Below are positions 1 through 64,000 of a stretch of DNA of 64,000 nt, in pieces. Within the stretch, counting starts at the first letter, position 1. Each line of letters begins with the position of its first letter. Source of the DNA: Oscillatoria sp. FACHB-1406 (GTDB lineage Bacteria > Cyanobacteriota > Cyanobacteriia > Cyanobacteriales > Spirulinaceae). Location of the stretch: positions 1 to 64,000 of the forward strand of contig NZ_JACJSM010000005.1 of assembly GCF_014698145.1 (NCBI RefSeq). The letters are read 5' to 3'. The notes under the pieces were generated by a model, which was not told the DNA's origin, did no database searches, and saw nothing but the letters and a program-made list of their open reading frames with translations. A program made the position numbers and the translations under genes.

Positions 1-39
1 GTGAAGGCTGGTGCTATGAAGCAGAAACCTAAGTCGTAG
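1..39 (+). pseudogene. tnpB: C-terminal end of a TnpB (IS200/IS605-type) protein, cut by the window edge
   Basis: Frame 1 reads VKAGAMKQKPKS followed by TAG. A tail of the kind KAGAMKQ is typical of cyanobacterial IS200/IS605-family TnpB proteins. TnpB is an RNA-guided nuclease related to Cas12. Only the last 12 codons are in the window, so I cannot tell whether the gene upstream is intact or a fragment. The GC-rich hairpin expected at the right end of such an element follows about 60 bases downstream, which supports the call. Confidence 0.6.
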
Positions 40-128
40 CGTCCTCGTTTTTGAGGTCTCCTCAAAAATATGGACGGGCGCGTGAGGTTTAGGAATCCCC
101 GCGCCTAAAGGCGCGGGGAGGATGTCAA
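40..128 (+). mobile_element. Right end of an IS200/IS605-type element, likely 3' part of the TnpB guide RNA (omega/reRNA)
   Basis: After the tnpB stop codon there is a perfect 9-bp hairpin, CCCCGCGCC (97-105) and GGCGCGGGG (110-118) with loop TAAA, then AGGATGTCAA ending at 128. In IS200/IS605 elements the right end carries subterminal hairpins recognised by TnpA. The same sequence forms the scaffold of the TnpB guide RNA, with the guide taken from the DNA just beyond the element end. By that rule the guide would begin near position 129. The exact boundary is inferred by analogy with known elements. No tnpA is visible. Confidence 0.6.
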
Positions 129-360
129 CAATCTTCAAGATTGCACTTAGAAACGCGCAGTTGAGCGTTGTTCGCTTAAATCTAACAAAAGTCGGAGCGA
201 ACGAGCGTTTGTTTTTGGAGTCGGCAATGCCCGCCCAGCGCAATCTTATCAGGAGTAAGGAATGGATGGGTTGGATTGAAAATCGAGAAGGTCGGTTCGG
301 AGCGCGATCGCCTTGTTATCCTGAGATTAAACGCTTACTCCTGCTCCTTACTAAATCTTC
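129..360. other. Spacer between the IS end and ndbB
   Basis: I see no convincing gene here. A short open frame begins inside the IS end at 122 and has no recognisable content. The stretch carries one near-HIP1 site. A related sequence, TACTCCTGCTCCTTAC, lies near the ndbB start, but no clear promoter can be assigned. Confidence 0.4.
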
Positions 361-1551
361 ATGAACGAACAACCAACCCGTATTTGCATTCTCGGTGGGG
401 GCTTTGGCGGTCTTTATACCGCCCTGCGCTTAAACGAACTCCCCTGGGAACGCTCCCAAAGACCAGAAATTACGCTAATCGATCGCAGCGATCGCTTCTT
501 ATTTTCCCCCCTGTTGTACGAACTCGTCAGCGGCGAAATGCAAACCTGGGAAGTTGCCCCGCCTTTTGCCGAACTGCTCGAAGGCACCGCCATTAAATTC
601 TGCCACGCCTGCGCCACGGAAATCGACCTCGAAGGCAAACAAATTCTCCTGGAAGGGGGAACAACCCTCCCTTACGATAAACTCGTCCTCTCCGTCGGCG
701 GTAAAACTCCGCTCGACGTTCCCGGCGCGAAAGACTACGCCCTCCCCTTCCGTACCCTCGAGGATGCTTACCGCCTCCAAGCCCGCCTGCGCGACCTCGA
801 AGCATCCGAACGCGATAAAATTCGCATTGCCATCGTCGGCGGCAGTTATAGTGGCGTAGAACTCGCCTGCAAGCTCGCCGACCGCCTCGGCGAACGCGGT
901 CGTATTCGTATCATCGAGCGCTGTCCGGATATCTTGACCAATGCAGTAGAATTTAATCGTAAATCCGCTAAAACTGCTCTGGAAGCACGTCAAATCTGGC
1001 TGGATCTCGAAACCGACGTGCAATCGATCGACTCAGATGCGATCGCTTTGCTGTATAAAGGACAGGTAGACATCATCCCTGCGGATATTGTGTTGTGGAC
1101 AGTCGGAACGACAGCCACCCCGCTGCTTGAAACGCTGCCCCTAAAACGCGAAACCCAAGGACGAGTCGTTATTGCACCCACCTTACAAGTTCTTGATTGC
1201 GACGGCGTATTTGCCCTCGGCGATTTAGCCGACTGTCGGGATGCCGTCGGTCAAAAAGTCCCTGCCACCGGTCAAAGTGCGATTCAGCAAGCCGATTATT
1301 GTGCTTGGAACCTGTGGGCATCTCTAACGGGTCGCCCTCTGTTGCCCTTCCGCTATCAGCCTCTCGGAGAAATGATGACTCTCGGAATCGAGAGTGCCAC
1401 AGTTTCCGGGATGGGGATAAAATTGGACGGTTCTTTGGGATATCTGACCCGGCGACTGGCCTATCTTTATCGTCTCCCAACTCTCAAGCACCAGCTTGCA
1501 GTCGGCTTGAATTGGATAACCCAACCGCTGGCGGAGCTTTTGTCCCAGTAA
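361..1551 (+). CDS. ndbB: Type II NAD(P)H dehydrogenase NdbB (demethylphylloquinone reductase type)
   Basis: This 396-residue flavoprotein is a single-subunit NAD(P)H:quinone oxidoreductase acting at the thylakoid or plasma membrane. The N-terminus has the FAD dinucleotide fold (ILGGGFGGLYTALRL, residues 10-24). A second GxGxxG fold for NAD(P)H follows (IAIVGGSYSGVELA, about 157-170). An FAD-binding segment FALGDLAD lies near residue 285. From memory the sequence resembles Synechocystis slr1743, including YQPLGEMMTLG and HQLAVGLNWIT near the C-terminus. NdbB orthologues reduce demethylphylloquinone before the last methylation in vitamin K1 synthesis, and a respiratory role has also been proposed. 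The gene starts at ATG 361 and lies 19 bases ahead of the HAD gene. NdbA or NdbC is a less likely alternative. Confidence 0.85.
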   Translation: MNEQPTRICILGGGFGGLYTALRLNELPWERSQRPEITLIDRSDRFLFSPLLYELVSGEMQTWEVAPPFAELLEGTAIKFCHACATEIDLEGKQILLEGGTTLPYDKLVLSVGGKTPLDVPGAKDYALPFRTLEDAYRLQARLRDLEASERDKIRIAIVGGSYSGVELACKLADRLGERGRIRIIERCPDILTNAVEFNRKSAKTALEARQIWLDLETDVQSIDSDAIALLYKGQVDIIPADIVLWTVGTTATPLLETLPLKRETQGRVVIAPTLQVLDCDGVFALGDLADCRDAVGQKVPATGQSAIQQADYCAWNLWASLTGRPLLPFRYQPLGEMMTLGIESATVSGMGIKLDGSLGYLTRRLAYLYRLPTLKHQLAVGLNWITQPLAELLSQ

Positions 1552-1570
1552 GCGTTCACAAGAAGGCTCG

Positions 1571-2227
1571 ATGGAAAAACCGCAAGTCATTTTTTTAGAT
1601 GCTGTCGGAACGCTATTTGGCGTTCGCGGCAGCGTGGGGGAAATCTACGGCGAAATCGCCCGCGAGTTTGGCGTGGAGGCCGAAAGTGCCGCTTTAGAAC
1701 GTGCCTTCTACCAAGTTTTTCAGGCGAGTAGCCCCTTAACCTTTCCCGGTGTCAGCGTAACTGAAGTTCCCCGACGCGAGTTTGAGTGGTGGTACGAAGT
1801 TTCGAGGCTTACGTTTGAGAAAGCGAATGCGCTGGAACAATTTTCAGATTTTCAGGCTTTCTTTACTCGCCTTTACGGACACTTCGCAACCCCTAAGCCC
1901 TGGCAGGTTTACCCGGATATTCTTCCCGCTCTCGAAAAGTGGAAGGAGCAACGGATTGAGTTAGGAATTATCTCGAACTTTGATTCTCGCATCCACGCTG
2001 TCTTGGAAGGATTGGAACTGAGAAAATATTTTCACAGTATTACCATCTCCTCGAGTCTCGGGGTTGCTAAGCCCGACCCGGCTATTTTTCATAAAGCTTT
2101 GGCTAAACACCAGTGCGAACCGAGTCGCGCTTGGCACGTCGGCGATAGCGTTAAAGAAGATTACGAAGGGGCAAAGGCTGCCGGACTGCACGGGATTTTG
2201 CTGGAACGGCAGCCCGTTCTCGTTTAA
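1571..2227 (+). CDS. HAD-superfamily hydrolase, subfamily IA
   Basis: This 218-residue protein has the four HAD motifs in order. Motif I is VIFLDAVGTLF near the N-terminus, where the usual DxDGT reads DAVGT, as in the HDHD3/REG-2-like subgroup. Motif II is IISNFDSR. Motif III is the lysine in GVAKPDPAIF. Motif IV is HVGDSVKEDYEGAKAAG. A helical cap of about 90 residues lies between motifs I and II. HAD-IA members are usually small-molecule phosphatases, and the substrate cannot be read from the sequence. In motif I the second aspartate is replaced by valine. Since this Asp is usually the acid/base, activity may be altered, although this variant is common in the subgroup. It follows ndbB at 19 bases and may be cotranscribed. 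Confidence 0.8.
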   Translation: MEKPQVIFLDAVGTLFGVRGSVGEIYGEIAREFGVEAESAALERAFYQVFQASSPLTFPGVSVTEVPRREFEWWYEVSRLTFEKANALEQFSDFQAFFTRLYGHFATPKPWQVYPDILPALEKWKEQRIELGIISNFDSRIHAVLEGLELRKYFHSITISSSLGVAKPDPAIFHKALAKHQCEPSRAWHVGDSVKEDYEGAKAAGLHGILLERQPVLV

Positions 2228-2361
2228 AACTCGGCCCGAGCGACTCGTCAATCCGAACAACGCGCCCCCTTTAAAGGGAACAGCCGCGCGAATCAATGGT
2301 GACACCGAGCGAGCATCGGCTATCCTTGAAGATAATTTATCTTTGACAGGGGAATGACGCT

Positions 2362-3315
2362 TTGGACAGAGCAAGCCATCAAAAGATACTCGGTTATTTC
2401 ATTGAGGAAGCGAAAGAACACCTTGAAACCCTCGAACAAGGGTTAATGGAGTTGAATGTTGTGGTTCGCGACCCAGAACGCCTTAACGAGATGTTTCGCG
2501 CCGCCCACTCGATTAAAGGGGGTTCGGCGATGCTGGGCTATAACGAAATTCAGAAAACTGCCCATCGCCTCGAAGATTGCTTCAAGATTTTAAAAGATCA
2601 TGAAGTCCCCGTCAATTCTAAGTTAGAACATTTATTCCTCGATGGGTATGAAGCATTAAACGATTTGTTGACAAAATTAGAAAGTCCTTCGGGACTCCCC
2701 GATGAGGAGGCAGAAAAGATTTCTAAGGCAGCAGAACCTTCGTTTGCCGAACTGCAACATTATCTGCTGACTTTGGTGGGGGTAGAAATTCCAGAACTCG
2801 AAGGAAGTGCTTCTTTGGGTGCTAGCGTAGCCTCCCGAACAAACGAATCCGTCCCGCAGGCCAGCATCGCCCAACAGCAGACTGTTCGCCCCGAATGGGA
2901 AGTTGCCGCCCAAATTCGGAAGATTCTGAAACAGATGTTAGAAGTTTTTAAACAAAAATCCAACGCTCAAACTCGCAAACAATTGCAGCAGTTCTGCGCG
3001 AGTTTAGCTAAGCTTGCTCCTCAAGAAAAGGGCTGGCAACTGTTAACGAAAAGCGCTTATCAAGCGATTGGAAATCCGAAATTCACTTACCGAGTTTTAG
3101 CTCCTGTTATTCTTAAAGAATTAAAATTGGGAAGCGATTGCATTGCTTTGGGGAAAGGAGAGGAAATTCAAACGAGCGCAAGCCTCAAGCAGATGGCAAA
3201 AGCCAACGTTCCTCAAATTCTCATTTCTGTAGATCCAAAGATTGCAGCTAAGACTCTCAAACAAACTTTTAATTCCCAACAGTTATCTCAACTCGTCCAA
3301 CTTTTAAGCGTTTAA
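2362..3315 (+). CDS. Stand-alone histidine phosphotransfer (Hpt) domain protein
   Basis: The N-terminal 110 residues form an Hpt four-helix domain with the motif FRAAHSIKGGSAMLG. His49 is the expected phosphorylated residue. The remaining two hundred residues contain a Ser/Ala/Gln-rich linker and a C-terminal helical region that I do not recognise. There is no kinase or receiver domain, so the protein should pass phosphate within a multistep phosphorelay or act like the N-terminus of a split CheA. The start is TTG at 2362, preceded by AGGGGAATGACGCT. No better start fits ahead of the conserved domain. The small membrane protein gene follows 18 bases later. Confidence 0.8.
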   Translation: MDRASHQKILGYFIEEAKEHLETLEQGLMELNVVVRDPERLNEMFRAAHSIKGGSAMLGYNEIQKTAHRLEDCFKILKDHEVPVNSKLEHLFLDGYEALNDLLTKLESPSGLPDEEAEKISKAAEPSFAELQHYLLTLVGVEIPELEGSASLGASVASRTNESVPQASIAQQQTVRPEWEVAAQIRKILKQMLEVFKQKSNAQTRKQLQQFCASLAKLAPQEKGWQLLTKSAYQAIGNPKFTYRVLAPVILKELKLGSDCIALGKGEEIQTSASLKQMAKANVPQILISVDPKIAAKTLKQTFNSQQLSQLVQLLSV

Positions 3316-3333
3316 GGAACTAACGATTGTTAA

Positions 3334-3624
3334 ATGCTGACTTTGTTTTACAATACCGTACAAATTTTAAAACCGATCTTGGTTCCTTTGTGCTTCGTCG
3401 TTGCTTGGACATTCTTTCTGCTTTTAGGGTGGTCGCTCTTTAGCAGTATTCGCGATGTCTTGCAACGGAGTAAAGTGATGCACGATATTCCCTGTACGAA
3501 CTGCCAGTTTTTTACAAATGACTATCGATTAAAATGTACGGTTCGCCCACACATTGCGAATACCGAAAATGCGATCGGTTGTTTGGATTATCGCGGTAAA
3601 GAAAACCCGTTTTCTTTGTATTGA
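3334..3624 (+). CDS. Small conserved cyanobacterial membrane protein with four cysteines
   Basis: This 96-residue protein has one or two hydrophobic stretches between residues 8 and 38 (ILKPILVPLCFVVAWTFFLL). A soluble tail of about 55 residues follows, with the pattern CTNCQFF...KC...GCLDY. The spaced cysteines could bind a metal or form disulphides. It resembles uncharacterised cyanobacterial proteins, and no function is known to me. It lies 18 bases after the Hpt gene on the same strand and faces the next gene tail to tail. Confidence 0.6.
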   Translation: MLTLFYNTVQILKPILVPLCFVVAWTFFLLLGWSLFSSIRDVLQRSKVMHDIPCTNCQFFTNDYRLKCTVRPHIANTENAIGCLDYRGKENPFSLY

Positions 3625-3651
3625 TTGTTTTGAATGGAAGGCAGCGTTGAG

Positions 3652-4446
3652 TTACCTCGGTTGGGAAGAACGCGCGCCCATTTTACGAGATAAACGGTCG
3701 AAAGCAAGCGGCATTGGTAGCGGTTGCTGGTTTAACTGACGCTGCCGAACTGCATCTAAGCGTTGCAGGCTTTCGATCGCGGCTTTGCGGACTAAGGCAC
3801 TGGATTCGCGCGCGAGCATGACCTGAATATACTCGATAACGGTTTCGCGATCGCTGGCGCTCAATTTTCCCTTGGCTGCCCGTTGTGCTAATTGTCGCAC
3901 CGCGATCGCGCGTTTGAGGGGATCGTTATCGGTGAGTTCGCCTAACAGTCGCTCGAACCGATCTTCCCAATTTCCCTCGCGGCGATCGCAAATTTGCCAG
4001 CCCAGCAACACCAACGTCAGTATGGTTCCTAACCCTTGAAAGATCGCTCCAACGGCCAGCCAGCGATTTTCGCTTTCCGCCCACATCGAAGTCGCCGCGT
4101 AGGTCAGAAGTGCTGCAAAGCCGCCACTCCCAACGGCAAAGGCAAAGGGACGCTGAGAACTGCGTAAAAAGCGTTCGAGTTGCGATCGATAGGCTTGCCA
4201 ACCGCCTTGCTGTAGCATATAAACCGCTAGCATTGCGCCCATCCCGATAGCCGTTGCTAGCAACAGTTTCCAATCCCAAACGATTAAAAGAGCTAAACCC
4301 AATCCACCAAAAAGCCAACGCTGCGAACCTCGCAAAGTGGAAAAAAGACCATTCAAACCGCGCAGGACTCGGCGTTCTAACTTCAAATCTGCGAGTCTGC
4401 GAGCGAGGTCAACGGATTGCTTTTGCCAAAAGGACGCTTGTGCCAC
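3652..4446 (-). CDS. Membrane protein with C-terminal armadillo/HEAT-like helices
   Basis: The 264-residue protein starts at ATG 4446. A basic N-terminal helix of about 40 residues is followed by hydrophobic segments near residues 45-78, 98-118 and 130-148. The soluble C-terminal 110 residues (RFERLLGELTDNDPLKRAIAVRQLA...VRKAAIESLQRLD) look like two or three HEAT/armadillo repeats. Such repeats usually bind proteins. I know of no assigned function. The last gene on the plus strand ends 27 bases away, so the two are convergent. Confidence 0.6.
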   Translation of the reverse strand: MAQASFWQKQSVDLARRLADLKLERRVLRGLNGLFSTLRGSQRWLFGGLGLALLIVWDWKLLLATAIGMGAMLAVYMLQQGGWQAYRSQLERFLRSSQRPFAFAVGSGGFAALLTYAATSMWAESENRWLAVGAIFQGLGTILTLVLLGWQICDRREGNWEDRFERLLGELTDNDPLKRAIAVRQLAQRAAKGKLSASDRETVIEYIQVMLARESSALVRKAAIESLQRLDAVRQRQLNQQPLPMPLAFDRLSRKMGARSSQPR

Positions 4447-4614
4447 TGGAATTCCTAGACGCTGTAACGGTTTACGAGTCGGGTTCGCCTGCTCCTACGA
4501 TATAGCATACAAGCTTGAGGCAGTTTGTAAACAGCGAATAGGAGTCGGTTCAAAAGGCTGTAGGAACAGGCTTGCCGACAGTCTTTAATCCAACCCCAAC
4601 AAAATCGTTGCAGG

Positions 4615-4657
4615 GGCGGGTTCGCTCTAACGGGTATCAAACCGAGAAAAACCCGCC
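4615..4657 (-). terminator. Possible terminator downstream of eno
   Basis: On the minus strand an 8-bp perfect stem (GGCGGGTT at 4650-4657 pairing with AACCCGCC at 4615-4622) lies 18 bases past the eno stop codon. The loop is long (27 bases) and no strong T-run follows, so termination may be weak. Confidence 0.35.
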
Positions 4658-4674
4658 TCGTCCTTTAACAGCGA

Positions 4675-6039
<1,365 letters not shown>

Positions 6040-6091
6040 TTAAGCATATTTTTGAGTCCGAGTGAGGGGGGGATGGCGCTCCGGTCGTAGT

Positions 6092-6697
6092 TTAATATCG
6101 TTCGAGGAACTCGCGCAACACTGCCAGCGCTTCCGGGGAAATTTCGTGTCCCATATCGAACTCGCTGTACTCCACCGTTACTCCCGCCGCTTCTAGCTTC
6201 TGTTTGGCTTCCCGCGCGAGGGAAATGGGAACGACATAATCTTGCCGCCCGTGAAGAGAAAGAACTGGCGGCGGTTGTTTGCCCGGTTGGGGTGCGGAAT
6301 GCAAATAACCGCTCAAGCAGCACAATCCTGCTAACGGCAGTTGCAGCCCGACATCGAGCGTCATTGCGCCGCCTTGGGAAAAACCCGCCAAAATGGTTCG
6401 AGCGAGGGGAATTCCAGTCGTGGTTTCTAAGGAAAGCAGCCAATTGGTTAAAAGTTGGCGACTCTCGTCTAAGCCTGCATAACCCGACCGTTCCAGCGCA
6501 TACCACGCCCGTCCTCCGGCGATTTGCGGGTGCGAAAATGGCGCTTCGGGAAATATCATTTCCATGTCGGGGAGATTGAGAAAGGGCGCGAGGGAGGCTA
6601 AATCGCGGGAGTTTGCACCCCAACCGTGCAGGGCGACGAATAGGTGAGTGGCGGATTTGCCACTTTTGGGTGCGAGGGAAATTGATTCGAGAGCCAT
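6092..6697 (-). CDS. Alpha/beta-hydrolase, carboxylesterase/phospholipase type
   Basis: The 201-residue protein is a compact alpha/beta hydrolase of the PF02230 (acyl-protein thioesterase/carboxylesterase) type. The nucleophile elbow GFSQGGAM is near residue 108. The oxyanion strand LFVALHGWGAN is near residue 20. The acid Asp is in SLHGRQDYVVP and the catalytic His in FDMGHEISPEAL. No signal peptide is visible, so it should be cytosolic. The natural substrate is unknown. A second minus-strand frame at 6036-6623 overlaps it but lacks a conserved domain. Confidence 0.85.
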   Translation of the reverse strand: MALESISLAPKSGKSATHLFVALHGWGANSRDLASLAPFLNLPDMEMIFPEAPFSHPQIAGGRAWYALERSGYAGLDESRQLLTNWLLSLETTTGIPLARTILAGFSQGGAMTLDVGLQLPLAGLCCLSGYLHSAPQPGKQPPPVLSLHGRQDYVVPISLAREAKQKLEAAGVTVEYSEFDMGHEISPEALAVLREFLERY

Positions 6698-6807
6698 TTG
6701 TGTATTAGTAAACAGTTATTAGTTTTTAGGGGGCGGGTTATCAGCAGCGACTTAATGGAGTTGGGTTGCTGAAATCCTTACCCTCAACTCGTCTGCCCAT
6801 CCCTTGC

Positions 6808-8193
6808 TTATTTCAGGAGATTGCGGGGTGGAATGGCGCGACCTTCATAAAACTTGCGCTCCAAACGCGCTAAGCTCAACCAAGCTGCTGCCAGTCCTAA
6901 ACTCAGCGCTGTGAGGGAAATTGAGAGTGCGGTGCTTAAATAAATGGCGACCAGGGGGAGACAAATCCACGCGATCGCGCCGACAATGGCACACCACAAG
7001 CGTAACTGTTGAATGCGTTGCAGCGCGCCCCGACAACTGGCACATTTTTCAGTATGAGAATGGTAGCGATCGAGGAGTTGTTCCGGCGCTTTGGGCGGCG
7101 AAAAACTTTCCGTTGGGAAGGGATCGGCTTGATAGCGGTTGACCCAATTGCGAAATTCGGTTACAAAGCGATCGGCTTTGGTGGGTAAATAAAAGGCTCG
7201 ATTAAAGTTAGTGCTGCCGCCTCTTTTTTCTAAGTAACGTTCTTGGAAATACAAGAAGATTTGATCGTCTTCGAGAATTGCATTTTGACCGATATGAGAA
7301 TACCAACGCGGCGTTATTTTGAAAATTAATGCTGGGAATTTTGAGGGAAATTTAAAGGGAAAACGCGCAAAAATTCGACATTCTCCTTTACGAATTGGAG
7401 TGGCATAAACGACGGTGAGCGTTCTGCCGAATTGCTTTGAGGTTAAGTCGTGCCACATTAATCCCGGCGCGATAAAGGTGGTGTCCTGCCGTCCTAATTT
7501 ACCGCGTCTAGGCCCTTCTTCCCAAACGCCTGTAAATCCTTGTTTGGTCGATTCAACCACTTCTAATTCGACGGGGGCGGCGTTGGCGCGATTGCCGACG
7601 GAACGATGATGGGTGAAGGGGAGGTGGCTGGAATCGAGGACGTTTTCGAGTAAGGTGAGGGCATCGTAGGGAAGATCCCGGAAGGTATCGATGCAAACCC
7701 AATCGTCGGCGGCATCTTCAAGGGGTTCGACAACGGGAACGGCGGTTGTTGGGGCGTTTTCGGGGTTTCCGGGGTAAACAAATAGCATTCCTTGGTAGAT
7801 GGCGGTCGGAAGGGCGGCGACGCAGGCACGCTGGGAGGTTTCGGCTTTACTGCCTTCAAGCTGTTGCGGAATGATTTCGCAATGTCCTTCGCCGGAAAAG
7901 GCCCAGCCGTGATAGGGACATTCGAGTTGTCCGGCTTCGTTAATGCGACCTTGGGAGAGTGGGGCGAGGCGATGGGGGCAACAATCTTCAAATACGCGCC
8001 AAGATTGGCTGTTTTCTTCCCACCAAACGACTAAATCGCGATCGAGGAGGGTGAAGGGGTTGGGTTGAGCGCGATCGAGGTCTTGGAGATAGAAGATGGG
8101 ATACCATGCTTCTTGGGGATCGAAGCGATCGCGATCGCGTCCGCCGACGGGATGCACAGTGCTTTGGTCTTGGGGCGTTACGAGATTTATCAT
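6808..8193 (-). CDS. Rieske oxygenase of the pheophorbide a oxygenase / Tic55 family
   Basis: This 461-residue protein has an N-terminal Rieske [2Fe-2S] domain with Cys72-x-His74 and Cys92-x2-His95 (CPHR and CPYHGW). The mononuclear iron site is in ENVLDSSHLPFTHH near residues 180-195. Close to the C-terminus it has the CxxC motif (KCASC, about residue 385), followed by two hydrophobic segments. This layout is that of plant PaO/ACD1, Tic55 and related cyanobacterial proteins, which are membrane-anchored oxygenases. In plants the family acts in chlorophyll breakdown. The cyanobacterial substrate is not settled. The start is ATG 8193, and the gene stands alone. Confidence 0.85.
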   Translation of the reverse strand: MINLVTPQDQSTVHPVGGRDRDRFDPQEAWYPIFYLQDLDRAQPNPFTLLDRDLVVWWEENSQSWRVFEDCCPHRLAPLSQGRINEAGQLECPYHGWAFSGEGHCEIIPQQLEGSKAETSQRACVAALPTAIYQGMLFVYPGNPENAPTTAVPVVEPLEDAADDWVCIDTFRDLPYDALTLLENVLDSSHLPFTHHRSVGNRANAAPVELEVVESTKQGFTGVWEEGPRRGKLGRQDTTFIAPGLMWHDLTSKQFGRTLTVVYATPIRKGECRIFARFPFKFPSKFPALIFKITPRWYSHIGQNAILEDDQIFLYFQERYLEKRGGSTNFNRAFYLPTKADRFVTEFRNWVNRYQADPFPTESFSPPKAPEQLLDRYHSHTEKCASCRGALQRIQQLRLWCAIVGAIAWICLPLVAIYLSTALSISLTALSLGLAAAWLSLARLERKFYEGRAIPPRNLLK

Positions 8194-8262
8194 TGAAGAA
8201 CGCGGTGGGCTGGGTAGGTTCTTCTTTTTAGTATAGTTTTGTTAAGCTCGAACTGGGGAAGC

Positions 8263-9231
8263 TTAAGGCATCTCGCGCAGCGCTTGAATTTCCTCAACTG
8301 TTAGCCCGGTTGTTTGCGCGATCGCGGCGTTGTCGAGAAAGGCGAGTAAGTTACGCGCGATCGCGTATTTTTCTTCGTTCTTTCCTTGTTCGAGTCCCTG
8401 TTCGAGTCCTTGTTCGAGTCCTTGTTCGAGTCCTTGTTCGAGTCCTTGTTCGAGTCCTTGTTCGAGTCCTTGTTCGAGTCCTTGCTGGAGTCCTTGCTGG
8501 AGTCCTTGTTCGAGTCCTTGCTGGAGTCCTAATGCGATCGCGCCTTGTTGGTCGTAAATAAACATTTCTCGGCGCTCTAAATCCTCTAATTCCGCTGTGG
8601 TTAAATCGGCTTGATTCGCAATTTCAAAAGCGCGATGCAGTTCGGGAATCTCTTCCATATTGTCGGGAATATCCGTTAACGATCGCGCATATTTAATAAA
8701 ATAGATCCATTTATCTGCTATTGTTTCCAGTTCCTCCATCTCTTTCTTGAATTTCGGCAACTCCACGAAAACAAGTTCAATTTCTGTATCCGGATAGGGA
8801 ACGCCGTTCTTCAGGTTCCGATATCCAAAGTGGGAAATCCAGTCTTCGTATTCCGGAAACATTTCAAAATCTGTCAGCGTTAAAGCAATCACTGGCTTTA
8901 ACATCCGATACCCTTCACCCGTTTGCAGTTGAAACGCATAAGTTTTTGCCGCATTAAAGATAACTCGTTTGCCAAAAGATTGTACGTTTAAAACCTGCAT
9001 TTCAATAATGACAAACGTCCCATTATCGAGTTGAGCGCGGACATCGAGGTAAGTATCCTTCAGCCCTTGCACTCTGGGCGGTAAGTTCGGGTCGATGATT
9101 TCTAAGTCTTTAATCGTCGCTTGACCGTCATAAATCAAAGCATTGAGAAAACTGATGAGAATTTCCTTACTCTCTGCCGAACCAAAAATCTTTTTAAACG
9201 CGTAATCGGTTTTAGGATTAATAAATCGCAT
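8263..9231 (-). CDS. Rpn family recombination-promoting nuclease / PD-(D/E)XK transposase-like protein with tandem GLEQ repeats
   Basis: The 322-residue protein starts MRFINPKTDYAFKKIFG, the hallmark of the Rpn/PD-(D/E)XK family. The nuclease core lies in residues 20-110. Its probable catalytic residues are the Asp in YLDVRAQL and the IIEMQV segment, where the usual ExK/ExQ reads E-M-Q. Residues about 230-280 are roughly twelve tandem tetrapeptides GLEQ/GLQQ, encoded by a 12-bp DNA repeat. A short helical tail follows. Escherichia coli Rpn proteins are DNA nucleases that raise RecA-independent recombination. Many cyanobacterial copies exist and are often called transposases without evidence of transposition. 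No terminal inverted repeats are visible here. Confidence 0.85.
   Translation of the reverse strand: MRFINPKTDYAFKKIFGSAESKEILISFLNALIYDGQATIKDLEIIDPNLPPRVQGLKDTYLDVRAQLDNGTFVIIEMQVLNVQSFGKRVIFNAAKTYAFQLQTGEGYRMLKPVIALTLTDFEMFPEYEDWISHFGYRNLKNGVPYPDTEIELVFVELPKFKKEMEELETIADKWIYFIKYARSLTDIPDNMEEIPELHRAFEIANQADLTTAELEDLERREMFIYDQQGAIALGLQQGLEQGLQQGLQQGLEQGLEQGLEQGLEQGLEQGLEQGLEQGLEQGKNEEKYAIARNLLAFLDNAAIAQTTGLTVEEIQALREMP
8390..8530 (-). repeat. 12-bp coding tandem repeat (GLEQ/GLQQ units)
   Basis: About twelve copies of a 12-bp unit (plus-strand form TTCGAGTCCTTG, variant CTGGAGTCCTTG) lie head to tail inside the Rpn gene. The unit length is a multiple of three, so gain or loss of copies keeps the frame and changes the repeat number in the protein. 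Near-identity of the units points to recent slippage. Confidence 0.9.
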
Positions 9232-9284
9232 TATAATTCATCCAATTTAACCGGTCAGAAAGAGTTAAAACGGAAGGTCTTGCT

Positions 9285-9701
9285 TCAGAGGCGCTGTACG
9301 ACAACTACGCGACCAAAGCGAGGATCGACATCGAGGCTAAACACTTCAAAAATGGCAGCAGAACTCCCATTACAAGAAGGAATGGCATAGGTCGAAATTT
9401 CTCCAACTTCCAGGGACAAACAATGCTCGAAGATAGGTTTGCGATAGGGAATAGGGAGAAAGCGCTCCGAACCAATGCGCAGCGAAGCTTCATTATAAAA
9501 AGAAAGTTCGCCTTCGTGGTTGAGGATACCTGCGGGATGCGAAAATTGCTCGCACCAGCGCAACGCCAGAAACCATTTAGCTTCTGAGAGGCGCTGATAA
9601 ACGCGGTGGGGGTTAGGATGTTGCAGGACTCTATATCCTGTCTCTACGGAGACGATGGTTCCTCCTAAGAACCCAAACATAGTTCCAATCGTATCGCTCA
9701 T
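9285..9701 (-). CDS. Hypothetical protein with a possible PAS-like segment
   Basis: This 138-residue protein is not one I recognise. It starts at ATG 9701, MSDTIGTMFGFLGGTIVSVETGYRV. The segment FSHPAGILNHEGELSFYNEASLRIG resembles the beginning of a PAS domain. Two beta-rich stretches at the C-terminus (IFEVFSLDVDPRFGRVVVVQRL) could complete such a fold. There is no output domain. Codon use and HIP1-poor composition give no clear sign of transfer. The PAS suggestion is an inference from pattern only. Confidence 0.5.
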   Translation of the reverse strand: MSDTIGTMFGFLGGTIVSVETGYRVLQHPNPHRVYQRLSEAKWFLALRWCEQFSHPAGILNHEGELSFYNEASLRIGSERFLPIPYRKPIFEHCLSLEVGEISTYAIPSCNGSSAAIFEVFSLDVDPRFGRVVVVQRL

Positions 9702-10452
9702 AGCGTTGTAGCTCCCTCGAAAAACCGAGCCAAGGTTTAAAGTTTTGTGAAAGCGCGAGTCCCAGAGCGCATCCCTTCAGGCGCGCTCCGCCGGTTTGCA
9801 TCCAGCGTGATTTCTGCGTCTGATGAATAGCTTAAACTTTTTCTCGCCGCTGTCCTGAAGACTACGGAAAGAGTTAAGAAGTTGTAGAAGGAAGAAAGAA
9901 TTTTTGTGCTATCGATAATCATCTACGGGTTAGTGGAACTCAAATCTAAAGAAAGGCTTACGGCGATTTTGCAAGGATCCGAACGACGGCGCGATTTGCC
10001 TGTCGGCAGTTTCAAGGGGGATAACAGAGTCGCAAAGTAGGAATGATGGGAGGTTTAACTATGCTCGCCGCTCAAAAAATAGGAGGTCAGTTAACAACCC
10101 CTCAATCGAAAAAATGTTCTCTCAATTCTACCAGACTGTTTTCGCGGCTCATCTGAACCTAACTCAAGTTCTTCTGTCTTCGGAGTTTTTGAGTTGGATG
10201 ATATAGCATTTTTCGTTTGCGTGAGGTTCGTCGCGCGGGCGAATGCCATTCACCCCTACCCATCTAATTGCAATTGTTGTATCTCATCCATTTGAAAAAC
10301 GCTATAACTCATTCTGTCTCGCCGAAAATAGTGATTTTTACCTAGGTGCGAGCGCTTTTCCTGAGAGCCGAAAAAAGCTCTATCTCCAGAAGGATTCGCG
10401 CGATCGCACCGATGCCGTAAAAATAGGTTAAGTAATTTTTAAACGGTATCCA
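9702..10452. other. 750-base intergenic region, one weak small-ORF candidate
   Basis: No conserved gene is recognisable here. At 10061-10156 a 31-codon frame beginning MLAAQKIGGQ is preceded by GGGAGG seven bases ahead of its ATG, a good ribosome site. The frame at 9737-9922 on the minus strand and the one at 10243-10431 have no support. The region probably also holds the promoter of the 10453 gene. Confidence 0.4.
10061..10156 (+). CDS. Possible 31-residue small protein
   Basis: ATG 10061 follows GGGAGG (10048-10053) with a seven-base spacer, a near-ideal ribosome binding site. The peptide starts MLAAQKIGGQLTTPQSKK and has no membrane segment or known motif. Only the ribosome site and position support it, so the call is tentative. 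Confidence 0.2.
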   Translation: MLAAQKIGGQLTTPQSKKCSLNSTRLFSRLI

Positions 10453-10902
10453 ATGAGACTGAATTATTTGACGAAAAAACTTTCTGTTGTAGGGCGCTGG
10501 GTCGCTACAGCTTTGTTTTGTGTATCGGCAGCAGCATTAGCTTGGCAAACGCCTTTATTCTCCCACGATTTAGCGATCGCTGCACCCGTCGGAGACTCTG
10601 TATTAGTTGCAGATGCGGCTGATGCAGTTAAGAATAAAGTCGATCGCGATTCAGATAGAGCAAAAGAATTCGTTCGCGATACTCGTGCCAAGGTTAAAGG
10701 CGCAGCAAATGACAATGCCGATAAAGTTGAAGATGCTACGGGTAAGGACGGTAATGCCTTAGAGCGCAAAGCAAACCGCGATAAAGATCTGATTGAGAAA
10801 AGAGCTAACGAAGACGCTGCGAAAACTCAGGATGCTGTAGACAATACTCGCAATGCTGTTAAAGATGCCGTTGATAACATTAAAAATGTTTTCAGCAACT
10901 AA
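10453..10902 (+). CDS. Secreted, charged amphipathic-helix protein (LEA/apolipoprotein-like)
   Basis: The 149-residue product has a signal peptide (basic start, hydrophobic core about residues 15-31, likely cleavage after AIAAP or nearby). The mature part is very rich in Asp, Lys, Ala and Asn and has no cysteine. Its 11-residue-like pattern of DAVKN, DRDSDRAKEF, KDAVDNIKN would make long amphipathic helices, as in LEA or apolipoprotein-like stress proteins. No enzyme motif is present. I infer a periplasmic or cell-envelope protective role, and this is not demonstrated. It is transcribed alone and ends at a convergent terminator. Confidence 0.6.
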   Translation: MRLNYLTKKLSVVGRWVATALFCVSAAALAWQTPLFSHDLAIAAPVGDSVLVADAADAVKNKVDRDSDRAKEFVRDTRAKVKGAANDNADKVEDATGKDGNALERKANRDKDLIEKRANEDAAKTQDAVDNTRNAVKDAVDNIKNVFSN

Positions 10903-10930
10903 GTAAACAATAAATAATTGAGAGTTCACA

Positions 10931-10966
10931 ATAAGCCGCCCTTTCCAATTAGGAAGGGTTGCTTAT
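10931..10966. terminator. Bidirectional terminator between convergent genes
   Basis: CCCTTTCC (10939-10946) and GGAAGGG (10952-10958) form a hairpin. It is flanked by further pairing of ATAAGC (10931-10936) with GCTTAT (10961-10966). AT-rich sequence on both sides makes it usable in either direction between the 10453 gene and the UPF0182 gene. Confidence 0.65.
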
Positions 10967-10992
10967 TATTGGTAAAACGATCTTTCTTTAAT

Positions 10993-13900
10993 TTATCGAT
11001 CTGATTGTTCTAGCGGGCGAATAATCGCGCCATTTCCTGGCTGATTGGGTTGGCTGCTTTCGGGGGTAAAGAGCTTTTCAAAGGCTTGTTGCAGGGTTTC
11101 AGCGATCGCGATGCGATTATCATAGGCAACAATCACCCGCACTAACGTTGGCAACCCATTTTCATCCGCCTCTAAATACAAAGGTTCGACATAAAGCAGC
11201 GAATTTTCAATCGGAATCGCTAATAAATTCCCCTGAATCGCCTTTGAACCCTCCCTATCCCACAACGAAATTAACTGAGAAATTACCGGATCTTGATTCA
11301 TCAGCGCTTGAATCTGCTCGATTCCATACACCAACTTCTGTTTGGGGAATTGATACAACAGCAACTTGCCATAATTCTCGCCATCCGAACGCGCTGCCAA
11401 CCATGCAATTAAGTTTGGACGCGCCACGGGTGTAAAGGGTTGCAGTAAAATAAACTCTTCATCTGTCGCCCTAGAAGTGGTCGGTAGATTCATAATTAGA
11501 TGATACGGCCGCACCGGCTGCTGTTTTGCTCCATAAATTTCTAAGGGGATTTGCCACTGATCCTCGCGATTGTAAAATACAGTCGGATCGATCATGTGAT
11601 AGGCAAGCAAGCGTTCCGATTGCACCTCGAGCAAGTCAGTGGGATAGCGCAGGTGCGCTTTTAAACTTGCAGGCATTGCCTCGAGAGGTTTAAACATTTG
11701 CGGAAACGCTCGCTGCCAGCTTTGGATCAGCGGTTCGTCCGGTTGGGCAACGTAAAAATCGACATGACCGTTATAAGCATCGAGGACGACTTTGACTGCA
11801 TTGCGCGTGTAATTGAAGGGATACTTACCCGGGTCGGAATAAGGGTAATGGTCGCTGGTCGTGTATGCGTCGATAATCCAATAAAGGTAATTTTTTTGTG
11901 CTGGATTTTCGGGGTTCGGCTTGTCGATATTAACGCTGACAAGATACGGATCGAGATCGTAACGTAAAAAGGGTGCGATCGCGCGCAGCCGATGATTGAT
12001 ATCCCGCCGCAACAGCACCCGCGTATCGGGGCGAAAGTTTTGCGTAAACAGCATTTGCCAATCCTTTAAATGCTCGGCAAAAATAAGTTTGCGCCAGAAC
12101 GAACCTAACAAAACGCCTCCCGCCCCTTTATAAGTCGTGTAAGCATTTTCATTCCCGCTCGGAAAATCCAATTCCGGAACCCGACTCGGGGTCATAATGT
12201 AATTATTTGTCAGTTCGCCGTAATAAATGCGCGGATTCTCAATCGGAATGGTCTGGCGTACCGCTGCATTAGCCGTTCGCAGCAATCCGCCTTGTTCGGC
12301 GGTACCGATATCTTGCACGAAATAATCGGGCAATCCCCCTTCTCCGACTTTGTTCACCGGACTGACGGTAAACCCGTAACCGTGAGTATAAACGAGGTGG
12401 CGGTTGACCCAAGTTTGCGCCGCTTGAGGGACTTGTTTGTAATCGAGTTCTCGCGCGGCGACGATGACTTGTTGTTTGATGTTCTGCCCGCCCGCTGCTA
12501 AAGGCATGGTATAGCGGTCTACGTCAGCAGAAGGAAAGCGATAGTACAGGCGGATTTGTTGGAGTTGGCGAATTGTAGTTAAAATCGGGCGAGTATCCCA
12601 GAGGCGAATATTTTCAACGGTTTCTCGATTGTTTGCGAGTTTAGCTAAGTTGAGGTCGGCTTGGGGATTAAAAGTTTCGACTTCGACATTTTTTTCGTCA
12701 ATGGCGAAGGCAGCGCGTGTGGCTTGGATGCTATGTTGGAGGTACTGCGTTTCCCGAGCCAGTTCGTTAGGCTGAACGATGAAACGTTGAACGAGACCGG
12801 GTAAGAGGAAACTGCCAAGGACGATGGAAAGGACGTAGAGGGCGGCAATTCCGCGCAGTTGCGGTTTGGGAAAGACTTTTTCTGGGTGCGTACCGATCGC
12901 TTTTAAGAATAGCCAAATTGCGATCGCGCTGGCAAGCAACAACAGAATCAGTTCAACGCGGCGTTCGAGATGATATTCGGTATAGCCGATACCAAAAACT
13001 TCGCCCTTACTTGAATACATCAGTTCGTAACGTGCCAGCCAATGATGCAATGCTTGCACTGCCATTGCTAAACTTCCGAGTCCGGAGAGATGGCGCAATT
13101 GCCGGGGTGAAAAGCCAATAAAATTTCCTTCCGAGAGGCTATGCCCCGACACGACATAGGTTAAAAGGCAGGAGGTAAAACCCCATAAACTCAATCCCCC
13201 TAACCAGAAATAAATTAATTGTAACACCGGGATTTGATATAAATAAAACCCGATATCGCGTCCGTAAATTGGGTCGGTTTGATTGAAGGCAACTTCATTA
13301 AAAAACAGTAAAATCCGCGTCCAATTTCCGGAAAGGACGAAGCCAAAAATCGCGCTCATTGCGATCGCAAATACACGCAAGCACCAGCGCGGACTGGCAA
13401 GGAGCAGTAAAATGGTTCCGGCAATACTAACGAGCGACCAAGAGGTTAACAATCCATTTTTATAGGCTTTGTCGGGAATTTGAGTGAGGATGGCATTGAG
13501 ATTAAAAGGCGACGGTAGTGTCGGCGTAATGCTGGGTAGGTCGAATTTGGGTTCCCAAACTTGTAGCGCGACTTGGCTGTAGTGAACCAACATTAAACCG
13601 ATAAAGATGCAAAGGAGGAGAACGAAGGGGAGAAGGAACTTCAACCCCATTGGAAACTGAAGATTTTTGGGGCGAACGCTGCGATAATTGCCGGTTGGGA
13701 TAGGAGATGCTTTGGGGGAGGATCTAGGGACTAGATCTTGCCATTTAAAATCGTTAGCCAGTTGTAGATTGCCTTCTAAAAAGATAGCCGAGAGGGTCGC
13801 CGCGATCGCAAATAACCCGACTTGCGCTTTAAACCGCGTTAGGAAGGTTTCTAGATATCCTAATTTGTGAAACCAGAGGATATCGACGGTTAAATTTGCT

Positions 13901-14028
13901 ACTAACTCGAACGCCAGCCCCAGCCCGACGACAAGGGCAACAACGAGTAGCCCTCGCGCCCGATAAGAACGGAGAGGGCGAGGGTTGGGGGGAATGGTGG
14001 AGGGACTGCGTTCGCCGATCGCTGGCAT
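10993..14028 (-). CDS. UPF0182 family large membrane protein
   Basis: The 1011-residue protein matches the UPF0182 family. About seven hydrophobic segments occupy the N-terminal 400 residues (first LVVALVVGLGLAFELVANL, last GIAALYVLSIVLGSFLLPG). A large extracytoplasmic region of about 600 residues follows. It contains conserved stretches such as LWDTRPILTTIRQLQQIRLYY, FTVSPVNKVGEGGLPDYFVQDI and YWIIDAYTTSDHYPYSDP. The length is at the upper end for the family. No biochemical function is established. The gene stands alone between a convergent neighbour and a divergent one. Confidence 0.9.
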   Translation of the reverse strand: MPAIGERSPSTIPPNPRPLRSYRARGLLVVALVVGLGLAFELVANLTVDILWFHKLGYLETFLTRFKAQVGLFAIAATLSAIFLEGNLQLANDFKWQDLVPRSSPKASPIPTGNYRSVRPKNLQFPMGLKFLLPFVLLLCIFIGLMLVHYSQVALQVWEPKFDLPSITPTLPSPFNLNAILTQIPDKAYKNGLLTSWSLVSIAGTILLLLASPRWCLRVFAIAMSAIFGFVLSGNWTRILLFFNEVAFNQTDPIYGRDIGFYLYQIPVLQLIYFWLGGLSLWGFTSCLLTYVVSGHSLSEGNFIGFSPRQLRHLSGLGSLAMAVQALHHWLARYELMYSSKGEVFGIGYTEYHLERRVELILLLLASAIAIWLFLKAIGTHPEKVFPKPQLRGIAALYVLSIVLGSFLLPGLVQRFIVQPNELARETQYLQHSIQATRAAFAIDEKNVEVETFNPQADLNLAKLANNRETVENIRLWDTRPILTTIRQLQQIRLYYRFPSADVDRYTMPLAAGGQNIKQQVIVAARELDYKQVPQAAQTWVNRHLVYTHGYGFTVSPVNKVGEGGLPDYFVQDIGTAEQGGLLRTANAAVRQTIPIENPRIYYGELTNNYIMTPSRVPELDFPSGNENAYTTYKGAGGVLLGSFWRKLIFAEHLKDWQMLFTQNFRPDTRVLLRRDINHRLRAIAPFLRYDLDPYLVSVNIDKPNPENPAQKNYLYWIIDAYTTSDHYPYSDPGKYPFNYTRNAVKVVLDAYNGHVDFYVAQPDEPLIQSWQRAFPQMFKPLEAMPASLKAHLRYPTDLLEVQSERLLAYHMIDPTVFYNREDQWQIPLEIYGAKQQPVRPYHLIMNLPTTSRATDEEFILLQPFTPVARPNLIAWLAARSDGENYGKLLLYQFPKQKLVYGIEQIQALMNQDPVISQLISLWDREGSKAIQGNLLAIPIENSLLYVEPLYLEADENGLPTLVRVIVAYDNRIAIAETLQQAFEKLFTPESSQPNQPGNGAIIRPLEQSDR

Positions 14029-14264
14029 TTAAACAAGAGGGAGAGATAGGACTAAATTAACAATACGCACATCTATATCTTCAATTTTGACAGACTTCTG
14101 GGCTTTAGACTAACAAGAAAATAACTCAATAGACTTGTGATTTTGTGACTCGCTTGCAAAAGTGACTCGATACCGCCGGTAAGAGCCAAGGTTTGAGACC
14201 CTATAATAAAGTCAAACCCGAGTCAAACAGATGTGGTTTGCGAAATATTGCCGAACGGAGACCT

Positions 14265-14858
14265 ATGGAAACTAGCGCTTTAATTGAATCCTCCCCAACT
14301 TATACTCGTGAAGAGTACCTCGAATTTGAGGTGAATTCCGAACAACGTCATGAATATATTCGGGGAGAGGTCATTGCAATGACAGGTGGAACGCCAAATC
14401 ACAATCAGATCGTTCTCAATCTTGGGGGTGAATTAAACTATGGACTGAGGCAACATCCTTATCGTGTCTTCGTAACCGACCAAAGACTGTGGATTGCCGA
14501 AAAACAAATTTATACCTACCCCGATATTGTTATTAGCGCGGAAGAATTAGAACTTCAAGAAGGGCGTAAAGATACCCTCGCAAATGCGATCGCGATCGCG
14601 GAAGTTTTATCTGCTTCCACTCGCCATTACGATAAAGATGCTAAATTTGCTGCCTATCGCACCCTTCCGAGCTTTCAGGAATATTTATTAATCGACCAAT
14701 ATGTTATGCACGTCGAGCAATATTTCAAAACGGATGCCAAGCATTGGACATTTACGGAGTATGACAATGCCGAAGATATCGTAACTTTCAAATCTGTTTC
14801 TTTTCAAATTTCTTTAGCCGACTTATACAACCGCGTAGAGCTAGATTCAACTAAATAA
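14265..14858 (+). CDS. Uma2 family endonuclease (DUF820)
   Basis: The 197-residue protein begins at ATG 14265, which has ACGGAG four to nine bases upstream. The open frame extends 24 codons further, but that part is not conserved. The Uma2/DUF820 fold is a PD-(D/E)XK nuclease. YTREEYLEFEVNSEQRHEYIRGEVIAMTGG is the family opening, TYPDIVISAEE carries the PD, and AIAEVLSAST carries the E position. LPSFQEYLLIDQ is the typical C-terminal strand. Such genes occur in dozens of copies in cyanobacteria and their target is unknown. Confidence 0.85.
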   Translation: METSALIESSPTYTREEYLEFEVNSEQRHEYIRGEVIAMTGGTPNHNQIVLNLGGELNYGLRQHPYRVFVTDQRLWIAEKQIYTYPDIVISAEELELQEGRKDTLANAIAIAEVLSASTRHYDKDAKFAAYRTLPSFQEYLLIDQYVMHVEQYFKTDAKHWTFTEYDNAEDIVTFKSVSFQISLADLYNRVELDSTK

Positions 14859-14913
14859 TAAGCATTAACAATCTATTATTTAGATATTTAGGAGATTGAT
14901 GTGATATACAGTC

Positions 14914-15056
14914 GTAGGGTGGGCATTGCCGCAATCTCTTTAAGTTCAGAGAATAATTTTAAATCCGCAATGCCCACCAGCAGGCTTTTGGCGAGCAAGG
15001 CAAGGCAAGTTAATTCAACCAATTAGAAATAACAATAACTGCCTTGCCCACCCTAC
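14914..15056. repeat. MITE-like element with GTAGGGTGGGCA terminal inverted repeats
   Basis: A 143-bp segment starts GTAGGGTGGGCA (14914-14925) and ends with the exact reverse complement TGCCCACCCTAC (15045-15056). Inside, GGGCATTGCC and GCAATGCCCACC form a further inverted pair. Related ends occur at five other places in the window. It has no coding capacity, so any movement would depend on a transposase elsewhere. Target-site duplication is not obvious. Confidence 0.65.
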
Positions 15057-15078
15057 AATTTACTCCAATATTGACTTA

Positions 15079-15708
15079 ATGGTTTCTCTTACGTTCCAAG
15101 ACGGCTGGTTTCATCATATCCTGGGAAAAGCAGTTCGGGGTCACGAGTTTATTTTTATTCCGGTACTCGGAGATTTGGGCGATCGCGAAATTGTTCCCTA
15201 TTACCGGGATACAGAAGAAGATGTTTGCCTCCCGATCTCGGCGTTGATTGAGGGAAAGTTACCGAGACTGCTCGGAGAATTCCCCTATTGGAATGAAAAA
15301 CCCGTTTATCTCATTGATGCAATCTGGGTGAGAGCGAGAATTCCGGCTATTTTTGGCAAGAATCTCGTGTTTAGTCGCTTCGCTCCCGATTATAAATACA
15401 GGATAATCGAACAAATGTTTGTTGCTTGCGAGCGAAGAATGCAGGAAGAGTGGATTGCTTACCCGTTTATCTGCGAAGATTGCGAACTTTCTACGCAATT
15501 GCGCTTTAATTCCAATGAAGCTGTAAAAGATGCTTACGAGCGGATTGCACGAGATTTCTGTCAGCTTTTGCTGAAGGATGCAGAGCGAATTTACAGCTTT
15601 TGCGATGGCTATCTTTACGATGACGAATTATTTGGCGAGAAGTGGGAGCGAGTTACTTTGAAAGGTAAGAACTTCGAGATCGAAAGTGTCGAGGCGGAAT
15701 TTTGGTAA
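15079..15708 (+). CDS. Hypothetical protein
   Basis: The 209-residue protein starts at ATG 15079. It is soluble, acidic and rich in aromatic residues (GWFHHILGKAVRGHEFIFIPVLGDLGDRE, YLYDDELFGEKWERV). A cysteine pair FICEDCEL sits near residue 132. I recognise no family and see no signal peptide or membrane segment. It begins only 23 bases after the MITE-like element, which may supply its upstream region. Confidence 0.55.
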   Translation: MVSLTFQDGWFHHILGKAVRGHEFIFIPVLGDLGDREIVPYYRDTEEDVCLPISALIEGKLPRLLGEFPYWNEKPVYLIDAIWVRARIPAIFGKNLVFSRFAPDYKYRIIEQMFVACERRMQEEWIAYPFICEDCELSTQLRFNSNEAVKDAYERIARDFCQLLLKDAERIYSFCDGYLYDDELFGEKWERVTLKGKNFEIESVEAEFW

Positions 15709-15791
15709 CGGAGAGCCGTAAAATAGTTTCGACTCTCCGATTTAATGACATTTTTCTCTGTTTCGATAGACCTTTTTCCACTAACAAATCT

Positions 15792-17189
15792 CTAAACTCG
15801 ATCGCAAGATCGCTGCCTCGATAACTGTTCCATCGCCGCTACGAATTTGAGAAAATGTTCCGACCACCCGGCAACTTCAGCCGTCCAAACGCCTTGATAA
15901 TTAATCCCGTGTTGGTGGGCGCTGACATCAATGATGTAATTCGTCTTACCAAATGGTTCGGGCAGTTTAGACTTATTGAGATCGCAGTCCTGGGAATCTG
16001 AGAAAACGATAATGCGATCGGGTGTTTTACGTTCTTGTTGGCGAATGTATTCGAGACATTGACGGGTGAAAATACCGCCGCCCCCCAAATTATTCTTACT
16101 GTCTACAATCGCTTGGCTTAGCGCAAAACCGCGATAAGCTGGTAATAATTTCGTGTCATGAATGCGCTTTGCATCGCTGCCTGCTGTCGCATACACGCGC
16201 ATGGTTTCGCATTGTTCTGCTGCTAGCATCGCCATCGCCGCTGCTACATCCATACGCGAAAATTCCGATTTTCTGCTAATCGTTGCGCCCATCGATCCCG
16301 AAACATCAACGACAAAAATAGTTGTGCCGGGAAGCTTTTCGAGATGGGCAAAGCAACGAAACATCATTGATTCAATTTCTCGCATCCAGCGCGGCGAAGC
16401 TTTCGCCGCCGCCCAAAAGTTAATCGGCAGCAAATATTCGGACTTTATCGTTTTAAAGGCTTCTTGAATTGCTCGTTCCGAGACTTCCGCTTGTTCCATA
16501 TTGCGAAGGTTACGCAGAAAAGCGAGCGCGCCTAACTTCCCCTCTTCTAATAACCGTTCCCAACTCTGCTTTTTATCTTGCCCTGTCGAAAGGGCAACTT
16601 CCCAAGTATCGGGCGTTGCTAGCTCGCGTTGGGCGAGTTTTCGGTATAATTCTTCTTTACCGATTTGCGGTTTGCTGTGGACGAGAAAAAGTACATCTCG
16701 CAACTTAACGCCCGTGGCGCGATCGTATTTTGCAAGTTGATATTCGTCGAAGCGAGTTAATGCTTTGGCTAGCCCTTTCTTGACTTGCGCCGAAAGCGGT
16801 TGTTTTCCTTCTTTCCAGTACAACGCAACAAAATCCGTCACCATATCCGCGCGCGTGCAAACATCGTATAACAAGTCAGCAACGTAAGCTTTATGGTCTT
16901 CCAACTTTGCCATTAAGCGAATGAGATAAAGCGGCGTATGACGTAATTTTTGTTGAAAGCGCGCTTCGCGGACAATCTCTGCAACAATTGAGGGCGAAAC
17001 CTGTGGCAGAACTTCAACAATAGCCTCGGAAACGTTCTTGCCGTCTGCGTAGGCGAGATCTTCCCACAACAAGTTCGCCATCACTAATCGGCGCAATGTT
17101 GCCTCTGGTGATTGTACGGCAGCACGCATCCCGAAACCACCCGCTAGGGCGGGAACTTTTTTTTTGGCTTTGCGGTTTAGCTTTGACAT
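15792..17189 (-). CDS. rsr: Ro60 orthologue: TROVE and von Willebrand A domain RNA-binding protein (Rsr)
   Basis: This 465-residue protein is a bacterial Ro60/Rsr. Residues about 15-280 form the TROVE ring of helical repeats that binds Y RNA and misfolded RNA. The vWA domain carries the metal-binding site Asp295-Val-Ser-Gly-Ser-Met (DxSxS), with IIVFSDSQDC further on. In other bacteria Rsr with Y RNA acts with polynucleotide phosphorylase in structured RNA decay and with 23S rRNA maturation under stress. I place the start at ATG 17189. The frame extends to 17252, but that part overlaps a hairpin (17221-17252) and is not conserved. A tRNA-like RNA is encoded just upstream on the same strand. 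Confidence 0.92.
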   Translation of the reverse strand: MSKLNRKAKKKVPALAGGFGMRAAVQSPEATLRRLVMANLLWEDLAYADGKNVSEAIVEVLPQVSPSIVAEIVREARFQQKLRHTPLYLIRLMAKLEDHKAYVADLLYDVCTRADMVTDFVALYWKEGKQPLSAQVKKGLAKALTRFDEYQLAKYDRATGVKLRDVLFLVHSKPQIGKEELYRKLAQRELATPDTWEVALSTGQDKKQSWERLLEEGKLGALAFLRNLRNMEQAEVSERAIQEAFKTIKSEYLLPINFWAAAKASPRWMREIESMMFRCFAHLEKLPGTTIFVVDVSGSMGATISRKSEFSRMDVAAAMAMLAAEQCETMRVYATAGSDAKRIHDTKLLPAYRGFALSQAIVDSKNNLGGGGIFTRQCLEYIRQQERKTPDRIIVFSDSQDCDLNKSKLPEPFGKTNYIIDVSAHQHGINYQGVWTAEVAGWSEHFLKFVAAMEQLSRQRSCDRV

Positions 17190-17220
17190 GGTTCTACAGG
17201 GTGCTTCATCAAAAAAAGCG

Positions 17221-17252
17221 ATGGGACTGAAAAGCAGTGCTTTCAGCCCCAT
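17221..17252 (-). terminator. Hairpin between the Y RNA-like gene and rsr
   Basis: ATGGGACTGAAA (17221-17232) pairs with TTTCAGCCCCAT (17241-17252) in 11 of 12 positions around a short loop. On the minus strand it stands between the RNA gene and the rsr start. It could act as a terminator, attenuator or processing site. Its stem sequence is related to the hairpin at 17564-17591. Confidence 0.4.
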
Positions 17253-17312
17253 TCAGTTTGTTGCGGAACAAGCAGAGACAGCTATATTTAAGCGTTCTAA
17301 CCTATTAAACTA

Positions 17313-17331
17313 CGCAGCGATAACCGCTGCG
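17313..17331 (-). terminator. 3' hairpin of the Y RNA-like gene
   Basis: CGCAGCG (17313-17319) and CGCTGCG (17325-17331) form a perfect 7-bp stem with a 5-base loop, directly after the T-arm of the tRNA-like domain. On the minus strand it is followed by TAGTTTAATAGG, so the T-run is weak. It could be a terminator or a structural part of the RNA. Confidence 0.45.
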
Positions 17332-17472
17332 GCAGGACTCGAACCTACACCTCTCGCGTGACAGGCGAAGTAACTGTTTCTTACACCAGCAACAAATTTA
17401 AAACCTGGGGGAACAAGCGGTTGCGGTGCTTGTTCTTAACCTAAAAGAAGTAACCGCAACCTTCACCACCCA
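17313..17472 (-). ncRNA. Probable bacterial Y RNA (YrlA-like, tRNA-mimicking) upstream of rsr
   Basis: On the minus strand about 160 bases lie between a good promoter and a strong hairpin. The 3' part mimics a tRNA. An anticodon-type arm TTCGC-CTGTCAC-GCGAG (17353-17369) has a GTC triplet. A T-arm GTAGG-TTCGAGT-CCTGC (17332-17348) follows, and a weak D-like arm CTG-GTGTAAGAAA-CAG precedes them. No acceptor stem can form, so it is not a working tRNA-Asp. The 5' part has an 8-bp hairpin GAACAAGC/GCTTGTTC (17411-17435). Its 9-base loop is fully complementary to 17453-17461. Bacterial Y RNAs are known to carry a tRNA-like module and to be encoded next to Rsr. The ends given are inferred from promoter and hairpin. 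Confidence 0.65.
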
Positions 17473-17478
17473 TCCGCT

Positions 17479-17507
17479 ATTCTAGCTCGCGCGATCGCGA
17501 CTGTCCG
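17479..17507 (-). promoter_or_regulatory. Promoter of the Y RNA-like gene
   Basis: On the minus strand, CGGACA (17502-17507, four of six matches to TTGACA) is followed by a 17-base spacer. TAGAAT (17479-17484, five of six matches to TATAAT) comes next. The predicted start is about seven bases further on, near 17472. No open frame uses this promoter before the tRNA-like domain, which supports a non-coding transcript. Confidence 0.55.
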
Positions 17508-17563
17508 GCGATCGCAACAAAACTACATATTGAATTACGATGCAACTACAGATTCAAAATGCT

Positions 17564-17591
17564 AGGGCTGAAGTACATTGCCTTCAGCCCT
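17564..17591 (-). terminator. Terminator hairpin downstream of hemA
   Basis: AGGGCTGAAG (17564-17573) and CTTCAGCCCT (17582-17591) form a perfect 10-bp stem with an 8-base loop, 34 bases past the hemA stop codon. The stronger T-run (ATTTTTATA) is on the plus-strand side. It may therefore also block readthrough from the other direction. Confidence 0.55.
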
Positions 17592-17624
17592 ATTTTTATA
17601 GCACGAGGTTGTCTCGATGAGGCG

Positions 17625-18911
17625 CTAGGTGAACTGATTGTTGGTTTCTAGGTTAAACAACATTTGCAACGATTCTAAGCAGCGTTCTCGCGCTTCGATA
17701 TCTTGTTGCGCCCGCAGTTGTACCATCGGTTCGTGCAGAATTTTGTTGACAATTCCGCGCGTTAATGCTTCGATGACTTCCTGATGTTTTTCGCCGAATT
17801 CGCTGCCCAAACGCGAGAGGGCTTTTTCGAGTTCTTGTTCGCGGATACTTTCAATTTTGTGCCGCAAACTGCTGATGGTGGGAACGGTATCGAGCGATCG
17901 CCGCCACAGTTCAAAGGCTGCGACTTCTTCTTCCAGCAAGACTTCCGCTTCCCGTGCCATCTGACGGCGACTCTCAGTATTTTGTGCAACAACGGCTTTC
18001 AGATCGTCTACGTTAAAACACTGAACTCGCTCTAACCCATCGACATCGGCGTGAATGTTGCGGGGTACGGAAATATCGATCAGCATCAGGGATTGATGGC
18101 AGGCGAGGCAGCCTTGTAGCATGGCGCGGTTGAGAATCGGTTCGGTTGCGCTGGTGCTGGTGAAGACGAGATCCGAGCCTGCGATCGCGGGTAGCATCTC
18201 CGTAATTTCCAGGAGTTGCAGCGGCGCGTCGGGAAATTGTCGGGCGAGTTCCAGGGAACGCTTGCGCGATCGATTGACGATGGTAATTTGGGTTGCGCCC
18301 TTCGCTAACAAATGCTTAACCAGCAAGTGCGCCATCTTGCCCGCACCGATGATGCTGGTGCGACAGGAAGGCAGATGGGCGGCTTTGATTTGCGCGAGTT
18401 CGACTGCTGCCGAAGAGATCGAAACCGCCCCTGTACCGATGCTGGTTTCGGTGCGAACTCGTTTCCCTGCCGTCATTGCTTGTTTGAAAAGGCGATCGAG
18501 CAGTTGTCCGAGTCCGTTGTATTTTTGGGCGAGTTTGTGGGTGGTTTTGACTTGGGCGAGGATTTGCCCTTCCCCGAGAACCAAACTATCCAATCCTGCT
18601 GCAACGCGCATGATGTGGCGCAGCGCATCTTGGTGAAGCAGAATGAAGAGATAGCGGCGCAAATAGTCGAGGGGAAGTTGACCGATTTCTGAGAGGAATT
18701 GCGTAATTTCTCTGACTCCGGGCTGACTTTCCCGAGCGACAACGTAGATTTCTAAACGGTTGCAGGTACTTAAGATCGCGACTTCTTCAATGTGGGGATA
18801 AGTTTTTAGGTGTGCGATCGCGGCTTCGATTTTCGGTTCCGGAATGCTTAATTTCTCCCGCACTTCTACAGGAGCCGTTTTATGACTAAGACCGACGACT
18901 AAAATATTCAT
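17625..18911 (-). CDS. hemA: Glutamyl-tRNA reductase
   Basis: This 428-residue enzyme reduces Glu-tRNA to glutamate-1-semialdehyde, the first committed step of haem and chlorophyll synthesis. The start is ATG 18911, giving [21 protein letters not shown], the conserved family opening. The frame extends nine codons upstream without conservation. Cys50 in [10 protein letters not shown] is the catalytic nucleophile. GxGxxG NADPH binding is in [19 protein letters not shown]-terminal helical dimerisation domain completes the protein. It follows glpX on the same strand. The glpX-hemA order is conserved in marine picocyanobacteria, which supports the call. Confidence 0.97.
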
Positions 18912-19003
18912 AAATAGAAAAGGTGTTTTTAAAAGCAACGAAGCCAGAATTGAGAAGAATACTTGCTTCTAAAATTCTGACTTCCCAGCGAATTAACCGT
19001 CAA

Positions 19004-20041
19004 TTAACGCAATTGAATGTACTTCGGCTTCTCAAACATATGAACCGTATCGACGAAGCGAGCGGTTTTCGATTGGCTGGAAATGACCAAGCTTTGGGTG
19101 CGCGCGCCGCCGTGGAAGAAGCGAACCCCTTCCATTAAGGTTCCGGGAGTAATCCCGCAGGCAGCGAACAGAACGGTTTGACCGTTAGCGAGTTCTTCTG
19201 CATTGTAAACGCGATCGCCGTCAGTAATCCCCATTTCGTTGAGGCGAGCCAAGTTTCCTTCCTTACTTTCTCCGATTAAGCCCGTTTTCACGACTTCCGG
19301 ATCGTAGATCAACTGCCCTTGGAAGTGACCGCCCAAGCAGCGCATCGCCGCCGCTGAAATCACGCCTTCGGGGGCTGCACCGATTCCCATCAGCGCGTGG
19401 ATGTTGGTTCCAGAGAATGCACAGCAGAGTGCGGCGGAAACGTCACCATCGCTAATCAGTCGCACCCGCGCGCCTGCACCGCGAATTTCTTGAATTAACT
19501 CTTTGTGGCGGGGGCGATCCATCACAACGACAACCAATTCTTCGATCGCGCGGTTCAAGCAATCCGAAATGATATGCAAGTTTTCCGTGGCTGACTTATT
19601 AATATCGACATGACCTTTGGCTGCCGGAGGTGCGGCGAGTTTCTTCATGTAGAAGTCCGGCGCAGCGAAGAGTCCGCCTTTTTCAGAAATGGCAAGTACT
19701 GCCATCGAACCGGGTTGTCCGTAAGCAACGAGGTTAGTTCCTTCGCAAGGATCGACCGCAATATCAATTTCGATGAGTTCGTCGGGGTTGCAATAATCTT
19801 TTGCATTCTCTTGGTTGCAAATTCCGACTTCTTCGCCGATATAAAGCATGGGGGCTTCATCCCGTTCGCCTTCCCCAATTACGATGCGACCGCGCATATA
19901 AATCTTGTTCATACGCTCCCGCATTGCTTCTACAGCTACGTGGTCGGCGGTATTTTTTTCGCCTTTACCCATCCACTTTGCCGAGGCGATCGCGGCTTGT
20001 TCGACAACTTCAATAATTTCTAAACCAAGCGTATTATCCAC
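19004..20041 (-). CDS. glpX: Class II fructose-1,6-bisphosphatase / sedoheptulose-1,7-bisphosphatase
   Basis: This 345-residue protein is the GlpX-type phosphatase that in cyanobacteria serves both FBPase and SBPase steps of the Calvin cycle. Metal-binding motifs include [14 protein letters not shown] near residue 55 and [25 protein letters not shown] near residue 95. SDGDVSAAL and [18 protein letters not shown] match the family. No signal or transit sequence is present. The start is ATG 20041. It lies 92 bases upstream of hemA and may be cotranscribed with it. Confidence 0.96.
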
Positions 20042-20233
20042 TGAATTTTCCTCTCAACTGCTTCTTTATTCCGGGCTGAGTTTGCCGTCTCCAGTTTTAA
20101 AGTCTATCAGAAGCCGGTATACCCACGAAATCTTGTGAGGGATTACTCAATGTTAAGTTTTGCTGCGAACTGTACCTGCGGGTCTGTCTCGGGACGCGAT
20201 CGCGCAATCGCTGAGTTTGCCCCCTTTCCTGAC

Positions 20234-21214
20234 TTAATTTTGAGATTCGCGATCGCCTCTGACGCGATCGATCTCTGTCTGGAGTTCTTCGACTTGCCGC
20301 CGCAGGGCTTCTATTTCACTCTCATTCTCAGTCGTAGGAGCGTCTACTGCACCCTCTGCACCAGAACGGGGATAATTACCTTGGCGAATTTGGCGATATT
20401 CCGCTGAGGCCGACCACTCCCGTAAATAGTGCAGGCGTTCTACAGAAAAAGGATGAGTCAGAAATGCGCCTTGACCGCCGTTGTAAATCAGGAATTTATA
20501 AAGTTGGTTCAATCCATCTCGATTTAATTCTAGATAGGTCTCTGACTGACGGATAAATTCGTCAAGATTGCACTCATGGGCGTATTTGTGGCTTCCTCCG
20601 GAGAGTTTCATCATCGTTTGCATCACCACTCTAAGGTCATCCATCACCAATAGCGCCGCGCGATCGGCAGAAAGTTCGGCTTTCCGCAGCCATTCGTAGA
20701 AAGCGAAAATCAAACCGCTACTGAGTACGTTTCCCAGTCCTAGGGTTAAATCTCCTAGGAATTGTGCCGCCCCCATCGCCCAAATCGCCATCTGAATCAA
20801 TACAGTGTGTTCGCATTTAATATGTCCGAGTTCGTGAGCGATCGCTGTCCGAATTTCTGCCTCATTGAGTAAATCTAACAACCCGCTGTTGATGACGATG
20901 GACGGACATTCGCGACCGAGGGCATAAGCATTGGCAGTAGGAGTCTGACTGATGTAGAGTTCGGGTTCGGTGGTGACATCTAAATCGCGCAGGCACTCGC
21001 GGAAAATTCCGTAAATGGTGGAGTATTGGCGGGGGCCGACTTTAATGTAGTTCCCGAGAAAATAAACCCGCTGAGGTCGTTCGTAGACGTATTTAACAAA
21101 ATTGCGGGCTAGGAGATTAAATCCGGGAACGCTGCGTAATGCTTGTTCGGCTTGGCGATCGAGGGGGTGTCGGAAGGCTTCGCTGGACAGTCCGGGATAG
21201 GTAGGCATACGCAA
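20234..21214 (-). CDS. M48 family zinc metallopeptidase
   Basis: The 326-residue protein has an intact M48 site: His127-Glu128-Leu-Gly-His131 in IAHELGHIKCEH, and the third ligand Glu180 in KAELSADRAAL. Hydrophobic segments flank the site (about 140-172). The protein may therefore be membrane-associated, like HtpX or Oma1-type peptidases. The last 35 residues are a charged coiled coil (ENESEIEALRRQVEELQTEI). Its substrate is unknown, and membrane protein quality control is the usual role. The start is ATG 21214. Confidence 0.85.
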   Translation of the reverse strand: MRMPTYPGLSSEAFRHPLDRQAEQALRSVPGFNLLARNFVKYVYERPQRVYFLGNYIKVGPRQYSTIYGIFRECLRDLDVTTEPELYISQTPTANAYALGRECPSIVINSGLLDLLNEAEIRTAIAHELGHIKCEHTVLIQMAIWAMGAAQFLGDLTLGLGNVLSSGLIFAFYEWLRKAELSADRAALLVMDDLRVVMQTMMKLSGGSHKYAHECNLDEFIRQSETYLELNRDGLNQLYKFLIYNGGQGAFLTHPFSVERLHYLREWSASAEYRQIRQGNYPRSGAEGAVDAPTTENESEIEALRRQVEELQTEIDRVRGDRESQN

Positions 21215-21815
21215 TGTCAGAGAGTTGTTGAATTGTTCTATCTTATCGATCGCGGCTCCCCTTCAGCTACCGGATACCGAACCGGTAAGCCCTCGATTGG
21301 GTTTCAAATCCCAACTTCTGCTCTGACGATCTCATCTTTTATGCCGCTCGAACTTTAGAAAATAACTATTTCGCTCGGCACAATTTAGAGCGCTTTAACG
21401 CCAATCTGTACTCTCGATCGCTGTAGCGAAGATAAGGAAAGATAAAAAGGATTAGTTCGCGTGGAAGCGGAAGAGAACTTACGAAAACGGCAGGTTTCTG
21501 ACATTCCCAGCCGTAAAACGGACGGGGATTCTTGGTTCGACGAGACCACTTAGGCTAGATCTAGCACTACGCAGATCGATTAGGACATTCGGTAGGGTGG
21601 GCAGCGCCCACCAGGCAAAGCTTTCAGCTTTTAGGATCGCTCATTCTTTGGCAAGTAGCGCAATACCTTGCAGCGTCTAGCCCAAAGGTGGGACTCTCCC
21701 CCGCGCACCAAGTTTGATAAGATGAACAATCAGAGCAAATTCAAAGTTAACCTAAATCGAGAGAATGGTTCTCTTTGGGCGAGAGAGCAATGCTTTAGGA
21801 GGATAAAAAGAAAGA
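21215..21815. other. 600-base intergenic region between the M48 gene and psbU
   Basis: No gene is recognisable. It holds two adjacent small hairpins at 21269-21314 that superficially look tRNA-like, and a short GTAGGGTGGGC repeat at 21592-21612. The last 100 bases should carry the psbU promoter. Confidence 0.5.
21592..21612. repeat. Copy of the GTAGGGTGGGC repeat family
   Basis: GTAGGGTGGGCAGCGCCCACC is a compact palindromic copy, where GGTGGGC and GCCCACC pair across a CAGC or AGC centre. The same sequence occurs at 42478-42498. Confidence 0.7.
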
Positions 21816-22244
21816 ATGATGAAAAAATTAGTTCGGATTTTCGCGGTTTTGGCTTTAATTGTAAGTTCTTGGGGATTGACGAACCAACAGCCTGCATTCG
21901 CTATCGATCTGAGTGCTGTCACGCTGCGATCGCCTGCGCCCGTCTTGGCAGCGGGCTATCGCAATCCTGCCGATGACAAACTCAGCAGCGAATTTGGCAC
22001 CAAAATTGATTTAAATAACACCCACGTCAGAGATTTCCGCGAACTGCGCGGTTTCTATCCGACGCTGGCGAGCAAAATCATCCAAAACGCGCCCTATGAA
22101 AAGGTTGAGGATGTTTTGAAGATTGACGGTTTGAGCGACTCTCAGATCGCTCGTTTGAAAAGTACCTTAGACCTTTTTACCGTAACGGATACCGAACCGG
22201 TTTATAACGAAGGCGACGATCGCTACAACCCGGGCGTGTACTAA
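21816..22244 (+). CDS. psbU: Photosystem II extrinsic protein U (12 kDa)
   Basis: The 142-residue precursor has a signal peptide with a hydrophobic core (IFAVLALIVSSWGL) and AFA-type cleavage site near residue 29. It is thus exported to the thylakoid lumen, where PsbU stabilises the oxygen-evolving cluster. The mature part has the PsbU helix-hairpin-helix-like core (KIDLNNTHVRDFRELRGFYPTLASKIIQNAPYEKVEDV) and ends PVYNEGDDRYNPGVY. AGGAGG at 21798-21803 precedes ATG 21816. A second ATG at 21819 could also be used. A strong terminator follows. Confidence 0.96.
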   Translation: MMKKLVRIFAVLALIVSSWGLTNQQPAFAIDLSAVTLRSPAPVLAAGYRNPADDKLSSEFGTKIDLNNTHVRDFRELRGFYPTLASKIIQNAPYEKVEDVLKIDGLSDSQIARLKSTLDLFTVTDTEPVYNEGDDRYNPGVY

Positions 22245-22285
22245 AAATCGAGTATCGCTCAGTTGCTCGATTCAATCCATGACGG

Positions 22286-22313
22286 AACCCACTCCAACTC
22301 GGGGTGGGTTTTT
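22286..22313 (+). terminator. Rho-independent terminator of psbU
   Basis: AACCCACTCC (22286-22295) pairs over ten positions with GGGGTGGGTT (22301-22310) around loop AACTC and runs into TTTTT. It lies 42 bases after the psbU stop codon. Confidence 0.85.
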
Positions 22314-22421
22314 ACAATTTCTTTCGAGAATTCAAAATTCCCATCCCCGAGCAAAAGAGAATTGAAATTCAAGGAACAATTAATTGTCAATTGTCCATTG
22401 TCAATTATCCATTAAAAACAT

Positions 22422-24086
22422 ATGTCTGCCTTAAACCCATTTTCCTCGACTCAGTTCGATGCGATCGCGATTGGAACGGGGGCGGCGGGGTTATATGCCG
22501 CCCTATGCTTGCCAGAATCTTGGCGCGTGGCGTTAGTGACGAAAGAAAGTTTGCGAACTGGGGCGAGTGAGTGGGCGCAGGGAGGCATTGCAGCGGCGAT
22601 CGCGCCGGACGATTCCCCAAGCTTCCACCTCGAGGATACCTTAAAAGCGGGCGCAGGATTGTGCGATCGCGCCGCCGTTGAATTCCTCGTCGAAAACGCC
22701 CCCACTGCCATCCATCGCCTCGTCGATCTCGGCGTAGCATTCGATCGCAAACAAGAGTCACTCGCCCTCACCCTCGAGGCTGCCCACTCCCATCCCCGCG
22801 TCCTCCACGCCGCCGATACCACCGGACGCGCGATCGTCGCCACCCTCGCCGAACGAGTCTTGCAACGCCCCAATCTTCAAGTCTTTTCCGAAGCGTTCGC
22901 GATTGGCTTGTGGATAAATCCCGAAAACGGGCGCTGTCAGGGCGTAGGATTGCTCTGTAACGGTAAAATTGAATGGATTCGCGCTGCTGCTGTCATTCTC
23001 GCGACGGGCGGCGGCGGACAAGTTTACTCGCAAACCACTAACCCCGCCGTCAGTACCGGCGATGGCGTAGCTTTAGCTTGGCGCGCGGGCGCAAAAGTGC
23101 GCGATCTCGAATTTTTTCAATTTCATCCCACCGCCCTCACCCGCCCGGGCGCGCCCCATTTCTTGATCAGCGAAGCGGTGCGGGGCGAAGGCGCGCATTT
23201 AATCGACGCGCGAGGACATCGGTTTGCCTTTGACTATCACCCCAAAGGCGAACTCGCCCCGCGCGATATCGTCAGTCGCGCCATTTTTAACCATTTGGAG
23301 AGGAATTCGGAGTTAGGAGACTGCGTTTATCTCGATTTACAACCGATCGCGCGCGATCGCATCCGCTATCGTTTCCCTAATATTATTCAAGTCTGCCAGC
23401 ACTGGGGGATCGATCTTTTTAACGAACCGATTCCCGTCGCCCCCGCTGCCCACTATTGGATGGGGGGAATTGCCGTCGATTTGAACAATCAAACTTCGAT
23501 TCCGGGATTGTACGCGATCGGCGAAACCGCCAGTACCGGCGTTCACGGCGCGAATCGCCTCGCCAGTAATTCCTTACTTGAATGTATCGTTTATGCCGCC
23601 CAACTCGCCCATCTCGATCTGCACGGTGCGACAATCGCGGCGGAAACTGAAGCAGTACCGGAGTGCGATCGCGAAAGTTACGAAACAACTGCCCAGCGCG
23701 CCTGCGAGATTCGCGAACAATTGCAAGCTTTGATGTGGTACAGTGCCGGGATCTTGCGATCGCAACCCGTTTTAGAAGACGCGATCGCGAAAGTCGAAGC
23801 TTGGAAAGCAGAAGTCTCTAAATCGCCCGCCAGCCGCTATTTTCTGGCTTCTCGTGCCAGTCAAAACGCGCGCTTGGAGTCCCCCGTTGCTGAAGCCAAC
23901 CTACGCGCTTGCGGCGAAGTTTTCAACCTCCTCGACATTGCCGCCCTCATCCTTAAAAGTGCTGCATGGCGAAAAGAAAGTCGCGGCGGACATTACCGCA
24001 GCGACTTTCCCGAAACTCACCCCGAGGGGGCAGTGCATACATTGGTGGAGGGCGATCGCTTTTGGAACGAACCCGTCCGAGGTTAA
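22422..24086 (+). CDS. nadB: L-aspartate oxidase
   Basis: This 554-residue flavoprotein oxidises L-aspartate to iminoaspartate, the first step of de novo NAD synthesis. The FAD fold is AIAIGTGAAGLYAAL near residue 13. ASEWAQGGIAAA, LEFFQFHPTALT and SEAVRGEGAHLID carry conserved flavin and substrate residues. GLYAIGETASTGVHGANRLASNSLLE is the FAD-binding signature of the succinate dehydrogenase/fumarate reductase group. A C-terminal helical domain follows. The start is ATG 22422, just downstream of an AT-rich direct repeat (22366-22415). Length is normal. Confidence 0.95.
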   Translation: MSALNPFSSTQFDAIAIGTGAAGLYAALCLPESWRVALVTKESLRTGASEWAQGGIAAAIAPDDSPSFHLEDTLKAGAGLCDRAAVEFLVENAPTAIHRLVDLGVAFDRKQESLALTLEAAHSHPRVLHAADTTGRAIVATLAERVLQRPNLQVFSEAFAIGLWINPENGRCQGVGLLCNGKIEWIRAAAVILATGGGGQVYSQTTNPAVSTGDGVALAWRAGAKVRDLEFFQFHPTALTRPGAPHFLISEAVRGEGAHLIDARGHRFAFDYHPKGELAPRDIVSRAIFNHLERNSELGDCVYLDLQPIARDRIRYRFPNIIQVCQHWGIDLFNEPIPVAPAAHYWMGGIAVDLNNQTSIPGLYAIGETASTGVHGANRLASNSLLECIVYAAQLAHLDLHGATIAAETEAVPECDRESYETTAQRACEIREQLQALMWYSAGILRSQPVLEDAIAKVEAWKAEVSKSPASRYFLASRASQNARLESPVAEANLRACGEVFNLLDIAALILKSAAWRKESRGGHYRSDFPETHPEGAVHTLVEGDRFWNEPVRG

Positions 24087-24091
24087 GCGTT

Positions 24092-24451
24092 TTACAGGAC
24101 GCGAAAGATGAACGGATAGCGATAAGGCTCATCCGGTTGGTTCAAAGACTTAAGAATTGCAAAAATCGGCGTAATCCAGTGGAAGAGGAGAAAGAGCGCC
24201 CCTAAAAGCCATGCTAGAGGAATACCAATAATGGTCACTGCCAAGATAAAGCAGAGAGGACCGATAATCACCCCGTAAAGCCAGATATTCAAATGGAAGT
24301 TCAGAACTTCCTTAGCAGTAGCTTTAACGACGGGATCCTCAACCAGAAAGAAAATCCCCAAGGGAAGACCGATGAATAGTATTAGTGCAGCAAAAAATAC
24401 TGAGGCGTGGCAGAGGATAGATAAAAGCTTGCGTTTGTCGGGATCGTACAT
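24092..24451 (-). CDS. DUF4870 family small membrane protein
   Basis: The 119-residue protein has three to four hydrophobic segments (residues about 10-35, 52-80, 82-105). The typical DUF4870 pattern is present: KLLSILCHASVFF near the start, KEVLNFHLNIWLYG, and a short basic/acidic C-terminus (NQPDEPYRYPFIFRVL). I start it at ATG 24451, since the longer frame to 24508 reads through the repetitive TTGATAATTGATAATTG sequence. Function is unknown. It is convergent with nadB, only five bases apart. Confidence 0.8.
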   Translation of the reverse strand: MYDPDKRKLLSILCHASVFFAALILFIGLPLGIFFLVEDPVVKATAKEVLNFHLNIWLYGVIIGPLCFILAVTIIGIPLAWLLGALFLLFHWITPIFAILKSLNQPDEPYRYPFIFRVL

Positions 24452-24700
24452 GGTAATTGATAATTGATAATTGACAACGACATCATCTGAATACTTTGAC
24501 AGTAACATCCAGTTGACAATGAGTGCTATCCAGTTGAGGGACGGATTTCCTCACTGCGGGATTGCTGGAATTCTGCGGCTTGGAATTGTACATCCCGCCC
24601 TGCTGCATTCTTAATTCGCATCAAAGATAATTTTTAATTTGTAATTTTTAGTTCCACAAGTATAATTTCATCTCATACCTAGGTGTAGAAGAGCGAGTGT

Positions 24701-25969
24701 ATGACAGACTGGCAAGTTATTGAGGGGGGCGTGACAGCCCCTAAAGGGTATAAAGCCGCAGGCATTAAGGCAGGACTCAAGCCTTCCGGCGCGCCCGATT
24801 TAGCCTTGATTGTATCCGAGACAGACGCAATGGCAGCAGGCGTATTCACTAAAAGTCAAGTGCGCGCCGCCTGTGTCGATTATTGTCGATCGCGCCTGCA
24901 AAAAAAAGCCAGCGCCCGCGCCATTCTCTGCAATGCCGGACAAGCCAACGCAGCCACCGGCGAACAAGGATGGCAAGATGCGATCGAAACCGCCCAACTG
25001 CTCGCTAACGAACTCAACATTTCTCCCGATGAAATTCTGCTGGCTTCCACTGGCGTAATCGGACAGCGCATGAAAATGGAAGCCTTTCGCAGCGGTATTC
25101 CCAAACTCGTTGCCGCTGCCTCAGAAACCGGCGGCGATGACGCAGCCCGAGCCATTGTCACGACCGATTTAGTCACCAAATCGATCGCGCTTGAAACCCA
25201 AATTGACGGCCGTCCGGTGCGGATTGGCGGTATGGCGAAAGGTTCCGGGATGATTCATCCCAACATGGCGACGATGCTGGGCTTCGTGACTTGCGATGCT
25301 GCTGTCTCCACGGCGTTATGGCAAGAAATGCTAAGCCGCGCCGCAGATCGCAGTTTCAATCAAATCACTGTCGATGGCGACACCAGCACCAACGATACTC
25401 TCATCGCCCTCGCTAACGGACAATCGCGCACTTCTGCCATTACTGAAGCTAGCCCGGAAGCCGAACAATTAGAAGCGATGTTAACGGAAGTTTGCCAGTA
25501 TTTAGCCAAAGCGATCGCGCGAGACGGTGAAGGCGCTACCTGCTTGATTGAAGTACAGGTTTCCGGCGCGCCCGACGAAGCTGCCGCCAGTCAAGTCGCC
25601 AAAACCATTGTCGGTTCTTCCCTGCTGAAATCTGCCATCTTCGGGCGCGATCCGAACTGGGGGCGCATCGCTGCCGCCGCCGGACGCGCTGGAGTCGATT
25701 TCGAGCAAGAAAACTTGCGCGTGCGCATGGGGGATTTCTTATTAATGGAAAACGGACAACCGCTTCCTTTCGATCGCGCCGCCGCCAGCAATTATTTAAA
25801 AGAAATTGCTGCCAATTCTAGCGAAGAACGCAATGGAGAAATCCAACAACGCCGCGATAATCCGGTCGTTATTGCGATCGATCTCGGCAACGGTTCTGCA
25901 ACCGGCAAAGCTTGGGGCTGCGATCTCAGTTACGATTACGTCAAAATTAATGCTGAATATACAACTTAA
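24701..25969 (+). CDS. argJ: Bifunctional ornithine acetyltransferase / N-acetylglutamate synthase
   Basis: The 422-residue ArgJ transfers acetyl from N-acetylornithine to glutamate in the arginine cycle. ArgJ proteins cut themselves before a threonine. The motif NMATMLGF places the cut between Ala190 and Thr191, and Thr191 becomes the nucleophile. Conserved STGVIG (about 116-121), KGSGMIHPNMA and NDTLIALANG are also present. GRDPNWGRI lies in the beta chain. ArgJ that is also able to use acetyl-CoA is called bifunctional, and the sequence alone does not decide this. The gene stands alone. Confidence 0.95.
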   Translation: MTDWQVIEGGVTAPKGYKAAGIKAGLKPSGAPDLALIVSETDAMAAGVFTKSQVRAACVDYCRSRLQKKASARAILCNAGQANAATGEQGWQDAIETAQLLANELNISPDEILLASTGVIGQRMKMEAFRSGIPKLVAAASETGGDDAARAIVTTDLVTKSIALETQIDGRPVRIGGMAKGSGMIHPNMATMLGFVTCDAAVSTALWQEMLSRAADRSFNQITVDGDTSTNDTLIALANGQSRTSAITEASPEAEQLEAMLTEVCQYLAKAIARDGEGATCLIEVQVSGAPDEAAASQVAKTIVGSSLLKSAIFGRDPNWGRIAAAAGRAGVDFEQENLRVRMGDFLLMENGQPLPFDRAAASNYLKEIAANSSEERNGEIQQRRDNPVVIAIDLGNGSATGKAWGCDLSYDYVKINAEYTT

Positions 25970-25977
25970 TCGGGGTT

Positions 25978-25994
25978 GTAGGGTGGGCATTGCC
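25978..25994. repeat. Partial copy of the GTAGGGTGGGC repeat family
   Basis: GTAGGGTGGGCATTGCC begins nine bases after the argJ stop codon and matches the left end of the element at 14914. No matching right end is visible, so it appears truncated. Confidence 0.6.
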
Positions 25995-26083
25995 GTTTCT
26001 GGGATTGAACCTAAAAAAAGGGCATCAAGTCGGCAATTCTCACCCGCGTAATTTTGCCCGTGACCGAGTAGTTGACCGGCTTT

Positions 26084-27388
26084 CTAATAATACGCCCCGC
26101 AAGGGCTACGCCAAGTTTCTGCTTCTCCCTCAAAACTTTCTGTATCGGGATAACGCTCTTTTAAGTGCTGATTTACGGCTTCAGCTTGGGTGCGGTGTCC
26201 CCGATCGGCCAACCCTAGTGCTAAACCGATATAAATATCAGGATTGGGATTAGGGATAGTTTGTTCGAGGAGCGTTAATATCTTGTCTAGACGATTTTGG
26301 CGATCGAGGAGTTGGACTAGGCGATCGTACCCGGTAGGTCTGACCGCATGGCAGCGGCGATCGTTGGGTATATTTCTGGGAAATGCCCGAATTCCTTCTA
26401 GATAAACTTGCAGGGCGCGATCGCTTTGTTGATTTCTAGTTAACAAATCTCCGAACTCTATGTAGATTATTGGTTCGCCCGTCCCTTGAGTCAAAAGAAG
26501 GTCATAAACAACGATCGCCTCATTCAGTTGATTATTCTTCGCTAGTTCCCTAGCCAATTGCCAAGATAGAGAATAGTTTGTCGGTTCTTGGCGAATTATC
26601 TGACGATAGAAAGCAATTAATTCCTCCGGCTGCCCCCAGAGTTTCAGGATATCCAGGAATTCCGATCTAACAGTTGGGTTATTGGGATAGCGACTCACCA
26701 GTTGCCGGAATAGAGAAATGGCATCTTGACGAATGGAATTTCTACTACGATAGCCGGAACCATTGATATCTCCCTCTACCCCTTGGGAGTTGGCTACTCT
26801 GGCTAGTTCTAGGGCAGATTCAGGGGAAAGGGGACGACCTAGGCTAGCCTCTAAAAAGTCGAAGCCATTCGCTAACTGCCCTTGGGCTGCCAATCCCCTC
26901 GCCAAATCGTAGTAGCCTCGTTGGGTCGTGGGGTTGTTCTGAATTTCTTGCAATCCTCTAGCAATGTTTTGGGCAGCATCCTATTGGCTAGCTTGGACTC
27001 TTTCTAAAGCCTGTCGGGCTTGACGATTTATCTCCGTATCGCTGGTATTATCTATTACTCTCTGCAAGACCTCGATCGCCTCGGTAAACTTTCCCTGAGT
27101 TTGCAGAATTTGCCCGAAGTGAATTTGAATATATCCATACATATAGTCATTCAGGGTGTCGGGTTGGGGCTGAGACAGAATCTGCCGATAAAGCATTTCT
27201 GCTTCTGGATATTTGTCCTCAGATTCTAACCTTTGAGCTTGGTCAAAAAGATTTGACCACCCAGCAGAACCGTTCTCAGCCTTAGCAATGCTTTGGAGTC
27301 GCTCGGGAAGGATAGCCGGGGTGATGGTTGCAGCGAGGACTGAGACGATCGAAACTAGACCGACGACTAGACGAGTTGAAAAATTCAT
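26084..27388 (-). pseudogene. TPR-repeat secreted protein interrupted by an in-frame TAG
   Basis: Two stretches of open frame, 27388-26981 and 26980-26084, are in the same reading frame and are separated only by one TAG codon at 26981-26983. Read through, they make a 434-residue protein with a signal peptide (LVVGLVSIVSVLAATITPA) and continuous TPR-like helices. The junction QASQ-stop-DAAQNIARGLQEI sits within a repeat, and nothing is missing. A CAA or CAG to TAG change, or a base-call error, fits. The downstream half has no good start, only TTG 26953. TPR proteins are scaffolds, and the partner is unknown. Confidence 0.75.
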
Positions 27389-27448
27389 CTTTTTATACTG
27401 TTTTTACCCGTTGAGGCAGACAGCCAAACTACTCCATCGAAACGCTAG

Positions 27449-27865
27449 CTAAAGCTCGGTACTGATTAAATTAATGTCATAATCGAGGGTTGCATCGGTA
27501 TCCTGAGCCAGAAACTTGCCATTACTGTGGGCCAATTGGCTCTCGTCTTCTTCAATGCTAAACTCAACGCTTACTTTGATTTTAACTTTTGCTTTTTGCC
27601 AGCCAGTGACATCGGTTTTGAGGATTTCACAGTCAATCCCTTCATTAAACCACTTCGTATAATCTTCGTGGTTGTCGTAGGCGCTAACCGTCTGTTTGCT
27701 AATTTTAATGCCTTGATTGCCGAGCAAACCGATTAGTCCGTAACCAAAATCGTAGTCGAAGCACTGATATAAAGCTTTTTTAAACCGACCAATTTTAAAG
27801 GTCTCTTCCCCGAAAGAGATCACGTCATTTTCGTTACAATCGATCGCGCGGTAAAGTGCTTCCAT
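27449..27865 (-). CDS. KGK domain protein
   Basis: The 138-residue protein resembles the cyanobacterial KGK family (PF08872 type). It has the segment DVISFGEETFKIGRFKKAL near residue 14 and a C-terminal beta-rich part (KAKVKIKVSVEFSIEEDESQ). It is acidic, soluble and lacks any enzymatic motif. The family is almost confined to cyanobacteria and its role is unknown. The start is ATG 27865. Confidence 0.7.
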   Translation of the reverse strand: MEALYRAIDCNENDVISFGEETFKIGRFKKALYQCFDYDFGYGLIGLLGNQGIKISKQTVSAYDNHEDYTKWFNEGIDCEILKTDVTGWQKAKVKIKVSVEFSIEEDESQLAHSNGKFLAQDTDATLDYDINLISTEL

Positions 27866-28033
27866 TGTGAAATTCCCCTGCTAATTTTTAATTTGCTCGC
27901 TTCACTCTTTATTATTCCCTCGTTGTTGGCTCTCGTCTACCAGAGGGCAAGAATTTGACTCAATTTTTTGGGCTTTAGTTTAGCGTTCGCTGAGTCTTGT
28001 AACAGAAGCAGAGAGCGCAATATGACTGATTGA

Positions 28034-28900
28034 TTAGGTGTTGGAGGGTGGCAGATGACGTTCGAGCCAATCGATCGCATCGGCGATAGTTTCAGCAGCG
28101 TTGAGATCGTTGTGCATTTCGTGAAAAGCGCCGGGATATTCGTGTAGTTCTTTGTCGGGGTGGGTAAGGCTTGCAAAAAACTGGCGACTGCCTTCGGGGA
28201 AGGCGACGCGATCGCAACTTCCATGCTGAATGAGTAATGCTACCTCGAATTGGGCGGCGCGATCGCGAATTTCTGCTAGAGTTTTAAACAATTCCGTCGC
28301 CAGCCTTGCGGTAGCGCGATCGTGGCGTAACGAATCCTGCTGGGCTGTCGCAATCGCCTCGGCATCCCGAGAAAGACTCGACCAATCGAATTCCGTACTC
28401 AGGGAAAAACGCGGCAAAATGCGAGAGAGTAAATGCGCTAAGCGGATGCGGAACGGCGATACACCGACTTCGCCCAAGGGCGGCGAAAGAACAACGATTC
28501 CGCGCGCTAGCGCCGGAAAGTGCAACGCCCAGTCCAGAACGATAAGACCGCCTAAACTATGACCGATAAGAAAAAGCGGACAGTGCGGTTGTTCGTCCCG
28601 AGCCAAGCGCGAAAAAATAGCGAGATCTTCGCGAAACTCGCTCCAATTTTCAATATAACCTCGTTGTCCGGCAGACTTACCGTGTCCGCGCAAGTCAAAT
28701 TCATAAACAGCGAAATCTCGAGCGACTAGGGGAGAAACTAGATTGTCAAATACGCCGCTATGCGCTCCTAACCCATGAACTAGCAGCGCGATGGCACGCG
28801 CTTGTCTCGGCGGATGCCAGGTTTGATAAAACAGCGCTAACCCGCCCGCCCCTCGAAACGTTCCTTCAAATCGTTGAATGCTGGATTTAGGTTGGAGCAA
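28034..28900 (-). CDS. Alpha/beta hydrolase, monoacylglycerol lipase / lysophospholipase type
   Basis: The 288-residue hydrolase has the MGL-type core: LLVHGLGAHSGVF (oxyanion hole), YEFDLRGHGKSAGQRGYI, nucleophile elbow IGHSLGG (Ser near residue 117), acid in QHGSCDRVAFPEGS and His in FHEMHNDLN. There is no signal peptide. It probably acts on monoacylglycerols or lysophospholipids in lipid turnover. The only suitable start is TTG 28900, two bases after the stop of the DUF1825 gene. Translation is therefore probably coupled. Confidence 0.85.
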   Translation of the reverse strand: MLQPKSSIQRFEGTFRGAGGLALFYQTWHPPRQARAIALLVHGLGAHSGVFDNLVSPLVARDFAVYEFDLRGHGKSAGQRGYIENWSEFREDLAIFSRLARDEQPHCPLFLIGHSLGGLIVLDWALHFPALARGIVVLSPPLGEVGVSPFRIRLAHLLSRILPRFSLSTEFDWSSLSRDAEAIATAQQDSLRHDRATARLATELFKTLAEIRDRAAQFEVALLIQHGSCDRVAFPEGSRQFFASLTHPDKELHEYPGAFHEMHNDLNAAETIADAIDWLERHLPPSNT

Positions 28901-28902
28901 AA

Positions 28903-29220
28903 CTATTTTTCGACTTCTGCTTTCATGCGTTCGAGACTGAGGTGCATTTGGTCGAACATTTGTTGGGGGGTTACGCCAAATTGTCCGAGTTGCGTTTTAA
29001 GCTGTTGGACGGTCATTTGAGCCATGAAGTCTTCGGAAAGCTCGAAGCGCTTCATAAAAATTTTGTAGCGATCCATTAGGGCTTCCATACGCTCGATAAA
29101 GAGCTTTTTCCCCTCGCGATCGAATTTACCATAATCGCCCCCCAGCGTCATGAGAGCTTGATAGTCTTCAAATAATTGCTTGGCTTCTTGCTGGATAATA
29201 TCTGAATCAAAAAATCCCAT
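28903..29220 (-). CDS. DUF1825 family protein
   Basis: The 105-residue protein (MGFFDSDIIQQEAKQLFEDY...) is a close match to the cyanobacterial DUF1825 family. It is all-helical, with KKLFIERMEALMDRYKIFMKRFELSEDFMAQMTVQQL and a short C-terminal helix. I use ATG 29220, the conserved start, although the frame opens at 29229. No function is established. It is followed without a gap by the alpha/beta hydrolase and probably shares its transcript. Confidence 0.85.
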   Translation of the reverse strand: MGFFDSDIIQQEAKQLFEDYQALMTLGGDYGKFDREGKKLFIERMEALMDRYKIFMKRFELSEDFMAQMTVQQLKTQLGQFGVTPQQMFDQMHLSLERMKAEVEK

Positions 29221-29402
29221 AGTTTTCAAGTCTCGATCGCGCTCAACAGATGCCGATTGGCCTTATGTTTATTGTAAAGTAGTCCTCCCCTCAGAGAAAT
29301 TTCGGTTTACCGTATCGATACCTCCCAGAGAGCGGATCGGTTGCGCCGGGGGCGAACTCGCCTAAAATGTAGGCGTAGTCAGGCAAAGTTCGAGCTTTAG
29401 CG

Positions 29403-29810
29403 GTGTTAGAAGATTTATTGCGCAAACCGAAAAATCAAAAAGTGGCCGTCTTGTTAGCGCTGGCGGGAACGGTTACGCCGCTTGCCGGATTGCATAAGTT
29501 ATACCTGCGGCAGTATGGGTGGGGCGTGCTGTATTTGGCGCTCTTTTCGACACCGATTCCTCGCGTTGCGAGTGCGATTGAGGCGGTTTGGTATCTCCTG
29601 CAACCCCACGAGGATTTCGATCGCCGCTTTAATTCAGGCGTGGAGATGGGCGCGATGGCAAGCGCCGCAGTGAAGTCAGGATTGCCCCCCGAACAAGTCG
29701 GCGACATTGCAACCGCCTTGCGAGAACTCGATCGCTTGCGGCAAGATGGATTGATGTCGGAGTACGAGTTCGAGCAGAAACGCCGCCAATTGCTCGATCG
29801 CATCACTTGA
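29403..29810 (+). CDS. TM2 and SHOCT domain membrane protein
   Basis: The 135-residue protein starts at GTG 29403. Residues 13-68 hold two hydrophobic helices with the TM2 pattern (AGTVTPLAGLHKLYLRQYGWGVLYL, then a second helix into WYLLQP). The C-terminal 30 residues (LRELDRLRQDGLMSEYEFEQKRRQLL) are a SHOCT motif, a short helix-hairpin that often accompanies membrane or oligomerising proteins. The role is unknown. The HhH protein gene follows 45 bases later. Confidence 0.75.
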   Translation: MLEDLLRKPKNQKVAVLLALAGTVTPLAGLHKLYLRQYGWGVLYLALFSTPIPRVASAIEAVWYLLQPHEDFDRRFNSGVEMGAMASAAVKSGLPPEQVGDIATALRELDRLRQDGLMSEYEFEQKRRQLLDRIT

Positions 29811-29855
29811 CTTTTTTGATTATTTGTGTATCCGAGGGTAAAGTAGGGACGAACA

Positions 29856-30410
29856 ATGGTAGATTGGCGATCGTCGGCAGGGAAGTTACAAGCCTTGAAC
29901 CCCAGACACAGAGCGATTCGAGCGCGGCTGCTACGCGATCCCTACGCGCGCTTGCAAACCCTCGAGGAAGTTGCGATCGCGGCAAGCTTAGGCTTAAAAA
30001 TCGATGTCAACCGCGCCAGCATTGACGATTGGCTGCGCTTGCCGGGAATTTCCATCCATCAAGCGCGATCGCTCGTCGAACTGGTGGGAATGGGCGTACA
30101 ATTGCTATCCATCGAAGATATCGCCGCCGCAACGAGCATCCCGCGCGCGAGACTCCAACCTCTCGAACCCCTCCTCTCCTTTTACTACTACGATCCCGAA
30201 AGTCTCGTTCTCCCGCAGCGCGTCAATCCCAACACCGCCACTCCCGAACAACTCGCCCGCATTCCCCTCCTCGATGCCGTTACCATTAACGATTTAATCC
30301 TAGATCGCACCACCTGCGGCGCATATCGCAACTTAGCCGACTTACAGCGACGGCTAAACCTTAGTAGCACCCTTACTGCTCAATTGATGCACTATTTCCA
30401 GTTCAACTAA
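29856..30410 (+). CDS. ComEA-like helix-hairpin-helix protein
   Basis: The 184-residue protein contains two helix-hairpin-helix units: IDVNRASIDDWLRLPGISIHQARSLVEL near residue 48 and VNPNTATPEQLARIPLLDAVTINDLILDR near residue 125. These resemble the ComEA DNA-binding repeat. There is no signal peptide or membrane anchor, unlike true ComEA, so a role in uptake is unsure. It may bind DNA within the cell. Confidence 0.75.
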   Translation: MVDWRSSAGKLQALNPRHRAIRARLLRDPYARLQTLEEVAIAASLGLKIDVNRASIDDWLRLPGISIHQARSLVELVGMGVQLLSIEDIAAATSIPRARLQPLEPLLSFYYYDPESLVLPQRVNPNTATPEQLARIPLLDAVTINDLILDRTTCGAYRNLADLQRRLNLSSTLTAQLMHYFQFN

Positions 30411-30696
30411 AGAAATTAAAACTTAAAACTTAAAAATTTCTCACTTCTACTCCTCTGTCAGGGTTCATAATTCAGAGACTATTTATAAACTTTTTATTAA
30501 GAACGCTAGAATGGCAAAACCCGTGATGGGCAAGGGCGGCAAAAGCACTCTTCTGACAATCTGAGGGGCTAAAGAGCCGCCCTTGCCCACCCTACAAGGA
30601 TTTAAGATTAGCTTTATAAATAGTCTCTCATAATTCATAACTCACCATTCATAATTCATAACTCATAACTCAACCATGCTGTACACTAATACAACA
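30411..30696. other. Repeat-rich spacer ahead of the riboswitch
   Basis: The spacer contains AAAACTT tandem copies at 30417-30430 and an inverted repeat element (30525-30595) of the GGGTGGGC family. It also holds a run of CATAATTCATAACTCA-type short repeats at 30627-30672. The transcription start of the cbiX leader probably lies near its end. No gene is seen. Confidence 0.5.
30525..30595. repeat. Inverted-repeat element of the GTAGGGTGGGC family
   Basis: GATGGGCAAGGGCGGC (30525-30540) is matched by GCCGCCCTTGCCCACCCTAC (30576-30595) in reverse. The 35-base centre is unrelated to the other copies. It has the form of a small non-coding MITE-like element. Confidence 0.6.
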
Positions 30697-30845
30697 GTCG
30701 GTTCTGACGGAAGCCAGCCGCCAGAGGCAACGGGGAAAGTACGGTGTAAGTCCGTCGCTGTCCCGCAACTGTGAACTAATGCTCGATCGCGATTTAAGTA
30801 AAGATTTCGAGCTTAGTCAGCCAGGATGCCCGCCGATCGCTCGTT
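30697..30845 (+). promoter_or_regulatory. Cobalamin (adenosylcobalamin) riboswitch
   Basis: The sequence has the conserved pieces of the B12 riboswitch in order. These are GGAAGCCAGCCGCC (about 30709-30722), GGGAAAGTACGGTGTAAGTCC with GTCGCTGTCCCGCAACTGTGA (30733-30773), and the B12 box AGCCAGGATGCCCGCC near 30819-30834. The riboswitch senses adenosylcobalamin and usually lowers expression of downstream cobalamin or cobalt genes. Here it precedes cbiX by about 45 bases. Confidence 0.9.
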
Positions 30846-30858
30846 TACTCACTTAGCT

Positions 30859-30885
30859 TTATCCGCGCGGTACGGATAACAAGGA
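30859..30885 (+). promoter_or_regulatory. cbiX: Likely expression platform and ribosome site of cbiX
   Basis: A hairpin TTATCCG (30859-30865) with CGGATAA (30873-30879) ends one base before the AAGGA ribosome site (30881-30885), and TTG 30890 follows. This spacing suggests that ligand binding controls translation start. There is no terminator-like T-run. Confidence 0.4.
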
Positions 30886-30889
30886 AAAA

Positions 30890-31888
30890 TTGCAACTCAA
30901 TTCAACCCAATTTTCCATCGAATTGCCTCCATTGCCCATCCAGCGTCCCCTGCTAATGCTCGGACACGGTACGCGAGATGAAGACGGACGACAAGCTTTT
31001 CTCGACTTTGCCAGCGCTTACCAAGAATTGGATACCTCGCGCCCCGTCGTTCCCTGTTTCCTGGAACTGACGGAACCCAATATTCAAACAGGGGTTGACT
31101 TTTGTGTCGATCGCGGATACACCGATTTGTCCGCCGTGCCGATTTTGCTTTTCGCCGCGCGCCACAATAAATTCGATGTCACCAACGAACTCGATCGCGC
31201 CCGCGAGCGCCATCCCGAACTAAAATTTCACTACGGCCGTCATTTTGGGATCAACCCCGAAATGCTCCAATTTTGGCGCGATCGCCTCGCTCAACTCGAC
31301 GCACCCACGGGCATTCCGCGCGCCGAAACCGTTTTGCTCGTCGTCGGGCGCGGTTCCAGCGATCCCGATGCTAACGGCGACGTATACAAACTCGCTCGCT
31401 TGCTTTGGGAAGGCAGCAACTATGCCACGGTAGAAACCTGTTTTATCGGGATTACCCACCCGCGTTTAGAAGAAGGATTCCGCCGCGCGCGCCTCTACAA
31501 TCCCAAACAAATTATCGTGCTGCCCCACTTTTTATTTACCGGCGCACTCGTTAAAAAAATATTTGATGTTTCCGCGCAGCAGCAGGAACTTTATCCCGAC
31601 ATTAAAATTCTCAACCTACCCGAAATCGGTCTCGATCCGATCTTATTTTCGCTATTGCGCCAGCGAGAAATTGAAACGCAACTCGGACAGGTGCAGATGA
31701 ATTGCGAACTCTGCAAATTCCGTTTGGCAGCGTTGGACGGTAATGGCAGCGCTAATTCCCACCATTCCCACGACCATCATCACCATCACCACCATTCCCA
31801 CGACCATCACCACCATCACCACGATACGCCCGTCGATCCCTACGCTCGAGTCGAGGACTATCACCAGCGCATTTGGCAGGTTCCTTAA
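30890..31888 (+). CDS. cbiX: Sirohydrochlorin cobalt chelatase CbiX, His-rich form
   Basis: The 332-residue chelatase has two CbiX-type domains in tandem. The first has [17 protein letters not shown] with the catalytic His near residue 26 and [14 protein letters not shown]. The second has [17 protein letters not shown] and [11 protein letters not shown]. It inserts cobalt into sirohydrochlorin for cobalamin synthesis. The C-terminus contains NCELCKF, a possible iron-sulphur or metal site. Two blocks of histidines with Ser-His-Asp spacers follow, probably for metal storage or delivery. The start is TTG 30890 with AAGGA before it, and an ATG exists 22 codons later. Expression should be controlled by the upstream riboswitch. 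Confidence 0.92.
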
Positions 31889-31956
31889 TGGGGAATGAAG
31901 AGTGGGTATCAGAATTAAAAACTAAAAATTGGAGAGTAGGGAGTGGGGAACTGGAA

Positions 31957-31989
31957 ATTACGAATTACGAATTACGAATTACGAATTAG
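31957..31989. repeat. Short tandem repeat (unit TTACGAAT) ahead of aroK
   Basis: About four copies of an 8-base unit lie at 31957-31989. Similar short AT-rich tandem repeats occur at 24455-24475, 30627-30672, 51256-51285, 60536-60570 and 61809-61835. They belong to the short tandem repeat class common in filamentous cyanobacteria. Confidence 0.8.
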
Positions 31990-32036
31990 TCAAGAGTTTG
32001 TTAAATTGCTTTCACTCAATTTCAAGAAAAGTTGCC

Positions 32037-32597
32037 GTGAACGATAGGGGATTGCAAAAGCTCAGTGTTTTTCTCATCGGGATGATGGGGACGGGGAAGA
32101 CAAGCGTCGGGCGGATTTTAGCCGAGCGCCTCTGCTATCGCTTTTTTGATACTGATGTTCTAATCGAACGGGTGACAGGTCAGAGTATTCCGCAAATTTT
32201 TGCCGATCGCGGCGAAGCAGGATTTAGGGGTTTAGAAAGTCAGGTGTTAAGCGAGTTATCGGCTTACACGCAATGCGCGATCGCTACAGGAGGCGGTATC
32301 GTGACGCAACCGATGAATTGGAGTTACTTGCGTCATGGTTTAATCGTCTGGTTGGATGCGCCGGTGGAAGTTCTGGTGCAGCGGTTGGAAAGCGATACGA
32401 CGCGCCCGCTGCTGAAGGAAGGGGACAGGGCGGAAAAATTGCGATCGCTATTAGCAACGAGAATATCCCTTTATCGGCAGGCGGACTTGCAGATCTCGGC
32501 GGAGGGAACGCCCGAAGCAGTGTGCGATCGCATAATCGCGCAAATTCCGAGCGTCTTGAAACCTCCCTTAACCCCCCAAGCGATCGCCGAGAATTGA
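32037..32597 (+). CDS. aroK: Shikimate kinase
   Basis: The 186-residue kinase phosphorylates shikimate in the chorismate pathway. The P-loop is LIGMMGTGKTSVGR. The substrate region has DTDVLIE, the GGxG-like ATGGGIV and RGLESQV, and the lid is RPLL with nearby arginines. I choose GTG 32037, since conservation begins there. The longer frame to 31929 is made up of the TTACGAAT repeat and cannot be part of the family. Normal length is about 180-190. Confidence 0.93.
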   Translation: MNDRGLQKLSVFLIGMMGTGKTSVGRILAERLCYRFFDTDVLIERVTGQSIPQIFADRGEAGFRGLESQVLSELSAYTQCAIATGGGIVTQPMNWSYLRHGLIVWLDAPVEVLVQRLESDTTRPLLKEGDRAEKLRSLLATRISLYRQADLQISAEGTPEAVCDRIIAQIPSVLKPPLTPQAIAEN

Positions 32598-32648
32598 AAG
32601 GCTGTCGCATGGTTAGCAAGTTCGGGACAGCCCAGCAAAACTGTTTTT

Positions 32649-33620
32649 TCAACCCCCCACAATCGACAGGCGATCGCATTGAAAAGACTGACAAACTAAC
32701 TCGCAGAAATGGGCAATGGGGGGAATCTGCAAGCGATCGCGAGTTGTCACTAAAACCACTTGGCGCGTCAAACCAGAATCTGAAGCGGAAAGGTTAGTTA
32801 AATGTTTCTCTCGCACCAAAGCTTCGGGGAGGGACGAGATCGCGCGAACCGCTAGCGTTGAATCTTTGCGCGCTTCCATGAGGGCAGATTGGGGTAGCAA
32901 CGCGATTAATTCTCCCTGGCGCACAACCCCGCGAAACGCATCGAGGGTATTGAGTTCCATCGCCGCCCTTAATTTTGTCCCCAACAGCGCAAAACGTTCT
33001 TGAACGAGGCGCTGCATTCCGTATCCGTCCTTAAAGACAACTTGAGGGTAGCGCGCTAGTTCCTGCCAAGGGACTTTTGGATATTGTGCCAGAGGGTGAT
33101 GGGCGGCCATGAGAACCTCAACGGGTTCCTCATAGAGAAAATGCACCACCATTTCCGGGGAAGCGGTGAGAAATCGGTTGTTCATCACGACAGCAACATC
33201 GACCAAACCGTCGCGCAGGACTTTTAGGGCGCGATCGCTACCCAATGCCGTCACCCGCAACTGGACATCGGGATAATTGCGGCAAAACGTTTGTAACGTT
33301 GGCGGCAAATAGTAAGAGCAAACAGAATGAATCGCCGCAACGCAGAGTTCCGGTTGTTTTCCCTCTCGCAACTCGGACAAAGCGCGTTCGGCATTCTCCC
33401 ACTCCTGACAAATTTTGCGGGCGTGGGGAAAGAAATGTTCTCCCCCCAAGGTAAGTTTTGTCTGTGCCGTGCGATGAAATAGAGGCAAGCCCAAGTCAGC
33501 CTCGAGGGACTGAATCTGTCGGCTGATCGTCGATTGCGTTACGCCGCACTTGCGCGCAGCTTGACCGAAATTCCCCGTTTCCGCCACGGCCAAGAACGCC
33601 TGTAACTGCTCGATCCGCAT
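32649..33620 (-). CDS. LysR family transcriptional regulator
   Basis: The 323-residue protein has the LysR N-terminal winged helix-turn-helix (MRIEQLQAFLAVAETGNFGQAARKCGVTQSTISRQIQSLE). A two-lobe LysR substrate domain follows, with an effector region around residues 90-290. Cyanobacterial LysR proteins of this type control carbon metabolism or pigment genes. The effector and targets cannot be read here. It is convergent with aroK, 52 bases apart. Confidence 0.85.
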   Translation of the reverse strand: MRIEQLQAFLAVAETGNFGQAARKCGVTQSTISRQIQSLEADLGLPLFHRTAQTKLTLGGEHFFPHARKICQEWENAERALSELREGKQPELCVAAIHSVCSYYLPPTLQTFCRNYPDVQLRVTALGSDRALKVLRDGLVDVAVVMNNRFLTASPEMVVHFLYEEPVEVLMAAHHPLAQYPKVPWQELARYPQVVFKDGYGMQRLVQERFALLGTKLRAAMELNTLDAFRGVVRQGELIALLPQSALMEARKDSTLAVRAISSLPEALVREKHLTNLSASDSGLTRQVVLVTTRDRLQIPPIAHFCELVCQSFQCDRLSIVGG

Positions 33621-33827
33621 AAATTCAGGTTATGTTATATAGATACACAAGTCTTGTGAATCTACGACGATAGCGGATTTACGGCTTCAGTTTAGTAGAG
33701 CTTGATACAGCAAACGCATCAACTCTCGATCGAGGACTTCAATCTGTGGCAAGGACGAAGGGGTACTCATCAGTACGAGTTATACAACAGAGGCGCGATC
33801 GCGGCAGCTATTCGGATAAAAGTATAA

Positions 33828-33853
33828 CGCCCTTCCCCCATTCGGAAAGGGCG
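33828..33853 (-). terminator. Terminator downstream of the Pro/Ala-rich membrane protein
   Basis: On the minus strand CGCCCTTTCC (33844-33853) pairs with GGAAGGGCG (33828-33836) with one bulge, then TTATACTTTTA follows. It is about 30 bases past the stop codon at 33884. Confidence 0.6.
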
Positions 33854-33883
33854 CGATCGCATTAAACTATACCGGCTGAATTT

Positions 33884-34618
33884 TTAGTTAGAACCCGATC
33901 CGGAAGTTCCCGGTGCCGAAGAACCCGAGCCGGAAGAACCCGAGCCGGAAGAACCCGGTGCCGAAGAATCCGGTACGGGCGGAGCCACAGAACTCGGCGC
34001 AGACGGAGCCACAGAACTCGGTGCAGACGGAGCCGCAGAACTCGGTGCAGACGGGGCTGGGGCTGCCGGAGAGACGTTTACATCGACCTTTGGTGCTGGG
34101 GCTGGGGCGGCCGGAGAGACGTTCACATCAACCTTCGGTGCCGGGGCTGGCGGCGGTGTATTCACTTCAACTTTCGGGGGTTGCGCGGGTTGAGTTGGTA
34201 CGGGAACCACGTTTGTCTTTTCTATGGTTCTTTCAATGACGGTGGTGTCCTTCTTCGGTTCGGCAGCAGAAGGAGAGGGAGTTGCTTCTTTATCGGGAAC
34301 GACAATGGTATTGGTTGCGGGGACGGGAGCGGGTTCTTCTCGGTTGGCGAGATAGTAAGCTAAAGCACCCGCACCGAGCAATCCGGCAAGCAGAAGACCG
34401 AGGAGCAAACCGCGACCTGCATTTTCGTTATCGCGAACGACTTGGTTGCGTTCGTTAACGAGCGCTCTTTCGCTTTGAATCTCTCTTTCGTTGGCTGTGC
34501 CGCTGACATAGCCATCGCGGTAGGCGACTTCTGAGTCTGTAGCGGGTCTACCGTTGATGGTTTCCTCGAAGTTTTCGCTCTCGTTAGGATTTGTGGGTCG
34601 ATTTTCGGGATATGTCAT
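33884..34618 (-). CDS. Single-pass membrane protein with Pro/Ala/Ser-rich repetitive tail
   Basis: The 244-residue protein has an acidic N-terminal part with SEVAYRDGYVSGTANEREIQSERAL. A transmembrane helix follows (GLLLGLLLAGLLGAGALAYYLA, about residues 70-90). The rest is low complexity: tandem PAPAPKVDVNVSPAA, SAPSS-V/A-AP and GSGSS units. The tail is probably disordered. The first 65 residues resemble conserved cyanobacterial stress-associated membrane proteins, but no function is known. The repetitive tail may vary in length between strains. Confidence 0.55.
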   Translation of the reverse strand: MTYPENRPTNPNESENFEETINGRPATDSEVAYRDGYVSGTANEREIQSERALVNERNQVVRDNENAGRGLLLGLLLAGLLGAGALAYYLANREEPAPVPATNTIVVPDKEATPSPSAAEPKKDTTVIERTIEKTNVVPVPTQPAQPPKVEVNTPPPAPAPKVDVNVSPAAPAPAPKVDVNVSPAAPAPSAPSSAAPSAPSSVAPSAPSSVAPPVPDSSAPGSSGSGSSGSGSSAPGTSGSGSN

Positions 34619-35050
34619 GGCTATCGAAATCTCCTATAAAAGGGTTAGGGTCTAAAAGTGGTTTATCGAACAAGCGTACCGTTTTATAGACTGCTATAAA
34701 ATCGAACTTTGTTTCCTGCCCATAATACCAATTTCAAAGCCGAATGCAAGATGCGGACTTCTGAAACTGCCCTGCTATATCTATATTATGTACTTGCGCC
34801 GCTCCCGCTTTGCCATCTAACTCTGGAAGGAAACACTCGGCTTGCTTTGTATGGTTAAAAATTTCGTCTAATTTTTATTCTAGCATATTTAGTTATTTAA
34901 GAGCAAACCATTCAAAAAAAAACCATTTCTATCCGCAGACGAAATGGGGGCAACTTCACACTCTAGTTGAAACTTTGATTTTTTGAGGAGAGGGCGGGTT
35001 TAAATCGCTAGATTCGCGATCGATAACCCACCCCCCATAAAATTGTTGGC
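34619..35050. other. 432-base intergenic region upstream of the Pro/Ala-rich gene
   Basis: The stretch is AT-rich and has no gene that I can support. It contains ATAAAAGG and ATCTATATTATG segments and probably carries the promoter of the divergently placed gene at 33884-34618. The acsF terminator-like stem lies at its right end. Confidence 0.5.
34992..35033 (-). terminator. Terminator-like stem downstream of acsF
   Basis: GGGTGGGTT (minus strand, 35025-35033) pairs over nine positions with AACCCGCCC (34992-35000), with a 24-base loop. It lies 18 bases past the acsF stop codon. A T-run is absent. Confidence 0.4.
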
Positions 35051-36127
35051 TTAACGAACGGTTCCGTGCTGCGCCGTCACATCAATGGGTTTCATCAAAT
35101 ACAACTTCAAGCATTGCCAGCCATTGGAGATGTAGTAGGGCAATTTTTGGAACAGTTGTAGTGCTTTGGGGGTGTTGGAGGTTGCGATCGCGCTCAGTTT
35201 TTCGTTATTCTGCACGCAAATTTCCAAGCGATCGTAGAATTCGGGAGAATTAATATCCAGAATAACCGGGAAGACGCGACCTGCCGTGTCATTGGTCTTC
35301 TCAATCACGTACTTATCGTACTCGCGCGCATCCAAACCGATCGCAGCATAAAAATCTTTGCGCTGGATGTCGTTGAGGTACATCGTCGCAAACACCGACA
35401 GTAAGAAGAAACGACTCCACAGCTTCGCCTTCCAATCATTCAAGGTTTCCGGTGCAGCGCGCATGACGGCATCGAAGAAATCGCCGTGACGATTTTCATC
35501 CTGACACCAGTTTTCAAAGAAGTTGAAGATGGGGTAGAGGCGATCTTCGGGATGCTTTTCTAAGTGGCGGTAAATGGTGATGTAGCGCCAGTAGCCGATT
35601 TTTTCGGAGAGGTAAGTCGCGTAGAAGATGAATTTCGGCTTGAAGTAAGTATACTTGCGGCTCTTGGTCAGGAAACCGAGATCCAAGGACAGGTTAAAGT
35701 CCGACAGCGCTTTATTGAGGAATCCGGCGTGACGCGCTTCATCCCGCGACATGAGGGTAAAGCATTCGGCGAGGATGGGGTTTTTGTCTTTGATGCGCCG
35801 TCCGAGTTCTTTGTAGAGTAAGAAACCGGAAAATTCAGCGGTGCAGGAACGTTCGAGAAATTCGACGAAGAGGCGGCGGGTTTCGCCGTCGATGTTTTCC
35901 CAGGATTGATTGAATTGTTCGTCGCGGACGAAGTGCTTTTGGTTGTAGTCGGCGCGAAATTCTTCTAAGATCGCTTGCAACTCTTCTTCGTTGGGAGCGA
36001 GATCCATCGCCGCGATCGCATCGAAGTCCGTCGTATAGAAGCGAGGCGTTAGTAAGGTTTCTTGGGCTGGAGCTTTGACTCCCGGGCGTATTTCTTCAAA
36101 AGTCGGTTTCTCAACGGTGTTAACCAT
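35051..36127 (-). CDS. acsF: Magnesium-protoporphyrin IX monomethyl ester aerobic oxidative cyclase
   Basis: The 358-residue diiron enzyme forms the isocyclic ring of chlorophyll, using O2 and ferredoxin/NADPH. The E...ExxH iron motifs are in [20 protein letters not shown] / [17 protein letters not shown] and [47 protein letters not shown] is strongly conserved. The start at ATG 36127 gives the typical [35 protein letters not shown]. It is encoded alone. Confidence 0.97.
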
Positions 36128-36313
36128 AAGTCAAGTTCTCTTGGCGTTTTCTTATGCGTAGTGCGATCTTTAAAGCTGCCCGCGCAGACTTTCTTTAAAT
36201 ACAAGCTGAGATCGTAGTATACCAACCCTTATGACGGTCGTTACCCTTCTGAACATTAAGAGTTGACACAAAATATTGTTTTTTGTAAAAAGTATTGACA
36301 AACGGACGAGGGC

Positions 36314-37018
36314 TTATGCGGATTTAGATAAACCGCGATACCACGATCGCAGTCGATCGGGCGGAATACCGAGAAAGTAAGCGAGAATGATGAGTTGGTT
36401 GAGGGCGGTAGTTTTGACAACGCCGAGTTTTAGCCAGCGACGGGCAGAAGTGGTGACGGGAAGGGATGCGATCGCGATTTTACCGCGTCGTTTCAGTCGG
36501 CGCACAAACTCGAAGTCTTCCATAATCGGCAAAATGGGGAAACCGCTGAGTTCTTTGAAGGTTGAAGTTTTCAGAAAAATTCCTTGATCGCCGTAGGGAA
36601 GTTGGAGAAAACGCGATCGCACCCTCACCATTCTCTCTACCCAACGCAGCGATCGCAACGGTGCATCGATCTTTAACTCAAAAGCACCTGCAACAACTCC
36701 CGATTTCCCTAAAATTGTGCGAATTTCTGCGTCATATCCCAGCGGTAAACGAGTATCGCCATGCAGGAAAAGTAAGATTTCTCCCGTCGCCTTTTCTGCC
36801 CCATAATTCATCTGGGCGGCGCGTCCGAGTTGGGGAGATGCAATAACGTTTGCGCTCATTTGTCGAACGATTTCGATAGTCTTATCTTCGCTGCCGCCAT
36901 CGACGACAATAATTTCAATATCCGTCCCCGTTTGCGCGCATTGCAAAGTTTTTGCGATATTTTCTGCTTCGTTGAAAGTGGGTATAATAATCGAGACTTT
37001 CTTCAAAGTAAACTCCAA
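36314..37018 (-). CDS. Family 2 glycosyltransferase (TIGR04283 type)
   Basis: The 234-residue protein has GT-A fold motifs: VSIIIPTFNEAENI at residue 9, IIVVDGGSEDKTIEI near 36, and FLHGDTRLP (DxD-like) near 85. GDQGIFLKTSTFKELSGFPILPIMEDFEFVRRLKRRGK follows. The TIGR04283 group is often annotated as arsenosugar synthesis glycosyltransferase. Its true acceptor in this organism is unknown. It has no membrane segment except a weakly hydrophobic C-terminal stretch. The gene ends 186 bases from acsF. Confidence 0.8.
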   Translation of the reverse strand: MEFTLKKVSIIIPTFNEAENIAKTLQCAQTGTDIEIIVVDGGSEDKTIEIVRQMSANVIASPQLGRAAQMNYGAEKATGEILLFLHGDTRLPLGYDAEIRTILGKSGVVAGAFELKIDAPLRSLRWVERMVRVRSRFLQLPYGDQGIFLKTSTFKELSGFPILPIMEDFEFVRRLKRRGKIAIASLPVTTSARRWLKLGVVKTTALNQLIILAYFLGIPPDRLRSWYRGLSKSA

Positions 37019-37086
37019 ATATTATCGCTCGCAATCGCACTCAGACTGAGGGTTACAATTAATCTATTTTGAATTTCATCTCGACC

Positions 37087-37191
37087 ATGATAACCTTGAT
37101 TCTCGATCGCACCAGTCAAATAAAAAGGCTCGATCTTGGTATGATTAAAGACCAACTTCATCAAATTGATTATAACAAGTTAAAGCTTTAA
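37087..37191 (+). CDS. Possible 34-residue leader peptide overlapping eda
   Basis: ATG 37087 opens a frame of 34 codons that ends in TAA at 37189-37191. The last base of this stop is the A of the eda ATG (TAATG). Such overlap often marks translational coupling. The peptide (MITLILDRTSQIKRLDLGM...) has no known motif, and no clear ribosome site precedes it. eda also lacks a good ribosome site of its own. Confidence 0.25.
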   Translation: MITLILDRTSQIKRLDLGMIKDQLHQIDYNKLKL

Positions 37192-37838
37192 TGGAAACCT
37201 GGTTAAAAGAACTGCAAAAAAAACGCGCGATCGCGGTAATTCGCGCCTCCGAATTCGAGTTAGGACTGCACTTAGCAAAAAGCGTAGCGACAGGAGGAAT
37301 GCAGTTTATTGAAATTACCTGGAATAGCGATCGCGCCGCCGAAACCATCGCCCGACTGCGGCAAGAAATGCCCGATTGTAGCATCGGCACGGGAACGATC
37401 TTAAGTTTAAGCGAATTGCGAGACGCGATCGCGGCCGGCGCGCAATTCATCTTCAGTCCCCATGTAGAACCCGCCTTAATCCGCGCCGCCAACGATGCCG
37501 GAATTCCCGTCATTCCCGGCGCACTCTCCCCCACCGAAATCGTGACCGCTTGGCAGGCGGGCGCAACCTGCGTTAAAGTATTTCCCATCCAAGCTGTAGG
37601 GGGTGCGAGCTATCTCAAAGCGTTGCAAGGGCCGCTTGGAAAAATCCCGCTCATTCCCACCGGCGGCGTAACGCTCGATAATGCGCGTTCCTTCCTTAAT
37701 GCGGGAGCCGTTGCGGTAGGATTATCGAGTCAACTGTTTCCCTCATCCCTCGTTGCGGCGAAAGATTGGGACGCGATCGCGCAATTAGCGACCACCGCAA
37801 CCCGCTACTGTAGCATTGAACAGGGCAAAAAACCGTGA
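37191..37838 (+). CDS. eda: 2-keto-3-deoxy-6-phosphogluconate / 4-hydroxy-2-oxoglutarate aldolase
   Basis: This 215-residue class I aldolase cleaves KDPG to pyruvate and glyceraldehyde-3-phosphate in the Entner-Doudoroff route. The Schiff-base lysine is Lys129 in ATCVKVFPIQ, and Glu41 in FIEITWNSDRA is the acid/base residue. GTGTILS and IPTGGVTLDNARSFLNAGAVAVG form the phosphate site. The following gene overlaps by four bases (GTGA). Confidence 0.94.
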   Translation: METWLKELQKKRAIAVIRASEFELGLHLAKSVATGGMQFIEITWNSDRAAETIARLRQEMPDCSIGTGTILSLSELRDAIAAGAQFIFSPHVEPALIRAANDAGIPVIPGALSPTEIVTAWQAGATCVKVFPIQAVGGASYLKALQGPLGKIPLIPTGGVTLDNARSFLNAGAVAVGLSSQLFPSSLVAAKDWDAIAQLATTATRYCSIEQGKKP

Positions 37839-38347
37839 AACATCCTCGCCCGCCTCAACTCAGAACTCGATGGTTCGTTATTTTAGCAAGTGTAGCGCTG
37901 CTGTTTGCCCTCGCGATCGGTAATATTTCCGCGCCGACGTTCGCCCAATCGAGCGCAGACATCCTCCAAACCATCGCCTACCTGAGAACCAGCAACGAAC
38001 ATTGGATTGAAGTCAACCTCACCACCCAACGCCTGATTGCATGGCAAGGCGGAAAATCCGTCTTTGCGGTTATCGTCGCCACAGGGAAACCCTCAACGCC
38101 CACTGCAACCGGCGTTTTTAGCATCACCAGCAAGCAACCCCAAGCCCGAATGCGCGGTTCCGGGTTCGACGTACCCGATGTTCCCTTCGTGCTGTATTAC
38201 GGGAATGCAGCCATTCACGGCGCATATTGGCGGGTGCGCTTCGGACAACCCATCAGTCACGGCACGGTTTATCTGGCTCCCGATCGCGCGCAATGGCTTT
38301 ACAATTGGGCTGAAGTCGGTACGCCGGTTATTGTCAGACAGCTTTAG
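37835..38347 (+). CDS. YkuD-like L,D-transpeptidase family protein without the catalytic cysteine
   Basis: The 170-residue protein has a signal peptide (residues 12-37, cleavage near TFA). A YkuD fold follows, with IEVNLTTQRLIAWQGGK, ATGKPSTPTATGVFSI and AIHGAYW (His128). In the family the active-site motif reads SHGCxN. Here it is Ser141-His142-Gly143-Thr144-Val-Tyr, from codons CAC GGC ACG GTT. The Cys nucleophile is therefore threonine. The fold is otherwise complete. It could be inactive, or use another chemistry, and bind peptidoglycan. It overlaps eda by four bases, so translation is probably coupled. Confidence 0.8.
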   Translation: MKHPRPPQLRTRWFVILASVALLFALAIGNISAPTFAQSSADILQTIAYLRTSNEHWIEVNLTTQRLIAWQGGKSVFAVIVATGKPSTPTATGVFSITSKQPQARMRGSGFDVPDVPFVLYYGNAAIHGAYWRVRFGQPISHGTVYLAPDRAQWLYNWAEVGTPVIVRQL

Positions 38348-38602
38348 CAGCGCTTGAATCCAAAACTTCAATCCCACAGGGCTAATATGCGGTAAGGTTT
38401 GAGCGATTGTCACTTTTAGCGAAGCTTAGTGCAGACTTTCATTCAACATCAATCGCGTTCCGAGTTCGGCGCGTTCGTCAACTTAGCAAACGCAGTAGCA
38501 ATCGTTTCCACTGCCATTTCAACGACAAACATCGCAGTTCGGATAATCCATCTAAGTCAGTGCTTCTATAATGCTTATAAAAGCGCGATCGCGTTGACAC
38601 CC

Positions 38603-39199
38603 ATGACTTACACCACGGAAGAACTGATTCAAATTCTCGAAGACGAACTCCGCGCGAGTTGGCAAGGAGAACGAGTTCTGCTGTCAGCGAGCAAACGATT
38701 TAAAGATCCCGTTCTAGCGATGATGCTGGGTGAAGATAAAATTAGCAAAGTTTACGCTTACCGCGACTTTCGAGATCAAATCCACCGCTATCAACTTCAG
38801 CATCGGGTGTCAGGATTAGTGTGGCGAGAGTGCAAGTTTCAAGGCAAGTCGCTGCAATTTCGGGAACTGCACAATCAATTAATTTGCGTGCCGCAGGATA
38901 AAGAAATTCTGAAAGCATCGAAGGATGCAGTGCTGGAATTTTGGCGACAAGCGACGCAGGAAATGAACTTTTGGCGGGTAAGAAAGTATTTAGAACCGTT
39001 AAGCGTGCAGCAAGTAGAAGAACTCGCTAACGATGCAGAATGGTTGCAGATCGAGGCGGTGCGGCAAGAGCTATACTTAGGATTGTGTTGGGGGAGGCCG
39101 GAAGATTGCCATTATCGCTGGGCTTATCCGGAGTCGGGATGCGATCGCATCGCTGCGGCGCAAACCGAACCGCGATCGCACGAACTCATGGCAAGTTAA
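38603..39199 (+). CDS. Conserved hypothetical cyanobacterial protein
   Basis: The 198-residue protein begins at ATG 38603 (MTYTTEELIQILEDELRASWQGERVLLS). The frame opens further upstream at 38429, but that portion looks random. It is soluble and rich in charged and aromatic residues (LEFWRQATQEMNFWRVRKYLEPLSVQQVEELANDAEWLQIEAVRQELYLGLCWGRPEDC). I recognise it only as a cyanobacterial conserved protein with no assigned role. Confidence 0.6.
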   Translation: MTYTTEELIQILEDELRASWQGERVLLSASKRFKDPVLAMMLGEDKISKVYAYRDFRDQIHRYQLQHRVSGLVWRECKFQGKSLQFRELHNQLICVPQDKEILKASKDAVLEFWRQATQEMNFWRVRKYLEPLSVQQVEELANDAEWLQIEAVRQELYLGLCWGRPEDCHYRWAYPESGCDRIAAAQTEPRSHELMAS

Positions 39200-39203
39200 C
39201 CGA

Positions 39204-39485
39204 TTATAAAAAGACAAGACGTTCCGAGCGAGTTTCGACGGAATTGCAACAAACGGGATTTTGCTCGGTACAAGTCGAGAGATTGCCCCGTTTAAACTCG
39301 ATCCGCCACTGCTGTCCGATTTTCCACGCAACGATCTTAGCGCCGCCCCAACGTGGATTGAGGGGATACCCAGCAAATCCCGCTCGCAAAGCGGGTAGAT
39401 AACTCGATTTAATATTCGTGCGAACTGCCACGCCTTCCGACAGTTCGACAACGCGGGATACCTGATGCGCACTTCCCTTCGTCAT
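39204..39485 (-). CDS. Conserved small cyanobacterial protein
   Basis: The 93-residue protein (VSRVVELSEGVAVRTNIKSSYLPALRAGFAGYPLNPRWGGAKIVAWKIGQQWR) matches a widespread uncharacterised cyanobacterial family by memory. It is basic and lacks membrane segments. Two other frames at 39040-39402 and 39077-39472 overlap it and are shadows. It is convergent with the 38603 gene, four bases apart. Confidence 0.65.
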   Translation of the reverse strand: MTKGSAHQVSRVVELSEGVAVRTNIKSSYLPALRAGFAGYPLNPRWGGAKIVAWKIGQQWRIEFKRGNLSTCTEQNPVCCNSVETRSERLVFL

Positions 39486-39683
39486 GCCCTACCTCAACTT
39501 TCGACAGCAACTATTCCTATATGCTGCGATCGCCAGATACTTTCAGGAAGATCGAGAGAAAAATTATAACCCGGTTTTTCCGCCGCCTCATCCTAGCGTC
39601 GTCGAAACCGGGTATCTGCTGTTAATTTCTTGAGGAAGAAAGCTAGGAATAGCGCATTGAATTTAATCTCCGCCGATTTTCCT

Positions 39684-40691
39684 CTAGCGGAACATACTGC
39701 TAACCGAACTATCCTCATGGATGCGCCAAATCGTTTCGCCAATCAAATTCGCGACAGACAAAACTCGTAACTGCTCGAAATTTCTCGACTCGGGAACGGG
39801 AATTGTATTGGTTACGATCACTTCCTCAAATACGCCGCTTGAAAGGCGCTCGATCGCCGGAGGGGAAAACACCGCATGAGTTGCACAGGCATAAACTTGC
39901 CGCGCGCCGCGATCGCGCAACAAACGCGCGCCCTCTGCAATCGTCCCGGCCGTATCGATCATATCATCCACTAAAACCGCCGTTTTACCCGATACATCGC
40001 CGATGATATTAAGAACCTCAGCAACGTTGTGCGCTTGACGGCGCTTATCGACAATAGCTAAAGGTGCGTCGTTCAGCTTTTTCGCAAACGCCCGCGCCCG
40101 CGCCACGCCACCCACATCGGGAGACACCACCACGAGATCGGGCAAATTTTTGCTGAGTAGGTAGTCCAGAAGAACCGGAGAACCGTAGACATGATCGAAG
40201 GGAATATCAAAATACCCTTGAATTTGAGCCGAATGCAAATCCATTCCTACAATCCGGTTTGCCCCCGCCTGCGTCACTAAGTTCGCAACCAGTTTGGCCG
40301 TAATCGATTCCCGTCCTGCCGTTTTGCGATCCGCGCGAGCGTAACAATAATACGGTAGCACGGCGGTGATTTGCCGAGCCGAAGCGCGACGACAAGCATC
40401 AATCAAAATCAGCAATTCCATCAAGTTATCGTTCACCGGATAGCAGCAAGGTTGGATAAGATATACATCGCAACCTCGAATCGATTCCTGGATTTGAACG
40501 TAGAGTTCGCCATCGGCAAAGCTTTTACGGATCATCGGCCCGAGATCCATCCCCAGATAGCGAGCGACTTCTCGAGCCAGGGGGATATTCGCAGAACCAG
40601 AAAAGAGCCGAAGGCGGTTATTATCGGCAAGGGTGGCGAGCGACGATTGAAAATTTAATGGGGCAGTACGGATTGCGGTAGGCTGTTGCAT
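39684..40691 (-). CDS. prs: Ribose-phosphate pyrophosphokinase
   Basis: The 335-residue enzyme makes PRPP from ribose-5-phosphate and ATP. The conserved features are RLFSGSANIPLAREVARYLG, SIRGCDVYLIQPCC, VLPYYCYARADRK, MDLHSAQIQGYFDIPFDH and the PRPP loop VLVDDMIDTAGTIAEGA. An N-terminal stretch of about 25 residues precedes the fold, as is normal in cyanobacteria. The start is ATG 40691. Confidence 0.96.
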   Translation of the reverse strand: MQQPTAIRTAPLNFQSSLATLADNNRLRLFSGSANIPLAREVARYLGMDLGPMIRKSFADGELYVQIQESIRGCDVYLIQPCCYPVNDNLMELLILIDACRRASARQITAVLPYYCYARADRKTAGRESITAKLVANLVTQAGANRIVGMDLHSAQIQGYFDIPFDHVYGSPVLLDYLLSKNLPDLVVVSPDVGGVARARAFAKKLNDAPLAIVDKRRQAHNVAEVLNIIGDVSGKTAVLVDDMIDTAGTIAEGARLLRDRGARQVYACATHAVFSPPAIERLSSGVFEEVIVTNTIPVPESRNFEQLRVLSVANLIGETIWRIHEDSSVSSMFR

Positions 40692-40937
40692 CTCACTTTA
40701 GGACAATCTTAATCTTCCTCTTTTCAGGGTATTCTATGTGGATGAAAATTTACCAGCCAATATTGAAAGACTTCGGAATTCAAAATTTAAAATTAAAAAT
40801 AGAGCATAACTTTACAGCTTGCCCCTTCTGATTCTAAAAAGTTCCTTTTGCATATAGTACAAATATATGTATTCCGTGTTTTTGCCTGCTGGAAAACAAG
40901 CTGGCGCTAAGTCGGCAATAGTACAAAGCAGGCTTGT

Positions 40938-42257
40938 CTATGGAGCCGTCGCAGCAACCCGATAAGATTTTCCATCTTTTTGTAGCTTGAAGTGCTGGGA
41001 GCTTTGCAAAAATTTAGTAAAGGTATTATCGAGTTGCAGGCGTTTCAAAACCTTTGTAACGCCTTCTCCGTATTGCTTGGAGAATTCACCGGCTAGTTTC
41101 TCAACCGAGGTAAACTCTCCCGGTTTCGAGGTTAAGTTTTTGATTGCTTGCAGGAGAATTTGTTCGAGTTGCCAAGCCGAGGAGATCGGTGAATTCTCGG
41201 AACTAGACTTTTCTTCTTCAGTCAGTATTGGGGCAGAAGGGTCGAAAGAAGAAGTGGATTGGCTTTGAAAAAACGTAACATAAAGTTCAGAACTTTCAGA
41301 TGTTTTATGAACGACAAAACGTTCCGGACGCTCGATAAAAAAGTCCTTCGCTTTGTTGTCAGACCAATAATAGGAAACAACTTGACTAATCGTTAGTTTG
41401 TATCGGTCTCGAAAGTGTTGGGAAATATCCGAAAGCTTAACCCAAGAACTGCCCTTAGTATTCTGTTCGAGTTGGGTGATTTCTTCGATTTGGCGAACAA
41501 ACTCTTCAATAGAAGGAAAATTGGCAATGGAAGCCAGTAAAAAAGTTTGCGTTTGGTTAGTTTGGCTGTTAAAAATTTCGAGGGAGTCGCCTTGTTTTTG
41601 AATTTGATAAATCCATAAGCCTTTCTGCTGGAGGTGATTGCAGAGATTGGTCATAATGGTATCGGAAGAACAAACCAACACTTCGCGAGCGTTGGGGTAG
41701 CGCTCGTGCAGCGAGGAACCGACCGCAATCATTTTACCATCGGCATGGTCGCGACCGCCGGGAACGTGCAGCAGGTCGTAACCGCGCGAGTGCAAGTCGC
41801 GATCGAGTTTTCCTAAACTTCGCCAATTAGCAAAAGCAATTTTCACTCTCAGAGGACAGCGACAAATTGAGGTTAAAAATTTTTCAGTTTTTGCATCGAG
41901 TTGGAGGTTTTCTGCATCTAAGAGCAAGATTGCAATGTCAGCACCTTCGCTTTGGAATAGAGTAAATCGGGAATGCAACGCGATAAGGAGTTGTTTTGCA
42001 ATCTGCGATACAAAAAAAGGTTCGAGGAAGAGGGATTGTAGAAAGTGTTGCAGTTGCGCGATCGCTTGTTCTGGAGAATTTACCGGCTTAAGGATTGCTT
42101 TTAACTTTGCTTTCAGTGCCGACTGAGCGCGATCGCTAAACCAATCTACCGATCGGTATTTTTCCTGCAACAATTCGGGTTGGTTTTGGCAAACGAGTTG
42201 AATGACTCGCAGCACATCCTGAAAAATTAGGTCGAATTTTGGTGGAGTATCAATCAT
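40938..42257 (-). CDS. NYN-domain (PIN-like) putative RNase with winged-helix/LOTUS-like domain
   Basis: The 439-residue protein has a helical N-terminal region of about 105 residues. A NYN domain follows (residues 107-235), with ILLLDAENLQ, FANWRSLGKLDRDL, GRDHADGKMIAVGS and VLVCSSDTIMTNLCNHLQQKG. The aspartates expected for metal-dependent RNase action are present. A second domain near residues 255-330 (SWVKLSDISQHFRDRYKLTISQVVSYYW...FVVHKTSESSELYVTF) resembles an OST-HTH/LOTUS winged helix. A similar one ends the protein (LEQILLQAIKNL...). The NYN-LOTUS pair is known in bacterial and animal RNA regulators. Its target is unknown. Confidence 0.75.
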   Translation of the reverse strand: MIDTPPKFDLIFQDVLRVIQLVCQNQPELLQEKYRSVDWFSDRAQSALKAKLKAILKPVNSPEQAIAQLQHFLQSLFLEPFFVSQIAKQLLIALHSRFTLFQSEGADIAILLLDAENLQLDAKTEKFLTSICRCPLRVKIAFANWRSLGKLDRDLHSRGYDLLHVPGGRDHADGKMIAVGSSLHERYPNAREVLVCSSDTIMTNLCNHLQQKGLWIYQIQKQGDSLEIFNSQTNQTQTFLLASIANFPSIEEFVRQIEEITQLEQNTKGSSWVKLSDISQHFRDRYKLTISQVVSYYWSDNKAKDFFIERPERFVVHKTSESSELYVTFFQSQSTSSFDPSAPILTEEEKSSSENSPISSAWQLEQILLQAIKNLTSKPGEFTSVEKLAGEFSKQYGEGVTKVLKRLQLDNTFTKFLQSSQHFKLQKDGKSYRVAATAP

Positions 42258-42477
42258 CGAAAATTTGACTTCATCTTCTTAAGGCCCAGTTATACTCTCA
42301 ATCAAACGTGCATCTTACGCACGCAAAGGGCTATTTCGGTCAATCGGAAGTTGTAACGTGCGAAATCTTTAAAACTCTGTTATATATCAGCTATCTCCGT
42401 CTAAGCAAGCTGCCAGATTAAGTAAGAGCGATCGGCATCCTAACTATTCTGTCCGTTCAAAGTTTTGAGCTAATTTC

Positions 42478-42502
42478 GTAGGGTGGGCAGCGCCCACCAG
42501 CC
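42478..42502. repeat. Copy of the GTAGGGTGGGC repeat family
   Basis: GTAGGGTGGGCAGCGCCCACC is identical over 21 bases to the copy at 21592, and lies just beyond the mutS stop codon at 42518. Confidence 0.7.
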
Positions 42503-42517
42503 TTAAGTCAGTGCCAT

Positions 42518-45208
42518 TTATTCAAAAATATCTAATTGTTCGATCGCGTTTCGAGTTTCCATACCGCTTTCCGGCACATATTTTCCTTGAGGCTGCTGTT
42601 TTTGAATCCCTTTACGCAAGCCCAACGCAATTTTACTATGCTTTTCAATCTGTCCCATCACTTGTCGAGCGCGAGTAATAACTGAAGCGGGCAAACCGGC
42701 TAATCTTCCGGCTTCAATCCCATAAGAACGATCCGCACCGCCGGGACGAACTTGATGGAGAAAAATGATTTTATCGGGCAATTCTTTCACAGTTACTTGA
42801 TAGTTTGCCACGTTCGCAAGGATCGAAGCAAGCTCGTTGAGTTCGTGATAGTGGGTCGCAAAAATCGTTCTGGCTTGAATTTCTGCGGCTAAATATTCTG
42901 CGACCGCCCAAGCAATCGAAAGCCCGTCAAAAGTCGCCGTACCGCGCCCGATTTCATCGAGAAGAATTAGGGACTTCGGGGTCGCATGATTGAGGATATT
43001 CGCCGTTTCATTCATCTCTACCATAAAGGTCGATTGCCCGGTGGCGAGGTCATCTACTGCCCCGACGCGGGTAAAGATGCGATCGCAAATTCCCAAAGTT
43101 GCTTTATCTGCCGGAACAAAACTGCCAATCTGCGACATTAATTGAATTAATCCCACCTGTCGTAAATAACAACTTTTTCCACTCGCATTCGGCCCGGTTA
43201 AAATGATTAAGTCGGGATGGGAGGGGGTGACGGGGAGAGGGGGTGAATCGACAGTGTTATCTTTTAGCGCTTGTTCTTCCTTAACTGATAACTGTTCCGT
43301 TCCCATTGCTGTGGAATTGGGAACGAAAAAACCCGCCGGAAGGGTTTGTTCGACAACGGGATGTCTGCCCCCTTGAATTTCGATAACGCGCCCTTCAGTC
43401 ATAACGGGACGGCAGTATCCTTGCGTAACGGCAACTTCTGCGAGTCCGGCGAGAACGTCCGTAGCGGCAACCGCTTTGGCAATTTCACGGATTTCCTCGC
43501 TTTTTTCACTCACTCGATCGCGCAATTCGCAGAAAATCTCGTACTCTAAGTTATTTAACTCGTCGCGCGCGTTGAGGATGCGAGTTTCGCGTTCTTTCAG
43601 TTCGGTGGTAATGTAGCGTTCTTCGTTGGTGAGGGTTTGTTTGCGAGTGTAATTATCGGGGGCGAGGTCGGCTTTGCTGCGGGGGAGGCTGATATAGTAG
43701 CCGAAGGTTTTATTGTAGCCGACGCGGAGATTGGAAATACCAGTGCGATCGCGCTCGCTAATCTCTAAATTCGCCACCCATTGTTGGTCTTGCTCGAGCA
43801 GGGCGCGTCTTTCGTCTAAAATCTCACTGATACCGCCTCGAATCAAACCGCCTTCTTTAAGGTGTTGCGGCGGCGATTCGACGAGATGTTCGAGAACGTG
43901 ATGTCCTAACGGTTCGAGTCCAGGGGGAATTTTATGCAGTGCTTTGAGATAGGGCGAGGAACCTGCGGTAGCGAGGCGGGAGAGTTCGGTTAATTTCACC
44001 AAAGATTGGGCTAAATTGGCTAAATCTTTGGCATGGGCGCGCCCAGAACCGACTCGCCCACTCAATCGCTCGATATCGTAGATTTGCCGCAGCATTTGCC
44101 GCAAGCTGTCGCGCAGTTCGGTGTTGCGAGTCAGTTCTTCGATAGTATCTTGGCGGGCGCGAATTCCTCTGAGATCGAGCAAGGGTTGCAGCAACCAGCG
44201 ACGCAGGGCGCGCCCTCCCATTGCAGTAACGGTGCGATCGCACGCCCACAGTAGCGACCCATTATACGTGCCGTCGCGCACGGTTTGCAAGATTTCGAGG
44301 TTGCGGCGCGTTTGCGGGTCTAATAAAAGATAATCCGCGATCGCGTAAGTTTTTAAGGGAACTAAAGGAACGGGGTTATTTTTCTGCGTTTCTTCGAGGT
44401 ATTCCAGCAATCCGCCCGCCGCCCGCACGCACAGGGGCAGATCTTCGCACCCCATACTTTCGAGCGATCGCACCCCAAACTTCATTAACAAGCGTTCTTT
44501 AGCCAGCCCGAGGTTAAAATGTTTCTGCGATCGCAGCGAGTAGCAAAAACAATCCGGCAATCCCTCCGGTAAAACCTCCGACTTCTCCCCCGGACGCAGC
44601 AACCCCACCGGATCCGGCGCATCCGTTGGCAGTAAAATTTCCGCAGGCTGCAAGCGCATCAACTCCAGCCCTAACGACTCCAGATCCCCCGAATGCGTCG
44701 TATAAAACTCCCCCGTCGAGATGTCTGCATAAGCTAACCCCCAATGCTGTTTCGCCAGCACCACCGAAGCGAGGAAATTATTACGCCGCGCCGATAGCAT
44801 CGAATCGTCTACCAGCGTTCCAGGAGTCAGCAAGCGCGTCACCTGGCGTTCCACCATCCGCTTTTCAGCCGCCGCCTGCGCTGCATCCTCGGTTTGGTCG
44901 CAAATCACCACCGCATAGCCCTTCTCCACTAGCATCGCACTATAGCGATCGATCGCGTGATGCGGAACTCCCGTCATCGCCACCCGCCCGATTTCCTTCC
45001 CCGACTCCTTAGAAGTCATCATCAATTCCAGTTCTTGTCCGATGGTGACAGCATCCTGGAAAAAGCATTCAAAAAAATCGCCCACCCGATACAGCAGCAA
45101 CGCATGGGGGTAAGTTTCCTTCACTTCCACGTAATGCTGCATCATCGGCGAAAGCTTCTCGCGGTCTATCTTACGGTAATCGTTGTGGGGATTAGCTTTG
45201 GTGGACAT
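42518..45208 (-). CDS. mutS: DNA mismatch repair protein MutS
   Basis: The 896-residue MutS begins at ATG 45208 ([19 protein letters not shown]). The open frame extends 39 codons upstream without conservation. The mismatch-binding domain has [12 protein letters not shown] (the F-x-E motif). The ATPase Walker A is [16 protein letters not shown] near residue 670. Walker B is [22 protein letters not shown], and [12 protein letters not shown] follows. It recognises base mismatches after replication. Length is normal for MutS1. MutS in cyanobacteria usually acts with MutL. Confidence 0.97.
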
Positions 45209-46181
45209 AACGGTTAGACGCGAATAACCCAGACAGCAACACTCGATTTTACCGCAATTGGCGATTGTGCCATCGAATCCAAAGCGCAGGCAATGTATCC
45301 TGCAACACTTGCGATTAAAATGCAATCTATTTATAATTCAATCTTGATACTTTTATCCTTTTTACAGGAGAATAGGTTACTTCTCGTCTGCGGCAAAAAC
45401 CAAATTTAAAAGGAAAGGTATAAATTTGTATTCCCTTTCACCTTTTCTTGACAATGGAGAAGCCGGTCACTTTTTATCGGCTCGCTCTCTCGTGAAAAAC
45501 TCAATTTCAGATCGCCTACAGGAGAAAGTTTAAGATTGGGTAATGTCCACATTAAGGGTTAAATCTATGGGTTTGAGAGATCCAAGCCGTATAATAAATT
45601 CAAATCAAACCGATGATTAATTCGCATTAAAAATCGCCAAAAGTTACTAGATATCTCTTGAAAATAACGGCAATTCTTGATAATATTTTTAAGATCGAGA
45701 ATTAAAACAATTGCGAGTTGCAGTTTAGCGAGTTTAGCAAGGTAAGAACGCATAAATGTTGATTGTAGGTGGTATTCTGCCCACTCGCAGACTGAGAAGA
45801 GAACCGCTCTGCCCCATAAAACTTTCTTTTAAAGAGTATAAACGTATTAAGTATAAATGCTTATTTTGATGTTTAATTAATTAAATTAATTCTCAATAAG
45901 CTTTAAAATCTATTGAACCTATCATCAGCATAGTAATACTGCCCCCAAACTTGCTAGCGCTCGCTCGGTCGTAAGAAGCTTAACCCTGCTGAATTGCAGG
46001 GATGCTGGCAGTAGCGGTGACATCAATCTGCCATAACGTTTGATAAAAAAAAACAATGACTACTTGAGAAAAAGTCTGAATATAGATAAAGTAAGTAGCG
46101 GTGTGACCGAACAGCGATGGCAAAACCCGAACAACCATCGCTCGATAACTCAACTCAAAACTAGGTGTGAGGACTCCCAAA
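45209..46181. other. Long AT-rich intergenic region between mutS and the porin gene
   Basis: Nearly one kilobase has no gene that I can support. A 62-codon minus-strand frame at 45565-45753 has no recognisable content. A hairpin CCCTGC-TGAATT-GCAGGG lies near 45983-46000, beside a dispersed motif (GCAGGGATGCTGGCAGTAGCG at 45996-46016). The porin promoter should be in its last 200 bases. Some non-coding RNA could be present, but I see no family signature. Confidence 0.4.
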
Positions 46182-47981
46182 ATGTCAAAACTGCTCTGGC
46201 AGATTCTAAAAACGGCTCCCCTTGCTGTGGGAAGCTCTGTACTACTCGCGAACGGTGCGATCGCGGCTCAAAACCCTGACGTTGCTATCCCCTCCGATTC
46301 CCAGAAATCAGTAGAACTCAACCTTGAAGCTGCGGCTGAGGTTCCCAAAGCTGCCGAACTCAACTTTGAAACGCCTGCTTCTGTTGAAGTTGCCAGCGAA
46401 ATCGCTCCTGCAAATAACAGTTCCACCCTCGAGCAAATCGAAAGCTATAGCAGCGAAGGCATTGATAATTCCCTCGGACAAAGCGTGCAAGGCGCATCCA
46501 AATTTCGCGACGTGCGCCCCACCGATTGGGCATTCCAAGCCCTCGACGACCTCATCAAACGCTACGATTGCTTAGTCGGCTATCCCGATGGCACGTTCCG
46601 AGGCAACCGTCCCCTGTCTCGTTACGAATTTGCCGCCGGTTTAAACGCCTGCTTAAACCAAATCGAGCGCTTAATTGCCTCATCCGGTAGCGGTTTTGCG
46701 ACTAAAGAAGACTTGGAAACCTTGCGTCGGCTGATGCAAGAATTTGAGGCAGAACTGGCAACCCTGGGAACCCGCGTCGATAACCTCGAAGCGCGTACCG
46801 CCTTCCTTGAAGACCATCAATTCTCCACCACGACCAAACTGAAAGGAGAAGTCATCTTTGCACTCGCGGATGTATTTACTGACCTCGACCAGCAATTTGA
46901 TACTAACTTCAACCGTCAGATTGATGCTAGAGACAGCCGACCAAGCGGTGGCAATGCCATTTTTAGCGATCGCGTTCGCTTAAACCTAGAAACCAGCTTC
47001 ACCGGCAAAGACTTGCTGCGCGTCCGCCTGCAAGCGCGCAATACCCCGAATATCATTCCCAGCTTTACCAACGAAGGTCGCTTGGGCTTTGATGGAGACA
47101 ATGGCAATAACGTCGAACTGGACGACGTATTTTATCGCTTCCCAGTTTTCAACGATCGCGGTCGATTGCAAGTTTGGGCGAACGGAACCGAACTTAACGA
47201 TATGTTCGATCCGATTAACCCCTTTGAATCCAGCGGTTCCGGCGCGCTTTCTCGCTTCGGTCGTTTCAACCCCATCTATCGGGCGGGCGGTCAAAATGCT
47301 GCGATTGCTCTAGACTTTAACGTAACCGATTGGCTCAACGTTGCCGGAGCCTATATGGCGGGCGAAGCTAATAATCCCGGGCCGGGTCAAGGTTTATTTA
47401 ACGGAGACTATGCTGTTGCCGGTCAAGTCACGTTAAAACCTTTCGACGGTCGCATGAAAGTTGCAGGCTTGTTCGTTCACGGCTACAACGACACTGGCAT
47501 TGATATGGGAACCGGTACGCGGGCGGCATCTTTCCGCACCGGGACACCCGTCGTCTCCAATAGCTACGGCGTAAACGTCAACTTCAACGTAACCGATACT
47601 ATCTTTGTCGGCGGTTGGGGCGGCTACACCGCAGCGCGCGCCATTAATACTGGCGATGGCGACATCTGGAACTGGGCAGCTTATGCCGGTCTAAATGATT
47701 TAGGCGCGAAAGGAAGCCGCCTCGGTTTTATCTTCGGTCGCGAACCGTATTTAGCCGGTTCAGATCCTGCCATTGGAACCTTAAATGTACCGGGTTTAGG
47801 CAACAGATTAGGCAACCGCGCTGATGCCGATACCAGCTATCACTTTGAAGGCTTCTATCGCTTCCCTGTCAACAAAAATATCCATATTACGCCGGGGGTA
47901 ATTGCGATTACCAATCCGGGCGGCCAATCGGTTAACGATACCCTGTGGATTGGCGTGTTGCGCACGACCTTCTCTTTCTAG
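46182..47981 (+). CDS. SLH-domain OprB-type outer membrane porin (iron uptake/Som type)
   Basis: The 599-residue precursor has a signal peptide ending near ANGAIAA. A Glu/Ala/Ser-rich linker is followed by an SLH domain (FRDVRPTDWAFQALDDLIKRYDCLVGYPDGTFRGNRPLSRYEFAAGLNACL). A coiled coil comes next (FATKEDLETLRRLMQEFEAELATLGTRVDNLEARTAFLEDHQ). The rest, from KGEVIFALADVF on, is a beta barrel (OprB family). It ends in aromatic residues (VLRTTFSF). Cyanobacterial relatives carry ions and sugars, and some take up iron. I set the start at ATG 46182, since GAGG precedes it. Confidence 0.9.
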   Translation: MSKLLWQILKTAPLAVGSSVLLANGAIAAQNPDVAIPSDSQKSVELNLEAAAEVPKAAELNFETPASVEVASEIAPANNSSTLEQIESYSSEGIDNSLGQSVQGASKFRDVRPTDWAFQALDDLIKRYDCLVGYPDGTFRGNRPLSRYEFAAGLNACLNQIERLIASSGSGFATKEDLETLRRLMQEFEAELATLGTRVDNLEARTAFLEDHQFSTTTKLKGEVIFALADVFTDLDQQFDTNFNRQIDARDSRPSGGNAIFSDRVRLNLETSFTGKDLLRVRLQARNTPNIIPSFTNEGRLGFDGDNGNNVELDDVFYRFPVFNDRGRLQVWANGTELNDMFDPINPFESSGSGALSRFGRFNPIYRAGGQNAAIALDFNVTDWLNVAGAYMAGEANNPGPGQGLFNGDYAVAGQVTLKPFDGRMKVAGLFVHGYNDTGIDMGTGTRAASFRTGTPVVSNSYGVNVNFNVTDTIFVGGWGGYTAARAINTGDGDIWNWAAYAGLNDLGAKGSRLGFIFGREPYLAGSDPAIGTLNVPGLGNRLGNRADADTSYHFEGFYRFPVNKNIHITPGVIAITNPGGQSVNDTLWIGVLRTTFSF

Positions 47982-48032
47982 ATATCGAGTCGAGAGAAGA
48001 CTCTCTCTAGCATTCCTCATATACCTTGCTTG

Positions 48033-48058
48033 AACCCTCCACTGCGAGGGTTTTTTAT
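48033..48058 (+). terminator. Rho-independent terminator of the porin gene
   Basis: AACCCTC (48033-48039) and GAGGGTT (48046-48052) form a 7-bp stem with a 6-base loop, followed by TTTTATT. It starts about 50 bases past the stop codon. Confidence 0.85.
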
Positions 48059-48337
48059 TGGTTCTGCGGATTCCTAGGATCGGTGATATTACATATATAT
48101 TTGTAATACGACTGTTCTTATCGGGTATTTATTGCCTGAACTTATCGGCATCTACTGAGACTGCTGAAATTCTGATATGGAATCGGTCTTAGGGTGTATT
48201 TTTTTTTAAGATTTGTCCAATTTTTTTTTGAGATACCTTCTTCCTAAAGGATGGTTTACGAATTAAAAGACTCGCTTACGATCCTCCCTATAAATAACTA
48301 TGCTCCTTACGAAGAAAATTTGAACAGGAGCGAAGCG
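48059..48337. other. Spacer upstream of the small gene at 48338
   Basis: It contains polyT tracts at about 48199-48207 and 48220-48229 and an AT-rich ACATATATATTTGTAA segment. It probably holds the promoter of the small gene, and no other element is seen. Confidence 0.4.
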
Positions 48338-48646
48338 ATGAAGTCGCAAACCATTTATCCATACGGCATCATACTCATGAGATACAAACAATTTGTCAGG
48401 GAAATTCTACATCAGTTAAAAGTTCCAGAAGCCTATCGAACTATTGTCCGAAATTTTCCGTTCGAGTTAGCTATGGCAGAAGAGCGTAAGCGCCCGACTC
48501 GGGTTGCGGCTACTAGGGACTGGTTTGAAGAGCGTAGGGCGTTACAAAGCTCGCCCAGAGCCGCCTTCGCTTTAAAAAGTGTTGAGTCTTCAAGATTTGC
48601 GAGTAGCCGTAATTGGTTTAGAGAACGCGAATCATTAGCCCAGTAA
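48338..48646 (+). CDS. Hypothetical protein with repeated RNWFxERExL motif
   Basis: The 102-residue protein starts at ATG 48338 with AGGAG seven bases upstream, a better site than the first ATG of the frame at 48251. It is basic, with no signal peptide. A short repeat appears twice at the C-terminus, TRDWFEERRAL and SRNWFRERESL. I recognise no family. Confidence 0.45.
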   Translation: MKSQTIYPYGIILMRYKQFVREILHQLKVPEAYRTIVRNFPFELAMAEERKRPTRVAATRDWFEERRALQSSPRAAFALKSVESSRFASSRNWFRERESLAQ

Positions 48647-48807
48647 AGATTGTCGATTTTTTACGATTGAATGCTGAAATAAGCATTCAATCATAAGTGG
48701 AGAGTTCTTCAGTAGTTTGTACGACACAGAGCGCTGAACTTCCTTGAAGAAGTCAGAAATTTTGTAATGCCCAGAATGCCCAGTTTTAGAATTGAATAGC
48801 AACAGGA

Positions 48808-49848
48808 ATGTATCAAGAACTTCTTCAGCCCCACCTGATTAGCCGAGCGTTACCGAAAGGTTTTGAGTCTACAGTTCATTGGAAATTCAGAGAAGCTGAA
48901 AAGCACGATTCTCCACATACCTTTATAGCCGAACTGAAAAATGCTCGGGTCTGGGGGAGAAACGGTGCAGTTATAACCAGCGATAACTGCCTTCTAACCG
49001 ATGTATCGAGGGAGTTTGGGGAAAAACCTCCGTGGGAGCATTCGATTTTTGAACGCTTGCAACTGCCCGAACCATACTTTTTAGATGGGACTGCTGTTGT
49101 TTTAAGTGCAGCCGGTGGAGAGGGTTACTTCCATTGGCTGTTAGAGGTTTTGCCGCGCCTCCACCTACTATCTTTAGCAGATATTTCCTTTGACTCTATC
49201 GATGCTTTCATCGTCAACAGTCAGGAAACCTCATACCAACAAGAGACGTTAGCACGGCTAGGGGTTCCTGCTGACAAAATCGTAACGAGCGATCGCTTTC
49301 CTCATCTTAAAGCCGAACGACTCCTGGTTCCCTCCTTACCTGGAATTACGGGCAACCCTCCTTCATGGGTGTGCGAGTTCTTACGCGATCGATTTCTGCC
49401 CGAAGAACGGTTATCCCCAACGAGACGAATTTATATCCAGCGCCCCCAAGAGGTCGATCGCCGTCGAGTGGTGAATGAACCTCAAACGCTGGAATTGTTA
49501 AGTCGGTTTGGCTTTGAACCTGTTAAGTTCGAGCTATTGTCCGTGGCAGAACAAGCGCGTATCGTTGCTTCATCGGAAGCGATTATCGGCCCTCACGGTG
49601 CGGGACTCAGCAATCTCGTTTTTGGAACCCCGAAAACCAAAGTCATAGAAGTTTTTAACCCCAGTTATGTCAACGTTTGTTTCTGGGCAATAAGCGATCG
49701 CATTGGTGCTGATTATTATTACCTACTCAGCGACGACCCCAAACCGAAGGAGGATGAGAATCCCTGTCTGCCAAAGGCTAACATCCGAATGCCGCTCGAC
49801 CGATTAGAAAAAGCACTCGAGCAACTATTCTCTCGATCGCGCGTATAA
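48808..49848 (+). CDS. Glycosyltransferase family 61 protein
   Basis: The 346-residue protein has the DUF563/GT61 pattern. GEGYFHWLLEVLPRLHLL carries the conserved FHWL. RRIYIQRPQE lies near residue 210, and EAIIGPHGAGLSNLVFGTPKTKVIEVF near residue 270 is the family signature. GT61 enzymes add xylose or GlcNAc to glycans and often serve surface polysaccharides. The acceptor is unknown. Start ATG 48808 has a short AGG at minus 7. Confidence 0.8.
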   Translation: MYQELLQPHLISRALPKGFESTVHWKFREAEKHDSPHTFIAELKNARVWGRNGAVITSDNCLLTDVSREFGEKPPWEHSIFERLQLPEPYFLDGTAVVLSAAGGEGYFHWLLEVLPRLHLLSLADISFDSIDAFIVNSQETSYQQETLARLGVPADKIVTSDRFPHLKAERLLVPSLPGITGNPPSWVCEFLRDRFLPEERLSPTRRIYIQRPQEVDRRRVVNEPQTLELLSRFGFEPVKFELLSVAEQARIVASSEAIIGPHGAGLSNLVFGTPKTKVIEVFNPSYVNVCFWAISDRIGADYYYLLSDDPKPKEDENPCLPKANIRMPLDRLEKALEQLFSRSRV

Positions 49849-50055
49849 CGAGTTTGCTCAACCGCTTGCAGGAGTGAAGCGGAGGTGCTTTTAAAGGTTA
49901 TCTTAAAACCAGGAAAGCAGGGATGCTAGTAATAGCGTTTCTGTATTCTCGCAAGTCAGAAAGGCGCTTATAATACGGACGGTAAGTAGTTGGAGAGCGC
50001 GTTGAAAGCCGTCTTGCTGCTTGCGGTTAACGGTTAGCGATCGCTGTTAGATAAA

Positions 50056-51195
50056 ATGTGGCGAAATCTTCAGGAACGCTTAGAAACTCGATGGGTTAAT
50101 CCGGCTTATGCGGGGTTAATGTTAGGGGGGGTTGCGCTCTGTTTTTTTGGGGCGGCTAGCAATACAATGGCCGGGTGGCTGTATGCGATCAGTGGCGGGA
50201 TTTTTGCGCTGCTGTTGGTGAGTGCGATTCTGCCCCCGCGCGCGATCGCGTCGTTACGAGTGCGCCGTTTGCCGATCGCGCCGGTGAGTGCGGGCGATCG
50301 CATCGCCATAACGTTAGAGATTGAAAACCCCACCTCCCAAGCCAAGCACTTACTGCAAATCCGCGACAGTTTCCCACCGGAACTTGCTCCTAGCGAAGCG
50401 ATCGCGATCGAAACTCTCCCCCCCCGAAGCATTCATCGCTGTCTATTTAACCCCGAAACAACCCGACGCGGCGTTTACCGTTGGGAAAGTGTGGAATTGA
50501 GAACGGGCGCGCCCTTGGGCTTATTTTGGTGCCGACGCGATCGCGCCGTTCCCGCCAAAGCGATCGTTTATCCCGTCGTTCTGCCCCTCAAACGCTGCCC
50601 CCTCATCGACACCCTCGGGCGCGAAGCCACCTTGCAAGCGGAAAGCGAACGCCGTTCCCAAATAGCCAATGAAGGGATTACCCGAACCCTGCGTCCCTAC
50701 CGCCAAGGCGATCCCACCCGCCTAATTCACTGGCGCACCAGCGCGCGCTTGGGCGAATTTCAAGTCCGCGAACTCGAAATCGTCACGGGCGGACAAGAAA
50801 TCTTTATCTGCCTCGATACGCCTGCAACTTGGCCTGCTGACGACTTTGAACGGGCTGCGATCGCCGCAGCATCGCTATACTTCTACGCCAGTCGAGCGCA
50901 GATGAACGTCAAACTCTGGACGGCAAGTACGGGATTATTACAAGGCGATCGTGTCGTTCTCGAAGCCCTCGCCGCCACGCAAATGGAAGAAGCACCCAGC
51001 CACGATTTGCCCTCCCGCCCCTTAATTTGGCTTTCCCCCAACGCCAACCGCATTGAGACACTCCCTCTCGGTAGTCGTTGGCTGCTATTTCCCGCCTCTA
51101 CCGCAGTTGGCAGCCTAACCGCCGTTCCCGGAATCGCGATCGATCCCAAACAAGACTTAGCAATGCAACTGCAAAAATCCTCGAACCTTTATTAA
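50056..51195 (+). CDS. DUF58 family protein
   Basis: The 379-residue protein has two N-terminal hydrophobic helices (about 20-37 and 42-60). The DUF58 core follows, with RPYRQGDPTRLIHWRTSARLGEFQVRELE near residue 214. The family is vWA-like and is commonly linked with MoxR ATPases and transglutaminases, but neither neighbour is here. The role is unknown and may involve membrane protein maturation. Confidence 0.85.
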   Translation: MWRNLQERLETRWVNPAYAGLMLGGVALCFFGAASNTMAGWLYAISGGIFALLLVSAILPPRAIASLRVRRLPIAPVSAGDRIAITLEIENPTSQAKHLLQIRDSFPPELAPSEAIAIETLPPRSIHRCLFNPETTRRGVYRWESVELRTGAPLGLFWCRRDRAVPAKAIVYPVVLPLKRCPLIDTLGREATLQAESERRSQIANEGITRTLRPYRQGDPTRLIHWRTSARLGEFQVRELEIVTGGQEIFICLDTPATWPADDFERAAIAAASLYFYASRAQMNVKLWTASTGLLQGDRVVLEALAATQMEEAPSHDLPSRPLIWLSPNANRIETLPLGSRWLLFPASTAVGSLTAVPGIAIDPKQDLAMQLQKSSNLY

Positions 51196-51255
51196 TGGAT
51201 AGTGAAGGGTGAATGGTGGATAGTGAAGAGTCAATCCCCCAAAATCATTCAAAAT

Positions 51256-51285
51256 TATCCATTATCCATTATCCATTATCCATTA
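51256..51285. repeat. Short tandem repeat TCCATTA (four copies)
   Basis: Four tandem copies of a 7-base unit lie directly upstream of the GTG start of the acyl-CoA dehydrogenase-like gene. Part of the open frame upstream of this start is made from the repeat. Confidence 0.85.
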
Positions 51286-51290
51286 ATATC

Positions 51291-52403
51291 GTGCGTCCTG
51301 TCTCATCTCCTCTACCTTTACCCATCTCCGAACGAAAACTCCTCGATCGCGCCCAAACCTATTTGCAATCCTTTGTTGCTCGCCACGCCGCCGCGATTGA
51401 CACCGATCCCGAAGTTTTGCGAGTCGCTTTGCAGGGATTAGGCGATCTCGCGCTCCTCGCCCTCAAAGTCCCTAGAGCTTGGCAAGGCGCAGAATTTAGC
51501 CTTTCCAACTATTACTGTTACCAAGAATCCCTCGCCCGCTATTCCGGAGCCTTAGCCTTCCTGCAAACCCAGCATCAAAGCGCGGGCGCATTAATCGCGC
51601 GCGGCACAAACGAATCCCTCAAACTCGAATTTTTACCCCGGATGGGGACGGGAAAAGTTCTTGTGGGCATCGCTTTTTCTCACTTGCGTCGCCCGGGCGA
51701 ACCCATGCTGCGAGCAGAACCTACCCAAGGCGGCTATCAACTCAACGGACACATCCCTTGGATAACCGGCTATGACTTCTTTCAAGATTTTATTGTCGGC
51801 GCAACCCTCCCCTCCGGCGAAATTCTCTACGGTGCGATGCCATTACGCGAGATGGTGCAACCGAGTGGCGGCAAGCTGAATTTCTCCGCCCCCCTACCCT
51901 TAATTGCAATGGAGTCCGCCCAAACCGCGAGCGCGAGGGTAGATGAATGGTTTTTGCCCGAAGAGCGCGTCGTCGCCATTCGCTCGCCGAATTTTCTCGG
52001 CGAACAAGACCGAAAAAATGTTTTGTACCCCAGTTCCTTAGCCCTCGGATGCGCTCGAGGGGGGCTAGATCTCCTGCAAAAGGTCAGCCAACAGAAGGAA
52101 CTTCCGTTTCTGGAAAAAGCCTACAATGCCCTCGATCGCGACTGGGAAGACTGCCGCCAGCAGATTTTTGACGTTTTAGCCTCCCAAGACACGCGCTTCG
52201 AGTTACGGTTGGAACTGCGCTCTCGCGCGATCGACCTCGCCGGACGTTGCGCCCGCGCTGCCGTCATTGCCTCGGGCGGTTCTGCTAGCACGCAATCTCA
52301 CCCCGCCGGACGCATTTACCGGGAAAGCCTTCTTTTTGCCGTCTCCGGGCAAACCCCCGACCTTATGGAAGCCGCTCTCGGTCAGTTGTTGCCTTCCCTG
52401 TGA
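51291..52403 (+). CDS. Acyl-CoA dehydrogenase-like protein
   Basis: The 370-residue protein has the ACAD topology. An N-terminal helical domain (ISERKLLDRAQTYLQSF...LALKVPRAWQGAEFS) and a middle beta domain (GIAFSHLRRPGEP...GGYQLNGHIPWITGYDFF) are clear. The C-terminal helices end in GRIYRESLLFAVSGQTPDLMEAAL. The catalytic glutamate cannot be identified with certainty. ACADs use FAD to introduce double bonds, but cyanobacteria often lack beta-oxidation, so this may have another role. I take GTG 51291 as the start. The frame upstream to 51213 is repeat-derived. Confidence 0.75.
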   Translation: MRPVSSPLPLPISERKLLDRAQTYLQSFVARHAAAIDTDPEVLRVALQGLGDLALLALKVPRAWQGAEFSLSNYYCYQESLARYSGALAFLQTQHQSAGALIARGTNESLKLEFLPRMGTGKVLVGIAFSHLRRPGEPMLRAEPTQGGYQLNGHIPWITGYDFFQDFIVGATLPSGEILYGAMPLREMVQPSGGKLNFSAPLPLIAMESAQTASARVDEWFLPEERVVAIRSPNFLGEQDRKNVLYPSSLALGCARGGLDLLQKVSQQKELPFLEKAYNALDRDWEDCRQQIFDVLASQDTRFELRLELRSRAIDLAGRCARAAVIASGGSASTQSHPAGRIYRESLLFAVSGQTPDLMEAALGQLLPSL

Positions 52404-52577
52404 ATGTCAAGAAATGTTCATAATTTGCCCGGAGTGTAGCGATCCCGCCTTAATTCTGTAACAAACTTCTTAAAAAATTGAGCTTTAGTGCTTATAATCA
52501 GTACAGGAATCTTCATATTCCTCAATCGGTTTGGAAAAAAACCTTAATCATAGTCAAGTAGCAAAACTCTCTTCGTA

Positions 52578-53318
52578 ATGCCTCGAATACTGGTCATCGA
52601 TGACGATCCTGCAATTACAGAGTTAGTCTCCGTGAACTTGGAGATGGCTGGATACGACGTGAGTCAAGCTCGGGATGGCATTAAAGGTCAAGCTTTAGCC
52701 GTTCAACTTCAGCCAGATTTAATCGTTCTCGATCTAATGTTGCCCAAGGTGGATGGCTTCACCGTCTGCCAGCGCTTGCGCCGAGACGATCGCACGGCGG
52801 AAATTCCCGTTTTAATGGTCACCGCTCTCGATCAAACGCAAGATAAAGTCGGCGGATTTAACGCCGGTGCGGACGACTATCTCACGAAACCATTTGAGCT
52901 TGAAGAAATGCTCGCGCGGGTGCGCGCCCTATTGCGCCGTACCGATCGCATTCCGCAGGCTGCCAAGCACTCAGAAATTCTCAATTACGGTCCCTTAACT
53001 CTGATTCCCGAGCGTTTTGAGGCGATTTGGTTCGACGAAACCGTCAAACTGACCCACTTAGAGTTTGAACTGCTCCATTGCTTGCTGCAACGTCACGGAC
53101 AAACCGTATCGCCCAGCGAAATCCTTAAAGAGGTTTGGGGTTACGATCCCGACGATGATATCGAAACGATTCGCGTTCATATCCGCCATTTAAGAACAAA
53201 ATTAGAACCCGATCCCCGCCATCCGAAATACATTAAAACCGTCTACGGCGCGGGATACTGCCTGGAATTGCCCAGCACCGAACAATTGCTCGCCGACTCC
53301 GACTCTGCGATGGCTTAA
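52578..53318 (+). CDS. rpaA: OmpR-family response regulator RpaA
   Basis: The 246-residue regulator has a receiver domain (DDD at residues 8-10, phosphorylated Asp52 in LIVLDLMLP, Lys in [11 protein letters not shown]). A winged helix DNA-binding domain follows ([35 protein letters not shown]...[13 protein letters not shown]). It closely matches Synechocystis RpaA from memory, including [32 protein letters not shown]. RpaA is the output regulator of the KaiABC clock, controlled by SasA and CikA, and affects phycobilisome energy transfer. RpaB is less likely. Confidence 0.9.
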
Positions 53319-53517
53319 GGCAGCACAGTCAAGAAATTCAACAGAATCTATCCTCGGCAGGTTATTTCGCCAGAGCATCTCTTGAGGCAGGGATGCCAAT
53401 GGCCTGTTTAGCAGCTATCATTGACTAAACTGCTACATTCCTAGAAATTCTAAGGATAGGATTGTAGTTGGTAATAGTTGTTAAGTATTAACGTTTGTTA
53501 CCTTAAGACTCATCGCT

Positions 53518-54414
53518 ATGACACTCCCCAATTTCTTAATTATTGGCGTTCAAAAATCAGGAACAACCTCGATCTATAACTACCTCAAACAGCACCCACA
53601 GATCTACATGAGTCCTGTGAAAGAGACCAATTTTTTATCAAGAGATTGGGAAAAAAATCCCGCAACAAAAAGTCAGTCAGTTGCCCCTAAAATTGACAGC
53701 TTTAAAAAATACTGCGAACTCTTTGATGAGGTGAAGGACGAAATCGCGATCGGAGAAGCTTCCCCAAACTATCTTTTTCATTACGATATCTCAATTCCCC
53801 TCATTCAGCGTTACGTCCCAGAAGCTAAGCTAATCGCAATTTTACGCGATCCGACCGAAAGAGCGCATTCGGACTATTTGATGCACATCCGGGACGCGAT
53901 CGATACACAGCGTAGAAACTTATTAGATCAAATTAAATACAGTTCTCATACGTCCTATACTCTCCGCAAAGGATTTTACGGACAACAACTCCAGCATTTT
54001 TACGATCGATTCGATCGCCAGAAAATTAGAGTTTATTTGTACGACGACTTGCGAGTTGATGCCGAAAAGTTTATGCAGGAAATCTATCGTTTTCTGGAAG
54101 TGGATGATAACTACTGTCCGGATGTATCTCGCCGCTCTCAAGTCGCTAAAATCCCCAAAAATCAAACAATTAATAGAATCTTGAAAAAACAAAATCCGTT
54201 GCGAACGACTGTCTCTTCAATCTTGAAAGCATTTATGCCCGTAGAAATGCGGCAAACAATTCGTTCGAGCTTAATTGAATTAAATTCAGATGAGAAGTCT
54301 ATAGTCAAGATTACTCCAGAAGAGCGAGAGGCACTCGTTGAGTTTTATCGTCACGACATTCTACAGTTGCAGGATTTAATCGATCGCGATCTTTCGGCTT
54401 GGTTAAAAGTATAA
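53518..54414 (+). CDS. Sulfotransferase, heparan N-sulfotransferase-like
   Basis: The 298-residue protein has the PAPS 5'-phosphosulfate loop FLIIGVQKSGTTSIYNYLKQHP at residues 6-27. The 3'-phosphate site is LIAILRDPTERAHSDYLMH. No signal peptide or anchor is present, so it should act in the cytosol. It would sulfate a sugar chain precursor. The next gene begins 15 bases downstream and is probably cotranscribed. Confidence 0.85.
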   Translation: MTLPNFLIIGVQKSGTTSIYNYLKQHPQIYMSPVKETNFLSRDWEKNPATKSQSVAPKIDSFKKYCELFDEVKDEIAIGEASPNYLFHYDISIPLIQRYVPEAKLIAILRDPTERAHSDYLMHIRDAIDTQRRNLLDQIKYSSHTSYTLRKGFYGQQLQHFYDRFDRQKIRVYLYDDLRVDAEKFMQEIYRFLEVDDNYCPDVSRRSQVAKIPKNQTINRILKKQNPLRTTVSSILKAFMPVEMRQTIRSSLIELNSDEKSIVKITPEEREALVEFYRHDILQLQDLIDRDLSAWLKV

Positions 54415-54429
54415 GTTTAGCTTCAAGTT

Positions 54430-55293
54430 ATGGATACACTGGTTAATTATCATGTCATCGATCCGGGTAACATCGGAGATAGCTTATCTGCACCAAGCGC
54501 CTATTTTAGCTTTCCTGGCTATCGCGTTGAAGCTGCGGATATTCGGGCAGTACAAGCCGACCAGATTGACAATAAATATATTATTGTTGGGGGGGGCGGC
54601 CTTTTGTATTCAAGGTTTTTAGATAATTTTTTAAAACTGAGGGAGGCAGGGAACGTTAAAAAGTTGATTGCCTGGGGAATCGGTCAGCAAAACTACAGTC
54701 TTTCAACGATAAAAGATGTTCGCTCGTTTAACTATTCTGAATACCTAGATGGTTTTGATTTGATGGGAATTCGAGACTCGGATTCGCCGTACTCTTGGGT
54801 TCCTTGTGCGAGTTGCTTGCACCCCTCGTTGGATAAAAAGCGCGAGATCGAACATGAGTTGGTGATTTTTTCCCACAAAAAATTTCAGTTGAATATGCCT
54901 CGCATCCCGCGATTGACAAATGCCAGTAGCAGCTTTGATGAAGTGTTAGATTTTTTGGGGTCGGGGGAGACAATCTTAACCAGTTCTTATCACGGTGCCT
55001 ATTGGGGAACCTTGCTGGGACGCAAAGTTTTAGCTTTCCCGTTCAGTAGCAAGTTTTATACCTTGAAGCATCAACCTGCTATTTATGGCGTTGAGAAGTG
55101 GAGGCAGGAGAAGATAACTTTTTCGCTCTTTAAAAAACGCCTCTATGAATTTCGTTACAAGAATAAGTTTTCTTGTTCGACCGAAGGGTGGCAAGAGGCG
55201 TTGAAAGATTGTCGGAGTTATCCAGAAGCTCTACAAGAGTGCCGCGATCGCAATCAATGGTACTACGAGCGAGTTCTGGATTTATTGAATTAG
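54430..55293 (+). CDS. Polysaccharide pyruvyl transferase-like protein
   Basis: The 287-residue protein resembles the PF04230 polysaccharide pyruvyl transferase family. It has an N-terminal GNIGD (DPGNIGDSLSAPSAYF), a Gly-rich IIVGGGGLLYSRF near residue 51, and the C-terminal TSSYHGAYWGTLLGRKVLAFPFSSKF near residue 185. PF04230 enzymes add pyruvate ketals to exopolysaccharide. The paired sulfotransferase suggests decoration of the same acidic polymer. The assignment to pyruvyl transfer is by family only. Confidence 0.7.
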   Translation: MDTLVNYHVIDPGNIGDSLSAPSAYFSFPGYRVEAADIRAVQADQIDNKYIIVGGGGLLYSRFLDNFLKLREAGNVKKLIAWGIGQQNYSLSTIKDVRSFNYSEYLDGFDLMGIRDSDSPYSWVPCASCLHPSLDKKREIEHELVIFSHKKFQLNMPRIPRLTNASSSFDEVLDFLGSGETILTSSYHGAYWGTLLGRKVLAFPFSSKFYTLKHQPAIYGVEKWRQEKITFSLFKKRLYEFRYKNKFSCSTEGWQEALKDCRSYPEALQECRDRNQWYYERVLDLLN

Positions 55294-55303
55294 AGTCGCC
55301 CGC

Positions 55304-56740
55304 TTACAAGCTCGCTTCTGCTGACTCCTCGTGACTGCCTTGATGCACTGTCTTCACCCACTTCAAGCGCTTCGGGCGAACCGACATTCTTCCGGTTGTT
55401 GCGGGCATGATAACCATCCAGTGCATCATATAAATCATCCCGCGCGCTGTCTGTACGATAATTTCTCCGAGGCGCGCTAAAAGGTTTTTGTCCTTGGGTT
55501 GAGTGCGGTACAGTCCCACCGACATTGCCACGACAGCCCAGCTTATCATTAACGCCGAGAGGGGACTGAGAACGGGCAAATCGTGCCGCCACAGCACCAT
55601 GAATAAGTCGGGGATTGCAGCAGTGGGCAGGATATATTGAATGAGAACGAAGGCGATTAAATCGAGGGTTTTAGTGAAATCAAGGCGATTGCTGGCAATT
55701 AAGCGCCAATAGTCGAGATAGCGTTGATAACCGCCTTCTGCCCAACGATTGCGTTGATGCCATAAAGCTTTAGGCCCGGTTACGCCTTCTTCGTTAACGG
55801 CGGGAAGCAAGCAAAAGCCGATGTCCCATCGATCCAAGTGCAAGCGAATGGTTAAGTCGAGGTCGTCGGTAATGGTTTCTTCGTTCCAACCGCCACAACT
55901 CATGAGGGCTTCGCGGCGGACGAATTGACCGTTACCGCGCAGTTCGCCGATACCGCCGACGGCAATTCGTTGTTGCTGGAAGTAGCAGTCGAGCGCCATT
56001 TCCGCTTTTTGTCCCTGCGTCCAAAAGTTGTAGGAGTCGTTGGCAATTGCTTTACGCATTTGCACGGCTCCAATTTTTTCGTTGTCGAAGAGGGTGACAA
56101 TGCGACGCAGCATATCGGGGGTGACGGTTGCATCGGCATCGAATACGCCGATAATACTGCCGGTAATGAGGGGAATGATTTGGTTGAGCGCGCCGGATTT
56201 GCCGCCGCCAGCCCCGGCGGGACGATGTAAGACTTTGAGTTGGGGATATTCTGCGGCTAATCGGTCTAAGATTTCGGGAGTGCGATCGCTGCTATCATCG
56301 TCTATCGCCCAAACTTCATAGCGATCGCGCGGGTAATCGAGATTGCAGAGCATTCGTACTAGCCGCCCGATTACTGCCTCTTCATTTTTCGCAGCAATCA
56401 GTAAAGAAACTTTAGGAGCGGTGGCGAGTGCATCTTCGGCTAAGGGTTCGGGATTGGGTTGCGGTTGCGTAGCAATTAGCCTCAAGCCATGTACTAAAAG
56501 GATTCCCGTGAAACTCATCACCAGTCCGAGTCCCCAAGGAACGAGGTGTAGCGCAATGACGGTTCCCCAGATGGTAATCAGGGCAAGGGCGGCTTTTCCT
56601 CTGCGTCCTTCTTGTCCGCGAAAGTAGTCACTTCTAAATTCGTCCTCGTCTTCTTCTGGATCCGACCATTCGGACAACAGAGAACCGATTGGGTCTAATT
56701 CTTCGTCGGCGTTCTGGTTTGACCAAGACTGTTCTGGCAT
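55304..56740 (-). CDS. mgdA: Beta-monoglucosyldiacylglycerol synthase
   Basis: The 478-residue GT2 enzyme makes monoglucosyldiacylglycerol, the first step of thylakoid galactolipid synthesis in cyanobacteria. Motifs are VSLLIAAKNEEAVIG, VWAIDDDSSDRTPEI, GVFDADATVTPDM, ITDDLDLTIRLHLDRW and HQRNRWAEGGYQRY (Q/RxxRW). Two membrane regions flank the catalytic domain (about 55-80 and 365-440). The C-terminus, RMSVRPKRLKWVKTVHQGS, matches Synechocystis sll1377. It is convergent with the pyruvyl transferase-like gene, eleven bases apart. Confidence 0.92.
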   Translation of the reverse strand: MPEQSWSNQNADEELDPIGSLLSEWSDPEEDEDEFRSDYFRGQEGRRGKAALALITIWGTVIALHLVPWGLGLVMSFTGILLVHGLRLIATQPQPNPEPLAEDALATAPKVSLLIAAKNEEAVIGRLVRMLCNLDYPRDRYEVWAIDDDSSDRTPEILDRLAAEYPQLKVLHRPAGAGGGKSGALNQIIPLITGSIIGVFDADATVTPDMLRRIVTLFDNEKIGAVQMRKAIANDSYNFWTQGQKAEMALDCYFQQQRIAVGGIGELRGNGQFVRREALMSCGGWNEETITDDLDLTIRLHLDRWDIGFCLLPAVNEEGVTGPKALWHQRNRWAEGGYQRYLDYWRLIASNRLDFTKTLDLIAFVLIQYILPTAAIPDLFMVLWRHDLPVLSPLSALMISWAVVAMSVGLYRTQPKDKNLLARLGEIIVQTARGMIYMMHWMVIMPATTGRMSVRPKRLKWVKTVHQGSHEESAEASL

Positions 56741-57010
56741 AGGATAGAGTGTTACGCGAGGGTGGATAAAAAGGAAAGCTCGAGCGGCAGCTTGCGAAAA
56801 TTTTGCGATCGCGCGCCTGCCCCGGACGGTTTTCTTTACTTCTCGATAGTAGCGAAGATTGTTACAATTTTTATCGATTTCTTAACTTTTGGCAAGGGTA
56901 ATGATGAATTATGAATGATGAGGGGTGAATTACGAATTACTCGGAGGGATGGGGAGACGAGGCGGTAGAACGATTAAAAGAGAAGTATAAAAAAAGACCT
57001 AAAAAAACAA

Positions 57011-58240
57011 ATGATAGCTCCTTGGTTGGCAACGGCAAGTATTGGTTTAATCTCGATTTTGTGGGCGGAAGTGGTGCGCGATCTCTACCATCTCCTTGCC
57101 CACTACTGGTCGCCGCTCGGTCGCCTGCACAATTGGCACCATCGCGTTTTTCGCCCCGATCTAACGCCAGCGAGCGAGGCGATTTACCGGCAGGCACATT
57201 GGTATAATGACGTACCAGAAGCGCTGGTAATGTTATTGATGAGCGGTTTGCCCGTTGCGATCGCGTTTCAACTGGATCTGCCTCAACCCTGGCTAGCGGG
57301 GGCGGGTTCCCTGTATACCTTAAGCTTTTTAAGCACCGCGATCGCGCGCGGATTGGGAATTGCCGGAGCCGACGAACTCACCGATCTTACCCATCGTCCT
57401 GGTGCTTTTACGGAGCCTCCCGCGCCTTGGTTCGTGAATCGCACGTATCATTGGCGGCATCATTTTGACAACCAAAATGCCTACTATTGCGGAACGTTGA
57501 CCGCGATTGATAAAATTATGGGAACTGCCCTTTCGCTCAAAGGTAAACGAATTGCCGTGACGGGCGCTTCGGGAAGTTTAGGGAAATCGCTACTATTTCA
57601 CCTCCAAAAGAAAGGTGCAAAAGTCATCGCGCTTACTTCTCAAGATACGCCGATCGCGTTACCTGAAAGCAGCGAACCCATTCAAACAGTGGTTTGGCAA
57701 GCGGGGAAAGAAGCGGAGTTGAGCGAACTGTTTGAGAAAGTTGATATTTTAATTCTCAATCACGGGATTAACGTGAATGGGGAAAGAACGCCTGACGCGA
57801 TCGCGAAATCTTATGAAATTAATGCCTTTTCTCAACTACGCTTGCTCGAACTCTTTTTAACCACCGTCCGAAGTAATAAAGAAATTGCTACCAAAGAAGT
57901 TTGGGTGAATACCTCCGAAGCCGAATCGAACCCCGCTTTTAGTCCCCTGTACGAACTCAGCAAGCGAACCCTAGGCGATTTAGTCACCCTGCGCCGTTTG
58001 GATGCGCCCTGCACGATTCGCAAGCTGATTTTAGGGCCGTTTAAAAGCAACCTGAATCCCATTGGTATTATGTCTGCCGATTGGGTTGCCAAGCAAGTTG
58101 TCAGCCAAGCAACGCGCGACGCTCGCAATATTATCGTCACGATTAATCCGCTAACTTTTGTGACTTTTCCTCTGAAAGAATTTAGTAATTCGCTTTATTT
58201 TCGCCTGTTTAGTCGGGGTTCTTTACCTGACTCTAATTGA
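57011..58240 (+). CDS. Fusion of a sterol desaturase/fatty acid hydroxylase-type domain with a short-chain dehydrogenase
   Basis: The 409-residue protein has an N-terminal membrane domain. Histidine motifs LYHLLAHYW, HNWHHRVF and TYHWRHHFDNQNAYY lie among hydrophobic helices, as in the diiron hydroxylase superfamily. From residue about 177 an SDR domain follows, with IAVTGASGSLGKSLLFHL (GxxGxxG, NAD(P)H), ILILNHGINVN and the Tyr-x3-Lys of SPLYELSKRTLG. The fusion suggests hydroxylation of a lipid followed by oxidation or reduction. The substrate is unknown. Similar fusions exist in other cyanobacteria. The gene that follows overlaps or abuts its stop. Confidence 0.85.
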   Translation: MIAPWLATASIGLISILWAEVVRDLYHLLAHYWSPLGRLHNWHHRVFRPDLTPASEAIYRQAHWYNDVPEALVMLLMSGLPVAIAFQLDLPQPWLAGAGSLYTLSFLSTAIARGLGIAGADELTDLTHRPGAFTEPPAPWFVNRTYHWRHHFDNQNAYYCGTLTAIDKIMGTALSLKGKRIAVTGASGSLGKSLLFHLQKKGAKVIALTSQDTPIALPESSEPIQTVVWQAGKEAELSELFEKVDILILNHGINVNGERTPDAIAKSYEINAFSQLRLLELFLTTVRSNKEIATKEVWVNTSEAESNPAFSPLYELSKRTLGDLVTLRRLDAPCTIRKLILGPFKSNLNPIGIMSADWVAKQVVSQATRDARNIIVTINPLTFVTFPLKEFSNSLYFRLFSRGSLPDSN

Positions 58241-58242
58241 GG

Positions 58243-59322
58243 ATGAAAATTAAGTGGAAGTATGCACTAGGAACGGCGCTTGCGATCGCGCTCTTTGCCG
58301 AACCCGCTCTTGCCAATGCGATCTCAACCTTATATTTTATAGGGACGCTGTATTTATTAGTGGGTAATGCCGCGATCGGGCTTTTTGAAGGTCGCTTGCT
58401 CGCTCGATTTTTTGGAACACAACGAAGCAAGTCAATTGGCATCGCGATTTTAGCGAACTATGTCTCGGCTTGGCTTGGAGTTGTACCCCTCATTTCTCTT
58501 GCTTCTCGCTTTCAAGATATTCCTTTAGAATCGGTCAAAACCTTACTACGGGTTTCATTTCTGCTGGCTTTTATTTTAACCGTTCTGATTGAATATCCTT
58601 TTATTTGGCTCCTTTTTCGCGATCGCCCCAATTCCTTTTGGCAGGCAGCAAAGGCGAACTTAATTATCCAAAGCCTTAGCTACTTAATTATTTATTTCTT
58701 CTTTCTGCCTTACAGTCCCACTAGCTTAGCCACAAATCTACAATTCGTTCCTTTTTCCGAACTACAACCAACGGGAAACTATGCCCTTTATTTCATCAGT
58801 CCGGATAAGAAGCAAGTGATGCGATCGCGCCTAGACGGTAAGCCCCCAGAATTCATTAAGGATATTTCTCATTTGAACTTTTCCTATCGACCTTATTTTT
58901 GCTCTCATCAAACAGCACAAAAAACCTTCGATCTCTTTCTTGAATCTTACAATGTCCAGCACAAAATTCTTTCAGATTTTGCCACTCGAACGCCGACCTG
59001 GATATCGGAAAAAGAAATAGACTGCCGTATGCCCTGGGGACCCGTGGCTTCTTTGTCCGATCGCGATATTATCCAAGAAGGTTATCACAACACTTTTGAG
59101 GAGGGCGGAATACGGGGATCGGCTAGCCCCGGAAAGCCAAAATTTAAATACTCATTAAAAACTCCGATTATTCAACGAAGAATGAGTAGTGCAACGCAAC
59201 TTAAAGACGAGCGAGTAGTTCTACAAATTGGGGAGGATCGAATTTATATTCTTCATCCTTACCAGAAAAAGATTGCTGAAGTTGTCGAGGGTTCTTCCCC
59301 TTTAGTCGTCATCCCAAAATAG
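58243..59322 (+). CDS. Membrane protein of unknown function following the hydroxylase/SDR fusion
   Basis: The 359-residue protein has a signal-like first helix and about five hydrophobic segments in residues 5-165 (ISTLYFIGTLYLLVGNAAIGLF; LILSF-type helices to IIYFFFLPYS). A soluble C-terminal part of about 190 residues is beta-rich and has no known domain (YALYFISPDKKQVMRSRLDGKPPEF...DRIYILHPYQKKIAEV). I choose ATG 58243. The frame could start at TTG 58237, overlapping the stop of the previous gene. It is probably cotranscribed with it, and a membrane partner is possible. Confidence 0.55.
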   Translation: MKIKWKYALGTALAIALFAEPALANAISTLYFIGTLYLLVGNAAIGLFEGRLLARFFGTQRSKSIGIAILANYVSAWLGVVPLISLASRFQDIPLESVKTLLRVSFLLAFILTVLIEYPFIWLLFRDRPNSFWQAAKANLIIQSLSYLIIYFFFLPYSPTSLATNLQFVPFSELQPTGNYALYFISPDKKQVMRSRLDGKPPEFIKDISHLNFSYRPYFCSHQTAQKTFDLFLESYNVQHKILSDFATRTPTWISEKEIDCRMPWGPVASLSDRDIIQEGYHNTFEEGGIRGSASPGKPKFKYSLKTPIIQRRMSSATQLKDERVVLQIGEDRIYILHPYQKKIAEVVEGSSPLVVIPK

Positions 59323-59325
59323 TCG

Positions 59326-59356
59326 GTAGGGTGCGTTAGCGCTCTTCGTAACGAAC
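59326..59356. repeat. Fragment of a GTAGGGTGCGTTAGCG-type repeat
   Basis: GTAGGGTGCGTTAGCG follows the membrane protein stop codon. It shares GTAGGGTG with the window's repeat family and resembles another common cyanobacterial intergenic repeat. It is a partial copy. Confidence 0.45.
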
Positions 59357-59469
59357 CGTCTCAAGTAATCTTAAGGAGGGATAATTGAGAAAAGTTTTTC
59401 GGGAAATGTTTGTTCCAGACGAATCCTAGTTTATCTTGGAGATTGGGCAAGTAGGGGGAGGATCGACCA

Positions 59470-61806
59470 ATGACTTCTGTTCCGAATCCGAGTTTGAAGG
59501 CGGGCGAAACAGCGTTACGAGCGGGACAATATGAAGATGCGATCGCGCATTTTCAGGAAGTGTGCGCCACGGAACTGGATCTCGCCCTCGTCAATCGCGC
59601 CCGACAAGCTTTAGTCGTGGCTTATTGCCGCTGCGATCGCGCCGAAGATGCCATCCTATTGTGTCACGAACTCGTCCAAGACCCCACCCCCGAAAGCGCT
59701 TGGGCGACAAAAACCCTCGCCGACTTAATTCAACGTTACCCGGAAGCCAATACCCTCGGTTTAGTTCCCCTTCAACCCAAACAGAAAAGCAAACGCCCCG
59801 CAGCACCCCGCAATCTCGCTCCCTCTTTTTCTAACGCCGTCGCACGCGCCGAAACGCCCCAAGATGCTGCCCCGACAGTTTTCGTACCGGGCAGGCAGTG
59901 GCGCAATGCAGAACGGGCGAAGAACTGGAAGCGGATGAAACCGACGCAACTATGGCGGTTGTGGCTAATACAACTGGTTTGCGCGATCGCGTTATTTTAC
60001 CTCGTCCGCTTCTCCCTGGAATGGACGCTAAGAACCTTTAACGCGATACTTGACTTTTTACCCCTATTGCGCCCCATCCAACTCTTTTACCGCAATACCA
60101 CCTATTTTGTCCTCATTTCCTTCTTCATCCTCTGGATTGCTTCGCCCTGGTTGCTCGATTGGCTGCTAACCAAACTATACGGAATGGAACGCTACTCAGT
60201 TCCCAAACTAGCGGGGGAATATCCCGAAGCAGCGAAAGTGGTGCAGAAGATGACGCAGCAGAAAAAACTGCCTCGCCCGCAACTGGCAATTTTACCCACT
60301 CGCGCGCCGGTTGCGATGACTTACGGAACCTTACCCCGCACCGCCCGCATCGCTATCAGTCAGGGATTGCTCGAACAGTTGGACGATTCCGAACTTGCCG
60401 TAATTTATGCAGCGCAAATCGCCCAGATTATCCACTGGGATTTTAGCTTTACCTCCGGCGCGATCGCGCTCCTGCAAATTCCCTTTACCCTCTACTGGCA
60501 AATTTCCCGCCAAGGAGAACGCCTCAGCTTAAAAATTAAAAATGACAAATTAAAAATTAAAAATTATCCATTATCAATTATCGACACCCTCACCCTTTGG
60601 ATAAGTGCAATTCTTGCCGCCATTTTTTATACCTTCTATTGGCTGTGGCGCATCCCCTTATTGTGGATGTCGCGCCGAAGACAGTATTATAGCGATCGCC
60701 TTGCGGCCGAGTATATGGGCAATCCTAACGCCATTACCCGCGCCCTGTTGAAAATCGCGATCGGTATGGCGGATAATGTGCGCGAGCAGACTCAAACCAG
60801 TTGGCTGTTAGAAAGCTTCGATTTATTAATGCCAGTCGGACACCGCCAAGCACTCGCCATCGGCAGTATGCCCGATAAAACGCCCTTTAGGGAAGTTTTG
60901 GCGTGGGAGTGCAGCAACCCTTACCGCCATTGGCTTTCTTCGATTAACTCCCACCCCTTAATCGGCGATCGCATCTATGTCCTCAACCGCTATGCTAACT
61001 ATTGGCGGCTTTCCCCAGAAATCGATCTCCCCATTTACGTTCCCCCCGCCCGCACCCTCAAAGAAAAATTCCTCAAACTCGCCAACTGCTACCGCGCGCT
61101 GCCGATTTTGCAAAGTGCGGTGCTTTCTGCCCTCTTTTTTGGACTGTTGCTGCGCGGTATTTTTTGGGGATTGGGCTACCTCAACGAGCGCGTCCTCAGT
61201 CAGTGGATGAGCGGCAGCGGCTTAATTTGGATGTACAATGCCGATAACGACGCGATCGCGCGCGCTTGCCTCCTCTTTGCCTTCAGCCTCAGCATCTTCA
61301 TCTGGATTAACGGTTATTTCCCCGACGTTCGCATTGCCCCCACCCGCAACGAACCGCGCCTCCAAGACTTACTCTCCAACCCCGAAGCACTCCCCCCCAA
61401 AAGTCAGGGCGTGCTACTCACCGGAACCCTGATCGGGCGCGAAGGGATTAGCAATTGGCCGATTCAGGACTTAATGCTGCAAACCTCCAGCGGCACAATT
61501 AAACTCCATTTTTTCACCAAACTCGGCCCCTTTGGTAATGTTTTTTGGGGACTGCAAAAACCGTTATTGAAGCTGCCCCTCGCTGGGTTAGAACGCTACA
61601 TTCCCCTGTATCCTCGTCCGATAAGCCTCATCGGGCGACAAGTTAGCGTTACCGGATGGTTTCGACGCGGTAGCACACCTTGGATTGATGTCGATACCGT
61701 TCGAGTCAACGATAAAATCGTCGTTCGCAGCGGCTATCCGGTTTGGGTTATGGGTTTAGCGATTGTCGCTGCCCTGCGCGCCGCTTGGCTGATTTGGAAC
61801 GCTTAA
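59470..61806 (+). CDS. Large M48-like membrane protein without zinc ligands, N-terminal TPR
   Basis: The 778-residue protein has a TPR-like pair at residues 10-95, then membrane helices near 165-230. An M48-type fold follows: IAISQGLLEQLDDSELAVIYAAQIAQIIHWDF, residues 294-325. In active M48 peptidases this position reads HExxH, whereas here it is Ala315-Gln-Ile-Ala-Gln319. The third ligand region SRRRQYYSDRLAAEYMGNP (401-419) has Gln405 where Glu is expected. Protease activity is therefore unlikely. Residues 352-372 are encoded by an AT-rich repeat. The C-terminal 170 residues (about 610-770) contain a GIDE/OB-like region (VLLTGTLIGREGISNWPIQDLMLQTSSGTIKLHFF). A role as a pseudoenzyme in the membrane is inferred. 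Confidence 0.8.
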   Translation: MTSVPNPSLKAGETALRAGQYEDAIAHFQEVCATELDLALVNRARQALVVAYCRCDRAEDAILLCHELVQDPTPESAWATKTLADLIQRYPEANTLGLVPLQPKQKSKRPAAPRNLAPSFSNAVARAETPQDAAPTVFVPGRQWRNAERAKNWKRMKPTQLWRLWLIQLVCAIALFYLVRFSLEWTLRTFNAILDFLPLLRPIQLFYRNTTYFVLISFFILWIASPWLLDWLLTKLYGMERYSVPKLAGEYPEAAKVVQKMTQQKKLPRPQLAILPTRAPVAMTYGTLPRTARIAISQGLLEQLDDSELAVIYAAQIAQIIHWDFSFTSGAIALLQIPFTLYWQISRQGERLSLKIKNDKLKIKNYPLSIIDTLTLWISAILAAIFYTFYWLWRIPLLWMSRRRQYYSDRLAAEYMGNPNAITRALLKIAIGMADNVREQTQTSWLLESFDLLMPVGHRQALAIGSMPDKTPFREVLAWECSNPYRHWLSSINSHPLIGDRIYVLNRYANYWRLSPEIDLPIYVPPARTLKEKFLKLANCYRALPILQSAVLSALFFGLLLRGIFWGLGYLNERVLSQWMSGSGLIWMYNADNDAIARACLLFAFSLSIFIWINGYFPDVRIAPTRNEPRLQDLLSNPEALPPKSQGVLLTGTLIGREGISNWPIQDLMLQTSSGTIKLHFFTKLGPFGNVFWGLQKPLLKLPLAGLERYIPLYPRPISLIGRQVSVTGWFRRGSTPWIDVDTVRVNDKIVVRSGYPVWVMGLAIVAALRAAWLIWNA
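60536..60590. repeat. AT-rich short repeat inserted in frame within a coding sequence
   Basis: AAATTAAAAATGACAAATTAAAAATTAAAAATTATCC has the same units as intergenic repeats at 22366-22415 and 24631-24655. Here it encodes KIKNDKLKIKNYPLSII inside the M48-like protein without breaking the frame. Confidence 0.7.
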
Positions 61807-61808
61807 CG

Positions 61809-61835
61809 GGTAATTCGTAATTCGTAATTCGTAAT
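61809..61835. repeat. Short tandem repeat GTAATTC
   Basis: About three and a half copies of GTAATTC lie between the M48-like gene and the methyltransferase gene. They are the reverse-type partner of the TTACGAAT repeats at 31957. Confidence 0.8.
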
Positions 61836-61875
61836 TAATGGACAGAGCAACTCAATGTATTAATGGAAATAAGCT

Positions 61876-64000
61876 ATGACTGAGCTACCGATGTTTGACG
61901 AGTTCCTACCTGTCTTTTTTGGGATATTCCAAAAGAGCTTCAAAAGAGAAGCTGATTTCTTAAGTTACATAAATCGCCCCGATAATCAACGCAGGGGAGA
62001 TGAAGCCTCTATTGTTGACAACGCTATTATCAGTCCTTTGCTTGAGTTACTGGGTTTTGCACCAGGGGAGCAAGCTTATAACCAGCAGAAACAGAGCAGT
62101 CGTCCTGACTTTGCGCCCAGCGATCCCGTGTACGGCACTTGCTTTATTGTGGAGGACAAAAGTACATCTCTGACGCTGACCCTGGATCTGAACGATCCGA
62201 ACAGTCATCTATCGCAGTTACAGGGTTATATACGTGGATTGCGGTTCGGATGGCTGACAAATGGTAGACAGTTTATGGTTTGGGACTTTTCCAATCCAAA
62301 TCAGCCTAGATGCACTGTTGATTTGGATCTTCCCACTGCAATTCAGGAATGGAATCAGGCAGGAGCCACAAGCCTTTCGGATAATACAACAAGAGCATTA
62401 CGGGATGTATTCGATCTGTTCCGTAAAGCAGCATTTACCAGTCTGGATCGCTTAAAGGATGAATTGGCGATCGATTTGGAGGAGTGGCAGCAACGGGCGT
62501 TGCCCCTTGGCAATGGTGGTGGGAATGAGCCGATTTTGGTGGAGTCGTTGCAGTCGTTGGTGGAGGAGCTTAAGGGGGATGCACGGCGATCGCTTAATCA
62601 TCACCTAACCTTACATGATGAATACCTGAATAAAGCCAATCGACTGACTGATGATGCTGTTGAATCGGCAACACAACAGATTCAACAGTTGCGGGAACGG
62701 GTTTTATCTAGTCTAACGAACATTCAAAACCTGGTAGGTCTGACCGCAGAGGAGCAAGCCGCGATTCAAGCAATGCTAATGCGGCTGGAACAGGATGCTA
62801 GGGCATTTATCAGCCCAAAGGAGTTGTTTGAGCAGGTGCTTGGGGTGCTGAATCAGGCATTTCAACGTAAACACGCAGGTAAAGCTAAACCGCCAAAAAC
62901 TCCATCCTCTTTAGAAAAGGATTATACACCGCTCCATGATGTGCTAGTTTCCTATGCCAATACGGTCTTTGGCTGGCATCAGCAACAGGCAACTCTGCGC
63001 CAGACCTATCAAGCAAATATTCGTGTTTTTGATGATTACACGGTTTGGACGGCTTTGGTACAAGAAACGATGCTCGGTGGACTGAGTGAAGACCAGCGAC
63101 GAGATGAGTTTGCATTACAGGCAGCGTATGTGGTGTTTATTCGATTGCTGTTAATTCGAGTTTGCGAAGACAAGGAGATTTTTCAGGGCGAGGATCGGGT
63201 TCCCCATCGGTTTGTGTCAGATGGGGGAATGAAGCAATGGCAGGAAACGATCGAACGCTATTGGATCTTTGCGACGGGCAATCCTTACAGTCCGTTGCTG
63301 GATATGGCATATAACAACGCCCAAAATATTTATGCTCACTTTTTTACTGGACGAGAACTGTTTAACTGGTATCAATTGAATGAGCAGCAGTTGATTATGA
63401 CGCTGCACCAACTGAGCCGATTTAACTTTGCTGGCGTAGATTCTGACATTGTAGGGACGGTCTACAACACCTATGTCAGCCGCAAAGAGAAGAAGGAAAA
63501 AGGGCAGTATTACACGCCTCCTGAAATTGTGAATTACATTCTGGATGAGGTGGGGTATGTATCGGGTACAGGAATTATTGGCAAAAACAAACGCTTGATC
63601 GATCCAGCGTGTGGCAGTGGTTCATTTTTGGTGGCGGCAGCAAAACGCTTAGTGTCAGCTTACAAGAATAATACAGATCAGATTGACGATCCAGTTACCG
63701 TATTGCAACGGGTACAAGCTAATTTGTTTGGCTTTGACCTGAACCCGTTTGCTTGCTATTTAGCTGAGGTGAATTTGTTGATTCAAGTGCTGGATATAGT
63801 AAAGCTGGCACATGAAAAACAACAGCGTCCTAAAATTCAACGCTTTCATATTTACAATGTTGATGCCCTAGCTCGTCCGTCGGGAACTTATCGCTTTGCG
63901 TTGTTTAATACGCTAATTGCAGAAGAAAGTGACCAGGTAGACCAGATTAAAAGCCGTTCTCCGAATACGCCCTATGCAAATGGGTTTGCTTTTGTGGTTG
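61876..64000 (+). CDS. Type IIG-like restriction/methyltransferase protein, C-terminus beyond the window
   Basis: An uninterrupted frame of 708 codons runs from ATG 61876 to the window end. The N-terminal 130 residues look like a PD-(D/E)XK nuclease: SRPDFAPSDPVYGTCFIVEDKS gives PD and E-D-K. A helical middle region follows. The methyltransferase part has GQYYTPPEIVNYILDEV, SAM motif I DPACGSGSFLVAAAKRL and GFDLNPFACYLAEVNLLIQ. The frame ends at FAFVV, where the catalytic NPPY of adenine methylases would be expected next. Fewer HIP1 sites occur here than elsewhere, with one clear copy near 62585, which suggests recent acquisition. Further genes of a defence locus may lie beyond. Confidence 0.85.
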   Translation, partial: MTELPMFDEFLPVFFGIFQKSFKREADFLSYINRPDNQRRGDEASIVDNAIISPLLELLGFAPGEQAYNQQKQSSRPDFAPSDPVYGTCFIVEDKSTSLTLTLDLNDPNSHLSQLQGYIRGLRFGWLTNGRQFMVWDFSNPNQPRCTVDLDLPTAIQEWNQAGATSLSDNTTRALRDVFDLFRKAAFTSLDRLKDELAIDLEEWQQRALPLGNGGGNEPILVESLQSLVEELKGDARRSLNHHLTLHDEYLNKANRLTDDAVESATQQIQQLRERVLSSLTNIQNLVGLTAEEQAAIQAMLMRLEQDARAFISPKELFEQVLGVLNQAFQRKHAGKAKPPKTPSSLEKDYTPLHDVLVSYANTVFGWHQQQATLRQTYQANIRVFDDYTVWTALVQETMLGGLSEDQRRDEFALQAAYVVFIRLLLIRVCEDKEIFQGEDRVPHRFVSDGGMKQWQETIERYWIFATGNPYSPLLDMAYNNAQNIYAHFFTGRELFNWYQLNEQQLIMTLHQLSRFNFAGVDSDIVGTVYNTYVSRKEKKEKGQYYTPPEIVNYILDEVGYVSGTGIIGKNKRLIDPACGSGSFLVAAAKRLVSAYKNNTDQIDDPVTVLQRVQANLFGFDLNPFACYLAEVNLLIQVLDIVKLAHEKQQRPKIQRFHIYNVDALARPSGTYRFALFNTLIAEESDQVDQIKSRSPNTPYANGFAFVV

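Follow-up and report, generated by a model that had tools for sequence, protein, structure and literature searches.

Pairs of an Rsr protein and a Y RNA are already established in bacteria, and the Rsr system of Deinococcus has two Y RNAs. Chen et al. in 2014 reportedly named a tRNA-like domain, present in at least one RNA of the locus, as a defining feature of bacterial Y RNAs. In PMC8394870 and PMC8058203, Rsr, the Y RNA YrlA and PNPase are described as making up RYPER. The window analyzed here is a stretch of 64,000 nucleotides from Oscillatoria sp. FACHB-1406, and the contig carrying the locus under study is cyanobacterial and 261 kb long. The locus is a variation on the established pair, consisting of a horizontally acquired, phage-type Ro60 gene (rsr) with two tandem Y RNAs, Y1 and Y2, upstream. 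The features are as follows, with R1 denoting a covariance model whose eight training Y RNAs all come from rsr loci outside the window.

17479..17507, minus strand: sigma-70-like promoter CGGACA-N17-TAGAAT, with transcription predicted to begin near 17473, at the start of Y1
17404..17474, minus strand: Y1, a short Y RNA with handle and small hairpin loop (R1 45.9 bits, E 3e-9; fold z -2.75)
17472-17469 / 17409-17406, minus strand: Y1 lower stem
17461-17453 / 17427-17419, minus strand: Y1 upper stem
17418-17410, minus strand: Y1 3' internal-loop motif GCUUGUUCC
17252..17401, minus strand: Y2, a Y RNA with a permuted tRNA-Asp mimic (R1 95.1 bits, E 7e-21; fold z -2.46)
17401-17389 / 17264-17252, minus strand: Y2 lower stem
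17374..17388, minus strand: Y2 5' internal-loop motif UGGUGUAA and 5' strand of the upper stem, GAAACAG (R1)
17353..17369, minus strand: Y2 anticodon arm UUCGC-CUGUCAC-GCGAG, 5 bp (one G-U) and a 7-nt loop (complementarity, look-alikes in other units)
17332..17348, minus strand: Y2 T arm GUAGG-UUCGAGU-CCUGC (Rfam matches, R1)
17313..17331, minus strand: Y2 acceptor-like hairpin CGCAGCG-GUUAU-CGCUGCG, 7 bp (Rfam match, fold, R1)
17294..17310, minus strand: Y2 D arm GUUUAAUAGGUUAGAAC (Rfam match, R1)
17265..17281, minus strand: 3' strand of the Y2 upper stem, CUGUCUC, and 3' internal-loop motif UGCUUGUUCC (R1)
17211..17252, minus strand: hairpin resembling an intrinsic terminator (13 pairs) with a T run, between Y2 and rsr
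15792..17189, minus strand: rsr, a 465-aa Ro60 orthologue with TROVE and a C-terminal vWA with DVSGSM (Pfam, PHROG and solved-structure matches)

The Ro60 orthologue assigned to 15792-17189 (minus strand) in a preliminary description of this DNA was borne out by matches to Pfam TROVE (51.7 bits against a cut-off of 23, with a best stretch of 55 residues), PHROG 850 (E 5.7e-34) and two solved TROVE proteins covering residues 22-456 (E 1e-16), with the solved Ro60 of Thermus phage phiLo among the matches (E 1e-16). The VWA_2 model scored 25.5 bits, just below its cut-off of 27. Because the first ATG of the open reading frame (17252) sits within the terminator-like hairpin, the ATG at 17189 is the likely start, and the annotated starts of Rsr homologues from crAss-like phages align with its methionine. 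When comparing the protein with other Rsr sequences, we found it 50-54% identical to those of crAss-like and other viruses (54% for viral contig L089), and 74 phage records match it with a best identity of 51.6%. Among 388 genomes of the order, a close match occurs only in this genome; the other 387 gave one further match, a divergent TROVE (E 5e-5), and a separate search of relatives found the window Rsr in none of 58 other genomes. Given this lack of close kin in related cyanobacteria, viral, plasmid and bacteroidal loci were used for comparison instead, 13 in all and picked by us (8 of 90 phage and plasmid records, plus all three and both two from two other searches). A phage-type gene so isolated in its order, with viral relatives common, could be an inert relic that, like its Y RNAs, has no function in the cyanobacterium. 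We consider this unlikely, as the rsr frame is full-length and without stops, both handles are intact, hemA adjoins the locus on the higher-coordinate side and no phage gene was noticed by eye among the nearest ORFs. No RNA-decay or RNA-repair genes were seen among these ORFs, as far as they were classified.

Upstream of rsr and on the same strand, the T arm (17348-17332) and the anticodon-type arm with a GTC triplet (17369-17353) of the preliminary description were both located. It had described a single RNA, overlooking Y1 (17474-17404), and had ruled out an acceptor stem; in fact, an acceptor-like hairpin of 7 bp (17331-17313) follows the T arm and precedes a D arm (17310-17294) that had also escaped notice, so that the tRNA order is rotated. 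Y2, which ends 62 bases before the rsr start codon, is thus a circularly permuted, four-armed tRNA-Asp mimic made of anticodon arm, T arm, closed acceptor hairpin and D arm. Both RNAs share a handle consisting of a lower stem, an asymmetric internal loop (5' UGGUG..A, 3' GCUUGUUCC) and an upper stem, followed by UACUUC. The loop of the Y2 anticodon arm has exactly the sequence of the anticodon loop in the tRNA-Asp(GUC) of this genome; since R1 leaves this region unpaired, the arm rests on complementarity and look-alikes in other units, and single-sequence folding pairs the stretch differently. Such folding yields the handle and the acceptor hairpin and does not form the T and D arms, which therefore rest on the covariance model. 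With its lower stem removed, Y2 folds little better than shuffled sequences (30 of 200 equally good).

To R1, trained on other loci only, both RNAs stand out in the window (Y2 E 7e-21, Y1 E 3e-9, next match E 0.27), which upholds the kind of locus first proposed, a Ro60 gene with a tRNA-mimicking Y RNA. Two stems around the conserved asymmetric internal loop are present in Y1 and Y2 according to R1, and Y2 has in addition the tRNA-like domain of bacterial Y RNAs (T arm, acceptor hairpin, D arm). One pair is marked non-standard where Y2 is aligned to R1. Within R1 itself, 25 of 33 base pairs have changes on both sides and 92.9% of cells are paired, versus 66.5% in shuffles and 40-51% when slid. 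Y2 was the best match of a whole-genome search with R1, and Y1 was not among the matches listed, with 150 of 441 first-look candidates scored. Seven of nine held-out rsr loci have an R1 match at E<=0.01 (L005, L006, L089, L091, L093, L095 and L097), leaving two (L092 and L094) with no clear match; R1 also matches two adjacent true tRNA genes at positions 4707-4840 of L097. The proposed pairing of Ro60 and Y RNA gains from this, as the same architecture recurs beside other phage-type rsr genes. A motif-and-stem descriptor gave three matches in the window (Y1, Y2 and a composite of the Y1 5' and Y2 3' motifs), and in 200 dinucleotide shuffles of the window it matched once in three and twice in none. 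The covariance model is the better test, because the descriptor was composed after inspection of the window and detects units in 4 of the 13 comparison loci.

The Rfam YrlA model (RF02553) gave 30 bits on Y2 over model positions 30-81, short of the gathering score of 69 bits, which was reached in none of 195 genomes of the order. This model also responds in control genomes (6 of 14, E. coli among them), and some of its matches are, by reading, tandem tRNA genes (L010 and L022), making a tandem-tRNA artefact a real risk. We rejected this explanation for Y2 since the handle is also present. A complete tRNA-Asp gene, which the preliminary description took to be incompatible with a Y RNA, is indeed predicted here by ARAGORN (tRNA-Asp(gtc), 17323-17395), and Y2 has its anticodon loop and GGUUCGA in common with the true tRNA-Asp. 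We judged the call spurious because Y2 scores 25.6 bits with the Rfam tRNA model (cut-off 29) and 95.1 bits with the Y RNA model, and a true tRNA-Asp(GUC) lies elsewhere in the genome (G000:C7:134560-134633). The Y2 acceptor stem pairs with itself instead of joining the 5' and 3' ends, the D arm is positioned 3' of the T arm and the handle is also kept in viral loci. Lacking both the cloverleaf order and a joined acceptor, Y2 was rejected as a tRNA-Asp gene, and the idea of a real but degenerate gene or pseudogene lying beside rsr by coincidence is scarcely credible.

The promoter CGGACA-17-TAGAAT assigned to the RNA is present as a sequence; as evidence for a promoter of its own it stands at chance level, with one promoter-like match in the region and a mean of 2.2 in shuffles. 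Terminator-like matches are likewise near chance (four found, 3.2 expected from shuffles), with the hairpin at 17252-17211 having the longest stem of the four (13 pairs). Y1 and Y2 probably form a transcription unit separate from rsr, and the predicted transcript has about 263 nt, unless processed, in place of the earlier estimate of about 160 bases.

Taken together with the described systems, the locus probably encodes an Rsr-Y RNA pair with a gating or tethering role. We infer that Y1 and Y2 are transcribed and bind Rsr, with the handle predicted to bind the outer face of the Rsr ring and the Y2 handle presenting the permuted tRNA-Asp mimic. By analogy with Deinococcus and Salmonella, the Y RNA would gate the ring, and the tRNA-like module would presumably tether an RNA-processing enzyme (PNPase in RYPER), leading to degradation of damaged or structured RNA. 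The module could instead be a processing signal for enzymes that mature or modify tRNAs, neither adaptor nor bait. We find this improbable, given that a 5-nt loop caps the acceptor-like stem of Y2, which thus has no free end, and that Y1 and other short units have, by reading, the handle without a tRNA module, even with permuted tRNA genes elsewhere being matured by tRNA enzymes. In favor of such a signal, DusA and TruB, two enzymes that modify tRNAs, also act on YrlA (PMC8394870). In addition to the gating or tethering that we favor, Y2 may act as bait or reference for tRNA-acting enzymes such as anticodon nucleases, a role proposed because its mimic shows a real anticodon loop; we put this forward tentatively and lean against it. 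With a complete rotated tRNA-Asp and its real anticodon loop encoded beside a Ro60 gene, a role as bait or adaptor can be tested directly.

A cyanobacterial pair had been thought poorly described, and we found it to be common in the order: 45 of 195 genomes have a TROVE match, and 14 of these 45, this genome included, have a YrlA-model match on the same strand no more than about 2.5 kb upstream (matched by hand). Nothing in the analysis speaks for the suggested link to a photosynthetic lifestyle. Nearly all YrlA-positive genomes of the order (57 of 59) have a TROVE gene or the Ro60-like gene of the arrays described below (Fisher P 8e-18, uncorrected for kinship). The present work may bear on a cyanobacterial TROVE transcript that, according to PMC6424891, rose dramatically after erythromycin ‘for unknown reasons’.

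Cyanobacterial genomes with a divergent Ro60-fold protein contain arrays, usually adjoining a 66-aa gene, of RNA units in which one constant, covarying handle (CGCGCCCUAAC..AAGC / GCUU..AACUUGCGCG) carries swapped inserts, and this genome is among them. The inserts resemble tRNA (permuted tRNAs, tRNA bodies in ordinary order and bare anticodon-like hairpins) or rRNA (23S H69, and the sarcin-ricin loop fused to the GTPase-associated centre), and some array loci lie near an L7/L12 paralogue, KptA, NADAR or ThiF. Nineteen array loci were selected manually, taking the best YrlA matches (18 genomes) and this genome, some from close relatives (L072 and L084 belong to the same genus), so their counts are not a random sample. 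Units were defined by a regular expression that gave 5 to 9 matches in each of five rounds in which the 20 loci searched were shuffled, so that about 7 of the 95 units may be chance. As long as the 5' arm was misplaced by one base in many units, no covariation of the handle was evident (1950 of 2000 permutations at or above the observed value, 68 units); after the register was corrected on viewing the data, and hence not blindly, it was strong (0 of 5000 permutations as high, 67 of 95 units parsed and the rest dropped). Lower-stem exchanges are coupled within the letters that the regular expression permits (Fisher 9e-7 and 3e-8), a restriction that biases these figures. An anticodon-like hairpin occurs in 13 of 25 permuted units, versus a mean of 6.7 in shuffles, of which 3 in 200 reached as many. 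The signal is modest, and some permuted units lack the arm.

The array Ro60-like protein was modelled by AlphaFold with middling confidence (pLDDT 70.6, pTM 0.48), and its sequence matches to known families cover the vWA half only. Its profile gave nothing clear against window-type and canonical Rsr (best E 0.007; window Rsr E 0.53), PADLOC found no match at E 0.01 among five proteins, and the 66-aa protein matched no family above cut-off in searches including PADLOC and PHROG. The likeness of the arrays to rRNA and tRNA is plain, and we propose that their units would serve as bait for, or sensors of, the ribonucleases and other toxins attacking hot spots of tRNA or the ribosome, with the Ro60-like ring as the reader and a link to RNA repair. 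On this reading, in which the several Ro60-type systems of this genome, window locus included, form a joint library of translation-machinery decoys, we are nearly evenly divided, leaning slightly to the negative. If true, arrays mimicking the factor-binding centre of the ribosome would shift Ro60 biology from RNA decay to the surveillance of attacks on translation.

At canonical cyanobacterial TROVE loci, too, rsr is preceded by Y-like RNAs, of which a locus often has several, whereas their handle is GGGUCGAAGAAUUGAGGGUUAUCG-like and unlike that of the window locus (from a motif scan run without a shuffle control), and their Rsr is longer and divergent (open frames mostly 534-610 aa). YrlA (RF02553) and Y2 have in common a permuted series of T arm, acceptor hairpin and D arm; Y2 differs in its extra anticodon arm and in a handle that the YrlA model leaves unmatched. 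A closer likeness is found on a plasmid of Deinococcus gobiensis (L098), whose Rsr is 44% identical to that of the window and where a Y RNA with a T/D-arm module likewise immediately precedes rsr and has almost the same motifs (GGUGGUGAAG ... GUUCCUUC ... GCCUGUUCCCCC). By eye, a second, short unit precedes the tRNA-like one, which alone is reported by R1 at E<=0.01, and the RNA seems to carry a small hairpin in place of the anticodon arm with the CUGUCAC loop of Y2. Caulobacter phage CcrColossus (L096), Brevundimonas phage Gurke (L099) and crAss-like phages have the same handle and permuted tRNA module as the window locus, with R1 matches weak or missing in the crAss-like loci, and anticodon-like loops, CUGUUAA and CUGCUAA for example, are seen in some phage-type units. 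These phage-type loci belong to viral genomes that frequently hold several units as well as tRNA genes, whereas the locus in the window is cyanobacterial and lies beside hemA.

The Ro60 orthologue Rsr and the two candidate Y RNAs upstream of its gene occupy the following positions in the window.

15792-17252, minus strand, rsr open reading frame, Ro60 orthologue
17401-17252, minus strand, candidate Y RNA Y2
17474-17404, minus strand, candidate Y RNA Y1

The rsr product matches Pfam TROVE (51.7 bits), PHROG 850 'RNA-binding protein' (E 5.7e-34) and, at E 1e-16, two solved TROVE proteins, 9kop and 9l5y (Ro60 of Thermus phage phiLo, going by its structure title), in agreement with the preliminary description, which had called it a Ro60 orthologue. 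The earliest ATG of the open reading frame falls inside a terminator-like hairpin; the likely translation start is the ATG at 17189, giving 465 aa. When Rsr was compared with phage records, 74 matched, the best being crAss-like (51.6% over 99% of the query) and followed, among the 30 matches listed, by Caulobacter, Brevundimonas and Microcystis phages at 38-40%. Identity is 54% to a viral contig, 52-54% to two Bacteroidales contigs (found in a pattern-based scan for close relatives) and 44% to a D. gobiensis plasmid. Judged by these sequences, the window Rsr is of the phage type. Within Cyanobacteriales, one sample held it only in its own genome (1 of 59); of 388 genomes in another sample, 2 gave a match, and the one outside its own genome is a divergent TROVE with 28% identity. 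Horizontal acquisition would account for this most simply. TROVE/Ro60 proteins in phages are already on record in two publications (PMC7824862, PMC7765460).

By comparing loci, we found a handle (a stem/internal-loop part expected to bind Ro60) common to viral and Deinococcus rsr loci. The covariance model R1 was trained on eight Y RNAs (four of Caulobacter phage CcrColossus, two of Brevundimonas phage Gurke, one each of D. gobiensis and viral contig L090), with the window excluded. Their RNAalifold consensus comprises lower stem, upper stem, T arm, acceptor hairpin and D arm, with two-sided changes in 25 of 33 pairs, and all five measures of the alignment lay above 500 of 500 shuffles and every slid version. 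Across the 64-kb window, R1 matches 17257-17396 (minus strand, Y2; 95.1 bits, E 7e-21) and 17404-17474 (minus strand, Y1; 45.9 bits, E 3e-9), with the third-ranked match at 12.4 bits (E 0.27); there are therefore two Y RNAs, and not the single one first described. On the whole genome, Y2 ranks first by a wide margin (runner-up 49.4 bits, contig C14), and Y1 is absent from the matches listed, for which 150 of 441 first-look candidates were scored. The Y RNA model search proposed earlier does find the RNA, in that Rfam YrlA matches 17349-17294 (minus strand), but at 30 bits it stays below the cut-off of 69. The order of elements in this match (T arm, acceptor-like hairpin, D arm) is that of a circularly permuted tRNA. 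Folded singly, Y1 has z -2.75 (equal or better in 2/200 shuffles) and Y2 z -2.46 (4/200), or -1.03 (30/200) without its outer lower stem. The window also holds a cobalamin riboswitch at 30682-30851, plus strand (RF00174, 57.2 bits).

Outside the window, R1 matches at E<=0.01 in 11 of 13 hand-picked rsr loci and in 7 of the 9 kept out of training, with weak matches (E 0.14-0.37) in the crAss-like loci L092 and L094. TROVE is present in 45 of the 195 Cyanobacteriales genomes. YrlA-model matches at E<=0.001, a level at which 6 of 14 control genomes also give matches, occur in 59 of the 195, none over the curated cut-off. Paired by hand, 14 of the 45 TROVE genomes have a YrlA match no more than about 2.5 kb upstream of TROVE and on its strand (G000, 014, 033, 040, 043, 055, 097, 118, 122, 157, 180, 189, 190 and 191). 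A different handle motif was found, in a scan without control, in 26 of 29 TROVE loci read, the match in L064 not being upstream. From these counts and handle matches, Rsr-Y RNA pairs therefore look ordinary in cyanobacteria, and the window pair is a phage-type variant. By eye, several Y-like RNAs often precede canonical cyanobacterial TROVE genes (L039-L067), some carrying anticodon-like loops of varied identity.

Two further YrlA matches on contig C14 belong to an array of handle-bearing RNAs with exchanged inserts. Array RNAs and the Ro60-like gene of the same genome are placed as follows.

L004 (G000:C14:84000-97000) 6886-6200, minus strand, array, four or more handle RNAs
L088 (G000:C10:52000-66500) 7205-9997, minus strand, Ro60-like gene interrupted by an intein
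L132 (G000:C39:6000-14500) about 3540-3745, minus strand, handle RNA fusing presumed sarcin-ricin loop and GTPase-associated-centre mimics

A 66-aa gene and a NACHT gene lie upstream of the C14 array, with no TROVE gene there; the array contains a permuted tRNA-Arg-like RNA, a handle-enclosed tRNA-Leu-like body, a further permuted tRNA and a mimic of 23S H69 (L004 6387). Ordinary tRNA gene clusters lie elsewhere in the genome (C5:121569-123868 and C2:144435-145919). A regular-expression survey of 19 loci (this one and 18 picked by hand) plus contig C10 of the same genome yielded 95 candidate units sharing a handle; shuffled loci yielded 5 to 9. In the lower stem (68 units), C-G exchanges with U-A (Fisher 9e-7) and G-C with A-U (Fisher 3e-8). 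Upper-stem positions form standard pairs in 91, 91, 79 and 78% of 67 units, versus 80, 88, 44 and 62% with 3' arms permuted; a fifth position gave no signal (48 versus 45%), and the pairing total was reached by 0 of 5000 permutations.

A T-arm-like motif occurs in 52 units, with the D motif after it (permuted) in 25, before it in 4 and not found in 23; several non-permuted units are called as tRNAs by ARAGORN. Compared with 23S rRNA of the same genome at E<=0.01, 6 of the 95 units match positions 1905-1937 (87-95% over 21-33 nt), which we take to be H69, and 4 match 1060-1134 (66-75% over 59-72 nt), presumably the GTPase-associated centre. The further unit on C39 has two matches, one to 1063-1131 and one to 2636-2666 (77% over 31 nt, E 0.005), the latter presumably the sarcin-ricin loop, and was independently picked by the Rfam 23S model at 49.4 bits, just below the cut-off of 50. 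With 96 queries about one match at E 0.01 may arise by chance, so the weakest matches are not firm singly. Among the titles and abstract openings listed for Y RNA/YrlA, Ro60/TROVE and tRNA or rRNA mimics, in a set of papers that does not include the main ones on YrlA, none describes arrays of this kind, which is no proof of novelty.

Among the 19 array loci, 17 carry the 66-aa gene and 13 a gene of about 480 aa, which is present, whole or in part, somewhere in all 19 genomes. Its Ro60-like product has no Pfam TROVE match, and matches vWA_Ro60 (18.2 bits, sub-threshold) and PHROG 850 (E 1.2e-7) in the vWA half only. Its AlphaFold model (pLDDT 70.6) matches Ro60 structures: all eight Foldseek matches below E 0.001 are Ro60, and the ten best VIA-align rows are Ro60/TROVE, led by D. 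radiodurans Rsr (Z 17.9, rmsd 5.0, 421 residues), with vWA-only proteins next at about 13. A link to the TROVE half is thus suggested by the modelled fold. The gene was found in 72 of the 195 Cyanobacteriales genomes (one, G051, marginal and some fragmentary) and, in a sample across the phylum, in 20 of 292, of which 2 lie outside the order; it or TROVE is present in 57 of the 59 YrlA-match genomes (Fisher P 8e-18, a statistic that ignores relatedness). The Pfam model found no second TROVE gene in the FACHB-1406 genome, whose Ro60-like gene carries its intein (Intein_splicing and LAGLIDADG) at the vWA metal site. Four array loci (L074, 4368-4751; L069, L077, L081) have an L7/L12 paralogue, with the family checked on one member (L074; PF00542, 90.4 bits), and four a KptA-type gene, checked on two; both counts of four are of sequence clusters. 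Sarcin-ricin/GTPase-centre units adjoin a KptA/Tpt1 RNA 2'-phosphotransferase gene (L072 11834, L084 1459), the sarcin-ricin unit L073 8799 precedes a ThiF-family gene (98.7 bits), the second gene after it, and the C39 unit immediately precedes a NADAR-domain gene (144.6 bits).

The GTC anticodon-type arm noted previously is confirmed: the 7-nt loop of Y2, CUGUCAC on a 5-bp stem, is the same as that of the genome's tRNA-Asp(GUC), and is followed by variable region, T arm, acceptor hairpin and D arm. Because its T stem and D arm are unlike those of this tRNA-Asp, Y2 is not a recent copy of it. A mini-unit just upstream of the Ro60-like gene (L088 10164, minus strand) has the tRNA-Asp anticodon loop CUGUCAC as well. 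According to two reports, Y RNA tethers Rsr to PNPase, and its tRNA-like domain looks like the D, T and acceptor arms (PMC8394870, PMC8058203). The same tethering would apply here, and since PNPase binding seems to need no anticodon loop, Y2 may have an added role as bait or reference. In other species, levels of a cyanobacterial TROVE transcript go up after erythromycin (PMC6424891), and transcripts for TROVE and RtcB belong to those increasing most in far-red-light coculture (PMC11423583). The annotated CcrColossus 'tRNA-Gln' (L096 2176-2243) lies inside an R1 match (2170-2338), itself a training sequence, and probably belongs to a Y RNA. Arms comparable to that of Y2 are present in, for instance, the CcrColossus 2499 unit (loop CUGUUAA) and the Gurke 2757 unit (CUGCUAA), whereas some other RNAs of this type, that of D. 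gobiensis among them, are without one.
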